NCBI GenBank assembly: GCA_017792405.1
Contig: CP051231.1
Span: forward strand, 1,218,011 to 1,282,010
DNA length: 64,000 nt
Source: Oceanicola sp.
Lineage (GTDB): Bacteria > Pseudomonadota > Alphaproteobacteria > Rhodobacterales > Rhodobacteraceae
Direction of reading: 5' to 3'
Notes under the pieces: generated by a model
What the model was told of the DNA's origin: nothing
Databases searched by the model: none
The model's input: the letters and a program-made list of their open reading frames with translations, nothing else
Translations under genes and position numbers: made by a program
Part shown: in pieces, positions 1 to 64,000 of the stretch
How the letters are laid out: every line of letters begins with the position of its first letter
Position numbering within the stretch: position 1 is the first letter of the stretch

Positions 1-269
1 AGCACATCAAGGTGCGGTGTGGCGGCGGAGAGGGCCTCGATGGCCTGCATGTCGGTCACGTCGAGTTGGGTGTAGGGGAAGTGGGCGTCTGCCGGGTCGG
101 CGGCCGGTTCGACCCCGGTTATGGCAACCTTGGCCCCTGCCTCGGCGAAGGCGCGGGCGATGGCGGCACCGATGCCGGCACGGCTGGCGCCGATCACCAG
201 CACATGCTTGCCGGTGAAATCGAAACCCGCGCGGGCGTGCTGCCCGTTGTCCCCTGTCTTCAGTGCCAA
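1..269 (-). CDS. SDR-family NAD(P)-dependent oxidoreductase, N-terminal part
   Basis: Leftward gene running off the window edge; only about 89 N-terminal residues are visible. After a polar leader the protein enters a Rossmann fold with the glycine-rich motif GASRAGIGAAIA, a beta-alpha segment ending in AKVAITG, and a QLDVTD segment typical of classical short-chain dehydrogenases. I chose the TTG start at 269 because GGGGGAGA lies about 4 bases before it and the frame has no better start. Substrate cannot be told. The two LacI-type operators just upstream and the divergent mutarotase-like gene suggest sugar or polyol oxidation (inference). Confidence 0.8.
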   Translation of the reverse strand, partial: MALKTGDNGQHARAGFDFTGKHVLVIGASRAGIGAAIARAFAEAGAKVAITGVEPAADPADAHFPYTQLDVTDMQAIEALSAATPHLDV

Positions 270-301
270 GTCTCCCCCCGGGCGGCTTGCGCCTCATGGC
301 T

Positions 302-359
302 TGTAATCGATTACAGAGCCGGGTGCAGTTCGCCCGTAGTGGCTCTGTAAACGATTACA
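302..359. promoter_or_regulatory. Pair of LacI-family-type operators
   Basis: A perfect 14-bp palindrome TGTAATCGATTACA lies at 302-315 and a near copy TGTAAACGATTACA at 346-359. Central CG and TGTAA/TTACA arms are typical of LacI-family operators. Their centres are 44 bp apart, about four helical turns, in the gap between the leftward SDR gene and the rightward mutarotase-like gene. No LacI-family regulator gene is in the window, so the regulator is unknown. Confidence 0.7.
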
Positions 360-436
360 TAGTCATTCCGGCGGCAACGGATTGTCAAGCGGCGAATCTC
401 GCAGGCAGAGTGCGGAAAACGCGGCAGGAGGCAGAG

Positions 437-1456
437 ATGGTGCAGATCAGGGCTGAAGGAATCGCGCTGGAATTCGCGCCTGAACTGGGGCTGATCGAGG
501 CGTTGCGGGTGCAGGATGGCGGGCAAGCGGTGGTGCCGTTTCATCGTGCGCCCTGGGTCGGGCGGGAGACGATGCCGGAGGGCGCTCCGCCGCATCTGGC
601 TCGGCTGGGCGGGGACTTCTTTTGTGCGCCCTTCGGGGAGGCCGGGCGCGGGGTGCCGCTGCACGGCTGGCCCTGCAACAGCGCGTGGGACGTGGAGGCG
701 CGCCGGGGGGAGCTGCGGGCGGTGCTGCGCCAAGAGGTACAGGGTGCGCGGCTCACCAAGCGGCTCGCGCTGCGGGATGGCGAGCCGTTCATTTATCAGG
801 GCCATGTGTTCGAGGGCGGGGCCGGGGCGATGCCCGTGGCCAACCATGCAAATGTCGCGCTGCCGGAGGGCGGATACATTCGCACATCGGCCAAGCGGCG
901 CTGGCAGACAGGGGGTGCGGCGCTGGAGGCTGATCCGTCGCGAGGGCGGTCGGCTTTGAGCTATCCGGCGCGGGCCACGGACGCGGGGGCCTTTCCGGGT
1001 GCGGCGGGGCCGGTGGATTTGGGGCGCTATCCTTGGGGCGACCGGCATGAGGATTTCGTGGCCGGGATCGAGGCGGAAGGCTCGCCGCTGGGCTGGACGG
1101 CGGTGACGCGGCCTGCCGAAGGAGACCTCTACCTGTCGCTCCGCAACCCTCGCGCCTTGCCGATGACAATGCTCTGGCACTCGAACGGCGGGCGCGACTA
1201 CGCGCCGTGGAACGGGCGGCACAGGGGGTGCCTCGGGGTGGAAGAGGGCTGCGCGCCGCACCTGATCGACGCGCCGGAGATTGTGCCGCCAGCGTTGGGC
1301 GGCGGGCTGGAGGTGCGGCATCTGACGGGTGCGATCGCCTGGCCCTGCGGCGCGCCGGTGGCCCGGGTGGAGGCGCTGGGGGACGCGCTGCGGGTGACCG
1401 GCGAGGATGGCACCGTGCGGGAGGTGCCCTGCGACACGGACTTTCTCCAGCTCTGA
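437..1456 (+). CDS. Galactose mutarotase-like (aldose 1-epimerase superfamily) protein
   Basis: A 339-aa protein that resembles the galactose-mutarotase superfamily: beta-rich, with an HGWP motif near residues 77-80 (PLHGWPCN), a conserved-looking NHANV segment and a MTMLWHSNGGRDYAPW region. It may interconvert sugar anomers or bind a sugar, but the substrate and exact family are not clear. Start is ATG 437 because GGAGG lies 6 bases upstream; a longer open frame begins at 263 but would run over the operators. A zinc alcohol dehydrogenase follows 61 bp downstream on the same strand, so both may answer to the LacI-type regulator. Confidence 0.65.
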   Translation: MVQIRAEGIALEFAPELGLIEALRVQDGGQAVVPFHRAPWVGRETMPEGAPPHLARLGGDFFCAPFGEAGRGVPLHGWPCNSAWDVEARRGELRAVLRQEVQGARLTKRLALRDGEPFIYQGHVFEGGAGAMPVANHANVALPEGGYIRTSAKRRWQTGGAALEADPSRGRSALSYPARATDAGAFPGAAGPVDLGRYPWGDRHEDFVAGIEAEGSPLGWTAVTRPAEGDLYLSLRNPRALPMTMLWHSNGGRDYAPWNGRHRGCLGVEEGCAPHLIDAPEIVPPALGGGLEVRHLTGAIAWPCGAPVARVEALGDALRVTGEDGTVREVPCDTDFLQL

Positions 1457-1517
1457 GGGATGGACAGTGCCGGCGCGGGTTGCCATCGTCGCCGCAACGC
1501 ATGAGGGAGGTACACCG

Positions 1518-2642
1518 ATGAAAACGCGGGTGGCGCTGTTGCGCCAGATGGGGGCGGCGCGGCCCTATGGAGAGAGCAAGCCGCTGGAGATCGTCGAGGC
1601 CGAGCTGGCGGAGCCGGGGCAGGGTGAAATTCGGGTGAAGATGGCGGCGGCGGGGCTGTGCCACTCGGACCTCAGCACGATCAATGGCGACCGCCCGCGC
1701 GAGATGCCGGTGGCACTCGGCCATGAGGCGAGCGGCGTGGTCGAGGCCGTAGGGCCGGGGGTGACACGCTTTGCACCGGGGGATCATGTGGTGCTGGTTT
1801 TCGTGCCGACCTGCGGGCAATGCGTGCCTTGCGCCGAGGGGCGGCCTGCGCTTTGCGAGCCTGCCGCCGTGGCGGCGGTGAACGGCACATTGCTGACCGG
1901 CGACAAGAAGATCAGCGTCGATGGGGCGGTGGTGAACCACCACATCGGCGTGTCGGCCTTTTCGGAGCATGCGGTGGTGCATGAAGGTTCGGCGGTGAAG
2001 ATCGACAAGGACATCCCGCTCGACAAGGCGGCGCTGCTGGGATGCGCAGTGCTGACAGGCGTGGGCGCGGTGCTGAACGCGGGCAACCTGAAGGCCGGGC
2101 AGAGTTGCGCAGTTGTCGGCCTTGGCGGCGTTGGGCTGGCCGGGCTGCTGGGGGCGATTGCCGCCGGGGCTGGGCAGGTGGTGGCGGTGGATATCGCCGC
2201 CGACAAGCGGGAGTTCGCGCTGGAGCTCGGTGCACATATGGCCATCGACCCCTCGGAGGAGGGCGCGGTGGAGAAATTGAAAGAGGCGACCGGCGGCGGG
2301 GTGGATGTGGCGGTGGAATTGGCGGGCGTGGTGCCCGCGCTCGACTTTGCCTGCAAGATCACCCGGCGCGGCGGGGCGACGGTGACGGCGGGGCTGCCGC
2401 ACCCCTCCAAGGTGCTGGAGGTGCCGGTGGCGGCGCTGACGGTGAGCGACGCCACGCTTCGGGGCAGCTACGTGGGCTCCTGCGTGCCCAAGCGCGACAT
2501 TCCGCGCTTTGCCCGGATGATGCAGCAGGGGCAGCTGCCGATCGAAAAGCTGATGACCCACAAGATCCGGCTCGACGAGATCAACGAAGGCTTCGAGCGG
2601 CTGGCGGCGGGGCAGGCGATCCGACAGGTGATCGAGTTCTGA
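1518..2642 (+). CDS. Zinc-dependent alcohol dehydrogenase (MDR family)
   Basis: A 374-aa medium-chain dehydrogenase. Catalytic zinc ligands are visible in GLCHSD and GHEASG, the structural-zinc loop is CGQCVPCAEGRPALC, and the NAD-binding motif is GLGGVGLAGLLGA. It should oxidise an alcohol or reduce an aldehyde with NAD; length and domain order match the class III/Zn-ADH type, but the GSYVGSCVPKRD segment does not point to one substrate. Start ATG 1518 has GAGGGAGG 7 bases upstream; longer frames are overextensions. It follows the mutarotase-like gene and likely belongs to the same transcription unit. Confidence 0.85.
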   Translation: MKTRVALLRQMGAARPYGESKPLEIVEAELAEPGQGEIRVKMAAAGLCHSDLSTINGDRPREMPVALGHEASGVVEAVGPGVTRFAPGDHVVLVFVPTCGQCVPCAEGRPALCEPAAVAAVNGTLLTGDKKISVDGAVVNHHIGVSAFSEHAVVHEGSAVKIDKDIPLDKAALLGCAVLTGVGAVLNAGNLKAGQSCAVVGLGGVGLAGLLGAIAAGAGQVVAVDIAADKREFALELGAHMAIDPSEEGAVEKLKEATGGGVDVAVELAGVVPALDFACKITRRGGATVTAGLPHPSKVLEVPVAALTVSDATLRGSYVGSCVPKRDIPRFARMMQQGQLPIEKLMTHKIRLDEINEGFERLAAGQAIRQVIEF

Positions 2643-2648
2643 GGGCGG

Positions 2649-3782
2649 TCAGCCCGCGAGGGCAGGGCGGCCCGGGGCGATGGCCTCTGCCTTGAGGCCA
2701 GTGTCGCCCACCGCCTCCGAAGCCGGGCGGCCCAGCACCAGCGTGGCCGCCAGCCGGGCGGCGCCGGGAGAGGTCTGCACGCCCGTGCCGCCTTGTCCGG
2801 CCAGCCAGAAGAAGCCCGGCGCGTCCGGCGCAAACCCGACGACCGGCAGGTGATCGGGCGCAAAGCTGCGCAGCCCGGCCCATTTGCTCTCGATCCGGCG
2901 CACATCGACGGCGCAGGTATTCATCAGCCGGTCGACGCAGATGGCCACGTCCATCTCCTCGGGCTGGGCATCACAGGGGGCGGAAGGCGTTTCGTCGGCG
3001 GGGGAGGCGAGCAGCCGTCCGGCGTCCGGCTTCACATAGAAATCTTCCGGCGCGTCCACGATCATCGGTAGGGCGGCCACGTCGATGCCGTCGGGGGCAG
3101 CCACGGTGATGGCGGTGCGGCGCTTGGGCTGGAGGCCGACTTTTGCGACGCCAGCGCGCGCGGCCAGGTCGTCGGCCCAGGCGCCCGCGGCGTTCACGAC
3201 CACGCCGACCCGCAGGCTCTCCTTGCCCAGCGTCACGCGCCAGTCGTCACCCTCGCGGGCAAGCTCCGTGACCGGCGTGCCCATCTGCATCTGCGCGCCC
3301 GCCGCCTTTGCCTGCCGCAGGAAGCCCTGAAGCAGAGCGTGAACGTCGATGTCGCTTGCGCCGTCGTCGAGAAACGCGCGTTTCACATGGCCGGGCCGCA
3401 GGATCGGGGCGCGGGCCTCGGCCTCTTCGCCGCTCATCCAGATCAGCCGCTCGGGGTCGCGCATGTGGCCGGGCAGGGCTTCGAGCATGGCGAGTTGGTC
3501 TTCGCTCGCGGTGCGCATCAGCCCGCGCGGGGTGAGCAGGGGCACCTCGGCAAACCCCTCGGGCGGGGCGTCGAAGAAGGGGCGGGAGAGGGCGGTGAGC
3601 GCCTGCATCGCGCTGCTGCCGTATCCCGGCGCGAAGAGCGCGGCCGAACGGCCTGAACTGTGGTAACCGGGCTGACGCTCCGCTTCGATCAGCACCACCG
3701 AGGCGCCCTTGGCGATTTCGGCTGCGGCCGAGACCCCCGCGATTCCGCCACCTATCACGGCAACGTCGAAATCTGTCTGCAT
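2649..3782 (-). CDS. FAD-dependent D-amino acid oxidase/dehydrogenase-family protein
   Basis: A 377-aa DAO-family flavoprotein. The dinucleotide-binding motif VIGGGIAGVSAAAEIA is at the N-terminus, followed by the YHSSGRSAALF segment common in glycine/D-amino acid oxidases; near the C-terminus WLAGQGGTGVQTSPG closes the FAD site. It probably oxidises a small amine or 2-hydroxy acid; the substrate is unknown. ATG 3782 is preceded by AAAGGAG on its strand. It lies 61 bp after glpR in the same direction, so it may be cotranscribed with the regulator, although a role in glycerol metabolism is not shown by sequence. Confidence 0.8.
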   Translation of the reverse strand: MQTDFDVAVIGGGIAGVSAAAEIAKGASVVLIEAERQPGYHSSGRSAALFAPGYGSSAMQALTALSRPFFDAPPEGFAEVPLLTPRGLMRTASEDQLAMLEALPGHMRDPERLIWMSGEEAEARAPILRPGHVKRAFLDDGASDIDVHALLQGFLRQAKAAGAQMQMGTPVTELAREGDDWRVTLGKESLRVGVVVNAAGAWADDLAARAGVAKVGLQPKRRTAITVAAPDGIDVAALPMIVDAPEDFYVKPDAGRLLASPADETPSAPCDAQPEEMDVAICVDRLMNTCAVDVRRIESKWAGLRSFAPDHLPVVGFAPDAPGFFWLAGQGGTGVQTSPGAARLAATLVLGRPASEAVGDTGLKAEAIAPGRPALAG

Positions 3783-3843
3783 ATCCGGGCTCCTTTTGCG
3801 CACAGACCTGCCCGGATCGGCGGCGGCGCACAAGGGGCAGCCT

Positions 3844-4605
3844 TTAGCCGCAGATATCCACGAGGGTGCCCCACTCTGTGCAGAGCGCGCCAAGGTCGGG
3901 GGTGAGGGGGGCGTCGGTGAAGAAGCGGTCGATGGCGGCGAGCGAGGCGATGCGGGCCGGGGCGGAGCGCTGGAACTTGGAATGGTCGGCAACGAGGAAG
4001 GTGCGCCGCGACTGGGCGAGGATGGCCTGACTGACGCCGACCTCTTGGATGTCGAAGTCGAGCATGTCGCCCTCGCGGTCGATCGCTGAGCAGCCGACGA
4101 CTGCCAGATCGAACTTGAACTGCTGGATCGTCTCGGAGGCCAGCTTGCCGACCAACCCACCATCGGAGCGGCGCAGGGTGCCGCCGGTGACGACGATCTC
4201 GCAGTCGGAATTTGCGGCGAGGATGTTGGCGACGTTCATGTTGTTGGTGACGACCAGCAGGTTGCGATGGCCCATCAGCTCGCGCGCGACCGCCTCGGTG
4301 GAGGTGCCGATGTTGAGGAAGATGCTGGCGTTCTCGGGGATCTGCGCGGCGCAGGCGCGGGCGATGGCGGCCTTGCCCTCGAGGTTCAGCGAGCGGCGCT
4401 CCTCATAGCCGATGTTATGGGTGCCGGAGGCGAGGATCGCGCCGCCATGCACGCGCTCGATCTGCCCGGCCTCGGCCAGCTCGGACAGGTCGCGGCGGAT
4501 GGTCTGCAGGGTGACGCCGAAGTGCTCGGCCAGCCCGTCGACGGTGACTTTGCCGTCGCGGCGGATGATCTCCAGCATCTCGGGGTGGCGAAAGGCTTGG
4601 CTCAC
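3844..4605 (-). CDS. glpR: DeoR-family glycerol-3-phosphate regulon repressor
   Basis: A 253-aa DeoR-family repressor. The N-terminal HTH reads VTVDGLAEHFGVTLQTIRRD, followed by the family segment HGGA; the C-terminal sugar-phosphate sensing domain includes NIGTSTEAVA, TNNMNVA and VVGCSAIDREGDMLDFD, typical of the ISOCOT/DeoRC fold. GTG 4605 gives the usual GlpR N-terminus (VSQAFRHPEMLEI); the longer open frame extends across the intergenic promoter region and is not credible. Divergent from glpD-glpSTPQUV, it should repress them until glycerol-3-phosphate binds. Confidence 0.9.
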   Translation of the reverse strand: MSQAFRHPEMLEIIRRDGKVTVDGLAEHFGVTLQTIRRDLSELAEAGQIERVHGGAILASGTHNIGYEERRSLNLEGKAAIARACAAQIPENASIFLNIGTSTEAVARELMGHRNLLVVTNNMNVANILAANSDCEIVVTGGTLRRSDGGLVGKLASETIQQFKFDLAVVGCSAIDREGDMLDFDIQEVGVSQAILAQSRRTFLVADHSKFQRSAPARIASLAAIDRFFTDAPLTPDLGALCTEWGTLVDICG

Positions 4606-4785
4606 GTGTGGCGTCTTCCCGGTCGTCGATGTTCGGTTCTTTTCGCATGGAGCTTTGGCGCGGGCAATTGAATTTGCGGGTTTCCGGCTGGTGTGGCGGA
4701 ATTTTCGTGAGTTTGCCGTAGCTTCGCCGCATTGCGGCGTGTTGCGCCGCTTTGCGGCAAGTGCCTGAGGGCGTTGCGGTTTTTG

Positions 4786-4830
4786 AAAAACGAAAACAAA
4801 CGAACATTTTCGCTTTCGCTGTGCCGCGAC
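4786..4830. promoter_or_regulatory. Probable GlpR operator with glpD promoter
   Basis: An AT-rich block in the 265-bp glpR/glpD gap. On the minus strand TTCGTTT occurs twice at 10-bp spacing, and on the plus strand TTTTCGCTTTCG follows; such TTCGTTT-type repeats are the usual targets of DeoR-family GlpR proteins. A weak sigma70-like pair (TTTCGC, 17 bp, CATAAC) runs from here toward the glpD start. The rest of the gap carries short GCGGC/GCCGC inverted repeats of unknown role. Confidence 0.5.
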
Positions 4831-4870
4831 TCGGTGCATAACTCCCGCTGAGGACACTTGGGAGGATTTC

Positions 4871-6475
4871 GTGTCGGAGGGGGCACCCGCAGAACCGGTC
4901 GACCTGTTCGTCATCGGCGGCGGCATCAACGGATGCGGCATCGCCCGTGACGCGGCAGGGCGTGGCCTTTCGGTCAGCCTGGCCGAGATGGGCGACCTCG
5001 CGCAGGCGACCTCTTCTTCCTCCACCAAACTCTTCCACGGCGGGTTGCGATACCTCGAGTTCTTCGAGTTCCGCCTTGTGCGCGAGGCGTTGAAGGAGCG
5101 TGAGGTGCTGCTGCGGAACATGCCGCACATCTCATGGCCGATGCGATTTGTGTTGCCGTATCATAGGGATATGCGGTTCGAGAAGGCGACGCCGACCTCG
5201 AAGCTGCTCTCGATCTTCATGCCGTGGATGCGGGGCCGTCGCCCGGCGTGGCTGATCCGATTTGGCCTGTTTCTCTACGATCACCTTGGCGGGCGGAAGA
5301 TTTTGCCCGGCACCCAGACCCTTACGCTGAAAGGGCGGGAGGAGGGCAAGGTGCTGCAGGAGCGGTTCGAGCATGCCTATGAGTATTCCGACTGCTGGGT
5401 CGATGACGCCCGCCTTGTGGTGCTGAACGCCCGCGATGCCGAGGCGCGCGGGGCGCGGGTGATGACCCGGACCAAGGTGCTCAGCGCCGGGGTCGAAAAC
5501 GGCCTCTGGCAGGTGGAAACGCAAAATACCGAAACCGGCGAAACCACGCGCCACAGCGCCCGGATGCTGATCAATGCGGGCGGGCCGTGGGTGGGCGAGA
5601 TCATTCGCGGCACGATCCGGTCGAACTCCTCCGAAGGCGTGCGGCTGGTGCGCGGCAGCCATATCGTGACGCCGCGCCTGACCAAATACGAGGACAAGGC
5701 CTACTTCTTTCAGGGCGAGGACGGGCGGATCATCTTTGCGATCCCCTATGAGCGCGATTTCACCCTGATCGGGACCACCGAGGAGGCGCATGAGAGCCCG
5801 GATGTGAAGCCGGAGTGCACGCCCGAGGAACGCGACTACCTGATCGACTTTGCCAACCGCTACCTGCGTGAGCCGATCAATGCCGACAACGTGGTGTGGA
5901 CCTACAGCGGCGTGCGCCCGCTCTACGATGACGGCGCCAGCAGCGCGACGGCGGCGACGCGGGATTACACGCTGAAGGTGGATACCTCCGCAGGCGCGCC
6001 GGTGCTGAACATCTTCGGCGGCAAGATCACCACCTACCGGCGGCTGGCCGAGGCGGCGCTTGAGAAGATCGCGCCGCATTTTCAGGGGCTTGGCCGCAAG
6101 TGGACGGAGAACGCGCCGCTGCCCGGCGGGGATTTTGCCCATGATGGCGTGACAGAGTTGCGGGATGGTCTGGTGACGGATTTTCCGTTTTTGACCGAGG
6201 ATCACGCGCTGCGACTGGTGCGGGCCTATGGCACCGAGGCGCGGGGTTTTCTGGGGGAGGCAAAGGCTCTTTCGGACCTGGGCCGCCCCTTTGGCTACAC
6301 GCTCTGGCAGGCCGAGGTGGATTGGCTGATGGCGCACGAATACGCCCGTAGCGCGGCTGATGTGCTGTGGCGGCGGAGCAAGCTGGGGCTGCACCTGAAC
6401 GACGAAGAGGTGCAGGCCCTCGACAGCTACATGAAACACCATCGGCGGGACGCAAGCCCGGCGGCGGCGGAATAG
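4871..6475 (+). CDS. glpD: Glycerol-3-phosphate dehydrogenase, FAD-dependent
   Basis: A 534-aa membrane-associated flavoenzyme that oxidises glycerol-3-phosphate to dihydroxyacetone phosphate and passes electrons to quinone. The N-terminal FAD motif VIGGGINGCGIARDAAGRG, the SSSSTKLFHGGLRYLE segment, the GVRPLYDDG motif and IFGGKITTYRRLAE are all GlpD hallmarks, and the length is normal. Start is GTG 4871 behind GGGAGGATTT. It heads the operon glpD-S-T-P-Q-U-V(-K), with only 8 bp to glpS, and faces glpR, its likely repressor. Confidence 0.97.
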   Translation: MSEGAPAEPVDLFVIGGGINGCGIARDAAGRGLSVSLAEMGDLAQATSSSSTKLFHGGLRYLEFFEFRLVREALKEREVLLRNMPHISWPMRFVLPYHRDMRFEKATPTSKLLSIFMPWMRGRRPAWLIRFGLFLYDHLGGRKILPGTQTLTLKGREEGKVLQERFEHAYEYSDCWVDDARLVVLNARDAEARGARVMTRTKVLSAGVENGLWQVETQNTETGETTRHSARMLINAGGPWVGEIIRGTIRSNSSEGVRLVRGSHIVTPRLTKYEDKAYFFQGEDGRIIFAIPYERDFTLIGTTEEAHESPDVKPECTPEERDYLIDFANRYLREPINADNVVWTYSGVRPLYDDGASSATAATRDYTLKVDTSAGAPVLNIFGGKITTYRRLAEAALEKIAPHFQGLGRKWTENAPLPGGDFAHDGVTELRDGLVTDFPFLTEDHALRLVRAYGTEARGFLGEAKALSDLGRPFGYTLWQAEVDWLMAHEYARSAADVLWRRSKLGLHLNDEEVQALDSYMKHHRRDASPAAAE

Positions 6476-6483
6476 GGGGACGC

Positions 6484-7572
6484 ATGGTTCTGGAACTGAA
6501 ATCCGTGAGCAAGGTGGTGGGGCGCGAGACGCATATTCACCCCACCGACCTGCGGCTGGAGAACGGCACGATGAACGTGCTGCTGGGGCCGACGCTCGCG
6601 GGGAAGACATCGCTTATGCGGCTGATGGCGGGGCTGGACGCGCCGACCGAGGGCCGGGTGTTCTGGAACGGCGAGGATGTGACGGGGATGCGGGTGCAGG
6701 ACCGGCAGGTGGCGATGGTCTACCAGCAGTTCATCAACTACCCGTCGATGACCGTTTACGACAACATCGCCTCGCCGCTGCGTCTGCAGGGCAAGGGCAA
6801 GGCCGAGATCGACGCGGCGGTGCAGAAGACCGCCGAGATGATGAAGCTGACGCCGATGCTGGACCGCAAGCCGCTGGAGCTTTCGGGCGGGCAGCAACAG
6901 CGCTGTGCGCTGGCGCGGGCGCTGGTGAAGGGCGCAGGGCTGGTGCTGCTCGACGAGCCGCTGGCCAACCTCGATTACAAGCTGCGCGAGGAGCTGCGGG
7001 TCGAGATCCCGAAGATCTTCGAGGAGAGCGGCGCGATCTTTGTTTATGCCACCACCGAGCCGGAGGAGGCGCTGCTGCTCGGCGGCAACACGGCGACGCT
7101 CTGGGAAGGGCGGGTGACGCAGTTCGGGCGCACGCCCGAGGTCTACCGCCGCCCGGTGGATGCGACCACGGCGCGGGTGTTCTCGGACCCGCCGATGAAC
7201 TTTTTGCAAGTGTCCAAGACCGGCGCGAAGGTGATGTTTGGCGAAGGCCAGTCTGCCGCTGCGACCGGCCAATTGGCCGACCTGCCTGACGGGCGGTATC
7301 TGGCCGGGTTCAGGCCCAACCATCTGGAGATCTTGCAGCACACCGACACGGCTCTGAAGTTCAACGCGCGGCTCAGCGTGACCGAGCTGACCGGCTCGGA
7401 GACCTTCGTGCATCTCGACCATGCCGGCGAGCGCTGGGTGGGGCTGGTGCATGGGGTGCATGACCTCGCTCCGGGTGCCGACCTCGCCGTGTGGCTCGAC
7501 CCGAGCCACGTGTACATCTTCGATGCCGAGGGGGCGCTGGTTGCACCGGCCTCCTATGCGGCGGCGGCCTGA
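6484..7572 (+). CDS. glpS: Glycerol/G3P ABC transporter ATP-binding protein GlpS
   Basis: A 362-aa importer ATPase of the MalK/UgpC type. Walker A is GPTLAGKTS (residues 35-43), the signature LSGGQQQR is intact, Walker B is VLLLDEPLANLD, and a TOBE-like C-terminal domain follows. The Walker A lacks the second glycine of the canonical loop but keeps the catalytic Lys-Thr. The gene order glpD-glpS-glpT-glpP-glpQ-glpU-glpV matches the glycerol importer operon described in Rhizobium leguminosarum. It should pair with GlpT to energise the GlpPQ channel. ATG 6484 sits 8 bp after glpD. Confidence 0.92.
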   Translation: MVLELKSVSKVVGRETHIHPTDLRLENGTMNVLLGPTLAGKTSLMRLMAGLDAPTEGRVFWNGEDVTGMRVQDRQVAMVYQQFINYPSMTVYDNIASPLRLQGKGKAEIDAAVQKTAEMMKLTPMLDRKPLELSGGQQQRCALARALVKGAGLVLLDEPLANLDYKLREELRVEIPKIFEESGAIFVYATTEPEEALLLGGNTATLWEGRVTQFGRTPEVYRRPVDATTARVFSDPPMNFLQVSKTGAKVMFGEGQSAAATGQLADLPDGRYLAGFRPNHLEILQHTDTALKFNARLSVTELTGSETFVHLDHAGERWVGLVHGVHDLAPGADLAVWLDPSHVYIFDAEGALVAPASYAAAA

Positions 7573-7581
7573 GGGGGGACC

Positions 7582-8663
7582 ATGGCACAGATCACGCTTG
7601 ATAACCTCGCCCACAGCTACCTCGCCGCGCCGCAGAGCGAGGATGACTGGGCGCTGAAGGAATTGAACCACGTTTGGGAAGACGGGGCGGCCTATGCGCT
7701 GCTTGGCGCCTCGGGCTGCGGGAAATCGACCCTGCTGAACATCATCTCGGGGCTGCTCCAGCCTTCACGCGGGCGCATCCTGTTCGGCGATCAGGACGTG
7801 ACCCATGCGCCGACCGCCGAACGCAACATCGCGCAGGTGTTCCAGTTTCCGGTGGTCTACGACACCATGACGGTGCGCGATAACCTTGCGTTTCCATTGA
7901 GAAATCGCGGCCATGATGAGGCCTATGTGGCCGAGCGGGTGGGCGAGATTGCCCGGATGATCGGGATGGAAGAGGTACTGAGCCGCAAGGCGCGGGGGCT
8001 GACGGCGGATGCCAAGCAGAAGATTTCGCTTGGGCGCGGAATGGTGCGCAAGGACGTGAACGCGCTGCTGTTCGACGAGCCGCTCACGGTGATCGACCCG
8101 CATATGAAGTGGGAGCTGCGGACTCAGCTGAAGCAACTGCATCACGACTTTGGCCATACGATGATTTACGTGACCCACGACCAGACCGAGGCACTCACCT
8201 TCGCCGACAAGGTGGTGGTGATGCACGATGGCCGGGTGGTCCAGATCGGCACGCCGGAAGAGCTGTTCGAGCGGCCTGAGCATACCTTTGTGGGCTATTT
8301 CATCGGCTCGCCGGGGATGAACCTGATCCCGGCGAAGGTGGAGGGCAACCGGGCCTATATCGACGGCGCCGAGCTGGAGCTGGCGGGCGGCTACGGCGCG
8401 CCGCAGGGGCGCGTGGCGCTTGGTGTGCGGCCCGAGTACGCCCGGCTTTCGGCCGATGAGGGCCTGCCGGTGAAGGTGCGGCGGGTGGAAGACGTAGGCC
8501 GGCACAAGATCGTCCGCGCCGAGTTTTTCGGCAATGAGATCAACGTGATCTCGGGCGAGGGCGATGAGATTGGGGCGGATATGACCCGCGTGGCCTTCGA
8601 CCCGGCGCATGTGAATGTTTACGCGGACGACTGGCGCGTTGCACCGCAAGGGGAGGCCGCCTG

Positions 8664-8664
<1 letters not shown>
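7582..8664 (+). CDS. glpT: Glycerol/G3P ABC transporter ATP-binding protein GlpT
   Basis: A 360-aa second ATPase of the importer. Walker A is canonical (GASGCGKST, residues 42-50) and Walker B reads LLFDEPLTVIDP with the switch histidine in VTHD. The ABC signature is replaced by LTADAKQKISLGR, so GlpT probably forms an asymmetric dimer with GlpS, each supplying one good composite site. Not the GlpT antiporter of enteric bacteria. The stop codon shares one base with the glpP start, showing tight translational coupling. Confidence 0.92.
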
Positions 8665-9532
<868 letters not shown>

Positions 9533-9536
<4 letters not shown>

Positions 9537-10381
9537 CGGATGCCACCGCAAACGCCCCCGCCATGAGCGCGCCTAAGGTGCGGGTGAAGGGCTCGGCCAT
9601 CGTGATGGGGCTCTACCTGCTGTTCCTGCTGCTGCCGATCTACTGGCTGGTAAACATGAGCCTGAAGCACAACGCCGAGATCCTTGGCAGCTTCTCGCTG
9701 TTTCCGCGTGATTTGACCTTCGACAACTACAAGGTCATCCTGACGGACCCGAGCTGGTATATGGGCTACGTGAACTCGCTGATCTACGTGGTGATGAACA
9801 CGGTGATCTCGGTCGCCGTGGCGTTGCCGGCGGCCTATGCCTTCAGCCGCTACAACTTTCTGGGCGACAAGCATCTCTTCTTCTGGCTGCTGACCAACCG
9901 GATGGCCCCGCCGGCGGTGTTCGCGCTGCCGTTCTTCCAGCTCTACTCCTCGGTCGGGCTCTTCGACACGCATATCGCGGTGGCTCTGGCGCACTGCCTC
10001 TTCAACGTGCCGCTGGCGGTGTGGATTTTGGAGGGTTTCATGCGGGGGGTGCCGAAGGAGATTGATGAGACGGCCTATATCGATGGCTACAGCTTCCCCA
10101 AGTTCTTTGTGAAGATCTTCATGCCGCTGATTGCCTCCGGCATCGGCGTGGCGGCCTTCTTCTGCTTCATGTTCAGCTGGGTCGAGCTGCTGCTCTCGCG
10201 CACGCTCACCACCGTGGACGCCAAGCCGATTGCGGCGACCATGACCCGCACCGTCTCCGCCTCCGGCCTCGACTGGGGCGTGCTGGCGGCGGCAGGGGTG
10301 CTCACCATCGTGCCCGGCGCGCTCGTGATCTACTTCGTCCGCAACTACATCGCCAAGGGCTTCGCCCTGGGCCGCGTTTAA
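9533..10381 (+). CDS. glpQ: Glycerol/G3P ABC transporter permease GlpQ
   Basis: A 282-aa second permease of the MalG type: an N-terminal helix (GLYLLFLLLPIYWLVNMSLK), an internal SRYNF segment, an EAA loop around KEIDETAYIDGYSFPKFF and a hydrophobic end. ATG 9533 overlaps the glpP stop; a longer frame starting at 8615 is a shadow of glpP. Partner of GlpP. Not to be confused with the glycerophosphodiester phosphodiesterase called GlpQ in enterics. Confidence 0.92.
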
Positions 10382-10393
10382 GGAGGAAAAACA

Positions 10394-10666
10394 ATGGACT
10401 GGATGGCATGGACATGGCCCACCGCCATATTCTTCCTCGTGATCGCGAGCCTGCTTATCACCTTTACCATACTGGCGATCAAGTTCCCCGAGACACCCCG
10501 CAAGGGGGTGCTCCAGATTGAAACCACGAGGGGCGACCGCCTCTTCATCACCCTTCTCGGCTCGGCCTTCATCAACCTGGCCTGGCTCGGATTGACCGGA
10601 CTTGCCCAGCCTTGGGCGCTGGTCCTCTGCCTGATCTATGCCGCAGCGGTGTTCCGCTGGGTCTAG
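10394..10666 (+). CDS. glpU: DUF2160 small membrane protein of the glycerol importer
   Basis: A 90-aa protein with three hydrophobic stretches (residues about 9-28, 50-67 and 70-87), fitting the DUF2160 family. In rhizobial glycerol operons the small gene at this place is glpU; its precise role in the transporter is not established. ATG 10394 follows glpQ by 12 bp behind AAGGAGG. The position between permease and binding-protein genes suggests an accessory membrane subunit (inference). Confidence 0.85.
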   Translation: MDWMAWTWPTAIFFLVIASLLITFTILAIKFPETPRKGVLQIETTRGDRLFITLLGSAFINLAWLGLTGLAQPWALVLCLIYAAAVFRWV

Positions 10667-10680
10667 CGCAGGAAACAACA

Positions 10681-10697
10681 GCCGCGAAAAACGCGGC
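10681..10697 (+). other. Stem-loop before glpV
   Basis: A 6-bp GC stem GCCGCG/CGCGGC closes an A5 loop in the glpU-glpV gap. No T-run follows, so it is more likely an RNA processing or stabilising hairpin than a terminator. Such hairpins near binding-protein genes often help raise their expression over the membrane subunits. Confidence 0.5.
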
Positions 10698-10727
10698 GCT
10701 TCATGAACCCAAAAGGGAGGAGAAACA

Positions 10728-12464
10728 ATGAAGCTCAATCTCAGATCAACCACCGCCTTCACCGGCGGTCTGGCGGTGGCGCTCAGCCTCGCCGTGCCGG
10801 CCTTCGCGGGCATGGACGAGGCGCGGGAGTTCCTCGACGCCGAGATCGGTGATCTCTCCACGCTCAGCCGTGAGGATCAGGAAGCCGAGATGCAGTGGTT
10901 CGTCGATGCCGCCGCGCCGTTCTCGGGCATGGACATCAAGGTGGTGTCGGAAACCATCACCACCCATGAGTACGAGGCGCAGGTGCTGGCCCCGGCCTTT
11001 ACCGCGATCACAGGCATCCAGATCACCCATGACCTCATCGGTGAGGGCGACGTGGTCGAAAAGCTGCAAACGCAAATGCAGTCGGGCGAGAACGTTTATG
11101 ACGCCTATATCAACGACTCCGACCTGATCGGCACCCACTGGCGCTACCAGCAGGCCCACAACCTGACCGACTGGATGGCGGGCGAGGGGGCGGACGTGAC
11201 CAACCCCGGCCTCGACCTGGAGGATTTCATCGGCCTCGGCTTCACCACCGGCCCCGATGGCAAGGTCTACCAGCTGCCCGACCAGCAGTTCGCCAACCTC
11301 TATTGGTTCCGCTACGACTGGTTCAACGACGAGAAGACCAAGGCAGACTTCAAGGAAGCCTATGGCTATGACCTCGGCGTGCCGGTCAACTGGTCGGCCT
11401 ACGAGGATATCGCCGAGTTCTTCACCGGGCGCGACATGTCTTACGCGGGCGGCCCGTCCGAGGGTGTCTATGGCAACATGGACTACGGCAAGAAGGACCC
11501 GTCGCTCGGCTGGCGTTACACCGATGCGTGGATGTCGATGGCCGGGATGGGCGACAAGGGTGAGCCGAACGGCCTGCCGGTCGACGAGTGGGGCATTCGT
11601 GTAAACGAAAACTCCCAGCCCGTCGGCTCCTGCACCTCCCGTGGCGGCGCAACCAACGGCCCCGCTGCGGTTTACGCCGTGACCAAGGCCATCGAGTGGC
11701 TGGAGAAGTACTCTCCCCCCGCCGCTGCCGGCATGACCTTTGGTGAGGCCGGGCCGGTGCCAGCGCAGGGCTCCATCGCCCAGCAGATGTTCTGGTATAC
11801 CGCCTTCACCGCCGACATGGTGGGTGACGGGGCCGCTGCGGTGCTCAACGAGGATGGCACGCCCAAGTGGCGCATGGCCCCCTCGCCGCATGGCGCCTAC
11901 TGGGAAGAGGGCACCAAGATCGGTTACCAGGACGCCGGCAGCTGGACGCTGCTCAAGTCCACCCCGATCGACCGTGCCAAGGCGGCTTGGCTCTATGCCC
12001 AGTTCGTCACCTCCAAGACGGTGGATGTGAAGAAGTCCCACGTGGGCCTGACCTTCATCCGCGAGAGCACCATCCAGGACGAGAGCTTCACCGAGCGCGC
12101 GCCCAAGCTGGGCGGTCTGGTGGAATTCTACCGCTCGCCCGCACGGGTGCAGTGGTCGCCCACCGGGACCAACGTGCCGGACTACCCCAAGCTGGCGCAG
12201 CTGTGGTGGCAGAACATCGGTGATGCGATGTCGGGCGCGAAGACCCCTCAGGAGGCGCTGGACTCGCTCTGCGCCGATCAGGAACGGGTGCTGGAGCGGC
12301 TTGAGCGCGCAGGCGTTCAGGGTGATCTTGGCCCGGTCATGAATGAGGAGAAGGACCCGCAGGAGTGGCTCGATGCGCCCGGCGCGCCGAAGGCCAAGCT
12401 CGACAACGAGGACCCGACCCCGGAGACCATCAGCTACGATGAGCTGATCGCTTCCTGGAACTGA
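10728..12464 (+). CDS. glpV: Glycerol/G3P ABC transporter substrate-binding protein
   Basis: A 578-aa periplasmic binding protein. Signal peptide at residues 1-27 with an AFA cleavage site, then a family 1 extracellular solute-binding fold with VEKLQTQMQSG, YINDSDLIGTHW and RWRYTD-like substrate-cleft regions. It is longer than typical maltose-type binding proteins, as is usual for the GlpV group. GGGAGG precedes ATG 10728. Stem-loops lie on both sides of the gene (10681-10697 and 12478-12512), which fits separate tuning of its mRNA level. Confidence 0.92.
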   Translation: MKLNLRSTTAFTGGLAVALSLAVPAFAGMDEAREFLDAEIGDLSTLSREDQEAEMQWFVDAAAPFSGMDIKVVSETITTHEYEAQVLAPAFTAITGIQITHDLIGEGDVVEKLQTQMQSGENVYDAYINDSDLIGTHWRYQQAHNLTDWMAGEGADVTNPGLDLEDFIGLGFTTGPDGKVYQLPDQQFANLYWFRYDWFNDEKTKADFKEAYGYDLGVPVNWSAYEDIAEFFTGRDMSYAGGPSEGVYGNMDYGKKDPSLGWRYTDAWMSMAGMGDKGEPNGLPVDEWGIRVNENSQPVGSCTSRGGATNGPAAVYAVTKAIEWLEKYSPPAAAGMTFGEAGPVPAQGSIAQQMFWYTAFTADMVGDGAAAVLNEDGTPKWRMAPSPHGAYWEEGTKIGYQDAGSWTLLKSTPIDRAKAAWLYAQFVTSKTVDVKKSHVGLTFIRESTIQDESFTERAPKLGGLVEFYRSPARVQWSPTGTNVPDYPKLAQLWWQNIGDAMSGAKTPQEALDSLCADQERVLERLERAGVQGDLGPVMNEEKDPQEWLDAPGAPKAKLDNEDPTPETISYDELIASWN

Positions 12465-12477
12465 CCTATCCTCCCCG

Positions 12478-12512
12478 GGCCGGGGCTGCCCTTGCGGTGG
12501 CCCCGGCCTTTT
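12478..12512 (+). terminator. Hairpin after glpV
   Basis: Stem GGCCGGGG (12478-12485) pairs with CCCCGGCC (12501-12508), followed by TTTT. It may end most glpD-V transcripts or act as a partial terminator before glpK, whose start is 147 bp further on. Confidence 0.6.
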
Positions 12513-12658
12513 CCTGCGCTGACTTGGGCCACATGGTTGTGCTCGTTCGCCCGAGGCATCTTCGCACAGGCGGTGAGGCCCCTGAGTGGGCAAAGCGCCA
12601 GCCCCGGTGACGCGGGTCGCGCATCGCGCTACACCATCCGTGAACAGGGAGGAGACGC

Positions 12659-14135
<1,477 letters not shown>

Positions 14136-14146
<11 letters not shown>

Positions 14147-14627
14147 CGGCGGCCTCTGCTGCCCCTTCGGGCGGCTTGCTGCGGCCTGCAATCTGATCGA
14201 GCCCGTCGCGGAGCTGGGCGGCGGTGATCCGCTCCAGTTCTGCCTCGATTCTGGCGTGGGTTTCGCGCCAGATCGGGAGAGCTTCTTTCAGGATCGCGCG
14301 GCCCTCGTCGGTCAGCATCAGGCGCTTGGCGCGCTTGTCTTTCTCGTCGGGTTCCTGCCGCATCAACCCGCGCCGCTCCAGCACCTTCACCGCCGCTGTG
14401 AGCGTCGTGCGGTCCATGCCCAGTTGGCCGGTCAGGTCGGTCAGGCGGGGTGGGGCAGGGCGGTTGAGGCTCATCAGAAGCGAGAACTGGCCATTGGTCA
14501 GGCCGAGCGGGCGGAACACCTCGTCGAATATCCGCGCAAGCTGGCGTGCGGCGCGTTGCGCGCGCAGGCACAGGCAGGCCCAGCCGACCTCATGGGTCGC
14601 TTCGAGGGGAAGGTCCGGGTCCATCAT
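14136..14627 (-). CDS. MarR-family transcriptional regulator
   Basis: A 163-aa winged-helix regulator. The recognition region [28 protein letters not shown] and the wing [17 protein letters not shown] are typical of MarR. Two adjacent ATG codons (14627 and 14624) are possible starts. It is divergent from the DUF1428-YceI pair, with a 12-bp palindrome between them that could be its operator. No ligand can be inferred. Confidence 0.88.
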
Positions 14628-14635
14628 TCTCTTAT

Positions 14636-14647
14636 GTTGATATCAAC
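14636..14647. promoter_or_regulatory. Palindrome, likely MarR operator
   Basis: GTTGATATCAAC is a perfect 12-bp inverted repeat 9 bp upstream of the marR start and 53 bp upstream of the DUF1428 start. MarR proteins commonly bind such short palindromes in the gap to the divergent target gene. Confidence 0.55.
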
Positions 14648-14699
14648 TATAAAGCCTGTCAAGGTGAGCCCGGAATGCGCCATGAGGGAGGTATTTGCA

Positions 14700-15068
14700 A
14701 TGGCATATGTTCAAGGGTTCCTGCTCGCCGTGCCGCAGGAAAACAAGGCGAAATACAAGGAAATGGCCGAGCAGGCGCTTGAGATGTTCAAGGGCTACGG
14801 CTGCATCGGGATGCAGGAGAACTGGGGCGTCGACGTGCCTGATGGCAAGGTGACGAGCTTTCCGATGGCGACCAAGATCGAGGAGGGCGAGGTGTGCGTG
14901 TTCTCTTGGGTGGTCTGGCCAGACAAGGAGACCTGCGACAAGGCGGCGGAGCAGATGACGAAGGACATGGAGGGCCAAGAGATGCCCGCGATGCCCTTTG
15001 ACGGCATGCGGATGATGTGGGGCGGGTTCGAGCCGCTGGTGGCTTGGGGCGAAGGCTCGGTGCAATGA
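14700..15068 (+). CDS. DUF1428 family protein
   Basis: A 122-aa protein of the DUF1428 family (dimeric alpha-beta barrel fold), recognised from MAYVQGFLLAVP, the WGVDVPDGKVTSFPMA block and the C-terminal PFDGMRMMWGGFEPL. Function of the family is unknown. ATG 14700 lies behind GAGGGAGG. Its stop overlaps the next start (ATGA), so it is translationally coupled to the YceI gene. Confidence 0.85.
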   Translation: MAYVQGFLLAVPQENKAKYKEMAEQALEMFKGYGCIGMQENWGVDVPDGKVTSFPMATKIEEGEVCVFSWVVWPDKETCDKAAEQMTKDMEGQEMPAMPFDGMRMMWGGFEPLVAWGEGSVQ

Positions 15069-15721
15069 TCCGGCAAGTACTTGTGGCAGCGGCGTTTTTC
15101 GCCGCCGCCCCGGCCGATGCGCAAGATATGGCGATGGATCTGACCAAGACAGATCTGAGCACGCTGAAGGCCGGCACCTACACGCTCGACCCGTCCCATT
15201 CGAGCCTGATCTTCGAGGTGAACCACATCGGGATCTCGACCTTCCGGGCGAGCTTTGACAGCTTCACTGCGACGATCGAGCTGGACCCGGCGGACCCGTC
15301 TACCGCGCAGCTGACCGCGCAGGTTGATGTGGCCTCGCTGGATATTCCCACGCCGGAGCCGGAGGGCTTCAGGGCGATGCTGTTGGCGCCGCCGTGGTTC
15401 GATCTGGCGGGCCACCCCGAGGTCACGCTCACCAGCGCGGCAATCCGCCTCACCGGGGAGAGGGCCGCTGAGGTGGAGGCGGCGCTCACGCTGAACGGCG
15501 CCACCGCGCCGGTGACCCTAACCGTCACGGCGCTCGGCGGCTGGGAGGGCAACCAGTATGACCCGAACGCGCGCATCGGCTTTCATGCCGAGGGCAGCTT
15601 CATGCGCTCGGCGCTGGGGTTCGATGTGGGGCTGCCGCCGCCCGGCACCACGATGGGAGTTTCTGACGAGGTGCGCTTTTCCATCGACGCCGAGTTCACC
15701 GGCCCGGCTTGGGAGGGGTGA
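15065..15721 (+). CDS. YceI-family periplasmic protein
   Basis: A 218-aa protein with a signal peptide (about residues 1-19, ending PADA) and a YceI lipocalin-like domain: GTYTLDPSHSSLIFEVNHIGIS, the ELDPADPST strand and an IGFHAEGSFMRSALGF block. YceI proteins bind isoprenoid-like lipids in the periplasm; the ligand here is unknown. Coupled to DUF1428 by an ATGA overlap and probably under the adjacent MarR regulator. Confidence 0.88.
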   Translation: MIRQVLVAAAFFAAAPADAQDMAMDLTKTDLSTLKAGTYTLDPSHSSLIFEVNHIGISTFRASFDSFTATIELDPADPSTAQLTAQVDVASLDIPTPEPEGFRAMLLAPPWFDLAGHPEVTLTSAAIRLTGERAAEVEAALTLNGATAPVTLTVTALGGWEGNQYDPNARIGFHAEGSFMRSALGFDVGLPPPGTTMGVSDEVRFSIDAEFTGPAWEG

Positions 15722-15782
15722 GCGGCGCTGGGTGATGTGGGCCACATTGACGCCGCCCACCGCGCAGGGCAGCGTGGCGGCG

Positions 15783-16244
15783 ATGACAGAGACGCCAGAC
15801 CACCCCGCTCCGCCCGCCGGTTACACCCCGCTCGCCACCCTCTGCCCGGTCGACAGCTCGATGGGGCCGTGGTTCGTGCGCGACAATGACGATGGCTCGC
15901 GGACGGTGGGCTTCAGGATCGGGGCGCATCACCTCAACGCAAATGGCGTCTGCCACGGCGGGGTGACGGCGACCTTTGCCGACATTCTCGCGCGGGTGTT
16001 CAACGAAACCTACAGTGGCCGCAGCGGCGCCGCGCCGGTGGTGGGCAAGATGGCGACGATCACGCTGGATATCGACTATCTCGGCCCGGGGCTGCCCGGC
16101 GCGTGGATCGAGGCGACGCCAGAGGTGGTCAAGCGCACCGGGAAGATGCTGTTCACGCAGGCACTCATCACCGATGGCCAGAGCCCGGTGGCGCGCTGCA
16201 AGGCGATCTACCGGCTGTTCCAACAAAAAGGCGGGACCGACTAG
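15783..16244 (+). CDS. PaaI-type hotdog thioesterase
   Basis: A 153-aa protein with the hotdog-fold signature HLNANGVCHGGVTATFAD and the LDIDYLGPG strand, fitting PaaI-family acyl-CoA thioesterases. ATG 15783 lacks a strong ribosome site; an upstream ATG at 15735 is possible. The 3' end carries a hairpin that includes the stop codon in its loop. Substrate unknown. Confidence 0.82.
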   Translation: MTETPDHPAPPAGYTPLATLCPVDSSMGPWFVRDNDDGSRTVGFRIGAHHLNANGVCHGGVTATFADILARVFNETYSGRSGAAPVVGKMATITLDIDYLGPGLPGAWIEATPEVVKRTGKMLFTQALITDGQSPVARCKAIYRLFQQKGGTD

Positions 16245-16260
16245 CGCCGATCCCGCCTTT
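16227..16260 (-). terminator. Terminator of phyR, shared with the thioesterase 3' end
   Basis: A 10-bp stem AAAGGCGGGA/TCCCGCCTTT with a 14-base loop. Read leftward it is followed by T5-G-TT, so it should stop phyR transcription. It overlaps the last codons of the convergent thioesterase gene and may act both ways. Confidence 0.75.
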
Positions 16261-16283
16261 CACGAGGGAACTTTGGTGGGGCC

Positions 16284-17099
16284 TCAGGCGACGAGTGTCA
16301 CCGTGGAGGCGAAGAACATGGCCTGGCTCACGGCAAGGCGCACCTGCTCCTCGGTATAGGGCTTGGTGATCAGGAACACCGGCTCCGGCTTTTCACCAGT
16401 CAGCAGACGCTCGGGGAAGGCGGTGATGAAGATCACCGGCATCTCGCCGAACTCTCCCAAGATGTCGTTCACCGCGTCGATGCCCGAGCTGTTGTCGGCC
16501 AACTGGATGTCGGCGAGGATCATGTCAGGGCGTTCCTGCTGCGCAAGCTGCACCGCGCCCTTGTGGGTACGGGCGACACCGGTCACGCGGTGACCCATCT
16601 GGGCGACCACGGTTTCGAGATCCATGGCGATAATCGCCTCGTCTTCGATGATCATGACCTTGCCGCTGATCGAGCGGGCCATCTCTTCCTGCGCGGTGGC
16701 GACCATCTCTTCGGCCTCTTCTGCCGTGCTGTTGGTGATCTGGCCGATCTGCGCATAGGAGAACTGCTCGATGGTATATAGCAGCAGCGCCTCGCGGGTG
16801 CCCGGGGTCAGCGGCGCCATGTGGCGCTGCGCTTGAGCGGCGAGGAAGCTGTCATTCTCGCTGGCTTCCACCGGGGCGCCGGAGCTTGTCCAGATCGCGT
16901 GGAAGGCTGCGAAGAGCGCCACGCGGGGGCTCTGGGAGCGGTCGCCGAGATCCGGATCGTCGAGCATGGCCTCAAGCGTGGCGGCGGCATAGGCGTCGCC
17001 CGACTTTTGGCTGCCCGTCAGCGCTCTGGAGTAGCGACGGAGATAGGGGAGTTCACGCGCGATACCGTCAGCGAAGCTTTCGGAGGATGCACTGTTCAT
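16284..17099 (-). CDS. phyR: PhyR anti-anti-sigma response regulator
   Basis: A 271-aa general stress response regulator. Residues 1 to about 140 are a sigma-factor mimic domain (ARELPYLRRYSRALTGSQ, then a sigma4-like FSYAQIGQI); residues 147-265 are a receiver domain with acidic pocket EDE, phospho-acceptor Asp197 in LADIQ and Lys246 in TKPYTEE. When phosphorylated, PhyR binds the anti-sigma factor NepR and releases EcfG. It is divergent from nepR-ecfG, and both directions have a GGAAC-N16-CGTT promoter in the 181-bp gap. Confidence 0.96.
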   Translation of the reverse strand: MNSASSESFADGIARELPYLRRYSRALTGSQKSGDAYAAATLEAMLDDPDLGDRSQSPRVALFAAFHAIWTSSGAPVEASENDSFLAAQAQRHMAPLTPGTREALLLYTIEQFSYAQIGQITNSTAEEAEEMVATAQEEMARSISGKVMIIEDEAIIAMDLETVVAQMGHRVTGVARTHKGAVQLAQQERPDMILADIQLADNSSGIDAVNDILGEFGEMPVIFITAFPERLLTGEKPEPVFLITKPYTEEQVRLAVSQAMFFASTVTLVA

Positions 17100-17131
17100 G
17101 TTGCCTTACCCATAGTTTTTATAAGCGTTCG

Positions 17132-17163
17132 GGAACCAAACGTGACCCCCGGCGTTTGGTTCC
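17132..17163. promoter_or_regulatory. Overlapping divergent EcfG promoters
   Basis: An 11-bp perfect inverted repeat GGAACCAAACG/CGTTTGGTTCC with a 10-bp centre. Read on either strand it gives GGAAC, 16 bp, CGTT, the EcfG consensus: rightward at 17132-17156 toward nepR-ecfG and leftward at 17163-17139 toward phyR. A second rightward candidate with GGTT as -10 lies at 17194-17218. Confidence 0.85.
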
Positions 17164-17280
17164 AAATTAAAATGTGACACAGGGATTTTTTTGGGAACCA
17201 GATGGCCGGACATGGGTTGTGGCCACAAAGGAGCCTGCTTTTGCGCGGGTAAGGGACGCAGAAAGGTTAGAAGGTCGGAA

Positions 17281-17445
17281 ATGAAAGAGCAGGAAAAACA
17301 GGCGAACGAGGGGCTGCGCCGTCAGATTGACGAGAACCTCCGTCGGGTCTTCCAGGCCCAGGTGGAGGAGGATGTACCCGATCGGTTCACCGATCTCCTC
17401 AAACGGCTGCGTGAGCAGGATAGCAGGAACGGAACCGCTGAATGA
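17281..17445 (+). CDS. nepR: NepR anti-sigma factor
   Basis: A 54-aa helical protein that holds the sigma factor EcfG inactive until PhyR~P binds it. The core NEGLRRQIDENLRRVFQ...DVPDRFTDLLKRLRE is the NepR signature. The ATG at 17281 gives the normal short length; a longer frame from 17191 would run over promoter elements. The last four bases overlap the ecfG start (ATGA). Confidence 0.95.
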   Translation: MKEQEKQANEGLRRQIDENLRRVFQAQVEEDVPDRFTDLLKRLREQDSRNGTAE

Positions 17446-18020
17446 CGCGCGCTGCACCTGAGCAGGCCTCGGCCGATCCGCGTGACGAGATCGTCGAGCA
17501 TCTTCCGGCCATGCGCGCCTTTGCCATGAGCCTCGCCCGAAATTCCGCCCAGGCCGACGACCTCGTGCAAGATGCCGTGGTCAAGGCGTGGAGCAACTTC
17601 GACAAGTTCAAGGTCGGCACCAACCTGCGGGCCTGGCTTTTCACCATCCTCCGAAACACCTTCTACTCGGCGCGCCGTAAGTCTGGCCGCGAAGTGGCGG
17701 ATGTGGATGGCATCATGGCCGGTGGGCTTGCCTCCAAGCCCGATCACGATGGCCGGCTCGCCTTGGCCGACTTTCAGGCTGCCTTCGCCACGCTTCCCGA
17801 TGAACAACGCGAAACGCTCTGGCTCGTGGGTGCGCTTGGTATGTCTTATGACGAGGCGGCGGAGACTTGTAACTGCGCCGTGGGCACTGTGAAGAGCCGC
17901 GCCAACCGGGCCCGCGCCCGCCTCGCAGAGCTGCTTCATCTGAAGGATGACGAAGAGCTGGAGCTGACCGACCAGAGCACCATGGCCGTGGTGGCTGCCA
18001 GCATCACCCCGCTCGGCTGA
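17442..18020 (+). CDS. ecfG: General stress sigma factor EcfG
   Basis: A 192-aa ECF sigma factor. Region 2 includes AMSLARNSAQADDLVQDAVVKAWSNFDKF and a RAWLFTILRNTFYS helix; region 4 includes LPDEQRETLWLVGALGMSYDEAAE and GTVKSRANRARARL. It directs RNA polymerase to GGAAC-N16-CGTT promoters, several of which are seen in this window. It is coupled to nepR and followed by a histidine kinase 11 bp downstream, so regulator and signalling genes form one unit. Confidence 0.96.
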   Translation: MTRAAPEQASADPRDEIVEHLPAMRAFAMSLARNSAQADDLVQDAVVKAWSNFDKFKVGTNLRAWLFTILRNTFYSARRKSGREVADVDGIMAGGLASKPDHDGRLALADFQAAFATLPDEQRETLWLVGALGMSYDEAAETCNCAVGTVKSRANRARARLAELLHLKDDEELELTDQSTMAVVAASITPLG

Positions 18021-18031
18021 GCGAGGGGGAG

Positions 18032-19867
18032 GTGCGGAACTACGCGCAATCGCTGATCTTCAGGGTCGCCGTGATGCTCACGGTGGCCCTGTTGCCCGTT
18101 GGGATCATCGCCTTGATGCAAACGGCGAACGTGGCGCGGCAGGCCAGCGAGCTGAACCGCTCGGCGCTCTTCGGGCGCACCGTGTCGGACGTGGAAGACA
18201 TGCGCGAGTTGCTCCACGGCGGCTTTGCCTCGGCGCGGGTGCTGGCGACCTCGGTTGTGGGGCTGCGCGATGACCCGGCGGCCTGCTCGGAGCTGATGCG
18301 CCAACTGGTGGACCGCAGCGTTGTTTATACCCTCGCCACCTTCATCGACACCGAGAACCGCAGCGAGTGCAACTCGCGCGGTGAGCCTTATGACCTGGAA
18401 GGCTCCAGCGTTGCGGCACAGATGGAGGCGAACCGCGTTCCGATGGCCGAACTGCTGGAGCGTGGGCGCATCTCGGGGCTTGAAGTTATGGTGCTGGCCT
18501 ATCCGGTTTATCAGGATGGCGTTTACCTCGGCTTCGTTTCGATCTCGATCGAGGAAGATGACCTCTCCCGCCGGGAAGACAGCGTGGGCGCTTCCGCGAC
18601 GGGTGAGGTGGAGCAGGAGCCGATTGACCTTGTGACTTTCACTGACGAGGGCAGGGTGCTGATGTCGGACCTGACGCAGGAGCAACTTGATGCCGAGTTG
18701 CCACAGGAGGTCTCGCTGAAGGCGCTTGTGGGCGGCGGGGTTACGGCATTTTCGGGCGAGAGCCAGACCGGGGAGGCGCGGGTCTATACCCTTGTGCCAA
18801 TCATCCCTGGGCTCGTGCATGCCATGGCGATCTGGGAGGATGAGGCACCCGACGGGCTCAACTGGTACAGTGCCGCGCTTTTCCCGATCCTGATGTGGGT
18901 GATTTCGCTCGGCGTGGCCTATATCGCCGTGCACCGGCTGGTGCTGGTGCATATCCGCCGGCTGCGCTCGCGGATGATCCGCTTTGCCGCCGGGCACCGC
19001 AGCCTGAACACGGTGCCCGATGTGTCGCGGCGCGCGCCCTCCGAGTTGCGCGAGATGAACGAGACCTTTGAGAGCATGGCGGAAACCATCCTCCACGATG
19101 AGGCCGAGCTGGAGAACGGGATTCACGAGAAGAACCTGCTGCTGCGGGAGGTGCATCACCGGGTGAAGAACAACCTTCAGCTCATCGCCTCGATCATGAA
19201 CATGGAGATCCGCAAGGCGACGGGGGAGGAGGCCCGCACCACCCTGCGCCGCATTCTCGACCGGGTGCTCGGGCTGGCAACGGTGCATTCGAGCCTCTAC
19301 CAGACCTCGCGGCTTTCGGTCGTGCATGCCGATGCGCTGCTGAACGCGATCCTGCGCCAGACCCTCAGCACCGCCCTGCCGAAAGATGCGGGCGTGAAGC
19401 CGAAGATGGAGATCGAAGATCTGACCATCGCGCCGGATCAGGCGGTGCCGATCTCGCTGCTGACGACCGAGGCGGTGACCAATGCTACCAAGCATATGGG
19501 CCACCCCGACGGTCCCGGTTCGGCCTGGTTGACGGTTGAGTTGGAAGAGCTCGATCCGGTGGAAGACAGTGAAACCGGCGAGATGGGGCCGCCACGGGCG
19601 CGGCTGACGGTGGCGAACTCCATCGGTGAGCCGCTGACCCGCGATTTCACCCCGCCGTCGAGCAATGGCCTCGGCAGCCAGTTGATCCGTGCCTTTGCGG
19701 CCCAGCTTGGCGGCAAGCTGGAAGTTGTGCCCGGAGAGGAAGAGTATCGCCTTGCGGTGACCTTCCCGATCGAAGAACAGCCAGAGGGTGAGCCGGAGGC
19801 CGAAATCGCGCCGGGCGAGCGCACGGTGCCGCCGCGGAGCCTGCCCCGCGAGGACAGCGCGGCATGA
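18032..19867 (+). CDS. HisKA_2-type sensor histidine kinase
   Basis: A 611-aa membrane sensor kinase. Membrane segments near residues 8-29 and 277-297 enclose a periplasmic sensing region of about 245 residues; a HAMP-like linker leads to REVHHRVKNNLQLIASI with the phospho-accepting His pair at 375-376, and a HATPase domain with NATKH and GLGSQLI. This is the kinase type usually placed beside phyR/ecfG loci, so it may phosphorylate PhyR (inference). GTG 18032 follows GAGGGGGAGG. A Pro/Glu-rich tail ends the protein, and the PLD gene start overlaps its stop. Confidence 0.9.
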   Translation: MRNYAQSLIFRVAVMLTVALLPVGIIALMQTANVARQASELNRSALFGRTVSDVEDMRELLHGGFASARVLATSVVGLRDDPAACSELMRQLVDRSVVYTLATFIDTENRSECNSRGEPYDLEGSSVAAQMEANRVPMAELLERGRISGLEVMVLAYPVYQDGVYLGFVSISIEEDDLSRREDSVGASATGEVEQEPIDLVTFTDEGRVLMSDLTQEQLDAELPQEVSLKALVGGGVTAFSGESQTGEARVYTLVPIIPGLVHAMAIWEDEAPDGLNWYSAALFPILMWVISLGVAYIAVHRLVLVHIRRLRSRMIRFAAGHRSLNTVPDVSRRAPSELREMNETFESMAETILHDEAELENGIHEKNLLLREVHHRVKNNLQLIASIMNMEIRKATGEEARTTLRRILDRVLGLATVHSSLYQTSRLSVVHADALLNAILRQTLSTALPKDAGVKPKMEIEDLTIAPDQAVPISLLTTEAVTNATKHMGHPDGPGSAWLTVELEELDPVEDSETGEMGPPRARLTVANSIGEPLTRDFTPPSSNGLGSQLIRAFAAQLGGKLEVVPGEEEYRLAVTFPIEEQPEGEPEAEIAPGERTVPPRSLPREDSAA

Positions 19868-21552
19868 CCGGCGCGGGCGATCCTTCGCCCGGGTTTTCAG
19901 CGCGCCCCGGCCGACCGCAGCTGCTTATCACCGCCGATGAGGCCTATCCGGTGTTCGAGCAACTGGTGCTGGGCGCGGAGCAGCGGGTGAACATGGGGTT
20001 CCGGGTGTTCGACCTGCGCACCCGGCTCCGAAGCTCGGAGGGCCGCGCGGTGGGCAGCACTTGGTCGGACCTGTTGGCCGATGCGCTGCGCCGCGGGGTG
20101 AACCTGCGCCTGATCCTTGCCGATTTCGACCCGATCGGCGCGCCCGATCTGCACCGGGGCACATGGCGGACCATGCGCCAGTTCGCCGGGCTGCGGGAGC
20201 TGGCAGGCGAAGCGGGCACCGGCAAGTTGGAGGTGATGGCCTCGCGCCACCCGGCGCGGATCGGGTCGGTGCCGAGCGCGATCTTCTGGCCGGTGGCGGC
20301 ATGGAAACTGCGCAAGGCGGCGCAGATGCTGAATGATCTCGATCCGGGCGAGCGCAGGCGCTTCCTCTCTGAAGCACCCCGGTTGCGCCCGAACCTCAAG
20401 GTGGAGGAGGGCGGCGAGGGCAAGGTGCGGCCTGATTTTGCCCATCGGTTCCGCCTGACGCCTGTGACCCACCACCAGAAGCTCGCGGTGATCGACGGCA
20501 AGCGGCTCTACATCGGCGGGCTGGATCTGGACGAGCGCCGTTGGGACACGCCCGATCACAACCAGCCTGCCCGGCAGACATGGCATGACACCCAGATGCT
20601 GTTTGACGAGCCTGAGCTGGCCGAGGCCGCCGAGCGCCACTTGAATCGCGTGCCGGACCAGACCGCGGGGGAGGGGCCGGAGCCGGAGGGCCGGGGCAAC
20701 GAGGCTGCGCATGGCCCGCTGCGGCTGCTCACCACGCTCTCGGCACCCTCCCGGCTTGCGCCTTTCCGGTTTTCGCCCAAGAGCCTTTCGACCGGGCTTT
20801 CGCGGGCGCATCTGGAGGCGGCCTTTGCGGCGAAGAAGTTCATCATCCTCGAAACGCAGTATCTGCGGAGCCGTCCGCTGGCCAAGGCGCTGGCGCGGCG
20901 GGCGCGGGAGGAGGCGGGGCTGCACCTGCTGGCGATCCTGCCTTCGGCCCCCGAGGAGGTTGCCTTTGCCAGCGGTGGTGGTGATGCGCGATATGGAGAG
21001 TTCTTGCAGGCCCGGTGCCTAAGAATGCTGCGCAAGGCCTTCGGGCCGAGGTTTTACGCGCTGGCTCCGGCGCAGCACCGCCGCCCGGGCGACCCGCAGG
21101 ACGAGGCCGGAGAGGCCGCAATCGGCGCGCCCGACGGGACGGAACCCGAACAGGCGCGCCGCCACGGGCGGGCCGCGCTCTTTGGCGCGCCGGTGGTTTA
21201 TGTGCATTCCAAGCTGTCGATTTTCGATGATCAGCGAGCCATCGTCTCCTCTGCCAACCTCAATGGCCGCAGCATGAAGTGGGATACCGAGGCGGGGGTG
21301 GAGATGACTGACCCGGCGACAGTGGCGATGATCCGCGAGCGGGTCGTGGACCACTGGTTCCCGAAGGTGGAGGAGGCCGAGCGAAGCGCGTTGCTCGATC
21401 TGGAACGCGGCTTTGAAGCGTGGTTCAGGATTGCGCGGGAGGATGCGGGCAGGTCGCCCGAGAACCGCAGAGGCTTTCTGCTGCCCTACGATATGCGCCC
21501 GGCCCGCAGGTTTGGTGTGCCGGTGCCGGGTGTGCCGGAAGAGATGGTCTGA
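19864..21552 (+). CDS. Phospholipase D-family protein
   Basis: A 562-aa protein with two HKD motifs: H204-x-K206-x4-D211 (HQKLAVID) followed by IGGLDLDERRWDTP, and H448-x-K450-x4-D455 (HSKLSIFD) followed by SSANLNGRS. It should hydrolyse or transfer a phosphodiester, probably of a phospholipid. No signal peptide is evident. It is translationally coupled to the kinase gene (ATGA), making it the last gene of the nepR-ecfG-kinase-PLD unit and a likely stress-induced membrane-remodelling enzyme (inference). Confidence 0.9.
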   Translation: MTGAGDPSPGFSARPGRPQLLITADEAYPVFEQLVLGAEQRVNMGFRVFDLRTRLRSSEGRAVGSTWSDLLADALRRGVNLRLILADFDPIGAPDLHRGTWRTMRQFAGLRELAGEAGTGKLEVMASRHPARIGSVPSAIFWPVAAWKLRKAAQMLNDLDPGERRRFLSEAPRLRPNLKVEEGGEGKVRPDFAHRFRLTPVTHHQKLAVIDGKRLYIGGLDLDERRWDTPDHNQPARQTWHDTQMLFDEPELAEAAERHLNRVPDQTAGEGPEPEGRGNEAAHGPLRLLTTLSAPSRLAPFRFSPKSLSTGLSRAHLEAAFAAKKFIILETQYLRSRPLAKALARRAREEAGLHLLAILPSAPEEVAFASGGGDARYGEFLQARCLRMLRKAFGPRFYALAPAQHRRPGDPQDEAGEAAIGAPDGTEPEQARRHGRAALFGAPVVYVHSKLSIFDDQRAIVSSANLNGRSMKWDTEAGVEMTDPATVAMIRERVVDHWFPKVEEAERSALLDLERGFEAWFRIAREDAGRSPENRRGFLLPYDMRPARRFGVPVPGVPEEMV

Positions 21553-21576
21553 GCCACTCTCTCCCGGCTGGGCCGT

Positions 21577-22698
21577 TCACTCGCCCGCTTGAGCGGCGGC
21601 GGCAGTGGCGGCCTCTTCTTCCATCTCCTGCCTTCGCTCGACGGCTTGCATCAGGTCCTGATCGGGCGTCATCAGATCGGCCACCAGCAGTACCCAGAGC
21701 AGCACCGGGATGGCCACGAAGCCCCCGAGCGGCCCCCAGATCCAGAGGAAGAACACCAGCGACAGGAAGATCAGCAGCGGGTTTACCTTGAGCGTCTTGC
21801 CGACGAGCGAGGGGGTCACGAACTGGCCTTCGGTCACGTTCATGCACAGGTAAATGCCCACCGGCACCACCGCCATGAAGCCGTCGAATGTGACGATGCC
21901 GCCAAGCAGCAGGAAGGTCGCAAAGATCGCCGGGCCGAGGTAGGGGATGAAGTTGACGGCAAAGGCCGCGAGGCCCCAGAGGATGGGGGAGCCCATGCCG
22001 ATCACCATCATCGCCGCCGCCACGGCCACGCCGAGGCAGGCGTTGATCAGCGTGATGGTGATGAAATAGCGCGAGACCATGTGCTCGGCGGCCACCAGCG
22101 AGGATTTGTAGCGCTCCTGCGCTTGCGTATTGCGGCCACCAAGGGTTTTGGAGGCCCAGTCGTAGATGCTTTCGCGGGTGAACAGGAAAAAGAACAGCAC
22201 GCCGGTGAAGATCATCAACTGCGCCGCGATCGTGGGCGCGAGGGCGATGGCGTCTATGGCGGAGGGCAGGGGCACGGACGACTCTTCGCCGCCGCCGCCG
22301 CCGCCGTTCACACCGCCCGCCGCATCCGGGCTGATCGCCTCTTTCACGTCTTTGGTCATCTGGTTGAGGCCGCGCAAGGCATCCTGAAACTGGCGCAGTG
22401 TATCCTGCAGCTCCTGCCAGACAGCGGGCAGCCGGTCGAGCGCGCGCCAGAGCACCGGCTCGAAGACCAGTGCAAGGGTCGTCAGCGCGACGAGTGCGAA
22501 GGCCAGAACGCTTCCGGCGGCTGCCGAGCGGGGCAGACCGAGGTGCAGCAGCAAGGCAATGGCGGGGGAGAGGATCACACCGGTGATCAGCGCGAGCACC
22601 GTTGGGGCAAGAAAGGAGGCGCCGGCTTTGAGCGCAGCGACTGTCAGGATGGCCGCAATAAGGGCCAGAGGCAGGGTGACGGAGCGGCTGCTCATCAT
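21577..22698 (-). CDS. AI-2E family transporter (permease)
   Basis: A 373-aa inner-membrane protein with about eight hydrophobic segments: two hairpins at the N-terminus, a soluble region carrying a poly-glycine stretch near residues 130-136, then the conserved PYLGPAIFATFLLLGG and GPLGGFVAIPV segments of the AI-2E/UPF0118 family. Members export small molecules or exchange Na+/H+; the substrate is not predictable. Convergent with the PLD gene. An acidic, alanine-rich tail ends the protein. Confidence 0.87.
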   Translation of the reverse strand: MMSSRSVTLPLALIAAILTVAALKAGASFLAPTVLALITGVILSPAIALLLHLGLPRSAAAGSVLAFALVALTTLALVFEPVLWRALDRLPAVWQELQDTLRQFQDALRGLNQMTKDVKEAISPDAAGGVNGGGGGGEESSVPLPSAIDAIALAPTIAAQLMIFTGVLFFFLFTRESIYDWASKTLGGRNTQAQERYKSSLVAAEHMVSRYFITITLINACLGVAVAAAMMVIGMGSPILWGLAAFAVNFIPYLGPAIFATFLLLGGIVTFDGFMAVVPVGIYLCMNVTEGQFVTPSLVGKTLKVNPLLIFLSLVFFLWIWGPLGGFVAIPVLLWVLLVADLMTPDQDLMQAVERRQEMEEEAATAAAAQAGE

Positions 22699-22814
22699 CG
22701 GGATATGCTCCTCGGTGGCAAGGGTCGAGGCAAGGAATGGCGGCCGGGCTGGAAGTGGACGCCAAAGGGTTCTGGCTCAACGCCGGAACGGCCCCAAGGG
22801 TTGCGGCGCCGAAC

Positions 22815-22849
22815 AAATAAAAAAGCGCCCCTTGGGGAGGGGGCGCTTT
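22815..22849 (-). terminator. Terminator of the PRC-barrel gene
   Basis: A 10-bp stem AAAGCGCCCC/GGGGCGCTTT with an 8-base loop, followed leftward by TTTTTTATTT. It lies 17 bp past the PRC-barrel stop codon. Confidence 0.88.
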
Positions 22850-22865
22850 CGTTGATCAATTCAGA

Positions 22866-24218
22866 TCAACCACCTTCGTATTCGGGGAAGCTTTTCAGCT
22901 GCTCCTCGGTGGTGTTCACATAGGCGCGCAGGTCGTCACCTTCGGCTTCTTTCTGGAGCGAGATGCCCTTGAAGCTGATGGCAACCGGCTTTTCGCCAAT
23001 GCCGAGGAAACCGCCCACGTCGATCACCGCATCGGTGACCATGCCGTCGGAGGAGATCAGCACTTCGGAGATCTCACCCACGCGGTTGTCGTTGGGGTCG
23101 TAGACAGCCAGACCGCTCAGATCGTCGGACGACAGTTCGGTCACCATCACTTCGGCGTAGCCGTCGCGGGTGAAGCCTTCCATCGTGCCTTCTTCAGCCG
23201 GAGCTTCGGCCATGTCGGTCTCGGTGGCGTCGGTTTCGAGGGGTTCCTCGGTGGCGTCGCCAGCGGTCAGGGCTTCGTCAGTGGCTTCTTCGGTCGCTTC
23301 GGCGCCCTCGGCCATTTCCTCGCCAGCTTCGTCGGCAGCAGCTTCAACCTCGGCACCGGCTTCCGCCATCTCTTCCGAGGCTTCTTCACCGGCAGCTTCG
23401 ACTTCGGCGCCAGCTTCAGCCATCTCCTGCTCGGCTTCTTCGCCAGCAGCTTCGACTTCAGCACCAGCTTCGGCCATCTCTTCCGAGGCTTCCTCGCCAG
23501 TCTCTTCGATGGCGGCTTCGCCTTCGGCGACCTCTTCGGTCATCTCGGCTTCGGCTTCGTCGGCGGCGTTGTCACCGGCTTCGGCCATGTCCGTCATCTC
23601 TTCCGAGGCGTTCGGATCAGCGGCCATCGGGTCGGCGGTCACGTCATCCGTTTCGGCCATGTCGACCTCTTCGCCGGGGGTCTCTTCCAGCGGGGTGGCG
23701 ACGGAGCCGTCTTCGGCTTCAGCCTCCTCCATGGCGGCGGGTTCGGTGAACTCGAACGCCGGGGCCTGGTCGAGCGCCTCACGGCTGGAGGCGATGGTCA
23801 CGAAGTACTCGCCGGGCGAGTTGCTGTCGGCCACCAGCTTCAGGGAGTCCATCGTCAGGGCAACCGGCTTTTCGCCGATGCCGAGGAAACCGCCCACGTC
23901 GACGATCACGCCTTCGACTTCGCCGGTGCGGGCGAGGATCACGTCGCTCACCTCACCGATGTCTTCCCAGCCGGCATCAGCTTCTTCGACGCCTTCTCCA
24001 TATTCCATCTCTTCGGACATGGCGTAGACGCGCTTGCCGATGAAGTTGCTGGCCATCACGTCCTGCTCGTCGGCGGACTGGATGAAGCCGCCTTCGGCCA
24101 TAATCTCGGTCTGCGCTGCGGGATCATCGGTCGCGGTTTCGGGGGCGGTGGTGTCCTGTGCAAAGACAGGCATCGCCAGCGACGCCGTCAGTGCGGTCGT
24201 TGCAAGAATGCGTTTCAT
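22866..24218 (-). CDS. Secreted twin PRC-barrel protein with acidic repeat linker
   Basis: A 450-aa protein with a signal peptide (residues 1-20, MPVFA cleavage) and two PRC-barrel domains, near residues 55-150 and 350-440. Each domain ends with the same VGGFLGIGEKPVA motif, so the domains arose by duplication. Between them lies a roughly 180-residue Ala/Glu-rich linker with repeated EEMAEAGAEVEAA units, predicted helical and strongly acidic. Role unknown; secreted PRC-barrel proteins are common in Rhodobacteraceae envelopes. A GGAAC-type promoter upstream suggests stress control. Confidence 0.85.
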   Translation of the reverse strand: MKRILATTALTASLAMPVFAQDTTAPETATDDPAAQTEIMAEGGFIQSADEQDVMASNFIGKRVYAMSEEMEYGEGVEEADAGWEDIGEVSDVILARTGEVEGVIVDVGGFLGIGEKPVALTMDSLKLVADSNSPGEYFVTIASSREALDQAPAFEFTEPAAMEEAEAEDGSVATPLEETPGEEVDMAETDDVTADPMAADPNASEEMTDMAEAGDNAADEAEAEMTEEVAEGEAAIEETGEEASEEMAEAGAEVEAAGEEAEQEMAEAGAEVEAAGEEASEEMAEAGAEVEAAADEAGEEMAEGAEATEEATDEALTAGDATEEPLETDATETDMAEAPAEEGTMEGFTRDGYAEVMVTELSSDDLSGLAVYDPNDNRVGEISEVLISSDGMVTDAVIDVGGFLGIGEKPVAISFKGISLQKEAEGDDLRAYVNTTEEQLKSFPEYEGG

Positions 24219-24277
24219 TGGGTCTCTCCGGATTTCTGGTTTCAGAAACTGCGGCTCGTGGCCGCTTGTGAGAAGTG

Positions 24278-24302
24278 AACTGGGGAATTAGGGGTTTGTT
24301 CC
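24278..24302 (-). promoter_or_regulatory. EcfG-like promoter of the PRC-barrel gene
   Basis: Leftward GGAAC (24302-24298), 16 bp, AGTT (24281-24278); one mismatch from the CGTT consensus. The start codon is 60 bp downstream. Confidence 0.5.
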
Positions 24303-24326
24303 TGCGATTTATTTTTCAATTTAACG

Positions 24327-24351
24327 GGAACAAAAATAGAGCGGCCGCGTT
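24327..24351 (+). promoter_or_regulatory. Consensus EcfG promoter pointing into a gene-free gap
   Basis: GGAAC (24327-24331), 16 bp, CGTT (24348-24351), a full match. It points right, where the next genes are leftward or far away, so its product is probably the non-coding transcript at 24358-24457. Confidence 0.7.
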
Positions 24352-24357
24352 ATTGCG

Positions 24358-24457
24358 CGCCTGCGGGAATTAATAATGTGCGGTGAAGGCGCGCTGGGAT
24401 GTGCGAATTACCGCCGATCCGCGAAAGAAAAAGGGCGCCGCGAGGGCGCCCTTTTTG
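24358..24457 (+). ncRNA. Candidate EcfG-dependent small RNA
   Basis: A gap of about 100 bases that starts 7 nt after a consensus EcfG promoter and ends in the T-run of a strong hairpin. Internal pairing is possible (GCGCCT with AGGCGC; GCGGT with ACCGC). No open frame with a ribosome site fits inside, and the neighbouring coding genes run leftward. Caulobacter has an EcfG-type (sigma-T) controlled sRNA, GsrN, so such a gene is plausible. Inference from promoter plus terminator only. Confidence 0.55.
24428..24456. terminator. Bidirectional terminator
   Basis: AAAAAGGGCGCC (24428-24439) pairs with GGCGCCCTTTTT (24445-24456) around a 5-base loop. T-runs exist on both sides, so it can end the leftward DUF1328 gene and the rightward candidate sRNA. 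Confidence 0.88.
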
Positions 24458-24477
24458 TTGTGTCATGTCAAACCGTG

Positions 24478-24648
24478 TTACGGCGTGCGGCCGCGCATGG
24501 CCCGGGCGACCATGGCCACCACGAAGAGCACGAGGAACACGAAGAAGAGCACCTGCGCGATGCCTGCACTGGCGCTGGCGATGCCGCCAAAGCCGAACAG
24601 AGCAGCGATAAGTGCGATAACGAGGAAGGTAAGGGCCCAACCGAGCAT
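24478..24648 (-). CDS. DUF1328 small membrane protein
   Basis: A 56-aa protein with two membrane helices, starting [20 protein letters not shown] and ending with ARAMRGRTP; this is the DUF1328/UPF0391 family (YtjA type), often stress-induced. ATG 24648 lies behind AAGGAAA; a 71-aa frame from 24693 adds a non-conserved basic leader. An EcfG-like promoter lies upstream and a strong terminator follows. Confidence 0.88.
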
Positions 24649-24710
24649 TTTGATTTCCTTTCTGGTCTTTCTATTGGTTCGGGAGCGTTGCATCCCGATC
24701 TTGCCTGCCC

Positions 24711-24736
24711 AACTGCGATAGTCTGACGCCGGTTCC
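24711..24736 (-). promoter_or_regulatory. EcfG-like promoter of the DUF1328 gene
   Basis: Leftward GGAAC (24736-24732), 17 bp, AGTT (24714-24711). Same AGTT variant as upstream of the PRC-barrel gene. Confidence 0.45.
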
Positions 24737-24760
24737 CATAATTCTTTTCAATTCGAGTTT

Positions 24761-24785
24761 GGAACCTTTGAGCCGCCGCCTTGTT
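24761..24785 (+). promoter_or_regulatory. EcfG-like promoter of the DUF883 operon
   Basis: Rightward GGAAC (24761-24765), 16 bp, TGTT (24782-24785), 43 bp before the DUF883 start. One mismatch in the -10 element. Confidence 0.5.
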
Positions 24786-24827
24786 GAATTGTCGAATGAC
24801 ACATCTGAATTGAAAAGGAGACGTCAG

Positions 24828-25160
24828 ATGGCACAGGCCAAGACGACTGCAAACACCAGCAACACCACCCCCTCCGATGAGGTCTCGGCCCAGATCGCGG
24901 CGCTGAAGTCCGATATCGCCAGCCTTACCAACGCCGTTGCCGAGCTGGGCCGTGCCAAGTCGGCCGAGTTCCAGAACTATGCCAAGGGCAAAGCGGCGGA
25001 TGCCAAGGCCAAGGCGCAGGAAGGCGCTGACTACATGAAGCACAACGCCGAGTTCGCTTACGGCAAGGCCAATGACTTCGTGGTCGAGCGCCCGGCGACC
25101 GCCATCGGCATTGCGGCGGCAGTCGGCTTTCTCGTTGGTCACATCTCGGCCCGCAAATAA
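24828..25160 (+). CDS. DUF883 (ElaB/YqjD-like) protein
   Basis: A 110-aa protein with a hydrophilic coiled-coil-like body (EVSAQIAALKSDIASLTNAVAEL, then Ala/Lys-rich repeats) and a C-terminal membrane helix AIGIAAAVGFLVGHI followed by basic residues, the ElaB/YqjD architecture. In enterics such proteins are stationary-phase induced, inner-membrane anchored and ribosome-associated. ATG 24828 follows AAAGGAG. First gene of a three-gene unit with the holin-like and Crp/Fnr genes. Confidence 0.85.
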   Translation: MAQAKTTANTSNTTPSDEVSAQIAALKSDIASLTNAVAELGRAKSAEFQNYAKGKAADAKAKAQEGADYMKHNAEFAYGKANDFVVERPATAIGIAAAVGFLVGHISARK

Positions 25161-25161
25161 C

Positions 25162-25485
25162 ATGCTGGCCCGTTTGCAAATGAGCCTGGCGCATGCGTTG
25201 CGCCGGGCGGCTTTCTCGACGGGGGCCGGCCTTTGCTTTCTGGTCGGTGCCGCGTTTCTCACGGTGGCTGGCTGGATTTATCTGGTTGAGACCACATCGA
25301 CCCAGACCGCAGCACTGATCGTTGGGGCCGTCTGGTTTGCTGGCGGGTTCATCCTGCTTGGCCTCTCCCGCCCTCGCAAGACGCCGCCGCCCGTTGCGGC
25401 CCCTCCCCAGACCAACGCTCTGGGCCTAGCCGAAGCCTTCATTGTTGGCCTTCAGGCCGGACGCGGCACCAGCCACAGGAAATAA
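25162..25485 (+). CDS. Phage holin-like small membrane protein
   Basis: A 107-aa protein with two membrane helices (residues about 20-40 and 48-67) and a Pro-rich, then amphipathic C-terminus. It resembles the 'phage holin family' proteins that accompany DUF883 genes in many proteobacteria; these are not true phage genes. It starts one base after the DUF883 stop region and is surely cotranscribed. Probable envelope-stress function. Confidence 0.7.
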   Translation: MLARLQMSLAHALRRAAFSTGAGLCFLVGAAFLTVAGWIYLVETTSTQTAALIVGAVWFAGGFILLGLSRPRKTPPPVAAPPQTNALGLAEAFIVGLQAGRGTSHRK

Positions 25486-25488
25486 CAC

Positions 25489-26217
25489 ATGGCCACCTCA
25501 TGCCAGAACTGTCCGCTTCGGAAGAAGCCGATTTTCAAGGAGCTGTCCTCCCACGAACTCCGCTTCATGAGCGAGTTCAAATCGGGCGAGCTGACGGTCG
25601 AGCCGGGCACGCCGATCTTGATGGAGGGGTCCAACAGTCCACAGCTCTACACCGCCCTGCGCGGCATGGGGCTGCGCTACAAACTGCTCGAAAGCGGAGA
25701 GCGGCAGGTGGTCAACTTCGTCTTCCCTGGCGACTTCCTCGGCCTTCAGGCCGCGGTCATGGGGGAGATGGGGCACTCGGTTGAGGCTTCCACGGCGATG
25801 ACCCTCTGCGTCTTCGACCGCAACGCGCTGTGGGAGTTTTTCCGCTCGCACCCCGAGCGGGCGTTTGACGTGACATGGATCGCCGCCGAAGAAGAACACT
25901 TCATGGGCGAGGCGCTGCTCAGCGTGGGCCAGCGGAATGCGGTTGAGGCCATCGCCTGGGCTCTGGTGAAGATGCATCAGCGCGGCGAGGCGCTCGGGCT
26001 GACCCGTAATGGCGAGATGCATCTGCCGTACAGGCAGCAGGACTTGGCTGATGCGCTTGGGCTTTCGCTTGTGCACACCAACAAGAGCCTCGCCAAGCTG
26101 CGCGACCGTCAGCTGGCAACATGGCGCAATGGCCGGCTTGCGCTGCATGACATCGAACAGCTGAGGCAGGTTGCCAAGCTGGACGAAGAAGCGCCGCGCG
26201 TGCGCCCCTTGATGTAG
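25489..26217 (+). CDS. Crp/Fnr-family transcriptional regulator
   Basis: A 242-aa regulator: N-terminal cysteines CQNCPLRKK, a cyclic-nucleotide-binding-like beta-roll (SGERQVVNFVFPGDFLGLQ) and a C-terminal winged helix YRQQDLADALGLSLVHTNKSLAKLRD. Only two N-terminal cysteines are present, so a classical Fnr 4Fe-4S cluster is unlikely. Being the last gene of the DUF883-holin-like operon ties it to stress or envelope control; its signal is unknown. Confidence 0.87.
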   Translation: MATSCQNCPLRKKPIFKELSSHELRFMSEFKSGELTVEPGTPILMEGSNSPQLYTALRGMGLRYKLLESGERQVVNFVFPGDFLGLQAAVMGEMGHSVEASTAMTLCVFDRNALWEFFRSHPERAFDVTWIAAEEEHFMGEALLSVGQRNAVEAIAWALVKMHQRGEALGLTRNGEMHLPYRQQDLADALGLSLVHTNKSLAKLRDRQLATWRNGRLALHDIEQLRQVAKLDEEAPRVRPLM

Positions 26218-26220
26218 GGC

Positions 26221-26412
26221 TTAGCGCCCGGCCTTGGCCGCCGCTGCAAGGGCCTCGCGCAGCACCTCCCGATCCCCCACATGATTGGCCAGAAGAAGCA
26301 CCAGCCGGGCGTTGAACCCCGCGCTGGCCTTTTCGCTTAGGCCGTCATGGGCGGCAATGAGTTCGGCGTAGAAGCCATCCGGGTCGGGGATGTTGGGGGC
26401 GGTGTTGAGCAT
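26221..26412 (-). CDS. DUF2783 protein, possible hydroxylase coupling subunit
   Basis: A 63-aa helical protein (start MLNTAPNIPDPDGFYAELI, then HDGLSEKASAGFNARLVLLLANHVGD) of the DUF2783 family, 3 bp after the MhpA-like monooxygenase gene. Pseudomonas putida 3-hydroxyphenylacetate 6-hydroxylase is described as a flavoprotein (MhaA) plus a small coupling protein of about 6.3 kDa (MhaB); size and position here match that arrangement. The coupling role is inference, the family call is from recognition. Confidence 0.75.
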   Translation of the reverse strand: MLNTAPNIPDPDGFYAELIAAHDGLSEKASAGFNARLVLLLANHVGDREVLREALAAAAKAGR

Positions 26413-26415
26413 GGG

Positions 26416-28026
26416 TCACTCCTTGGCCGTGGCGTGGCGGAGGGCGGCGGCGATGGTGGCGGCATCGGCCTCGGCCCAGCGGGCGGCCACGTGCTGGTCG
26501 GGCCGGATCAAGTAGAGGGCGTGGCTCGCCTTTCCGAGATAACGCTGGTGCAGGGCACTGGCGGGGCCTTCGGATTTGATTGCGAGCGTGGTGAGGCCAT
26601 CAGGCAGGCCCTCCGGCGCGGGGCAGTCGAGGCAGAGCAGGGTGAAGCCGTTGCCGAGGCGGTTCAGAAGGAAGCCATCGGGCAGGGGGGCATCGGGGCA
26701 GGGCGCACCGGGGCGGGTCCGCGCAGGCGCGCCGGGCAGGGCATCGGCCCCGTTCAGCGGCCCGCCATCGTAGGTGCAGGGCACCGAGAGGCGGCCGGAG
26801 TTGACCAGCGGGCGGGCGAAGGCGTGGTGCTCGGCGAGGTCCAGCACCGCATTGCGGAACATGTGGCTGAGGGGCGACTTTGGAGTGATGAAGTCGGTCG
26901 AGCGGGTGGAGTTGAGGATGTTCTCATCGGCCCCGTAGCGGCGTTCTTCGCAGTATGTATCGAGTAGGGCGTCGGGGGCCTCGCCGCGCAGGACCATCCC
27001 GAGCTTCCAGCCCAGATTGTCGGCATCCTGTATGCCCGAGTTCGCTCCGCGCGCGCCGAACGGGCTGACCTGATGGGCGGAGTCGCCGGCAAAGATCACC
27101 CGGTCATGGCGGAACTTCTTCATCCGGCGGCATTGGAAGGTGTAGATTGAGGTCCAGACGATCTCGTACTCCACATCCGGGCCGAGCATGGCCTCGAGGC
27201 GGCGGCGGACGTTCTCTTCTTTCAACTCCTCCGCGCGGTCCACATCCCAGCCGATCTGGAAATCCACGCGCCATTCGCCATCGGGCTGCTTGTGCAGCAG
27301 GGTGGAGGCCCCGGCGCCGTGGGACGGCTCGAACGCGAACCAGCGCTCGGTGGGGAAGGGGGCGGCCATGGTGATGTCTGCGATCAGGAAGCTGTCTTGA
27401 AAAACACGGCCTTCGAAATCGAGACCCATGAGCTTGCGGGTCGGTGAGCCAGCGCCGTCGCTGGCGATGACGTAGTCAGCCTCAAGCGTGTAAGGGCCTT
27501 CGGGCGTGGTGATGTTCAGCGCCACGTGGGTGCCGTGCTGGGTGAGCCCGTCGATCCTGTTGCGGCCGCGCAGGTCAATCCTCGCGCCTTCGTCATTGGC
27601 CTCGCGGATGCGCTCGACGAGGAACTTTTCGAAGTAGGGCTGCTGGAGATTGATGAAGGCCGGAAACTTGTGGCCGTCCTCCGGCAGGAGGTTGAACTCG
27701 AAGACCTTTCGATCCGCGTGGAAGACCTTGCCGAGGTTCCAGACCACGCCCTTGGCGAGGGCCTTTTCGCCGAAGCCGTAACGATCGGCGATCTCGAGGC
27801 ATCGCTTGGAAAAGCAGATCGCCCGAGAGCCTTGGCCCACGCCTTCATGGTCGTCGAGCAGGACCACGGGCAGGCCCTGGAGCCCGAGGTCGAGGGCGCA
27901 GGCAAGCCCGATGGGGCCGCCGCCGATGATGACGAACGGGTGGCGCACCGGCTGGGCCGCGTCTTGGTCGGCGTGACGGGCGTAGGGGTAGAGCCGGTGG
28001 GCGAGGGGGTAGCGGTCTTGGATCAT
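26416..28026 (-). CDS. MhpA-like FAD-dependent aromatic monooxygenase
   Basis: A 536-aa class A flavin hydroxylase. FAD/NAD motifs VIIGGGPIGLACALDLGLQG, the DG-type region ASDGAGSPTRKLMG and GDSAHQVSPFGARGANSGIQDADNL are intact, followed by a thioredoxin-like C-terminal domain. It should hydroxylate a phenolic acid using NAD(P)H and O2. In a cluster with hmgA and fahA, a likely product is homogentisate, e.g. from 3-hydroxyphenylacetate (inference). ATG 28026 has AGGAGA upstream; ATG 28039 is an alternative. Confidence 0.85.
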   Translation of the reverse strand: MIQDRYPLAHRLYPYARHADQDAAQPVRHPFVIIGGGPIGLACALDLGLQGLPVVLLDDHEGVGQGSRAICFSKRCLEIADRYGFGEKALAKGVVWNLGKVFHADRKVFEFNLLPEDGHKFPAFINLQQPYFEKFLVERIREANDEGARIDLRGRNRIDGLTQHGTHVALNITTPEGPYTLEADYVIASDGAGSPTRKLMGLDFEGRVFQDSFLIADITMAAPFPTERWFAFEPSHGAGASTLLHKQPDGEWRVDFQIGWDVDRAEELKEENVRRRLEAMLGPDVEYEIVWTSIYTFQCRRMKKFRHDRVIFAGDSAHQVSPFGARGANSGIQDADNLGWKLGMVLRGEAPDALLDTYCEERRYGADENILNSTRSTDFITPKSPLSHMFRNAVLDLAEHHAFARPLVNSGRLSVPCTYDGGPLNGADALPGAPARTRPGAPCPDAPLPDGFLLNRLGNGFTLLCLDCPAPEGLPDGLTTLAIKSEGPASALHQRYLGKASHALYLIRPDQHVAARWAEADAATIAAALRHATAKE

Positions 28027-28102
28027 GGTCTCCTCCATGCCCGGAGCGGGTGCGCCATGGTTGCGCACCCGATGGGCGGTCTTTGCGTGGCGCCGCGGCG
28101 GC

Positions 28103-29053
28103 TCAGCCTTGCAGCGCGGCCCACATCTCCTTGTCGCGCTCGGCGGTCCAGATGCGGGGCGTGTCGATGCCTTGGGCCTCGTCAAAGGCGCGGGCGACGT
28201 TGAAGGGCAGGCAGTGCTCATAGATCGCGTAATCGGCGAACTTGGGGTCACAGGCGGCGCGGACGGCGTCCCATGCTTCCTTCAGCGTTCCGCCACGGGC
28301 CGCAACCTTGGCGGCGGGGGCGTAGGTGGAGGCGACGAAGTCGCGGGTGCTCTCAATGGCGGCGTTCACCATCTCGGAGCCGATCAGCGCGTCGCCCCGG
28401 CCCGGTGCGATGGCGTCGAGGTCGTAGGCCTTGATTGCGTCGAGTGTTGTGCTCCAATCGGCAAAATGACCGTCGCCGCCGTAGCAGGCGGAGTGATATT
28501 CGACGATGTCGCCGGTGAACATCACGTTCTGATCGGGGACGTGGATCACGATATCGCCCGCCGTATGGGCGCGGCCAAGCTGCATCAGGTCCACCCGGCG
28601 CTTTCCGAGAAACACGCTCATTCGGCCGGTGAAAGTGGTGGTCGGCCAGGTCAGGCCGGGGATGCTCTCGTGGCCCTCGAAGAGGCGGGGGAAACGGTCG
28701 AACTCGCTGTCCCAATCCTCCTGCCCGCGTTCGGCCACCATGCTACGGGCCTTGTCGGACATGATGATCTGATCCGCGCCGAAGGCGGAGGCTCCGAGCA
28801 CGCGGACGGCGTGGTAGTGGGTGAGCACCACGTGGCTGATCGGCTTGTCGGTCACGGAGCGCACGCAGTCGATGACCTTGTTTGCAAGGCGCGGCGTGGC
28901 CTGGGCCTCGACGATCATCACGCTCTCGTCGCCGATTATTACGCCCGAGTTCGGGTCTCCCTCGGCGGTGAAGGCATACAGGCCCTCTCCGACTTCGGTG
29001 AAGCTGATGGTCTTTTCGGTCATGTCTCCGGCGGAGGCGAAGGCTTTGGCCAT
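28103..29053 (-). CDS. MBL-fold metallo-hydrolase with altered metal motif
   Basis: A 316-aa metallo-beta-lactamase-fold protein. The usual HxHxDH is H79-Y-H81-A-V83-R84, so the Asp-His pair for the second metal is lost; later ligands (LGRAHTAGDIVIHVP and FTGDIVEYH) are kept. It may bind one metal or be a non-classical hydrolase. Placed between fahA and the MhpA-like gene in one direction, it probably acts on an intermediate of the same pathway. ATG 29053 lies behind AAAGGAAA. Confidence 0.82.
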   Translation of the reverse strand: MAKAFASAGDMTEKTISFTEVGEGLYAFTAEGDPNSGVIIGDESVMIVEAQATPRLANKVIDCVRSVTDKPISHVVLTHYHAVRVLGASAFGADQIIMSDKARSMVAERGQEDWDSEFDRFPRLFEGHESIPGLTWPTTTFTGRMSVFLGKRRVDLMQLGRAHTAGDIVIHVPDQNVMFTGDIVEYHSACYGGDGHFADWSTTLDAIKAYDLDAIAPGRGDALIGSEMVNAAIESTRDFVASTYAPAAKVAARGGTLKEAWDAVRAACDPKFADYAIYEHCLPFNVARAFDEAQGIDTPRIWTAERDKEMWAALQG

Positions 29054-29130
29054 GGTGCGTTTCCTTTGTCGTCGTGCCGGAGGGGTGAGCCTCCGGCGGG
29101 GTGTTCTTGGTGAGAGGTGAGAGTCGGCGC

Positions 29131-30387
29131 TCAGGGGTACTTGACTGCTGGCAGGATCGTGCCGCTGCACGCGCCGAAGCCGATGCGGTAGCCGTCGCCC
29201 TGGGCGTGGCCCTCCAGTGTGAGGGTGTCGCCATCTTCGATGAAGGTGCGGGTCTCGCCAGTGTCGAGGGTGAGAGGCTCTTTGCCGCCCCAGGTGACTT
29301 CGAGGAGCGAGCCGTAACTGGCCTTGTCGGCGCCCGAGATGGTGCCCGAGCCGAGCAGGTCGCCCGCGTTCATCGCGCAGCCGGAGGTGCTGTGGTGGGC
29401 AAGCTGCTGGGCTGCGGAGTAATACATCTCGCTGTAGTTGGTGTTTGAAAACACCGTTGCGCTGGCCGCGCCTTCGGGCTGGATCGCGGCGGAAAGCCTG
29501 ATGTCGAAGAGGCCGGGGCGCGGCTCTTCGAGGTAGGGCAGCAGGGGCTTTTCGCGCTCCGGCGTGGAGGTGCGGAAGGGCTCCAGCGCGGCGGTGGTCA
29601 CGATCCACGGGCTGATGGAGGTGGCGAAGGCCTTGGCCTGGAACGGGCCGAGGGGCTGATACTCCCAAGCCTGAATGTCGCGGGCGGACCAGTCGTTGAG
29701 CAGGACGTAGCCGAAAATCATCTGCTCGGCCTCGGCCACGGTAATTGGCTGGCCCATCTCGGAGGAGGTGCCGACGACGGCGCCCATCTCAAGCTCGATA
29801 TCGAGGCGTTTGCAGGGGCCGAAGCTGGGCAACTCGGCATCGGGCGCCTTGGTCTGGCCGTTGGGGCGATGCACCGGCGAGCCGGAAACGACCACGGTGG
29901 AGGCACGGCCGTTGTAGCCGATGGGGATGTGGAGCCAATTGGGCGGCAGAGCGTTTTCGGCCCCGCGGAACATCGTGCCCACATTGGTGGCGTGTTGGCG
30001 GCCTGCGTAGAAGTCGGTGTATTCGGACACGAGGAAGGGCATGTGCAGCTCGGCCTCGGCCATCGGCACCAGCAAGGGCTTGACGGCGGCGGCCTTGGCG
30101 GAGCCCTCGGAGAGCAGCTCGGTGAGGGTGGCGCGCAACTCGCCCCAGGCTTTAGGCCCGAGCTCCATCACCTCGTTCCAGAACGGCACGTCAAACACAG
30201 GCACATCGGCGAGGGTGACGAGGCCAGCCTCTTCGGCGGCTTCCATGTCGAGGATCATGTCACCGATGGCGACGCCGCAGCGCGGCTCTTCCTCGCCCAC
30301 GGAGAAGACGCCGTAGGGCAGGTTGTTGAGCGGGAAGGGGTGGTTTTCGGCGTTGGCCGAAGTGACCCAGGAGGTCATCAGGGGCAA
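29131..30387 (-). CDS. fahA: Fumarylacetoacetase
   Basis: A 418-aa enzyme splitting fumarylacetoacetate into fumarate and acetoacetate, the last step of homogentisate breakdown. The N-terminal SH3-like domain (NNLPYGVFS) is followed by the FAH fold with metal ligands in RLDIELEMG, the LLNDWSARDIQAWEYQPLGPF motif and NYSEMYYSAAQQLAHH. Length is normal. No maleylacetoacetate isomerase gene is seen beside it, so isomerisation may be done elsewhere. Confidence 0.95.
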   Translation of the reverse strand: MPLMTSWVTSANAENHPFPLNNLPYGVFSVGEEEPRCGVAIGDMILDMEAAEEAGLVTLADVPVFDVPFWNEVMELGPKAWGELRATLTELLSEGSAKAAAVKPLLVPMAEAELHMPFLVSEYTDFYAGRQHATNVGTMFRGAENALPPNWLHIPIGYNGRASTVVVSGSPVHRPNGQTKAPDAELPSFGPCKRLDIELEMGAVVGTSSEMGQPITVAEAEQMIFGYVLLNDWSARDIQAWEYQPLGPFQAKAFATSISPWIVTTAALEPFRTSTPEREKPLLPYLEEPRPGLFDIRLSAAIQPEGAASATVFSNTNYSEMYYSAAQQLAHHSTSGCAMNAGDLLGSGTISGADKASYGSLLEVTWGGKEPLTLDTGETRTFIEDGDTLTLEGHAQGDGYRIGFGACSGTILPAVKYP

Positions 30388-30423
30388 GGGGTATCCTTTC
30401 GTTCGCGCGTTTGTCTTGGAGGC

Positions 30424-30627
30424 TCAGGCGCCGCCGCCATCTGCACCGCCGCCGCCACTGCCATCACCGCTACCGCCGTCACCTCCGATGGTCCAGAAGC
30501 CGCCGCCGGAGCCGGCGCGCTTGCTGTGCGGGATCTCGCTTTTGCCCATGCGGGACAGGAGCCAGCCGAGCAGTGACAGGAAGACGATGGCCGCGATGGC
30601 CAGAATGATGGCGGCGGCCTTGGTCAT
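30424..30627 (-). CDS. Small membrane protein with glycine-rich tail
   Basis: A 67-aa protein with one N-terminal membrane helix (residues about 5-25) and a Gly/Asp/Ser-rich tail ([14 protein letters not shown]). The start overlaps the hmgA stop (ATGA), so it is coupled to hmgA. I do not recognise a family. The overlap and good reading frame support a real gene, but low-complexity sequence limits certainty. Confidence 0.6.
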
Positions 30628-31979
30628 TTCTTGCCGGGGGTGCCGTCGAACTTTTTCTCCAGCGTTTCCCAGCAGTCGATGTAGTTGTCTTGCAGGGGCG
30701 CCTCGTTTGCGGCGAAGGCCGTGAGGTGCTGGGGGAAGCGGGTTTCGAACATGAAGCTCATGGTGTTGTCGAGTTTGTGGGGCTTCAGCTCGGCGTTGGA
30801 GGCACCCTCGAAGGCGTCACGGTCGGGGCCGTGAGGGAGCATCATGTTGTGCAGGCTCATGCCGCCGGGGATGAAGCCCTGCGGCTTGGCATCGTACTGG
30901 CCGTAGATGTTGCCCATCAGCTCGGACATGATGTTCTTGTGGTACCACGGCGGGCGGAAGGTGTTTTCGGCCACCATCCAGCGCTCGCGGAACAGCACGA
31001 AGTCGATGTTCGCCGTGCCGGGCACGCCGGAGGGGGCGGTGAGCACTGTGAAGATCGACGGGTCGGGGTGATCGAAAAGGATCGCGCCGACCGGGCAGTA
31101 GGTGCTCAGGTCGTATTTATAGGGCGCGTAATTGCCGTGCCATGCGACCACGTCGAGCGGACTTTGTGCGATTTTCGTTTCATGGAACTGGCCGCACCAT
31201 TTGATGGTGAGGGTCGAGGGCACTTCGCGGTCTTCGAAGGCGGCAACGGGGGCCTTGAAGTCACGCGGGTTGGCGAGGCAGTTGGCGCCGATGGGGCCGC
31301 GGCCGGGCAGCTCGAACTTCTGGCCGTAGTTCTCGCAGACGAAGCCGCGGGCCGGGCCTTCGAGCACCTCGACGCGGTAGACGAGGCCGCGGGGGATGAT
31401 GGCGATCTCCTGCGGGGCAAGGTCGATCACGCCGAGCTCGGTGGCGAAGCGCAGCTTGCCCTCTTGCGGAACAACCAGCAACTCACTGTCGGCGCTGTAG
31501 AAATACGCATCTTCCATCGAGGCGGTCACGAGATAGATGTGGCTCGCCATGCCGACTTGGGTGTTCACGTCACCCGCCGTGGTCATGGTGCGCATGCCGG
31601 TGAGCCAGGTCAGCTTTTCCTCAGTATGCGGCACGGGATCCCAGCGGTATTGGCCGAGGCTGGTGACGTTATCCACGACGTTGGGGGCCGAGACCCAATA
31701 GGGCAGGTCGATCCGCTCGTAGCGGTGCGAGTGCTTGACGGAGGGCCTGATCCGGTAGGTCCATGTGCGTTCGGGCGGATCGGCGGTGAAGGCTGTGCCG
31801 GAGAGCTGCTCGCCGTAGAGGCCGTAGTTGCACTTTTGCGGGCTGTTCATGCCCTGGGGCAGGGCGCCGGGGAGGGCCTCGGTCTCGAAGTCGTTGGCAA
31901 AGCCGGGCATGTAGCCGGGGGTGGTGCCGATGTGGCTGGGGGCCTGTGTCAGACCCGCAGGCTTGGATTGGTCGTTCAT
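30624..31979 (-). CDS. hmgA: Homogentisate 1,2-dioxygenase
   Basis: A 451-aa iron enzyme that opens homogentisate to maleylacetoacetate. N-terminal [20 protein letters not shown], the [14 protein letters not shown] block, and the active-site region [19 protein letters not shown] with [14 protein letters not shown] are diagnostic. ATG 31979 follows AGGAGG; the longer frame to 32030 would cover the promoter. First gene of the leftward unit with the mini membrane protein and fahA; divergent from a MarR regulator. Confidence 0.96.
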
Positions 31980-32008
31980 GGCGCGTCCTCCTGTTGCGGC
32001 GGTGATAA

Positions 32009-32026
32009 TAGTTGAAAATGTAACTA
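32009..32026. promoter_or_regulatory. Inverted repeat between hmgA and its MarR regulator
   Basis: TAGTT (32009-32013) and AACTA (32022-32026) face each other over 8 bases in the 67-bp divergent gap. Size and place fit a MarR operator controlling both genes. Confidence 0.5.
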
Positions 32027-32046
32027 ACAAGGGGCATTACACGGGT

Positions 32047-32469
32047 ATGAACTTTGATCTGACAAGTTTTCTTCCTTACCTGCTGAACCAGGCGGCGGAG
32101 GCGGCGAGCCTTGATTTTCAACGCGAATACAAAGCTCGTTACGGGATGCTGCGCACCGAATGGCGGGTGCTGTTCCACCTTGGGCGCTATGGCGACATGT
32201 CTGCGCGGGACATCGTGGAGCGGGCGATGATTCACAAAACCAAGGTGAGTCGGGCCGTCGCGGCGCTGGAGGGGCGGCGGTTTTTGACGCGTAAGAGCGT
32301 GGAGGAAGACCGGCGGCGGGAGGTGCTCTCGCTCACCCCGGCGGGGCGGGAGGCCTTTTCCGAGCTGACGGCATTGGCGGAGAAGCATGACGTGGCGCTG
32401 ATGCAGGGTGTGTCCGCCGAGGACGCCGCCGTGGTGCGGCGGGTGCTGCGGGGGATCGCCGGGCTGTAG
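32047..32469 (+). CDS. hmgR: MarR-family regulator, likely of the hmg genes
   Basis: A 140-aa MarR protein (MRTEWRVLFHLGRYGDMSARDIVERAMIHKTKVSRA-type HTH region, then the wing VEEDRRREVLSLTPAG). It is divergent from hmgA with a shared inverted repeat in between, the usual layout for an aromatic-acid responsive repressor. ATG 32047 is the natural start; upstream frame extension overlaps hmgA. The symbol rests on position. Confidence 0.8.
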   Translation: MNFDLTSFLPYLLNQAAEAASLDFQREYKARYGMLRTEWRVLFHLGRYGDMSARDIVERAMIHKTKVSRAVAALEGRRFLTRKSVEEDRRREVLSLTPAGREAFSELTALAEKHDVALMQGVSAEDAAVVRRVLRGIAGL

Positions 32470-32529
32470 GGCGGGGCTGGGCCCGCCGTTTGGTTTGCCT
32501 GTGGCGCGAGGGGCGGGAAAAGGCCCGAG

Positions 32530-33927
32530 TTACGCGTGTTTCGCGGCCAAAGGCTGGTGGGCCTTGGCGTATTCTTCCAGTTTTTCAGTAACTTGCGGCG
32601 CGGGTGGAGCGGAGCGGCGGGTGGCGAGGTCGATATGCAGCAGCAATTGGGTGCAGGTGGCGGAGAGGGTCTCTCCGACGAACATCTCGTGATGCATCCG
32701 TAGCTTCTTGCCCTCGGCCATGAGCACCGTGGTGCGGACCTCGCAGGCATCGCCCGCGTGGCACTCGGCCAGATAGCGGATGTGGTTGTCGACGGTGAAC
32801 CATGTGGCGCCCTGTGCGCCGGGGCTTTCGGGGCCCATGCCGATGGCTACGAGGATAGTGTCGCCAGCGTCTGACCAGAGCTGGCCATAGCGGCTTTCGT
32901 TCATGTGGCCGTTGTAGTCGGTCCAGTCCACGGGGATGGTGCGGCGCAGGGTGATGAGCGGTTCCGGGCCGGGCGGCGGCGGTGGGGGAGTGAGGGATTT
33001 GTCATGCGTGTTCAGCGGTTTGCCCGCGCCGGCATCGCGCTGCTTGAGGGCACGGAGGAGGGCAACGAGGTTGGCATCGCGCAGGGTGGTCAGCTCGCCG
33101 GTGGTGAGGTGGCCCGATTGCGCATCGGATTGCGCGGCGATCTTTTGCACCAGTGCGTCATCGAGGTCGGGCACATCGGTGAGGTGGCTCCAGGGCCATT
33201 TGAGCGCGGGGCCGAACTGGGCGAGGAACTGTGCAAAGCCGCCATCGCCGCCGCCGAGGCGGTAGGTCTCGAACAGGCCCATCTGCGCCCACCGCAGGCC
33301 GAAGCCCATGCGAATGGCCTCGTCGATCTGCTCTGTGGTTGCCACGCCGTCGTTCACTAGCCAGAGCGCCTCGCGCCAGACAGACTCGAGCAGGCGGTCG
33401 GCGATGTGACCGTCTATTTCTGCCGTGATCTCAAGTGGATACATGCCAATGCTGCGCAACAGCCCGGCAGCTTGGGCGGTGTCTGGCCCGACGAGCTCGA
33501 CCAGCGGGATCAGGTAGACCGGGTTGAACGGGTGGGCGACGATCACCCGGCCCGCGCCGCCGTTGAGCGCAGTGGGGGTGAAGCCGGAGGTCGAGGAGGC
33601 GAGCACCGCATCCGGCGCGGCATGCTCCAGCACTTTTCCCCAGATTTCATGTTTCAGATCAAGGCGTTCCGGGGCGCTCTCCTGCACCCATGCGGCGCTT
33701 GTCACCGCCTTTTCCAGCGTGCCGAAGCTCAGCGCGCCCTCGGGCGGAAGGGCGACTTCTGAAAGCATCGGCAGGCTGCGGCGGGCGGCTTCAAGCGTGG
33801 CTGCCAGCCGTGCCTCGGCGCCCGGGGCCGGGTCGTGCACCGCAACATCCCAGCCTGCGAGCAGAAAGCGGGCGGCCCATCCTGCGCCGATGACGCCGGT
33901 GCCGAGGATCGCGGCCTTCATTGGCAT
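32530..33927 (-). CDS. L-carnitine dehydrogenase fused to betainyl-CoA thioesterase
   Basis: A 465-aa two-domain protein. Residues 1 to about 315 form a 3-hydroxyacyl-CoA dehydrogenase-like NAD enzyme (AILGTGVIGAGWAARFLLAGW; SSTSGFTPTAL; HPFNPVYLIPLVE), which oxidises L-carnitine to 3-dehydrocarnitine. After a proline linker (TPPPPPPGPEP) a hotdog thioesterase domain begins (VDWTDYNGHMNESRYGQ). Its partner BKACE gene lies upstream. Known pathway: dehydrocarnitine plus acetyl-CoA gives betainyl-CoA and acetoacetate, then the thioesterase frees glycine betaine. Confidence 0.9.
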   Translation of the reverse strand: MPMKAAILGTGVIGAGWAARFLLAGWDVAVHDPAPGAEARLAATLEAARRSLPMLSEVALPPEGALSFGTLEKAVTSAAWVQESAPERLDLKHEIWGKVLEHAAPDAVLASSTSGFTPTALNGGAGRVIVAHPFNPVYLIPLVELVGPDTAQAAGLLRSIGMYPLEITAEIDGHIADRLLESVWREALWLVNDGVATTEQIDEAIRMGFGLRWAQMGLFETYRLGGGDGGFAQFLAQFGPALKWPWSHLTDVPDLDDALVQKIAAQSDAQSGHLTTGELTTLRDANLVALLRALKQRDAGAGKPLNTHDKSLTPPPPPPGPEPLITLRRTIPVDWTDYNGHMNESRYGQLWSDAGDTILVAIGMGPESPGAQGATWFTVDNHIRYLAECHAGDACEVRTTVLMAEGKKLRMHHEMFVGETLSATCTQLLLHIDLATRRSAPPAPQVTEKLEEYAKAHQPLAAKHA

Positions 33928-34265
33928 TTGGTGAAATGGGTCATAAACCCTTCATCCCACCAGAACAGGGTGGTGTCATTCTCGACCATCAGGAGCAGGT
34001 CGTTCTCGTATTCCTCCCCTTCGCCCATGCAGGCCATGTTCACATCCCAAGCGTCCCCGGCGGCGAGGGGCGCGGCTGAGATGATGTCACACCCGTTTTC
34101 GTAGCCGCGAAACTCGGTGTCCGCGAGGTAGATCGGCGCTTCGGGCACCTCGCCGTTGGTGTTGGCGCACCAGGCCGGGTCGGCGGCCCAATAACCGGCC
34201 CAGGGCGGGATCTCGGCGGCGGCGGGTGTGGCAAAGAGCAAAAGCGCGACAGCAATGCGTTTCAT
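33918..34265 (-). CDS. Secreted cysteine-containing protein of unknown function
   Basis: A 115-aa protein with a clear signal peptide (MKRIAVALLLFATPAAA) and four cysteines in the mature part (WCANT, NGCDII, MACMGEG, TKCQ), enough for two disulfides. I do not recognise a family. It sits between the BKACE and carnitine dehydrogenase genes and overlaps the latter by 10 bases, so it is translated from the same mRNA. Confidence 0.75.
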   Translation of the reverse strand: MKRIAVALLLFATPAAAEIPPWAGYWAADPAWCANTNGEVPEAPIYLADTEFRGYENGCDIISAAPLAAGDAWDVNMACMGEGEEYENDLLLMVENDTTLFWWDEGFMTHFTKCQ

Positions 34266-34296
34266 CTGGTTATCTCCGTTAAAGTTAAATTTCTGC

Positions 34297-35205
34297 TTAA
34301 ACCGGGGCGCGTTTTACCAGCCCGAGGCTATCGCGCATATCTTGCGCCGTCATCACGCGGGCGCCGAGGCTCTCGATGACGGTCACCGCGCGCTCCACGA
34401 GCTGGGCGTTGGTGGCCAGTTCGCCGCGCGAGAGCATGAGGTTGTCTTCGAGCCCCACGCGGGCGTGGCCGCCTGCGAGGACAGCGGCGGCGACATAGGG
34501 CATTTGATCGCGGCCGAGGGAGAAGGCGGAGAAGGTCCAGCCCTCGGGCACACCCGCGACCATGGCGTTGAATGTGGTCAGGTCATTCGGGGCACCCCAG
34601 GGCACACCCATGCAAAGCTGCACGAGGGCGGGGCCGTGCAGCACGCCTTCATCGACCAGCTGGCGGGCGAGCCAGAGGTGGCCGGTGTCGAAAGCCTCGA
34701 TCTCGGGTTTCACGCCCAGCTCCGTCATGGCGCGGCCCATGGCCCGGAGCATGCCGGGCGTGTTGGTCATGACATAGTCGTTCTCGGCAAAGTTCATGGT
34801 GCCGCAGTCGAGCGTGCAAATCTCTGGCAGACAGTCGGCCACATGGGCCACGCGCTCCTCGGCGGTGAGGATGATGCTCTCTTGGCTGAGCGGGAGCGGG
34901 CGCGAGGGCGGGCCGAAGATGAGATCGCCGCCGAAGCCGGCGGTGAGGTTGATCACCATGTCCGGCTCCAGATCGCGAATGCGCTCCACGGTCTCGCGGA
35001 AGAGGGCCGGGTCGTGGGAGGGGGCGCCGGTTTCCGGGTCGCGGACGTGGACGTGCACGCAAGCGGCCCCGGCCAGTGCGGCCTCGCGGGCGGCCTCGGC
35101 GATTTGCTTGGGCGAGCGGGGGACGTGGGGGGAGCGGTCTTGCGTGGCGCCTGCGCCGGTGAGGGCGCAGGTGATGAAGACCTCGCGGGACATGGTGAGC
35201 GGCAT
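34297..35205 (-). CDS. BKACE-family dehydrocarnitine cleavage enzyme
   Basis: A 302-aa beta-keto acid cleavage enzyme (TIM barrel, zinc-dependent). N-terminal EVFITCALTGAG, the metal ligand pair in CVHVHVRDPETG, NLTAGFGGD and EIEAFDTGHLWLA match the family. Next to the carnitine dehydrogenase fusion, its substrate is most likely 3-dehydrocarnitine, condensed with acetyl-CoA to betainyl-CoA and acetoacetate. ATG 35205 or the internal ATG five codons on (35193) could be the start. Confidence 0.9.
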   Translation of the reverse strand: MPLTMSREVFITCALTGAGATQDRSPHVPRSPKQIAEAAREAALAGAACVHVHVRDPETGAPSHDPALFRETVERIRDLEPDMVINLTAGFGGDLIFGPPSRPLPLSQESIILTAEERVAHVADCLPEICTLDCGTMNFAENDYVMTNTPGMLRAMGRAMTELGVKPEIEAFDTGHLWLARQLVDEGVLHGPALVQLCMGVPWGAPNDLTTFNAMVAGVPEGWTFSAFSLGRDQMPYVAAAVLAGGHARVGLEDNLMLSRGELATNAQLVERAVTVIESLGARVMTAQDMRDSLGLVKRAPV

Positions 35206-35270
35206 CGTCTGGTTCTCCCTTTTGGCGGGAGGTTAGGGACGATGCCGCCCCTAGGCAATTGCCTCTGCGC

Positions 35271-36329
35271 TTACTTCAGGCAATCGGCGTAAACCGTTGC
35301 GATGTTTTGCAGAAGTTCGGTGTACTGGTTCGGGCCGGGGGTAAGGTCCCGGCCAAGCGGGTCGAGGAAATGGGCCTTGAGCGCGGTGCCCTCGGTGAGG
35401 GTGGCGATAGAGGCCTCGGAGGTATCGGGCTCGGTGATGAGGCAGGTCACGCCCTCCTCGGCGGCATGGCGGACCTCTTCCATCGCGCGGGGGCCGGGGG
35501 TGTTGCCATCGACGCCGGAGAGCGCGTGGGCCGGGGTCAGGCGGAACCGGTTCTCGAAGTAGGCGAAGGCGCGATGGGTGGCGAGGTATTCGCGGCCCTC
35601 AAAGGGGGAGAGGGTGGCCTCGATTTCACCGATGAGCGTGTCGAGCTCGGTGCGGGCGGCCTCGGCGTTGGCTGCGTAGGTCGCGGCGTTGACGGGGTCG
35701 TGCTCGGAGAGTTCCTCGGCGATCAGCGCGAGCCAGGTCTTGGCGTTGTCGGGCGAGAGCCAGACGTGCGGATCTTCGGGGCCGTGGTCGTGGTGATCAT
35801 GGCCGCCTTCGGCGTGGTCCTCGTGGTCATGATCGTGATCGTCGTGGCCCGCTTCGGCGTGCTCTTCGTGGTCATGATCGTGGTCGTCGTGGCCTGCTTC
35901 GGCGTGCTCTTCGTGGTCATGATCGTGATCGTCGTGACCCTCTTCAACGTGCTCTTCGTGGCCCTCTTCGCCATCATGCATGTGCGGCTCGGAGTCGGCA
36001 GTGTCGATCAGCAGGGTGCCGGGTTGCTCCATCAGGGCGATGACATGGGCGTTTTCGCCAAGTGTCTCGAAGGGTTTTTCGAGGCCGGGCGACATGGCCG
36101 GGCCGATCCAGAAGATCAGGTCGGCGTCCTGCGCGGCGCCGGCTTGCGAGGGGCGGAGCGAGAGGGAGTGGCCGGAGCCGCCCTGATCGAGCAGGAGCGT
36201 GGGGGTGCCGACGCCCTCCATCACCTTGGCGACGAGAGAATGCACAGGCGGCAGGTCGGTGATGACCTTGGGCTCGGCCAGCGCGGGGGTGGCGGCGATG
36301 AGAGCGGCGAGGGAGGGGATGATACGCAT
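35271..36329 (-). CDS. znuA: Zinc ABC transporter substrate-binding protein
   Basis: A 352-aa periplasmic metal-binding protein. Signal peptide residues 1-18; metal-site histidines in PPVHSLVAKVM, SGHSLSLRPSQ and EYLATHRAFAYFENRF; a long His/Asp/Glu loop at residues 116-182, mostly three 15-residue repeats. It captures zinc for an importer, but no znuB, znuC or zur lies nearby. A Zur-box-like site sits 36 bp upstream of the start. Confidence 0.93.
   Translation of the reverse strand: MRIIPSLAALIAATPALAEPKVITDLPPVHSLVAKVMEGVGTPTLLLDQGGSGHSLSLRPSQAGAAQDADLIFWIGPAMSPGLEKPFETLGENAHVIALMEQPGTLLIDTADSEPHMHDGEEGHEEHVEEGHDDHDHDHEEHAEAGHDDHDHDHEEHAEAGHDDHDHDHEDHAEGGHDHHDHGPEDPHVWLSPDNAKTWLALIAEELSEHDPVNAATYAANAEAARTELDTLIGEIEATLSPFEGREYLATHRAFAYFENRFRLTPAHALSGVDGNTPGPRAMEEVRHAAEEGVTCLITEPDTSEASIATLTEGTALKAHFLDPLGRDLTPGPNQYTELLQNIATVYADCLK
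35805..35939 (-). repeat. Three 45-bp repeats inside znuA
   Basis: Three tandem 45-bp units encode GHDDHDHDHEEHAEA with few changes (residues 131-175). In-frame units can expand or shrink by slippage and would tune the zinc-binding capacity of the loop. Confidence 0.88.
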
Positions 36330-36364
36330 GAAGGGTCTCCGATATGAGTCGGGGACGGTGTAAT

Positions 36365-36379
36365 TGTAACGTTATAACA
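36365..36379. promoter_or_regulatory. Zur-box-like site upstream of znuA
   Basis: TGTAACGTTATAACA matches 12 of 15 positions of a TGTTATA-type Zur box when read leftward, and includes the palindrome GTTATAAC. Position just ahead of znuA supports zinc-dependent repression. Confidence 0.5.
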
Positions 36380-36447
36380 TCGCAAGTGGTTAACCCTGCG
36401 ACCGCGGCGGGCCCGGTGTGAGGGCCGAGCCGCAAGTGCTTGTTATT

Positions 36448-37701
36448 TCAGCCTTCCAGCACCACGAGGGCGTGGCGCTTTTTGCCGGCGGAGAGTTTTA
36501 CCGGCGAGGCGAGGGCCGCGGCGTCGAGCATCAGCCCGGCATCGGTGAGCGGCGCATCGTCGATCCGGGCACCATTGTCGGCGATCAGGCGCTTGGCCTC
36601 CTTGCCCGATTTCGCCAGCCCGGAGCGGGTGATGAGCTGCACCACCGAGATGCCCTCGGCCACTTCGGCGGCCGTGACCTTCAGTGTTGGCAGGTCATCG
36701 CCCACGCCGCCCTTTTCGAAGACTTCGCGTGCCGTGGCTTCTGCCGCCTCTGCCGCCTCGAGCCCGTGGCAGAGCGCGGTGACCTCATTGGCGAGCCGGA
36801 TCTTGGCGTCGTTGATCTCGGACCCTTGTAGCGCGCCGAGCCTTTCGCATTCGTCAACGGGAAGCTCCGTGTAGAGCTTGAGGAAGCGGGCCACGTCGGC
36901 ATCGGTGGTGTTGCGCCAGAACTGCCAGAACTCGTAGGGCGCGAGCATGTCGGCGTTGAGCCACATGGCCCCGCCCTGGCTCTTGCCCATCTTGCGGCCG
37001 TCGGAGGTGGTCAGCAGCGGCGAGGTGAGGCCGAAGATCTGCTGGTCGATCACCCGGCGGGTGAGGTCGATGCCGTTGACGATGTTGCCCCACTGGTCGC
37101 TGCCGCCCATCTGGAGCAGGCAGCCGTAGCGGCGGTTGAGCTCCAGAAAGTCGTAGGCCTGAAGGATCATGTAGTTGAATTCGAGGAACGACAGGCTTTG
37201 CTCCCGGTCGAGCCGCGACTTGACGGACTCGAAGCTGAGCATCCGGTTGACCGAGAAGTGCCGGCCGATATCGCGCAGGAATTCCAGGTAGTTGAGGCCG
37301 TCGAGCCACTCGGCGTTGTTGAGCATCAGCGCATCGGTGGGCGCATCGCCGTAGCTGAGATACTTGGCGAAGACGTTCTTCATCGAGGCGATGTTGTCGT
37401 CGATCGCCTGCGCCGTCAGCAGCGGGCGCTCATCGGCGCGGAAGCTCGGGTCGCCCACCTTGGTGGTGCCGCCGCCCATGAGGGTGATCGGCTTGTGGCC
37501 GGTCTTTTGCAGCCAGCGCAGCATCATGATGTTCAGCAGGTGGCCGACGTGGAGCGATTTGGCCGTGGCATCGTAGCCGATATAGGCCGGGACCACGCCT
37601 TGGATCAGTGCTTCGTCGAGGCCTTGATAGTCGGTGCAATCCGCCAGGAAGCCTCGCTCTATCATTACGGCCATGAAGTCCGATTTGGGGTGGTAGGTCA
37701 T
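36448..37701 (-). CDS. tyrS: Tyrosyl-tRNA synthetase
   Basis: A 417-aa class I synthetase charging tRNA-Tyr. HIGH-type motif HVGH in the N-terminal Rossmann fold, [11 protein letters not shown], the [12 protein letters not shown] block, a KMSKS-type loop as [10 protein letters not shown], and a C-terminal S4 RNA-binding domain ([14 protein letters not shown]). Start is ATG 37701; the much longer open frame to 38760 is a shadow over anmK. Divergent from anmK with 69 bp between. Confidence 0.96.
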
Positions 37702-37770
37702 CGCTCTTTTCCATGTTGCGAAGTGGATTGAGCCCCCCTCATACTGGCAGGCAGGCAAGAGGGGAAGGCC

Positions 37771-38904
37771 ATGTTGAAAAAGGCCAAGGGGCAGGCGCGC
37801 GTGAGGGCGCTGGGGGCGATGAGCGGCACCTCGCTGGATGGCGTGGATGCGGCGGTGATCGAGACCGATGGGCAGGAGATTTTTGCATTTGGGCCAAGCG
37901 GTTACCGGGAATACTCGGGGCCGGAGACCCGCGCGCTGAAGGCAGCGCTGGGGCGTTGGCCGGGCGAGGCGGGCGTGGCGGAGGCCGCGGAGATCGTGGA
38001 AACCGCCCATGTGGTGATCCTCGAAGAGCTGATCGAGGATATTGATATCGTTGGCTTTCATGGCCAGACCCTCGCCCATGATCCGGGCGGGCGCGGCACC
38101 CATCAGGCCGGGGACGGGCGGGTTGTGGCGGAGGCGCTGGGGCGGCCCGTGGTGTGGGATTTTCGCTCCGATGACGTGGAGATGGGCGGGCAGGGCGCGC
38201 CGCTGGCCCCGGCTTATCACTACGCGCTGGCGAAGTTCATCAAGGCTGACAAGCCCTTGGTTTTTCTCAATCTTGGCGGGGTCGGCAATGTCACGTGGAT
38301 CGACCCGGCGAAAGGGCCGGAGGCGATGCTGGCCTTTGACACCGGGCCTGCCAATGCGCCGGTGAACGACCTCGTGGGCGCGCGGCTGGGCCTGCCCTTT
38401 GACGAGGGCGGAGAGTTGGCGGCGAAGGGCGAGGTGGATGAGGCCATTCTGGCCCGGTTCGCGGAGCATCGCTACTTCTTCAAGCTGCCGCCCAAGTCGC
38501 TCGACCGGGATGATTTTGCGCAGCTTTCCCAAGAGGTTGCGGGGCTTTCCGATGAGGATGCGGTGGCGACGTTGACGGCTGCCGTGGCGGCCTCTGTGGC
38601 CTTGGGGCAGGAGCATTTTCCGGCCCCGGCGGAGCGTGTGCTGGTGACGGGCGGCGGGCGGAAAAACCCGGTGATGATGGCGATGATCGCGGAGGGCCTC
38701 GGCTGCCCGGTGGAGCCGGTGGAGGCCGTAGGGCTGGACGGAGATATGTTGGAAGCTCAAGCCTTTGCCTATCTCGCGGTGCGGGTGGCGAAGGGGCTGC
38801 CGACCTCTTGGCCGGGCACCACGGGCGCACGCGCGGCGGTGGGCGGAGGCGTTGTTTCACAGCCCTCCGGAGGCTTTGCAAAAATGCAAGACGCGGCGGG
38901 GTAA
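37771..38904 (+). CDS. anmK: Anhydro-N-acetylmuramic acid kinase
   Basis: A 377-aa ASKHA-fold kinase that converts anhydroMurNAc from recycled cell wall into MurNAc-6-phosphate. Signatures are [34 protein letters not shown] and [13 protein letters not shown]. Peptidoglycan recycling is further represented in this window by nagZ at the right end. The final codons carry a GC-rich tail. Confidence 0.95.
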
Positions 38905-38907
38905 AAC

Positions 38908-39002
38908 GCGTTAACCGTGAATTTGCTCAATGCACAAGTGATGCACATTCCATGCACATCCTATGCATACGACAAAAATGCAAAGCCTCGAGAGGTTAAC
39001 GC
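38908..39002. repeat. Four 11-bp repeats framed by GTTAAC inverted repeats
   Basis: At 38930-38973 four consecutive 11-bp units each begin with ATGCA (three with ATGCACA). They are flanked by GCGTTAACC (38908-38916) and its exact reverse complement GGTTAACGC (38994-39002). ATGCAA also occurs at 38884 and 38979. The 250-bp anmK/lipoprotein gap holds nothing else that I recognise. A phased protein-binding array is likely. Confidence 0.7.
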
Positions 39003-39154
39003 ATCGGGCGGTCATTTGGGGCTCTCATTCGCTCGTCGAGGTGCCTTTGCCGGGGCCGAAACTTCATGACGGCATTCGTCACGTGACCCGGAGAGGCGCG
39101 CCGGGATAGCCCTCTGTCCCAAGGTGACGGGCCTTGGACATGAGGAGACGAAGG

Positions 39155-39520
39155 ATGAGACTGATCGCAACGACACTGGCCGTGCTGGCGGCCTGCGGCA
39201 CCCTTGCAGGCGGGCTGGAGGCGGCCCCGGTGGCGAGCGCCAAGAGCCACGGCTATCGCGGCGCGGATGCCGCCAAGTATCAGCGGCTGGTGGGCACCTA
39301 TGCCAAGCGGAGCTGCAAGCAGCTGGCGCAGGAATACAGCAAGTCGGCCAAGCTGGCGGGCAAGCGCGAGAAGGGCACTGGATTGCAGGTTGTCGGCGCG
39401 TTGATCGGGCGCGGCAAGGCGGCGGGCGTGGCGGCCGAGATCGGCGGCAACGTGGTGAAGGATGCCGCCCTGCGCCGGGATGCGGCGAAATCGGTTTACA
39501 AGGCGAAGCGCTGCGGCTGA
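39155..39520 (+). CDS. Small lipoprotein of unknown function
   Basis: A 121-aa protein with a lipobox-like LAAC in its N-terminal hydrophobic segment (LIATTLAVLAACGTLAG), so Cys17 is probably lipidated after cleavage. The mature part is basic, with GADAAKYQRLVGTYAKRSCKQLAQEY and a glycine-containing helix; one further pair of Cys (CKQL and KRCG). ATG 39155 has GAAGG upstream; a longer frame from 39134 only adds arginines. Family not recognised. Confidence 0.7.
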   Translation: MRLIATTLAVLAACGTLAGGLEAAPVASAKSHGYRGADAAKYQRLVGTYAKRSCKQLAQEYSKSAKLAGKREKGTGLQVVGALIGRGKAAGVAAEIGGNVVKDAALRRDAAKSVYKAKRCG

Positions 39521-39578
39521 AGCGGCGGTTCCCGACCCTGCCGCGCGAGCGGCGGAGCGAGATATGTCGCCTGAGTGG

Positions 39579-40457
39579 TCACCGGAGGCTGCGCAAGTAG
39601 CTCTGTGTGAAGGCGGCATAGCCCGGGCTCACCTGATGGAGGTGAGCCCGGGTTTTTGTGTGCAAGCGGGGCAGCGCGTGGAAGGGGACGGCGGGGAAGG
39701 CGTGGTGCTCAGCGTGGTAGGGCATGTTCCATGCCAGCGCCCGGATGAGGCGGGTGGTCAGGGTGGTGCGGGTGTTGGCCAGCATGTTGGCGACCGGCGG
39801 GCAAAGGCCGTGCTCGGCCAGAAGGTAGAGCCGGAGCGCGGGTTGGCCTAGGAGTAGCGGGAGGAGCCAGAAGGTGAAGGCTTGCGTGGGGGCGAGAGTG
39901 AGGAGGAGGGCGTAGGCGGCGATATGAATGCGCGCCTCCCACACCACGGTGCGGCGTTTGGCCGGGGGCACATAAGCGGCGGGGCGGCCGGTGCCATTGT
40001 GCCAGAGCGCGGTCAGGTTGCCGTGCCAGTAGCCCCAGCCGGTGAGATAGAGCGCCAGAGCGGCACGAGTGCCGGGCCGGGGATGGCCTGCGATCTCGGG
40101 GTCCAGCGCCGGGTCGCCGGTGTGGCGGTGGTGCGCGAAGTGGAAGTAGCGAAACCAGACGAACGGCAGCAGCAGCACCGCCCCGGCGAGGTGACCGGTG
40201 GCCTCGTTCAGCCAGCGGGTGCGGAAGGGCGTTTGGTGGGTGCATTCATGGGTGAGGGTGAAGAGGAAGGTGAGGGCAATGCCATAGGGCAGCAACATCG
40301 CCCACCAGAGCGGCGCGGCGGCGGCGATGTAGGCAGCCATCGCGGCGAGCGCCCCGAGGTGGGCGGCGAGGCGCAGCAGGGCGGGGCCGTTGCGGCGGGC
40401 GGTCAGGCGCTGCCGTTCCTCGGGCGAGAGGCTGGCGAGCAGCGCCTTATGATCCAT
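39579..40457 (-). CDS. Membrane fatty acid desaturase
   Basis: A 292-aa membrane enzyme with the three His boxes of acyl desaturases/hydroxylases: HECTH, HFAHHRH and HAEHH, and four to five hydrophobic segments. It oxidises an acyl or carotenoid-like lipid using a di-iron centre. ATG 40457 overlaps the end of the cupin gene by 11 bases. The C-terminal codons contain an intrinsic terminator that acts on the opposite strand. Confidence 0.88.
   Translation of the reverse strand: MDHKALLASLSPEERQRLTARRNGPALLRLAAHLGALAAMAAYIAAAAPLWWAMLLPYGIALTFLFTLTHECTHQTPFRTRWLNEATGHLAGAVLLLPFVWFRYFHFAHHRHTGDPALDPEIAGHPRPGTRAALALYLTGWGYWHGNLTALWHNGTGRPAAYVPPAKRRTVVWEARIHIAAYALLLTLAPTQAFTFWLLPLLLGQPALRLYLLAEHGLCPPVANMLANTRTTLTTRLIRALAWNMPYHAEHHAFPAVPFHALPRLHTKTRAHLHQVSPGYAAFTQSYLRSLR
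39622..39657 (+). terminator. Terminator for the lipoprotein gene, inside the desaturase end
   Basis: A perfect 12-bp stem CCCGGGCTCACC/GGTGAGCCCGGG with a 7-base loop, followed rightward by TTTTT. It lies 101 bp past the lipoprotein stop but within the desaturase coding region on the other strand. Confidence 0.85.
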
Positions 40458-40875
40458 CGGGGATATCGAAGCCCGGGGGCGCGAGGGTGAAGCCCTCGAA
40501 CCGGAAGCCGGGGGAGACGGTGCAGCCGACCAGCGCCCAGCCGGAGGCATCGGCCTCGGCGGCCTGCCAGTGGTCCTTGGGGACGATCAGTTGTGGCGCG
40601 CCGAGGGCGAGGTCGGGCCCGAGCCGGTGGCGGGTGGCGGGGCCATGCTGGGTGGCGGCGATCCGCAGGGTGAGCGGGGTGCCAGAGTAGAAGTGCCAGA
40701 TCTCGGTGGCATCGACCCGGTGCCAGTGGCTGCGCTCGCCGGGCTTCAGCAGAAAGTAGATGCAGGTGTCTGCGGGGCGGCCTTGGGCGGGGTCTTCTAC
40801 CCATGTCTGGCGGTAGTGGCCGCCTTCGGGGTGGGGCTGCAGGCCGAGGCGGTCGATGATCTCTTGCGCGTCCAT
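40447..40875 (-). CDS. DUF985 cupin protein
   Basis: A 142-aa cupin. N-terminal DRLGLQPHPEGGHYRQTW, the double-stranded beta-helix motif SHWHRVDATEIWHFYSG with likely metal histidines, and the FRFEGFTLAPPGFDIPDGS end are the DUF985/YML079-like signature. Function unknown; it may bind a small carbohydrate or isomerise a metabolite. Coupled with the desaturase by an 11-base overlap. Confidence 0.87.
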   Translation of the reverse strand: MDAQEIIDRLGLQPHPEGGHYRQTWVEDPAQGRPADTCIYFLLKPGERSHWHRVDATEIWHFYSGTPLTLRIAATQHGPATRHRLGPDLALGAPQLIVPKDHWQAAEADASGWALVGCTVSPGFRFEGFTLAPPGFDIPDGS

Positions 40876-40921
40876 GGGCAGAGGCTAGCCTTGCGCGCGC
40901 AGGAGCGCAAAGGGGCAGGCG

Positions 40922-41965
40922 ATGCGGGAACGGGTGGTGATTGTGGGCGCGGGGCTGATCGGGGCGAGCTGCGCCTACCGGCTGACGCAGGCCGGGGCCG
41001 AGGTGGTGGTGATCGACGCGGGCCAGCCCGGCGGCGTGGCGACCGGCGCGAGCTTTGGCTGGATCAACGCGAGCTTTTACCACGACGCGCATCACTTTCG
41101 CCTGCGCAAGGAGGCGATGGAGGCCTGGCGCACGCTCGAGCGGGAGACGGGCCGGTTGGTGGACTGGTGCGGTTGCGTGAACTGGGAGGTCGAGGACGTG
41201 GCGGAGTTGCAGGCCTTTGGCTACCCGGTGCAGCCGTGGGACGCCGAGGCGCTGCGCGAGGAGGTCCCCGGGCTGGCGGAGGTGCCTGACCGCGCGTGGT
41301 TCATGCCCTCGGAGGGCGTGGTGGAGGCGGCCCCGGTGGCGCGGCACCTGCTGGAGGCTTCGGGCGCGCGGGTGCTGAGCGGCTGCCGGGCCGAGCGGGT
41401 GGAGGTTGCAGGCGGGCGCGTGACCGGCGTGGCGGTGGAGGGCGGCGTGATTTCGGGCGACCGGGTGCTCATTTGCGCGGGCGTGGGCGCGCCAGCGCTG
41501 GTGGAGCCACTGGGGGTGCCGCTGCCGATGCTGACCCGCCCGGCGGTGGTGCTGCGCACGACCCCGGTGGAGACCCGCTTTGCGCCGGTGCTGGTGCCCG
41601 GCGGCATGGAGATCCGGCAGGACGGGCAGGGATGCCTGATCGTGCCGGCCTCGCCCAACCATCAGGCCGATGAAACCGAGGCGCTGCCCGAGAGCGCGGA
41701 GGCGATGGCGGAGGCGACGCTGGCACGGGTCCGCGGCCTCTTTCCGGAGTTGGAGATCGGGCTGGCGGAGGCCCGGCTGGCGTGGCGTCCGGTGCCGGGA
41801 GACGGGTTGCCGGTGGTTGGGCAATGCGGGCCGGAGGGGCTGTGGCTGGCGGTGATGCACTCGGGCGTGACGCTGGGTGCGCTCATGGGTGAGATGGTGG
41901 CCGCCGAGATGGGCGGCGGCGAGGCGCCCTTGCTTGCGCCTTATCGGCCCGCTCGCTTTGCCTGA
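40922..41965 (+). CDS. DAO-family FAD-dependent oxidoreductase
   Basis: A 347-aa flavoprotein with VVIVGAGLIGASCAYRLTQAG at the N-terminus, the ATGASFGWINASF segment and a C-terminal GLWLAVMHSGVTLG loop that closes the FAD site. It belongs to the glycine/D-amino acid oxidase group; substrate unknown. ATG 40922 is 46 bp from the divergent cupin gene. It stands alone as a transcription unit. Confidence 0.85.
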   Translation: MRERVVIVGAGLIGASCAYRLTQAGAEVVVIDAGQPGGVATGASFGWINASFYHDAHHFRLRKEAMEAWRTLERETGRLVDWCGCVNWEVEDVAELQAFGYPVQPWDAEALREEVPGLAEVPDRAWFMPSEGVVEAAPVARHLLEASGARVLSGCRAERVEVAGGRVTGVAVEGGVISGDRVLICAGVGAPALVEPLGVPLPMLTRPAVVLRTTPVETRFAPVLVPGGMEIRQDGQGCLIVPASPNHQADETEALPESAEAMAEATLARVRGLFPELEIGLAEARLAWRPVPGDGLPVVGQCGPEGLWLAVMHSGVTLGALMGEMVAAEMGGGEAPLLAPYRPARFA

Positions 41966-42016
41966 CCTTTTTGGCCGTTCGCGCGTTGGGGCTGGGAACA
42001 GTCAGAGGAGCGCAAG

Positions 42017-42232
42017 ATGAGCGACGTGAAGGAAGGCGACCGCGTAAAGTGGGATTGGGGGCAGGGCACGGCAGAGGGCAAGGTGCGCTCGGTCCACGAG
42101 GAGACGGTGGAGCGCAAGCCTCAGGGTGAGGTGGTGAAGCGGAAGGGCAGCAAGGACGACCCGGCGCTTTATATCGAGCAGGATGACGGCGACCGGGTGC
42201 TGAAGCTGGCGAGTGAAGTGCGCAAGGCCTGA
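42017..42232 (+). CDS. DUF2945 (HVA1/TUDOR-like) protein
   Basis: A 71-aa basic protein with the motif GDRVKWDWGQGTAEGKV and the RKGSKDDPALYIEQDDGDRVLK block of the DUF2945 family (TUDOR-like fold). Function unknown, often associated with stress genes. Start follows AGAGGAG. Convergent with the DUF7002 gene. Confidence 0.88.
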   Translation: MSDVKEGDRVKWDWGQGTAEGKVRSVHEETVERKPQGEVVKRKGSKDDPALYIEQDDGDRVLKLASEVRKA

Positions 42233-42246
42233 GCGGCCAGCGGACC

Positions 42247-42888
42247 TCAGGCGGAGCTGTTCTGGCCGGAGGCAAGCATCAGCTTGCGGAAGACCTCGGG
42301 CGGAATATCGCAGGAAATCGAGACCTCTGCCACGCTGTCCCGCCGCTGGGCATGGCCGCGCTTGCGTCGGTTCTCTGCGAAGGCGTCCCAGCCCTCGCTG
42401 ACCGGCACGAAGAGCCAGTCCCCCCGCACGGAAGCGCGGCGGGTGGCGGAGCCGCTGTTGATCGGCGAGAAGTCGATGGCCGGGGCGAAGGCCTCGAAAA
42501 AGCGGCGGCTGTCGAGCCGGACCTGAACGATATCATCCTCGGCCTTGAGGCTGGCGGCAAAGGTCGAGCCGCCGCCGGTGGGCCAGAAGAAGAGGCGCGA
42601 GTTCAGCACGTCGGACCAGCTTTCAAGCGTGTGACCTTCGAGAAAGGTCTCGGCCTGAGCGGCGCCTGCGATCAGCGGGCGCTGGTGGTTGAGCTTGATG
42701 GTGCGGGTATCGAGCTTGATTTCGGTGCGCTCCTTACGCAGCCGCAGATCGCGCGGGTCGATGCCCGCCCGGCGGGCGATTTCGGCGGCGCGGATCAATC
42801 CGCCCGCGTTGATGCCCGGCACGTTGGAGCGCATCGTCAGATGCACAAGCTGCGGGCCGACATGCTCGACGAACTCTTCCTGGTTCAT
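42247..42888 (-). CDS. DUF7002 family protein
   Basis: A 213-aa protein with the N-terminal LVHLTMRSNVPGINAGGL segment (xHxT plus a small-loop GL) typical of DUF7002, which resembles ADP-ribosyltransferase-like folds. Later features are RLFFWPTGGG and a DWLFVPVSEGWDAFAENRR block. No enzymatic activity can be assigned. ATG 42888. Confidence 0.65.
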   Translation of the reverse strand: MNQEEFVEHVGPQLVHLTMRSNVPGINAGGLIRAAEIARRAGIDPRDLRLRKERTEIKLDTRTIKLNHQRPLIAGAAQAETFLEGHTLESWSDVLNSRLFFWPTGGGSTFAASLKAEDDIVQVRLDSRRFFEAFAPAIDFSPINSGSATRRASVRGDWLFVPVSEGWDAFAENRRKRGHAQRRDSVAEVSISCDIPPEVFRKLMLASGQNSSA

Positions 42889-43164
42889 ATTGCCTTATCT
42901 CACGTCGCGTAACCTTTCATCGGCTCTACAAGACGGATCGGGCTGGGTAAACCGTGGGGTGACGCCGGTTTTTGGGTTCAGGCGCAGGTGTTTGCATCGT
43001 GCCACAGCTAGGTATGCCGCAGGCGCGTCGGCATGGAATGTGCCGCGGGCAGGCGGTTGGTTCGGGCTGGATGCAGCGGCGCGGAAGAACCGGGCCGGGG
43101 GCCTCGAGCCCCGGGTGGGGCGCGAGGTGATGTGTTCGGCTGGGCCGGGGCCTTTGGGCGGGGC
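42889..43164. other. Intergenic gap before eno
   Basis: 276 bp between the DUF7002 start and the eno stop codon. Apart from a weak hairpin AAACCG/CGGTTT near 42950-42976 I see no gene, promoter or terminator that I can support; the open frame that crosses it is a shadow of eno. Confidence 0.6.
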
Positions 43165-44475
<1,311 letters not shown>

Positions 44476-44562
44476 CTACGTCATAGCAGCCGGGGGGCGT
44501 GGTGCAAGCTGGGATGTGATAGCGCTAACAGGATCGGCGGAAGTGGGGCGGCAGATGCCGGC

Positions 44563-45441
44563 CTACGCAGCGCGGCGGCGTTCGCGGAGGAAGGCGTAGA
44601 GACCGGCGGCGATGATCAGCAGGGAGCCTGCGATTGTCCAGCCATCGGGGCGCTCGGAGAAGAAGGTGACGGCGATCAGCGTGGCGAAGAGCAGGCGGGA
44701 GTAGCGGAAGGGGGCGACGGTGGCCAGCTCGCCCACCCGCACGGCGGCGGTGAGGGCGAGATAGCCGACGAGGGTGAAGGCGATGCCGAGCGGCGCCCAG
44801 GCGAGGGAGGCGGGGGTAAGCGGCACAAAGCCGGGGCCGATCAGCAGCGCGGCCACGGCGGCCAGCGGCACCAGCGAGAAGCCCCAGGCTGCCAGGGTCA
44901 GCGAGGGGATGGTGCGGGGGGCGGCGCGGGTCGTCAGATCACGCGCGGAGAGGGCCACGGCGGCGGCGACGGCGACGAGGGAGGCCGGGTCGAAGGCCTC
45001 CATGCCGGGGCGGACGATCATCAGCATCCCGACCATGCCGGCGGCCACCGCCGACCAGCGCCGCCAGCCGACCTTTTCGCCAAAGAACAGTGCCGCCCCG
45101 AGGGTGACCAGGATGGGGTTCATCTGCATCAGGGCGGAGACGGTGGTGAGGGGCGCGAGCGCGATGGCGAGGGTGATGGTGATCGAGGCCACCGCCTCGG
45201 AAAGGCTGCGGCCAACCACGGCGGGGTGGAAGAAGGCGCGGGAGAACACTGGCTCGCCCCGGACCAGCGCGGCGGCGCAGAAGATTGCCGCCGTGGTGCC
45301 GCCGAGGATGAGGATCACCTGCGGAGCGGGCATGTAGGCGGCCATCAGCTTGACGATGCTGTCGGTGCAGGCGAGGCCCAGCATGGCCAGCACCATCAGC
45401 GCGATGCCCTTGAGATTGTCCGACACCCGCCGCCCTTTCAC
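44563..45441 (-). CDS. EamA/DMT-family transporter
   Basis: A 292-aa protein with about ten hydrophobic helices in two EamA repeats (ALMVLAMLGLACTDS; GWTIAGSLLIIAAGLYAFLRERR at the end), a drug/metabolite transporter. Substrate unknown. The start is GTG 45441 or GTG 45426; the second gives the more usual N-terminus VSDNLKGIALM with AAAGGG upstream. Confidence 0.87.
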   Translation of the reverse strand: MKGRRVSDNLKGIALMVLAMLGLACTDSIVKLMAAYMPAPQVILILGGTTAAIFCAAALVRGEPVFSRAFFHPAVVGRSLSEAVASITITLAIALAPLTTVSALMQMNPILVTLGAALFFGEKVGWRRWSAVAAGMVGMLMIVRPGMEAFDPASLVAVAAAVALSARDLTTRAAPRTIPSLTLAAWGFSLVPLAAVAALLIGPGFVPLTPASLAWAPLGIAFTLVGYLALTAAVRVGELATVAPFRYSRLLFATLIAVTFFSERPDGWTIAGSLLIIAAGLYAFLRERRRAA

Positions 45442-45495
45442 TTGCTTTCGGTGCAGCCCTACAGGGCCGCGGCGGGATGTAACAGGGGGGAGCTG

Positions 45496-45762
45496 TCAGT
45501 CGTCGGTCGGCTCGCTCGGGGAGTCGCCGGAGGCTTCACCGGGCGCGTCCTTTTCGAACAGGCCGAAGGTGCCGGAGGACTGGGAGGCGCTGGCGCGGTC
45601 GAAGTAGCCCTCGGCGGCCAGACCACGGCGCAGGAGTTCACGCACTGCGGCAGACCGGCTGGGCATACGGTGCTTGAACCGCCAGTCGTCGAGCGCGACG
45701 GTTTCCTCTTCGGTCAGCATGATCTGCAGCCGATCGGTGCGTTTGGCGGTGTTGTCACTCAT
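45496..45762 (-). CDS. Ribbon-helix-helix-type DNA-binding protein
   Basis: An 88-aa protein: an RHH-like strand RLQIMLTEEE, then two helices VALDDWRFKHRMPSRSAAVRELLRRGL, followed by an acidic/Ser-rich tail. Probably a small transcription regulator. ATG 45762 is chosen because a longer frame to 45855 overlaps the EcfG promoter that lies 46 bp upstream, which would make this a member of the general stress regulon. Confidence 0.82.
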   Translation of the reverse strand: MSDNTAKRTDRLQIMLTEEETVALDDWRFKHRMPSRSAAVRELLRRGLAAEGYFDRASASQSSGTFGLFEKDAPGEASGDSPSEPTDD

Positions 45763-45807
45763 CGTCGTCACTTCCGGAAACTGCCTTTTCCGCTTGTTAA
45801 CTGAGGA

Positions 45808-45832
45808 AACGGGCGGTGGGCGCCGAAGTTCC
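45808..45832 (-). promoter_or_regulatory. Consensus EcfG promoter of the ribbon-helix-helix gene
   Basis: Leftward GGAAC (45832-45828), 16 bp, CGTT (45811-45808), a full consensus match 46 bp from the start codon. Confidence 0.75.
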
Positions 45833-45938
45833 GCGGAATGTGCAAAAAATACCAACTATGAGTAAGTTGCGCAAGGTGCTGACTAATCTGTGCTTACAGC
45901 ATGTTTGTATGTTAAGTAGCAGAGAAAAAAAGGAAAAA

Positions 45939-45967
45939 TTGCTACCGACGCGGGGCTGTGGTATAGT
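45939..45967 (+). promoter_or_regulatory. Sigma70-like promoter of the receiver-like gene
   Basis: TTGCTA (45939-45944), 17 bp, TATAGT (45962-45967) in an AT-rich patch. GGAGG follows at 45974-45978, so the leader would be very short, about 12 bases. Confidence 0.55.
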
Positions 45968-45985
45968 TGGGTCGGAGGTGCAGAT

Positions 45986-46396
45986 TTGGACTACGACCGG
46001 ACAGCAAAACCAGAGGTTGAGACCACGGCCGAACGTGTGGCGGTGGTCTGTTCTGACCGTATTCTGGCGCTCGACTTGCAGATGATGCTCTCGGAAGCCG
46101 GATACGAGGTGGTGGAGGTGCCATCCTACGACGCGCTGGCAACGCCGCAGTCCAGCGTGTCTTCGGCGGTTGTCGACATTGGCGACAAGCCGGAGGCGGC
46201 GGTGACGGCGCTGTTGCGGCTGGCGACGGCCAATATTCCGCATGTGATCCTGTCGGATGAGGCGCAGGAGCTGCCTTTGAGCCTGTCGGGCGAGATGCTG
46301 CGAGGCACCTTGCACAAGCCGATCCGGGTGGACGAGCTGCTGCCGCTCCTCGGCCAGTCAGTGCCGCCTCAGCGGGTTGTGCGGCGGATGCCGTAA
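45986..46396 (+). CDS. Degenerate response-regulator receiver protein
   Basis: A 136-aa single-domain protein with a receiver-like fold: first strand VAVVCSDRILALDLQMMLSEAGYEVVEV, a conserved lysine in HKPIRVDEL, and LRLATANIPHVILSD. The usual acidic pair EDE/DD is reduced to SD and the expected phospho-Asp lies in the atypical context VVDIGDKP, so phosphorylation is doubtful. Start is TTG 45986, supported by GGAGG 8 bases before. The last 28 bases overlap the convergent fur gene. Partner unknown. Confidence 0.72.
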   Translation: MDYDRTAKPEVETTAERVAVVCSDRILALDLQMMLSEAGYEVVEVPSYDALATPQSSVSSAVVDIGDKPEAAVTALLRLATANIPHVILSDEAQELPLSLSGEMLRGTLHKPIRVDELLPLLGQSVPPQRVVRRMP

Positions 46397-46785
46397 AGCT
46401 CCAGCCGGTGGCCCTTGAGCTCGTAGCCAAGGCGCTCGGCGATTTTCTCTTGTAGAGCCTCGATCTCGGGGTCGACGAACTCGATCACCTCGCCGGTCTT
46501 CATGTCGATCAGGTGATCGTGGTGATCGCGCTCGGCGTCCTCGTAGCGGGCGCGGCCATCGCCGAATTCCAGCTTTTCGAGCAGCCCGGCCTCTTCAAAC
46601 AGCTTCACGGTGCGGTAGACCGTGGCGAGCGAGATCCGCGGGTCCACGGCGGAGGCGCGGGCATAGAGCTCTTCAACGTCCGGGTGGTCGGAGGCGGCAT
46701 CGAGCACTTCGGCGATCACCTTGCGCTGGCCGGTGATGCGCAGGCCCTTGGCGGCGGAACGCTCGATGAGGGTAGGGGTCGTCAT
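46369..46785 (-). CDS. fur: Fur-family transcriptional regulator (Fur/Mur type)
   Basis: A 138-aa metalloregulator. The winged helix ITGQRKVIAEVLDAASDHPDVEELYARA is followed by SLATVYRTVKLFEEAGL and the metal site HHDHLIDMKTGEVIEF. It has no cysteine, so no structural CxxC zinc site. In this group the Fur homologue may sense manganese (Mur) rather than iron; the sequence cannot decide. Symbol reflects the family. Confidence 0.88.
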   Translation of the reverse strand: MTTPTLIERSAAKGLRITGQRKVIAEVLDAASDHPDVEELYARASAVDPRISLATVYRTVKLFEEAGLLEKLEFGDGRARYEDAERDHHDHLIDMKTGEVIEFVDPEIEALQEKIAERLGYELKGHRLELYGIRRTTR

Positions 46786-46874
46786 GGGGGCCTCCGGCTG
46801 GTGGCACGGGTTTAGCGGGGGCGGCGGCGGATTTCCAGCGGCCCGGGAGGCGGGTGCGGATTTTCCGGTTCAGG

Positions 46875-47705
46875 TCAAAGGGAGAGGGTGCCGCTCATGA
46901 CCGGCACGGCGGCACCGGAGATGGTGACAGAGGTTTCAGTGGTGCGCAGGCCGATGCGCGAAGGGCGGCCCATGTCGTCGCCCTGGTGGATGGTGAGGGT
47001 TTGGGGGCCGTGGAGGGAGGTGAGATAGGCGCCGAGGGCCGCGCAGGCGGAGCCGGTGGCCGGGTCTTCAGGGATGTTGTCGAGCGGGGCGAACATGCGG
47101 GCGTGGATGGTGGCGCCGTCGCGCCAATAGGCGAATTGGGCGAAGTCGAGCGAGCCGGGGTGGGCGGCGGCACCCTGCTTGAAGGCGGCGGTGTCGGGCG
47201 CGCAGGCGGCAAGGGCCTCACGGGTGGTCAGCTCGCTGAGGGTGAAGGGCAGGCCGACGGAGGCGAGGACGGGCGGGTTGGCAAGCGCGGCCTCCGGCAG
47301 GCCGAGGGCGCGGGCAGTGAGTGATGGCTCGGGGTGGGCGAGGATTTGGAGGGCGACCTCTGTGGTGAAGCGGGCTTCGGTTTCGGTCGCATGGGCGCGG
47401 ATCGGGCCCACGCCCAGTTCGAGGGTCATCTCGGGGCCGTGGCCCGCGCGAGCGAGGGCGACGGCGGTGCCGATGAGCGGGTGCCCGGCGAAGGGGATCT
47501 CCATTGTGGGAGTGAAGATGCGGACTTTGGCGGTGTTGGCCGGGTCGTCCGGCGGGAAGACGAAGGTGGTTTCGGAGTAGTTGAACTCGGCGGCGATCTT
47601 CTGGAGGGCGTCTTCGGGGAGGGCGTGCGCGTCTGGGATGACAGCGAGCGGGTTGCCGGTGAAGGGAGTGGAAGTGAAGACGTCTAGGGTGAGGTAGGGG
47701 GTCAT
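46875..47705 (-). CDS. PhzF-family isomerase-like protein
   Basis: A 276-aa protein of the PhzF/diaminopimelate-epimerase fold: start [23 protein letters not shown], the catalytic-Glu segment [12 protein letters not shown] and the second-domain [14 protein letters not shown] with [11 protein letters not shown]. Members isomerise small acids, but the substrate here is unknown. Alone in its direction between fur and moxR. Confidence 0.9.
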
Positions 47706-47793
47706 GGGGCGGCGGTCGCGTCAGGAGAGTATAGAGGGCAGGTGAGATTCATCCGGCCCGCGGACCGGGGTGGAAGTGGGCAGATTGCCCACC

Positions 47794-48633
<840 letters not shown>

Positions 48634-48810
48634 GATTTTCCTCAATCTTCTGCCGTGGGCCTGATTGTGATCACGGCATGGTCAATTCCACCCTGACGGC
48701 ATTAAAAGACAGTGACAAGGGGGGCAGGCGCGTGTAGATGGACCGCATTGGAGCGCGTGATGCAAACGACTCGACAGAGTGAAAGAAAAGCACAGCCCGA
48801 GGGAGCACGG

Positions 48811-49233
48811 ATGAAGCAGGAACTTTTTCTGGACGACGATTATCGCCCGGCCGAAGACGAACCCTTCATGAACGATCGCCAGACGGAATACTTCCGTCGC
48901 AAGCTGATTCAGTGGCGCGAAGACCTTCTGTCTGACAGCCGCGACACGATCGAAGCCTTGCAGGATGGCACTCGCAACATCCCCGACATCGCCGACCGTG
49001 CCAGTGAAGAGACCGACCGGGCTCTGGAACTGCGCACCCGCGACCGTCAGCGCAAGCTGGTGGCCAAGATCGACTCGGCGCTGCGCCGGATCGAGAACGG
49101 TGAATACGGATATTGCGAAGAGACCGGCGAGCCGATCAGCCTGAAGCGGCTGGATGCCCGCCCGATCGCAACGCTGAGCCTTGAGGCGCAGGAGCGCCAC
49201 GAGCGCCGCGAAAAGGTGCATCGGGACGACTGA
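48811..49233 (+). CDS. dksA: DksA/TraR-family regulator with reduced zinc finger
   Basis: A 140-aa RNA polymerase secondary-channel protein. The coiled-coil tip keeps the acidic DIADRA motif (Asp59, Asp62), while the C4 zinc finger is reduced: Cys102 in YGYCEETGEPISL is kept but the other positions read T and S-L-E-A, as in a known Rhodobacterales DksA form. It should act with ppGpp to adjust rRNA and amino acid promoters. ATG 48811 follows GAGGGAG. Confidence 0.9.
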   Translation: MKQELFLDDDYRPAEDEPFMNDRQTEYFRRKLIQWREDLLSDSRDTIEALQDGTRNIPDIADRASEETDRALELRTRDRQRKLVAKIDSALRRIENGEYGYCEETGEPISLKRLDARPIATLSLEAQERHERREKVHRDD

Positions 49234-49255
49234 TCCCTTGATGCTGGTTGCAAAA

Positions 49256-49295
49256 CGCGCCCGGAGGCCGAGAGGCCGGCCGGGCGTTGTGTTTT
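49256..49295 (+). terminator. Terminator of dksA
   Basis: GCCCGG/CCGGGC stem topped by GGCC/GGCC and a GAGA tetraloop, then TTGTGTTTT. It ends one base before the next gene's ATG. Confidence 0.8.
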
Positions 49296-49296
49296 C

Positions 49297-50454
49297 ATGA
49301 CCTTGATCGGACTGGATGTGCTGGTGCTCGGCGGCGGGGTCGCCGGGCTGGCCACGGCGCGGGCGCTGGCCCTGCGCGGGGCGCGGGTGCGGCTGCTGGA
49401 GCAGGCGGGCGAGATTGCCGAGGTGGGCGCGGGGCTACAAGTGAGCCCCAATGCGGGCCGGGTGCTGGAGGCGCTTGGGCTGGGGCAGGCGTTTGCGGAA
49501 GTCAGCGACGAGAGCCGGGGCGTGCGGATGCGCGAGGCGGCGCGGGGCCGGGAGGTGGCCTTTGTGCCCTACGCGGGCCGGGGACGGTTTGCCAATGTGC
49601 ATCGGGCCGATCTGATCGCTGTGCTGGAGCGCGGCGCGCGGGAGGCGGGCGTTGAGATCACGCTGGGCTGCCGTGTGGCGGAGGTGCAGCCCGGGGGGCG
49701 TGTGATCACAGAGGCGGGCGAGCCGCTGGAGGCCGGGCTGGTGGTGGGTGCGGATGGGCTGCATTCAGTCGCCCGCGCGGCGGTGTTGGGGACGCAAGAA
49801 CCGGTGTTCACGCATCAGGTGGCGTGGCGGGCGCTGGTGGAGGCCGAGGCGCCGCTGCCGCCGGAGGCGCAGCTGTTCCTCGCGCCGGGGCGGCATTTGG
49901 TGGCCTATCCGCTGAGGGGCGGGCGGCTGATGAATATCGTGGCCTGTGAGGAGCAGGCTGACTGGGCCGAGGAAGGCTGGGAGGTGCCGGGCGATGTGGA
50001 GGCGTTTCGGGCGGCCTTCGCTGGCTTCGGCGGGCCGGTGCCGGGGTGGTTGGCGCGGGTCGAGACGGTGCGGCGCTGGGGGCTGTTCCGGCACGGAGTC
50101 GCGGCGCGGTGGCACCGGGAGCGGCTGGTGATTGTGGGCGATGCGGCCCATCCGACGCTGCCTTACCTTGCACAGGGCGCGGCGATGGGGCTGGAAGACG
50201 CATGGGTGCTGGCAGCATCATTGGCGGAGGCCGATGGGTTGGACGCCGGGCTGGCGGCGTTTCAGGCGGCACGGGAGGCGCGGTGCCGAAAGATCGTGGA
50301 CGCGGCGACGGCGAATGCGCGCAACTATCACCTGCCGCGCGGACCTAAACGCTGGGCGGCGCATTTGGCTCTGGGGCTGGCGAGCCGCTTTGCACCGGGG
50401 GTGCTGCCGGGGCGGTTTGACTGGCTTTGGAGTGAGGATGTGACGGCTGACTGA
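49297..50454 (+). CDS. FAD-dependent monooxygenase (salicylate hydroxylase-like)
   Basis: A 385-aa class A flavin monooxygenase: VLVLGGGVAGLATARALALRG at the N-terminus, VVGADGLHSVAR and GDAAHPTLPYLAQGAAMGLEDA in the FAD-binding C-terminal part. Related to salicylate and 6-hydroxynicotinate hydroxylases or UbiH-type enzymes; no substrate can be assigned. ATG 49297 follows the dksA terminator directly and has no Shine-Dalgarno sequence; GTG 49318 is an alternative start. Confidence 0.83.
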   Translation: MTLIGLDVLVLGGGVAGLATARALALRGARVRLLEQAGEIAEVGAGLQVSPNAGRVLEALGLGQAFAEVSDESRGVRMREAARGREVAFVPYAGRGRFANVHRADLIAVLERGAREAGVEITLGCRVAEVQPGGRVITEAGEPLEAGLVVGADGLHSVARAAVLGTQEPVFTHQVAWRALVEAEAPLPPEAQLFLAPGRHLVAYPLRGGRLMNIVACEEQADWAEEGWEVPGDVEAFRAAFAGFGGPVPGWLARVETVRRWGLFRHGVAARWHRERLVIVGDAAHPTLPYLAQGAAMGLEDAWVLAASLAEADGLDAGLAAFQAAREARCRKIVDAATANARNYHLPRGPKRWAAHLALGLASRFAPGVLPGRFDWLWSEDVTAD

Positions 50455-50465
50455 CGCCGGGTTGT

Positions 50466-51239
50466 TCAGAACAGATCGAGTAGGGGGACGCCCGCAAGGA
50501 GCGGGGCCTTGCGCGGGCCGGAGGTGGTGCCGGTGACCTGCGGCAAGGCGGCGGCGAGGCCGTCTGCGGTGGACACATCGGCTGTGGGGGCAGGGATAGC
50601 GTGAAGCTCCAGCCCGGGGCCTCGCGGCTCTTCGATCACCACGCCGTCCCAGCGGGCGGCGGTGCGTTTTGAGGTGACGAAGAGGTAATAGGCATCCCAG
50701 CCGCCGATGGGGTCGAGCGTGACGAGCTGGAGGCCGTTGGCGTCGAAGACAGGGGCGTAATGGGCCCAGACCACGGGCATGGCGCCCCATTCGTCCCAGT
50801 GCAGGGCTTCGTCTGCGATGATCTGCTCGGGGTCGGGCCGGTCGGTGACGCCGTGGGCCTCGAGCATGGCATCGAGTTGGGGGCAGGCCTGCTCGCAGCC
50901 GTCTTTCCAATCGAAATAGGCGGCGCGGGGGCTGTCCCACGAGAAGGCCGCGGAGAGATACCAGGCGAGGGTGATGGAGCGAGAGCCGCCGTCATCGAGC
51001 GCGACGCCGGTTTCGGCCTCGATCACGCCGGGCGTGTCGCCGCTTTCAATCGCGCGGGCGACGGTGAGGGCCTCGCTGTCATTGCCGGTGATGAGGCGGG
51101 TGAGCTTGACGCGGGGCGCATCGAAGGCGCCTTGCCGCCACAGATAAAGCGGCGGCGGGGCGAGCAGGGGCAGAGAGGCCACGAGGGCAATGAGCGAGAG
51201 CGCACCGCTGGCGGCGGCGCGGTCGGGGATGTCAGACAT
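50466..51239 (-). CDS. Membrane-anchored protein of unknown function
   Basis: A 257-aa protein with one N-terminal hydrophobic segment (residues about 12-34) and a large soluble part that contains DWKDGCEQACPQLDAM (a Cys pair) and IGGWDAYYLFVTSKRT. I do not recognise a family. It overlaps the xthA stop by eight bases and is probably cotranscribed with it. Confidence 0.7.
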   Translation of the reverse strand: MSDIPDRAAASGALSLIALVASLPLLAPPPLYLWRQGAFDAPRVKLTRLITGNDSEALTVARAIESGDTPGVIEAETGVALDDGGSRSITLAWYLSAAFSWDSPRAAYFDWKDGCEQACPQLDAMLEAHGVTDRPDPEQIIADEALHWDEWGAMPVVWAHYAPVFDANGLQLVTLDPIGGWDAYYLFVTSKRTAARWDGVVIEEPRGPGLELHAIPAPTADVSTADGLAAALPQVTGTTSGPRKAPLLAGVPLLDLF

Positions 51240-52023
51240 CCAGATCGACCCAGACGGGCACGTGGTCGGAGGGCTTTTCGCGGCCGCGCACGTCTTTTTC
51301 GATCCAACAGTCGCGCAGGGTGTCGGCGGCTTGCGGGGTCAGCAGGAAATGGTCGATGCGGATGCCGTCGTTCCGATCCCACGCGCCGCGCTGGTAATCC
51401 CAGAAGGAGTAGTGGCCGGGGCCGCGGGTACGGGCGCGGAAGGCCTCGGTGAAACCGAGGTTGTTCAGCGTGCGCCATTTGGCGAGGCTTTCGGGGTGAA
51501 ACAGCGCGTCGCCGACCCAAGCCTCGGGGCGGGCGGCGTCGATGGCGGAGGGGATGATGTTGTAATCGCCCGCCATCAGCGCGGGCTGCTCCTCGGCCAG
51601 TAGGGCTTTGCCGCGTTCGATCAGCCGGTCCATCCAGGCGAGCTTGTAGCGGAACTTCTCGCTCTGCCCGTCTTCAACCGGGTTGCCGTTGGGCAGGTAG
51701 AGGCCGCAGAGGCGGATGGCGGTGCGCTCGCCCATCACGGTGGCCTCGATCCAGCGGGCCTGCTCGTCGGTGTCGTCGCCGGGCAGGCCGCGCGTGACAT
51801 CTTCGAGCGGGAGTTTGGAGAGGATGGCGACGCCGTTGAAGCCCTTTTGGCCGTGGGTCTCGACCTGATAGCCGAGATCCTCGAAATGCTCGCGGGGGAA
51901 GGCCTCGTCGACCGATTTGATCTCTTGAAGGAGGGCCACATCGGGGGCGCTCTCGGTGAGCCAATCGGTGACGGCACCGATGCGGGCCTTCACGCCGTTG
52001 ATGTTGAAGGTGGCGATTTTCAT
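51232..52023 (-). CDS. xthA: Exodeoxyribonuclease III
   Basis: A 263-aa base-excision repair nuclease of the EEP fold: KIATFNINGVKARI, the catalytic Glu in LLQEIKSVDEAFP, GLYLPNGNP, AGDYNIIPSAID, and RIDHFLLTP with the final DHVPVWVDL. It cuts 5' to abasic sites and trims 3' ends. Length is normal. ATG 52023 starts the leftward unit with the unknown membrane-anchored protein. Confidence 0.95.
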   Translation of the reverse strand: MKIATFNINGVKARIGAVTDWLTESAPDVALLQEIKSVDEAFPREHFEDLGYQVETHGQKGFNGVAILSKLPLEDVTRGLPGDDTDEQARWIEATVMGERTAIRLCGLYLPNGNPVEDGQSEKFRYKLAWMDRLIERGKALLAEEQPALMAGDYNIIPSAIDAARPEAWVGDALFHPESLAKWRTLNNLGFTEAFRARTRGPGHYSFWDYQRGAWDRNDGIRIDHFLLTPQAADTLRDCWIEKDVRGREKPSDHVPVWVDLDV

Positions 52024-52230
52024 GGGGCCCTCCGCGCTTGCCGGGCCTTTCTGCCCGATCGGGCCGGGGCGCACAATGTCTGACCGGGGTCTGAGCGGGG
52101 TCATCGCGGGGACATAACGGTGGCAGTTGGATTTCAGGGAACCGGGCGTGGGGCGGGCTGGTTCATCTGATGACAGGCCGCGCGGCAAGAGGCGCAGGCC
52201 GGACCCAGACAGAGCCGAGAGAGACACCCG

Positions 52231-52437
52231 ATGTTCAGCACCATCTTTGGCCCGCGTGCCAGCGAGACCCCCAGAATCGAGACCCGCCGCGAAGCGATCG
52301 AGCGGCTGCTTGGCGACCTGAACACGGCGATCGACTTTCTGCCCGAGAAACCGGCGGTCACGGTGAACCCGCGCACCGGGCATATCTCGCTCGACCTGCC
52401 CGACGAAACGGTGGATCTGACGCGGCATCTGGCCTGA
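52231..52437 (+). CDS. Small protein of unknown function
   Basis: A 68-aa acidic protein (IETRREAIERLLGDLNTAIDFL, then VNPRTGHISLDLPDE). I do not recognise a family. ATG 52231 has GAGAGAG upstream. It may be a conserved Rhodobacteraceae small protein next to xthA; an EcfG-like pair GGAAC-N17-GGTT lies at 52138-52163. Confidence 0.6.
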   Translation: MFSTIFGPRASETPRIETRREAIERLLGDLNTAIDFLPEKPAVTVNPRTGHISLDLPDETVDLTRHLA

Positions 52438-52535
52438 CACCGCGCCCTGCGCCGGGCGGGCCGCGCACGGTGCGGCGACTGGCCTGCCGTGCCTGCTGCC
52501 GCTCGGCGGGTCGTTGCATAAGTAACGGGATCAGC

Positions 52536-52604
52536 GTGAAAATTTCACACAACGGTCCTTGAAGCGCCTTGCCGGTATCTCTACTTTGAGATGTATTGTG
52601 TGAA
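52536..52604. repeat. Inverted repeats upstream of vgrG
   Basis: GTGAAA/TTTCAC forms a 13-bp near-palindrome at 52536-52548, and TTCACACAA (52544-52552) recurs as its exact complement TTGTGTGAA at 52596-52604. The area is AT-richer than its surroundings and lies in the vgrG leader, so it may be an operator or promoter region. Confidence 0.5.
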
Positions 52605-52668
52605 CGTATTTTGACTCACTTGAATCTTGGCAATTGACGCCTCCCCCCTCAATGGTGCGTTTTTTTCA

Positions 52669-54807
52669 ATGGATGGCGTTTATACCCAGGAGACAAACCT
52701 CGGCTGGATCGAGACGGATCTGGGCAAGGATCACCTGCTGCTTCTGAAATTTGCCGGGACGGACAGGGTCAACGGGCTGTTCGACTACCGGGCCGAAGTG
52801 CTCGCGCGGAAGGGGCTGGACCCCGATGCGTTGCTGGGCACCCATGCGACGGTGCAGCTGGAAACGGTGAACCACGGGGCCTGTCCCTTCGACGGCATCG
52901 TGACGGCTGTGGAGTGGATGAAGGCGGATGTGGCCGGGGACCGCTATGCGCTGGAGCTGCGCCCGTGGTTCTGGCTCGCCGGGCGGCGGCGGCAGCAGCG
53001 GATCTTCCACGAGATGCCGGTGAACGACATTCTGGAGCAGGTGCTGGGCGATTGGTCGGGTGCCGGGCCGGAGACCCACAGGCTTGATCTGAACCAGACC
53101 TATCCCGAGCTGGAATACACGGTGCAATACCGCGAGAGCGACCTCGCCTTTGCCTGCCGGCTGATGGAGCGCTTCGGGGTCAGCTACCATTTTGAGCATG
53201 AGGCGGGGAACCACTGCCTTGTGCTGACCGACAGCCATGAGGCGATGGGCGAGCTGCCCGATATCACCCGCGAGTATCGCCCGGTGGAGGAGAACTTCCG
53301 TAAGGAGGAAGAGCACTTCTGGGACTGGCGGCGCGCCCGCCACATGACCACCGGCAAGATCAAGCTCGCCGACTACAACTTCAAGAAGCCCGGCGCGAAC
53401 CAGGTGGTGGAGCAGGTGGGCGATGCGGAGTTCAGCTTCGGCGATATCGAGAGCTACGATTACCCGACCGGCATCGAGGACACCGGCGTGCCGGGCGCGC
53501 CGCGCGAGCCGAACCGCACCGCGCCCGACAGCGAGGATGACACCGCCCGCAAGGCACTGGCACAGCTGCGGACCACGCAAGAACGCAGCGAGGATGTGCG
53601 TGCCCATGCGGCGGGCGATGTGATCAGCCTGAAGTCGGGCATGCGCTGCACCGCCCACGGGCCGTTTGCCGATTTTATCGCCGCCGAGCAGCACCTTTGC
53701 CTCGAGGCGCGCCACGAGTTCACCTCGGAGGCCTATCGCTCCGGCGCAACTGACGGCGAGCGGGCCTATGAAGGGCATTATGTGCTCACCCCGGTTTCGG
53801 CCCCGTTTGCTCCGGTTCGCGCCACAGCGCAGCCCATCGTGCAGGGGCCTCAGACGGCCCGCGTGGTGGGCGAGGGCGAAATCGACTGCGACAAGTACGG
53901 CCGCATCCTCGTGCGCTTCCACTGGGACCTGACCGGCGCCCACTCGATGCGCTGCCGGGTCAGCCAGAACTGGGCCGGCAAGGGCTGGGGCGGCATGGTG
54001 ATCCCGCGGATCGGCATGGAAGTGGTGGTGGAGTTTATCGAGGGCAACCCCGACAAGCCGCTGGTGACGGGTTGTGTTTATAACGGGAAGAACGACGTGC
54101 CGTGGGAGTTGCCCAAGCATAAGACGCGTTCGACCTTCCGGACAGATACGCATCAGGGCAAGGGGTTCAACGAGCTCTACTTCGAGGACGAGAAGGACGA
54201 GGAGAAGATCTATCTCCACGCCCAGAAGGACCATGAGATCCACGTTGAGAACAACCGCGCCAAGCGGGTGGACCGGAACCAGTCGGAGAGCGTGGGCAAC
54301 AACAAGTCGATCGAGGTGGGCAACAACCACCACGAGGTGATCGGCGGCAACATGACCCTGATGGTCGGCCCCAACAAGTTGCAGAGCGCCGTGACCGGCG
54401 CCTTCACCGCCTTCACCGGCAAGCTGGGCGATCTGGCCAACAAGCTGGGGCTGCCGGACTTTCTGAACATGGGCGAGGGGAACCTCGTGATCGGGGTGGC
54501 GAAGAACAAGGCGGAGACGGTGATGCTCTCTTCGACCGAGATGGTTGGCGCTGCGAAGGCGCTGACGGTCGGCGGCGGCTATCAGGTGACTGTCGGGGGC
54601 ATCAAGAACGAGAGCGTTGCGATCGGGTCGTGGGAGGAAGTCGGCAACAACAAGGTCGTTCACGTGGGCGAGAAGTTCGAGCTGGTGGTCGGAAAGTCGA
54701 AGTTGGTGATGGACCGGGATGGCAACATCTCGTTGGAGGGTGTCGATATCAAGATCAACGGCAGTTCCAGCATCAAAGCGACGGCCGGTCGTATCGACCT
54801 GAACTAG
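52669..54807 (+). CDS. vgrG: VgrG/Tss I type VI secretion spike protein
   Basis: A 712-aa spike protein that forms the tip of the type VI secretion tube. N-terminal gp27-like part (TNLGWIETDLGKDHLLLLKFAG...DYRAEVLARKGLDPDALLG), gp5-like OB region with GKWGG-type VSQNWAGKGWGGMVIPRIGMEVVVEFIEGNPDKPLVTGCVYNG, then a beta-helix with repeated GNNKS/GNN elements and the LVMDRDGNISLEGVDIKING end. Start ATG 52669 is preferred; TTG 52627 adds 14 residues and neither has a good ribosome site. No secretion-core genes are in the window. Confidence 0.93.
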   Translation: MDGVYTQETNLGWIETDLGKDHLLLLKFAGTDRVNGLFDYRAEVLARKGLDPDALLGTHATVQLETVNHGACPFDGIVTAVEWMKADVAGDRYALELRPWFWLAGRRRQQRIFHEMPVNDILEQVLGDWSGAGPETHRLDLNQTYPELEYTVQYRESDLAFACRLMERFGVSYHFEHEAGNHCLVLTDSHEAMGELPDITREYRPVEENFRKEEEHFWDWRRARHMTTGKIKLADYNFKKPGANQVVEQVGDAEFSFGDIESYDYPTGIEDTGVPGAPREPNRTAPDSEDDTARKALAQLRTTQERSEDVRAHAAGDVISLKSGMRCTAHGPFADFIAAEQHLCLEARHEFTSEAYRSGATDGERAYEGHYVLTPVSAPFAPVRATAQPIVQGPQTARVVGEGEIDCDKYGRILVRFHWDLTGAHSMRCRVSQNWAGKGWGGMVIPRIGMEVVVEFIEGNPDKPLVTGCVYNGKNDVPWELPKHKTRSTFRTDTHQGKGFNELYFEDEKDEEKIYLHAQKDHEIHVENNRAKRVDRNQSESVGNNKSIEVGNNHHEVIGGNMTLMVGPNKLQSAVTGAFTAFTGKLGDLANKLGLPDFLNMGEGNLVIGVAKNKAETVMLSSTEMVGAAKALTVGGGYQVTVGGIKNESVAIGSWEEVGNNKVVHVGEKFELVVGKSKLVMDRDGNISLEGVDIKINGSSSIKATAGRIDLN

Positions 54808-54817
54808 GAGCGAAGTC

Positions 54818-55204
54818 ATGGCACTCAAACCGACGTCGGGGAGCTGGAATTCGGCACAGGATGAAAACCGCGGCCAGCGGGACGCTTTGCGTGAGGCTTT
54901 CTTTGCGCAGGCTGGCGTCAAGGTGACGGCTTCGATGCGCGATGTTCACTTGCGGCCTGCGACGCGCATTCGCAAGCTGGGCGAAGTGATGCAGGCGACC
55001 TTGTCGCCGCGTATCGATGACAAGCATCTTGCCAAGATCACGGGCATTGCGCAGGCGCATATGGTTGCGACCGGGCTGTGCGTGCCGGCGCTGGGGCTGA
55101 TGCCCGAGAGCCGGTCCAAGTCGATCAAGGCTTTTGCGCCGGAGGTTCTGAGAAGCTTCTTTACGGGCGAGAAAGATACCACGCTCGACAGATCGCTGTT
55201 CTAG
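54818..55204 (+). CDS. Unrecognised protein between vgrG and effector
   Basis: A 128-aa basic protein with no family that I recognise. It contains HLRPATRIRKLGEVMQA and HLAKITGIAQAHMVATGLCVPALGLMPESRSKS. It starts 10 bp after vgrG and ends 9 bp before the effector, so it is part of the same unit and may load or protect the effector (inference). Confidence 0.75.
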   Translation: MALKPTSGSWNSAQDENRGQRDALREAFFAQAGVKVTASMRDVHLRPATRIRKLGEVMQATLSPRIDDKHLAKITGIAQAHMVATGLCVPALGLMPESRSKSIKAFAPEVLRSFFTGEKDTTLDRSLF

Positions 55205-55213
55205 GTCGGGCGC

Positions 55214-56899
55214 ATGGCCGAGACCGAACTCGAGGAACGCTATCTGCGCGACCAGCGCGAGTACGAGGAGGCCCTGCAGGCCTATCGGGAACTGGTTGGC
55301 GGCGCCGCCAATACGCTGCCGATGCCATCCAGTTTTGAGGCCAGCTACCTGACCCCGCCGGATGGCTATGAACGCGCGGCGACCGATCCGTGGATCTCGG
55401 AGCGGTTTCCCGGCGTTGCCGATGCTGCTCAGCGCGTGATCGCCGAGGAAGCCGATCTTCAAGATGCCGACTACCTCGCGCTCGACGAGCCAGGGGGGAG
55501 TCACGGGCAGGGCAACTGCTCGATCGCCCAATACACGCGGGAACAATTCCTCGAGTATTACGCGATGATCGAGATGGTCTACAAACTGGCCACGGACGAC
55601 GAATTCAGGCGCGAAATAGCCGGCCAGCTCCACAGCGCCTACATGAATTCGGCGTTCCGGAACATCGAGGTAGCTGACATCCTCGACTGGCGGGCCGACA
55701 ACCTTCAGGACGATATCGAGGCAGCGGAGGCACGGGAACGGGGCGACAGAACTCTACTCGACCGGGTCGGCTCGGTGTTTGGTTTCGAGGATGGCGACGA
55801 GTTTGCGCTATGGGCGATGGGCTACGACAGCGTCGAGGAGATGGAAGAGGAGATGGGGGTCGAGGTTGTCGAACAATCGGCAGCCGAACTCCGCGAGCGG
55901 CAGGATCGGCTTCGAGCCGAGGCGGATATTCACCGCGATGCGGCAATCGAGAAGCTGAAGAGCTACTTCACCAATATCTGGAACCAGCTGAAAGCCCGAT
56001 ACGAAGAGTGCGGGCTGATGTACGCAATCGTCACCAGCGGTATCGACGGTGCCTTTCTTGCTGCTGAATTCGGCGCGGGCGTCGGGATCGTACGTGCCCT
56101 GAGGTTTGTGCCGATCCGGCGGGGCGGGCGCTACGGAGTTGAGCTGACGACTATGGATGGGCGCCGGCTGGGGGAGGCGGATTGGAGCGAGGGGGAACTC
56201 ACCGGAAAATACGGTGAACCGGACCAGAGCCAGGTTGCCGGTATTGAACCTGACAGCAACCGGACCATTCCCGACAGAGACGCCAGCACGGGCGATGGCG
56301 ACCGCAGGGACGGTGACGAGGGTGATGGGGACGGGCGTGACAATGACGACCCGGCCACCGCCCCCGTGCCGCAGACGGACGTTCCTTGCTTCGACGTGCC
56401 CGATACATGGGATGCCGATCAGATCGCGGAGTTCGACCGGCAGCTCGCCGAGCAACAGACCGGAATCAATTCGATGACCGCCGATGAGATGGGCTATGCT
56501 CATGCGGTCCTAGACCAGGCGCGGACGGTCTGGCGGGAGAACGGGCAGAATGGCAGCGCGACGGATCTGCTGCGTGATCGCAGGGCGCAGGAGGCAGCGC
56601 GCGAGGCGTACCGCAACCAACTCCGGCAGCAGGGGCTTTCGCCTGCGCGAATCCGCGAGATCATGTCTGGCCTCAACGCCACCCATGTGGTTGATATCAT
56701 CGCCGGTGGGGACCCCCGTGTTCTGACCATGGGCGGCGGTCCACAGAACCAGCGGATCGGCAGCCTCTGGAACATTGCGCCGGGCGGCTCCAACTCGGGC
56801 ACAACGAGGGCCGGTACGCTGGCCCAGGCCGCAAGCGACATGCGCGCCGCCGGAATGGGCGACAGAAACATGAACGTCGGCCTTTCGAGATGCCGATAG
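55214..56899 (+). CDS. T6SS Ntox15-type DNase effector
   Basis: A 561-aa putative antibacterial toxin. Residues 1 to about 340 are a unique N-terminal region with a Gly/Ala-rich hydrophobic stretch near 272-295 (GAFLAAEFGAGVGIV); a low-complexity Asp/Gly linker (about 350-390) leads to a C-terminal domain with the HxxD motif H491-VV-D494 followed by IAGGDPRVLTM and RIGSLW, the Ntox15 (polymorphic toxin type 15) pattern. Tde1 of Agrobacterium is a T6SS DNase of this family. Immunity gene follows. Confidence 0.8.
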   Translation: MAETELEERYLRDQREYEEALQAYRELVGGAANTLPMPSSFEASYLTPPDGYERAATDPWISERFPGVADAAQRVIAEEADLQDADYLALDEPGGSHGQGNCSIAQYTREQFLEYYAMIEMVYKLATDDEFRREIAGQLHSAYMNSAFRNIEVADILDWRADNLQDDIEAAEARERGDRTLLDRVGSVFGFEDGDEFALWAMGYDSVEEMEEEMGVEVVEQSAAELRERQDRLRAEADIHRDAAIEKLKSYFTNIWNQLKARYEECGLMYAIVTSGIDGAFLAAEFGAGVGIVRALRFVPIRRGGRYGVELTTMDGRRLGEADWSEGELTGKYGEPDQSQVAGIEPDSNRTIPDRDASTGDGDRRDGDEGDGDGRDNDDPATAPVPQTDVPCFDVPDTWDADQIAEFDRQLAEQQTGINSMTADEMGYAHAVLDQARTVWRENGQNGSATDLLRDRRAQEAAREAYRNQLRQQGLSPARIREIMSGLNATHVVDIIAGGDPRVLTMGGGPQNQRIGSLWNIAPGGSNSGTTRAGTLAQAASDMRAAGMGDRNMNVGLSRCR

Positions 56900-56912
56900 A
56901 GAAGGACGAGCC

Positions 56913-57629
56913 ATGCTGCACTCTCACTACGCCGAGATGATCGAGGAGATCGGCCCGCCGCGCGGAGGCAAGGCCCCGAGTGCGGAAGCGATGGACTACC
57001 TGCGCGCGCATTTTCCGGCAGCCTATGTGGGCTTCATCGAAGAGTTCGGCTTTGGCCATTACTTTGATCGGGGCTACCAGTTCTGCGACCCGCTGGCGTT
57101 CAGGCCGGTTGCTGCGCTGATCTTCAAGGCGGATTCCGACTTCAGCCATGCTGATTGCCACGTTGCCGCCTACAATGCGTGGGGCACCTTGAAGATGTGG
57201 TCAGAGCGCCATGGCGAGGTGACGGTTGATCTGCTGCGCTACACGGTCAAAGCGCCGCGATTGTTGCCCGACGTAATGAATGCGCCGATCCTGCCAGCAG
57301 GTATGGCGGGCACGGCGACGGAACCCGATGCCAACAGCCTGTCGGCGGCGCTCCTGCCTTGGGACGACAATGCACGTGAGTTGTGGGACTTCGCCGATGA
57401 GCCGATGTTCCGGGAAGCGGTGCGCCGTTTAGGGCCATTGCAGGCGGGAGAATGCTTTGGGTTCGTCCCGTCACTCGCCGTAGCGGGCTACGACAGTCGG
57501 ACGCGCGGTGTTGAAAACGTGCAGAAGATGGATGCCTTGGTGCACTTCACGATGATCGCGCAACTCGCACCCTTCGCACTGACCCATCTTGTTCACGGCC
57601 GAGAGACCATCGCCCGCGAAATCGGCTGA
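56913..57629 (+). CDS. GAD-like/DUF1851 immunity protein
   Basis: A 238-aa protein. The N-terminal half (IGPPRGGKAPSAEAMDYLRAHFPAAY; FIEEFGFG) matches the GAD-like domain and the C-terminal half (FREAVRRLGPLQAGECFGFVP; FALTHLV) the DUF1851 domain. This two-domain form is that of Tdi, the immunity protein of Ntox15 DNase effectors. It lies 13 bp after the effector gene and should block its C-terminal domain. Confidence 0.82.
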   Translation: MLHSHYAEMIEEIGPPRGGKAPSAEAMDYLRAHFPAAYVGFIEEFGFGHYFDRGYQFCDPLAFRPVAALIFKADSDFSHADCHVAAYNAWGTLKMWSERHGEVTVDLLRYTVKAPRLLPDVMNAPILPAGMAGTATEPDANSLSAALLPWDDNARELWDFADEPMFREAVRRLGPLQAGECFGFVPSLAVAGYDSRTRGVENVQKMDALVHFTMIAQLAPFALTHLVHGRETIAREIG

Positions 57630-57750
57630 GCGTCATTTGGGGGTCTGTTCTAGTTTGGCGGCGAAGCAACGAATGCGTAACTCGACGATAACGCCGGAGC
57701 AATGGGCGTCTAACATTGAGGTCCTGGAAGGCCGGCTTGCCCGGTTCACC

Positions 57751-58074
57751 TTACATCGAAAACGACGTGCCGCAGCCGCAGGAGCTGGTGGCGTTGGGGT
57801 TTTCGATCGTGAAGCGGGCGCCGATGATTTCGTCGGAGAAGTCGATGGTGGCGCCTTCGAGGAAGGGCAGGGAGACTTCGTCGACCACGACCTTCTGGCC
57901 ACCCTGCTCCAGCACGAGGTCGTCGGCGGCGGGCTCGTCGAGCGTGATCTCGTATTGAAAGCCCGAGCAGCCGCCGCCTTCGACGGCGACGCGCAGCGCC
58001 TTGGGGGCCGCGCCGATCTCGGCGAGGCGGGCATAGGCGCGGGGAGTGACTTTTGGCGGCAGGGTGAGGGTCAT
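57751..58074 (-). CDS. erpA: Iron-sulfur cluster insertion protein (ErpA/HesB)
   Basis: A 107-aa A-type carrier protein: GGGCSGFQY with Cys36, and a C-terminal SSCGCGTSF with Cys99 and Cys101 as cluster ligands. It delivers Fe-S clusters to target apoproteins. ATG 58074 is favoured, ATG 58083 is a short alternative. Divergent from dgt. Confidence 0.9.
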   Translation of the reverse strand: MTLTLPPKVTPRAYARLAEIGAAPKALRVAVEGGGCSGFQYEITLDEPAADDLVLEQGGQKVVVDEVSLPFLEGATIDFSDEIIGARFTIENPNATSSCGCGTSFSM

Positions 58075-58169
58075 CGGGTGCATCGCTTTCCGGTTACGTA
58101 TCAAATATATGGGGCGGGACAGGGCGCGACAAGGCAGGGTTGCGCGGGAATTGAAGGGACAGGGCAGCT

Positions 58170-59306
58170 ATGCGGGCGGTTTATGCATGTGATCCGGAGC
58201 AGAGCCGGGGGCGGCTATTTCCGGAGGAGGAGAGCCATTTTCGCTCGCCTTTTCAGCGCGATAGGGATCGGATCATCCATGCCAGCGCGTTCCGGCGGCT
58301 CAAGCACAAGACGCAGGTTTTCGTCGAGCATGAGGGCGATCACTTTCGCACCCGGCTGACGCATACGCTGGAGGTGGCGCAGGTGGGCCGCACGATTGCG
58401 GGCACGCTGGGGCTGAACATCGAGCTGACGGAGGCGGTGGCGCTGGCCCATGACCTCGGCCACACGCCCTTTGGCCACACCGGGGAGGATGCGCTGGCGG
58501 CGCTGATGGCCCCGCATGGCGGGTTTGACCACAACGCGCAGGCGATCCGCATCGTCACCTCGCTGGAGCGGCATTACGCTGAGTTCGACGGGATCAACCT
58601 GACGTGGGAGAGCCTTGAGGGCATCGCCAAGCACAACGGGCCGGTGGAGGGGGCGCTGCCCTACGGGCTGGCGGAATATGGCAAGCTGCAGGATCTGGAG
58701 CTGCACACCCATGCCAGCGCCGAGGCGCAGGTGGCGGCGTTGTCGGATGACATTGCCTACAACAACCACGACCTGATGGACGGTCTGCGGGCCGGGCTTT
58801 TTACCGACCGGGACCTCGAAGGCCTTGCGCTCACCGCCGACAGCTACCGGCAGGTGGACCAGATCTACCCCGGGCTGGACTTCAAGCGCCGGCGCTACGA
58901 GGCGCTGCGGCGGGTCTTTGGCGTGATGGTGGAGGATGTGATCGCGGTCAGCCGCGCCCGGCTGAACGAGGCCGCCCCGCAGAGCGCGCAGGAGGTGCGG
59001 GAGCTGGGGCATCCGGTGGTGGATTTCTCCGACGATTTGAAGGCGCGGATCACCGAGGTGCGGGCCTTCCTGTTTCAGCGGATGTATCGCGCGCCGGCGG
59101 TGGTGGAGATGCGGGAGAAGGTGACGAAGGTGGTGGAAGAGCTGTTTCCGCTCTTCATGTCACGCCCCGATCTGCTGCCCGATGAGTGGCAGAAGGACGT
59201 GGGCGAGGCGCGGGGCCAGACGGCGCTGGCGCGGATCGTGGCCGATTACATCGCCGGGATGACCGACCGCTTTGCACTGCAGATGCATGAGAAGCTGCTG
59301 GGGTAG
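58170..59306 (+). CDS. dgt: Deoxyguanosinetriphosphate triphosphohydrolase-like protein
   Basis: A 378-aa HD-domain hydrolase. HD motif histidines lie in RLTHTLEVAQVGR and ALAHDLGHTPFGHTGE, and the SDDIAYNNHDL segment supplies a further metal Asp. Members hydrolyse dNTPs to nucleoside and triphosphate. It sits between erpA and argS in a typical Rhodobacteraceae arrangement. Confidence 0.92.
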   Translation: MRAVYACDPEQSRGRLFPEEESHFRSPFQRDRDRIIHASAFRRLKHKTQVFVEHEGDHFRTRLTHTLEVAQVGRTIAGTLGLNIELTEAVALAHDLGHTPFGHTGEDALAALMAPHGGFDHNAQAIRIVTSLERHYAEFDGINLTWESLEGIAKHNGPVEGALPYGLAEYGKLQDLELHTHASAEAQVAALSDDIAYNNHDLMDGLRAGLFTDRDLEGLALTADSYRQVDQIYPGLDFKRRRYEALRRVFGVMVEDVIAVSRARLNEAAPQSAQEVRELGHPVVDFSDDLKARITEVRAFLFQRMYRAPAVVEMREKVTKVVEELFPLFMSRPDLLPDEWQKDVGEARGQTALARIVADYIAGMTDRFALQMHEKLLG

Positions 59307-59326
59307 CAAAACCGCCGGGGCAGCGC

Positions 59327-60409
59327 CTAGAGCGGCTGGATGGTGCCGCGCAACCAGAGCCAGGCGCAGACCAGCGCCGTCAGTGGCACGGCCAGAGATG
59401 ACGCAAGCCCGCCAAGCGCCACTGTCAGCGCTACGCCGAGGCTCAGGGCACCGGTGCGGAGCATGTCGAACGCGCTGGCGGGGCTGAAGGGGACATAGCC
59501 CGTCGCATAGGCAAGCGCGGGCAGCAGGGCGGCGAGACCGATCAGGGTGGCGCACGTCGTGTTTATGCGGCGGCGCGGCTGGGCAAAGAGCAGGCAGGCG
59601 AGGGCGCCGAGGCAGAGCAGCAGGGGCAGCGGGCCAAGCAGGTGGTTGGCGGGCTCCGACGAGAGCAGCGCATCGGCCAGCGCTGCGAAGCGCTGGGAGG
59701 GATCGGTTATCATCAGCGCGGCCCCGGCCAGCGGCAGGTGGGCGACCATCCACGGCAGGGCCCAGAGGGTGACGAGGGCAATGAGCCAAGGGCGTATGGC
59801 GCCGGGCAGCAGGGCCTTGCGGTGGAGCGTGCCGGCGAGCAGCAGAAGGAGCGCCAGTAGTGGCCCGCCCGCCGGCAGGGGAGACAGGCCTGATGTGAAG
59901 GCCACATCGGCGAGCACCAGCAGCACCAGGGCGATGAGCGCCGCATGACGTGGTGTGGCCCCGGGCAGGCGCAGAGCGAGCGCGGCGGTCAGCGCCAGCG
60001 GGCCTGCGATGCCGATCACCGAGCCAAGGGACATCACGGCGATTTGCATGGCGTAGGCATCGCGGGCGGCGAGCTCGAACTCACTGCGAGTGGCGAACCA
60101 GATATTGGCGACTGCGATGAGAGCCACGAGGAAGGTGGCGAGGTGCGCCCCGGTGCGCGCCGCACGCCCCGAGTCCGGCCGCGGCACTGCTTGCGGCAGC
60201 ACGGCGGCGATCAGCATGGAGAGCAGCGAAATTGCCAGCGTCGCGCCCTGCACGATACGGAATGCCAGCCCTTCGACTTGGTAGAGCGGCGGCTGCGGCG
60301 TGACCATTTCGCGCGGGATGGTGAAGAGCAGCAGGCTCAGCACGGCGGAGGCGAGCGCCAGGGCGATGCAGAGGCGCAGGGCGCGGTGGCTTGGGCTGAG
60401 GTCTGTCAT
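59327..60409 (-). CDS. Multi-pass membrane protein of unknown function
   Basis: A 360-aa protein with about ten hydrophobic segments (for example [53 protein letters not shown]) and short polar loops. No family or active-site motif is recognised. It lies convergent with dgt and divergent from argS. Confidence 0.7.
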
Positions 60410-60504
60410 GGTGCATTCCTACCAACGGGGCAGAGCGGTGCAAGCGACGCTTGACCCCTGCGGGCGGGCTGATAGAGACGCGGGCGGAGAGAAGGACTGA
60501 TGAC

Positions 60505-62247
60505 ATGAACCTCTTTGCCGATATCCGGGCGCTCGTTGTAACCGAACTGGAGGCCATGATGGCCGAAGGCGCGCTGCCCGAGGGGCTGGCGCTGGACAAT
60601 GTGACGGTGGAGCCGCCGCGCGATGCCGCCCATGGCGACATGGCGACCAATGCCGCGATGGTGCTGGCCAAGCCCGCCAAGGCCAACCCGCGTGAGATCG
60701 CGGGGCAGCTCGCGGAGCGGCTCGCCAAGGACGCGCGGATCGAGCGGGCCGAGGTGGCGGGGCCGGGGTTTATCAACCTTGCGCTGGCCCCTGCGGTCTG
60801 GGGCGGCGTGGTGAAGGCGGTGCTCTCCGACAGGGCCTCTTTCGGGCGCTCGGAGCTGGGTGAAGGTCGGCGTGTAAACGTTGAATTCGTCTCGGCAAAT
60901 CCGACCGGCCCGATGCATGTGGGTCATACGCGGGGCGCGGTATTCGGCGACGCGCTGGCGAGCCTGCTGGCCTATGCGGGCTACGAGGTGACGCGGGAGT
61001 ATTACATCAATGACGGCGGCGCGCAGGTGGATGTGCTCGCCCGCTCTGTTTACCTCCGTTATCTGGAGGCGCACGGGCAGGAGGTGGCCTTTGAGGATGG
61101 CACCTACCCCGGCGACTATCTGGTGCCGGTGGGCGAGGCGCTGAAGGCCAAGGTGGGCGATGCCTTTGTGGACAAGGGCGAGCAGTTCTGGCTGGAAGAG
61201 GTGCGGGACTTCGCGACCGAGGCGATGATGGCGCTGATCCGCGAGGATCTGGCCGCGCTCGGCGTGGAAATGGACGTGTTCTTCTCGGAAAAGGCGCTCT
61301 ACGGCACCGGCAAGATCGAGGCCGCGATCGACGATCTGCGGGGCAAGGGGCTGATCTACGAGGGCAAGCTGAAGCCGCCCAAGGGCAAGCTGCCCGACGA
61401 TTGGGAAGCTCGCGAGCAGACGCTGTTCAAGAGCACCGACTATGGCGACGACGAGGACCGGCCGGTGCAGAAGGCAGATGGCGCATGGGCCTATTTCGCC
61501 CCCGACATCGCCTATCATTATGACAAGGTTTCCAGAGGCTTCGACGAGCTTATTGATGTGTTTGGCGCCGACCACGGCGGCTACGTCAAGCGGATGAAGG
61601 CTGCCGTTGCCGCGCTGTCGGAAGAACGGGTGCCGCTGGATGTGAAGCTGATCCAGCTGGTGAAACTGTTCAAGGACGGGCAGGAGTTCAAGATGTCCAA
61701 GCGGGCGGGCACGTTTGTGACGCTCCGCGACGTTGTGGACGAGGTGGGTGCCGATGTTACCCGCTTTGTGATGCTGACACGCAAGAACGACGCGCCGCTC
61801 GACTTCGACTTTGCCAAGGCGCTGGAGCAGAGCAAGGACAACCCGGTATTCTACGTGCAATACGCCCACGCGCGGGTGCGCTCGGTGATGCGGAAGGCGG
61901 AGGCCGCGGGTTGGAAGCTGGACCAGATCACCATTCTGGATCAGGACCTCGACACGCTGCACGAGGCCGAGCTGCCGGTGGCCCGCAAGCTGGCCGAATG
62001 GCCGCGGCTGGTGGAGATTGCCGCCAAGGGGCATGAGCCGCACCGGATCGCCTTTTATCTCTACGAGCTGGCGCAGGCGTTCCACGCGCTGTGGAACCGT
62101 GGCAACGACACGCCGGAGCTGCGGTTCTTCCAGGAGGGCAACGAAGGCGCTTCTCTGCCGAAAATCGCCTTGGCGAAGGCCGTTTCCGTTGTCATTTCGT
62201 CCGGTCTTGGTATCTTGGGCGTAACCCCGGCGGAAGAGATGCGCTGA
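60505..62247 (+). CDS. argS: Arginyl-tRNA synthetase
   Basis: A 580-aa class I synthetase charging tRNA-Arg. Arg-tRNA synthetase N-terminal domain first, then [20 protein letters not shown] with the HIGH-type HVGH, a KMSKRAG loop and the ALWNRGND anticodon-domain end. ATG 60505. Followed closely by the SPOR gene, as in other Rhodobacteraceae. Confidence 0.97.
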
Positions 62248-62288
62248 GCCCTCAGGGCCCGCGCCACTGATCGGGGAGGCAGGCAAGC

Positions 62289-63416
62289 GTGCCCAGCCCC
62301 GAAAAGAGGGCGGGCCGAGAGAGCGAGGCGAGCATGGATCCCAGGCAGGATCTTCGACCGATGAACGAGGTCGTGTGGCACCCCGATGGGGCGCCGCAGG
62401 GCGCGGATCATGCGGGCTATGAGCCCGAATTCACGCAGGATTATCAGAGCGATGCGCCGCGGAGTGCGGGCGCAAAGCTGGTGAGCGGGGCTGGCGCGGC
62501 GATGAGCCTTGCGCTGATCGCGGGGCTGGCCGTTTGGGGCTATCGGATCACCGTGCGTGATGTGACCGGCGTGCCGGTTGTCGCCGCGCTGGAAGGGCCG
62601 ATGCGGATTGCGCCGGAAGAGCCGGGCGGCGAGGTGGCCGACCACACCGGCTACGCGGTGAACGATGTGGCCGCCGAGGGCGAGGCCGCCGATCTGCCCG
62701 AGCAGATCACGCTGGCGCCCGGCCCGGCGACGCTGAGTGAAGAAGACCTGCCGCTCGCTGCGATGGTGCAGCGCGAGGTGGAGCAGGCGCAGGTGGCCCC
62801 GGAAGAGGCGACCCCCGGCACCGAGGCCGAGGATGGCGAGCTGGTCGCGCCCGAACTGGCCGTGGCCGCCAATCTGCCCGACGATGTGGACCCGAACGAC
62901 CCGGTGGCCGTGGCGCTGGCGATGGCCGGGCAGTTGAGCGAGGGGGCCGAGCCGCTCTCTGGCGCGGCTGCGGAGGAGGTGACCGAGGCGGCGGACCCTG
63001 AGAAGGCGAAGCTGGCCAATCTGCCGGGCGTGAAGCGCTCGCTGCGGCCCAAGGTGCGGCCTGCCGGGTTGAAAGCGCCTGCGCCGAGCGAGGCGGAGCC
63101 GGAGGCGCGGCGCACGACGGTGGTGCCCGAGGGCGCCGAGGTTGCCGAGGACGATCAGGTGCCGGCTGGCACCCGGCTGGTGCAGCTTGGGGCCTTTGAA
63201 AGCCCGGAGGAGGCCGCCCAGCTTTGGGGCCGGCTCGCCGGGCAGTTCGATAGCCTGATGCTGGAGAAGACCCGGCTGATCATGGAGGCCGAAAGCGGCG
63301 GGCAGACCTTCTATCGTCTGCGGGCGCAGGGGTTTGCCGACCTCAGCGATGCCCGCCGGTTCTGTGCCGCGCTGGTGGCGGAGAAGGCCGAGTGTATTCC
63401 GGTGGTCGCTCGGTGA
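62289..63416 (+). CDS. SPOR-domain cell-envelope protein
   Basis: A 375-aa protein with one membrane helix (residues 64-85), a long acidic Ala/Glu/Pro-rich periplasmic stretch, and a C-terminal SPOR domain (RLVQLGAFESPEEAAQLWGRLAG... YRLRAQGFADLSDARRFCAAL). SPOR domains bind denuded peptidoglycan at the division site. Start is GTG 62289 behind GGGGAGG, or ATG 62334. It overlaps nagZ (GTGA). Confidence 0.85.
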   Translation: MPSPEKRAGRESEASMDPRQDLRPMNEVVWHPDGAPQGADHAGYEPEFTQDYQSDAPRSAGAKLVSGAGAAMSLALIAGLAVWGYRITVRDVTGVPVVAALEGPMRIAPEEPGGEVADHTGYAVNDVAAEGEAADLPEQITLAPGPATLSEEDLPLAAMVQREVEQAQVAPEEATPGTEAEDGELVAPELAVAANLPDDVDPNDPVAVALAMAGQLSEGAEPLSGAAAEEVTEAADPEKAKLANLPGVKRSLRPKVRPAGLKAPAPSEAEPEARRTTVVPEGAEVAEDDQVPAGTRLVQLGAFESPEEAAQLWGRLAGQFDSLMLEKTRLIMEAESGGQTFYRLRAQGFADLSDARRFCAALVAEKAECIPVVAR

Positions 63417-64000
63417 CACGGCCCGCACGGCTTTCGCCCTATATCTTCGGTTGCGACGGGCTCGAGGTGACGCCGGATGAGGCGGCGCTTTTTGCCGATG
63501 TGAGCCCTGTGGGCTTCATCCTGTTCAAGCGCAACATCGCCCACCCGGAGCAGGTGAGGGCGCTGACCGCCGGGCTGCGGGAGGCTGTGGGCTGGGAGGC
63601 CCCGGTCTTCATCGATCAGGAAGGCGGCCGGGTGGACCGGATGGGCCCGCCGCATTGGCGCAACTGGCTGCCGCCGCTGGACCAGAACGCGCAGGTCGGC
63701 CCGGAGCGTGCCGCAAGGGCGATGGAGTTGCGCTACCGGCTCATCGCCGACGATTTGCGCGCAGTCGGGATAGATGGCAACTGCGCCCCGATGGGCGACA
63801 TTGCGCATGCCAAGACCCATGCCGTGCTGCGCAACCGTTGCTATGGCGAAACCCTTGAGGCGGTTGTCAAATCCGCCCGCGCGGTGGCGGACGGGCTGCT
63901 GGCGGGCGGGGTGCTGCCTGTGCTCAAGCACATCCCCGGCCACGGCCGCGCGACGATGGACAGCCACCTTGAGCTGCCCCGCGTCACCGCCTCGGCGGAG
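63413..64000 (+). CDS. nagZ: Beta-N-acetylglucosaminidase, N-terminal part
   Basis: The first 196 codons of a family 3 glycoside hydrolase that trims GlcNAc-anhydromuropeptides in peptidoglycan recycling. FIDQEGGRVDRM and KHIPGHGRATMDSHLELP, including the catalytic-dyad histidine, are diagnostic. GTG 63413 overlaps the SPOR-gene stop. It continues past the window; scpA-scpB would be expected next. Confidence 0.95.
   Translation, partial: MTRPARLSPYIFGCDGLEVTPDEAALFADVSPVGFILFKRNIAHPEQVRALTAGLREAVGWEAPVFIDQEGGRVDRMGPPHWRNWLPPLDQNAQVGPERAARAMELRYRLIADDLRAVGIDGNCAPMGDIAHAKTHAVLRNRCYGETLEAVVKSARAVADGLLAGGVLPVLKHIPGHGRATMDSHLELPRVTASAE

Follow-up and report, generated by a model that had tools for sequence, protein, structure and literature searches.

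What does a sigma-EcfG promoter do when no gene lies in front of it? An orphan promoter of this kind was found in the 64,000-nt stretch of DNA analyzed here (the window), where it points rightward into the gap between two genes. The initial annotation had read it as the start of a candidate general-stress small RNA (sRNA) gene.

Features of the locus

The features used below are listed by position and strand. Genes were assigned with Pfam, whereas the orphan promoter, the candidate RNA and the terminator were read from the sequence.

16284-17099, minus: phyR
17191-17445 (within), plus: nepR
17442-18020, plus: ecfG sigma factor gene
18032-19867, plus: HWE histidine kinase gene
22866-24218, minus: gene for a secreted PRC-barrel protein with two PRC domains and an acidic Ala/Glu-rich linker (PF05239, E 2.5e-19)
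24278-24302, minus: EcfG-type promoter of the PRC-barrel gene, GGAAC-N16-AGTT
24303-24326: AT-rich spacer separating two back-to-back -35 boxes (25 bp between the 5' G's)
24327-24351, plus: orphan EcfG-type promoter, GGAAC-N16-CGTT
24357-24361, plus: GCGCC, a GC-rich discriminator word that follows the -10 box and precedes the expected (inferred) start
24358-24456, plus: predicted non-coding transcript of approximately 100 nt (candidate sRNA), body not conserved
24428-24456, both strands: hairpin terminator, bidirectional in this strain
24478-24648, minus: gene for a small DUF1328 membrane protein, convergent to the orphan promoter (PF07043, E 3.3e-16)
24711-24736, minus: EcfG-type promoter of the DUF1328 gene
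24761-24785, plus: EcfG-type promoter of the DUF883 gene, 25 bp from the paired DUF1328 promoter
24828-25160, plus: DUF883 (ElaB-like) gene (PF19029, E 4.6e-7)

The orphan promoter was found exactly where it had been annotated, and both neighbors, the PRC-barrel and DUF1328 genes, run leftward as described. The terminator, a hairpin of AAAAAGGGCGCC-GCGAG-GGCGCCCTTTTT with T-runs on each strand, is bidirectional, also as described. In addition, three EcfG-type promoters that the initial annotation had not mentioned were observed, belonging to the PRC-barrel (minus), DUF1328 (minus) and DUF883 (plus) genes. The phyR/nepR/ecfG stress locus lies approximately 6-8 kb from the orphan promoter within the same window. 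In the PRC-barrel protein itself, the two PRC domains are separated by an extended acidic repeat (EEMAEAGAEVEAAGEEA-like; 23150-23750), and the total length of the protein varies among species.

Matches to GGAAC-N16-CGTT numbered 5 in the 64-kb window against 1.5 expected, and 85 in the whole genome, where the reversed control pattern had 152. Thus, the bare motif is not rare, and the case for the promoter rests on its conservation.

The gap had been described as free of fitting reading frames, and a coding reading was likewise rejected here: the open frames spanning the gap extend through the terminator, and sister species do not preserve them. No tRNA or tmRNA was found in the region, and no Rfam family matched it at the gathering score; permissive Rfam matches were all far under that score and fell mostly on the terminator or were gap-filled. 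The predicted RNA has a fold z-score of -2.98, to which the terminator hairpin contributes part.

Conservation within the genus Vannielia

The seven available Vannielia genomes (Rhodobacteraceae), including that of the window (G000), were compared. All seven keep the DUF1328 and PRC-barrel genes with a rightward EcfG promoter between them, which has perfect GGAAC and CGTT boxes in six genomes and reads GGAAC-N17-AGTT in one. The non-coding sequence around this promoter, including the spacer and the transcript, has diverged across the genus. Since the promoter keeps its place in 7/7 genomes while its surroundings diverged, it is under selection and more than a chance match. The orphan and PRC promoters, two opposed near-consensus EcfG promoters, also keep a conserved spacing, with -35 boxes 24-25 bp apart in every genus member. 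By sequence, the promoter, its pairing and its spacing are therefore conserved.

The RNA is not. Compared with the sister genome G003, the RNA body differed at 14 of 75 positions (18.7%), the least conserved stretch of the region, whereas the flanking genes differed by 1-6% (DUF1328, 2/174; DUF883, 9/333; next gene, 20/324) and no differences were found in the terminator (0/32) or the PRC leader (0/59). In the other five species the body varied in length and was unalignable. A blast search of the region within the genus returned one full relative only, the other matches being unrelated terminator hairpins. Apart from the terminator, the RNAalifold consensus of the seven genus RNAs contained just the DNA palindrome GTTCC/GGAAC and no other shared structure, and their individually predicted folds had no common 5' loop. 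Neither conservation of the body above the neutral level nor a covarying fold, either of which would mark a conserved sRNA, was found in the Vannielia comparison.

The terminator hairpin is common to the seven species. Its leading T-run measured 5-5-5-2-2-1-2 bases in the rightward direction, compared with 5-5-6-6-4-3-4 bases in the leftward (DUF1328) direction. A good rightward terminator was present in three of the seven species (G000, G003 and G002), and the rightward T-run was weak or absent in G005, G006 and G001. These tallies indicate that the terminator is better kept for the DUF1328 mRNA than for the rightward RNA, and in the genus it probably serves mainly DUF1328. Of the promoter-terminator pair whose conservation the initial annotation had made decisive, the promoter was thus kept throughout (7/7), whereas the rightward T-run of the terminator was lost in several species.

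These data bear directly on the proposal of a general-stress sRNA gene, according to which an EcfG-driven RNA of approximately 100 nt, ended by the terminator, would base-pair with mRNAs in trans as GsrN does. GsrN is a sigma-T-dependent sRNA of Caulobacter with an exposed 5' C-rich loop; most of its predicted homologues are located close to ecfG, and proximity is used as a criterion outside Caulobacteraceae (PMC5869019). The candidate resembles GsrN in its EcfG-type promoter, its predicted intergenic RNA of approximately 100 nt, its intrinsic terminator and its general-stress regulon. Of the features used to recognize GsrN, a near-consensus EcfG promoter lies upstream and the ecfG-nepR-phyR genes are close (16284-18020), but the exposed 5' C-rich loop is lacking, with no cytosine run in the 5' part of this RNA. 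The candidate further differs from GsrN in having no sequence or structure conservation within its genus, terminator aside, and in being a predicted transcript. Classifying it as a GsrN homologue is not warranted.

What remains of the sRNA proposal is a real, genus-conserved EcfG promoter near the stress locus that would yield a terminated RNA of approximately 100 nt in this strain. The promoter present in all seven species, the nearby ecfG locus (a criterion in the prediction of GsrN homologues; PMC5869019), the good rightward terminator of three genomes, the GCGCC shared near the 5' end and the fold z-score all agree with it. Selection on the RNA as such was unsupported: the fastest-changing segment of the region is the body, which is unalignable and folds conservedly only in its terminator; the rightward T-run is weak or missing in several species; the C-rich loop and an Rfam match above the gathering score are lacking; and comparable orphan promoters of other genera run into unrelated sequence. 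We therefore regard a trans-acting sRNA as rather unlikely, and as less likely than a promoter kept as companion to that of the PRC gene. In this particular species, the RNA may still function in the manner of a short stress RNA.

Partners of PRC promoters in other genera

PRC homologues of several other genera are preceded by an EcfG box 75-84 nt upstream of the start codon, the position that it also has in the window. A near-consensus divergent partner was found at 5 of 20 PRC promoters outside Vannielia (expected, 0.03 per locus), at spacings of 25, 34, 35, 35 and 57 bp. The partner was absent at the remaining 15 loci and is thus not needed in general.

In genus g136, the partner promoter was present at 35-36 bp in 9/9 species with a close PRC homologue. 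In seven of them it points at a gene that has a conserved leader of its own, and in two (G187 and G198) at a convergent gene. In genus g68 (G073 and G185), the partner stands at 34-35 bp and is aimed at the end of a convergent gene, taken to encode glucose-6-phosphate isomerase. Since the partner is kept despite differing neighbors, it tracks the PRC gene, not the sequence beyond.

Two other explanations can be weighed against this pattern. The first is a convergent or antisense device, in which the rightward transcript would meet or overlap the DUF1328 mRNA and lower its level by collision or RNA duplex formation. DUF1328 is convergent and EcfG-driven in 7/7 Vannielia genomes, the weak or absent rightward T-run in G005, G006 and G001 makes read-through into its 3' end plausible, and the orphan promoter in the genus of G073 likewise aims at the end of a convergent gene. 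However, a strong terminator precedes the DUF1328 stop codon in this strain, and seven g136 species offer no convergent target, the gene faced by the partner being co-directional. We give such a device little likelihood.

The second explanation, that the promoter is a relic that formerly drove DUF1328 or another right-side gene since inverted or lost, agrees with the arrangement in G015, where the PRC gene is divergent to DUF1328 and each has an EcfG promoter. The spacing there is 99 bp, unlike the 24-25 bp of Vannielia, and gene-less partners recur in other genera. Moreover, 6/7 Vannielia species have both boxes (-35 and -10) intact beside unalignable sequence, so selection is still acting. 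We give a relic as little likelihood as a convergent or antisense device.

In g136, the oxidoreductase-like gene beside the PRC gene (L080, L193-L195 and L198-L200) has a leader in which one block, ATGTCGTTTTCGTCTG[CT]CAAAGGTCGG...GATCAGGCATTGATGGC, is strongly conserved and possibly a regulatory element of its own.

Spacing of divergent EcfG pairs

Divergent EcfG pairs in 1.44 Mb of fetched loci clustered at 14-16, 23-26 and 34-35 bp. In 26 non-redundant strict pairs at 12-40 bp, a set that holds many homologous DUF1328/DUF883 pairs from different genera, the vector strength was 0.83 near 10.6 bp (0 of 2000 uniform simulations as high), the range of the periodicity test having been chosen after the pairs were viewed and the period having been suggested by them. 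Given the many DUF1328/DUF883 pairs, a strict pattern was also run, as an independent search, over 296 genomes, one per genus. This search returned 49 pairs in 41 genomes (control hits, 4), with peaks at 24 bp (9 pairs), 35 bp (6 pairs) and 14 bp (3 pairs). Phasing was again observed (P approximately 0.007 for distances of at least 12 bp; 0.04 with all 49 pairs from 7 bp up), and it was weaker family-wide (R 0.49), with several pairs off phase. Thus, spacing by helical turns (14, 24-25 and 35 bp) appears to be a preference of divergent EcfG pairs across Rhodobacteraceae and not a rule.

The spacers of 23-26 bp pairs were 60% AT; the overall figure was 36%, and the sequence upstream of unpaired sites had 45%. 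From genus to genus, the DUF1328/DUF883 pair shifts in spacing mostly by steps near 10 bp (14, 24-25 and 34-35 bp).

Within the window's own genome, the near-consensus pattern in the 23-26 bp spacing class was found in the two pairs of this locus and in one further half-match. The third GTTCC-N23-GGAAC site (L202, G000:C1:130083-130136) has an EcfG-like promoter on one side only.

A probable discriminator word, GCGCC

Among 18 orphan promoters that partner PRC genes (Vannielia, g136 and g68), which are not phylogenetically independent, 9 have the word GCGCC downstream of the -10 box, at a distance of up to 14 nt. It occurred in 0/18 PRC-side promoters and 0/39 DUF1328 promoters, with a background of 3.9-5%. 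When the fetched DNA was scanned for near-consensus EcfG sites with GCGCC or GCGCGC behind them, nearly all the hits were these orphan promoters.

ECF promoters start approximately 6-8 nt past the -10 box, and with the start inferred in this way GCGCC falls in the discriminator. If the true start were further upstream, GCGCC would be the 5' end of the RNA, which would favor the sRNA reading. The rRNA promoters resemble the orphan promoter in having a GC-rich discriminator. The G/C content of the discriminator sets the sensitivity of a promoter to DNA supercoiling (PMC8422995). The orphan promoter is like the GC-rich stable-RNA promoters implicated in supercoiling sensing (PMC8422995) in its GCGCC-containing discriminator beside the -10 box; it differs from them in being an ECF-sigma promoter with no rRNA, in its start being placed by inference and in its response to supercoiling being proposed only.

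A proposed effect on the adjacent PRC promoter

The explanation that we favor, in which we place about as much belief as doubt, is that a divergent sigma-EcfG pair lies here, of which one half drives the PRC gene and the other, the orphan promoter, has no gene and would act locally on the PRC gene, its RNA being a by-product. In its favor are the pairing kept in all seven Vannielia genomes, the divergence of the RNA, the partners in other genera, the preferred spacings, the AT-rich spacers and the enrichment of GCGCC. Under general stress, both -35 boxes, on either side of the AT-rich spacer, would be occupied by EcfG-RNA polymerase, and the orphan partner would raise or tune the firing of the PRC promoter locally. 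This could occur through shared upstream alpha-CTD contacts, through negative supercoiling between the diverging polymerases or through both. The GC-rich discriminator would restrict opening of the orphan half to underwound DNA. Rightward transcription would yield a short RNA, mostly a by-product, that ends at the DUF1328 terminator in this strain. We infer the polymerase binding, the cooperation of the pair, the role of supercoiling and the discriminator, and the lack of function of the RNA. Counterpoints are the absence of the partner from 15 of 20 loci in other genera, the weaker phasing family-wide and the possible place of GCGCC at the 5' end of the RNA. Furthermore, promoters are usually conserved for the sake of their transcripts, and rapid evolution is possible for sRNAs.

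A broader and distinctly more doubtful proposal is that Rhodobacteraceae EcfG genes use gene-less divergent partners, spaced by whole turns and provided with GC-rich discriminators, as enhancer-like devices for polymerase docking or supercoiling that would set the output of the adjacent gene. In the limited literature searched, no paper joining EcfG with divergent promoters was found, and none clearly described helically phased back-to-back ECF promoters. If these proposals are true, an alternative-sigma promoter could be conserved for its effect on a neighbor and not for its RNA, and searches based on a promoter plus a terminator would overcall stress sRNAs. Cooperation of divergent EcfG promoters in a large marine family would then follow a simple rule: whole-turn spacing, with a GC-rich discriminator on the silent half.

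Relation to other divergent promoters

The pair resembles the bidirectional and closely spaced divergent promoters of bacteria (PMC10268837, PMC4469952) in its predicted firing in opposite directions from one short segment. Unlike in those promoters, both halves here are EcfG promoters placed back to back without shared elements; further differences are the preferred helical-turn spacings and the gene-less state of one half.

A different arrangement was observed between phyR and nepR-ecfG (17132-17163), where a palindromic EcfG promoter, GGAACCAAACG...CGTTTGGTTCC, comprises two opposed promoters that overlap fully. Its -31/-32 geometry occurred 35 times in the fetched loci, as counted with a loose motif.
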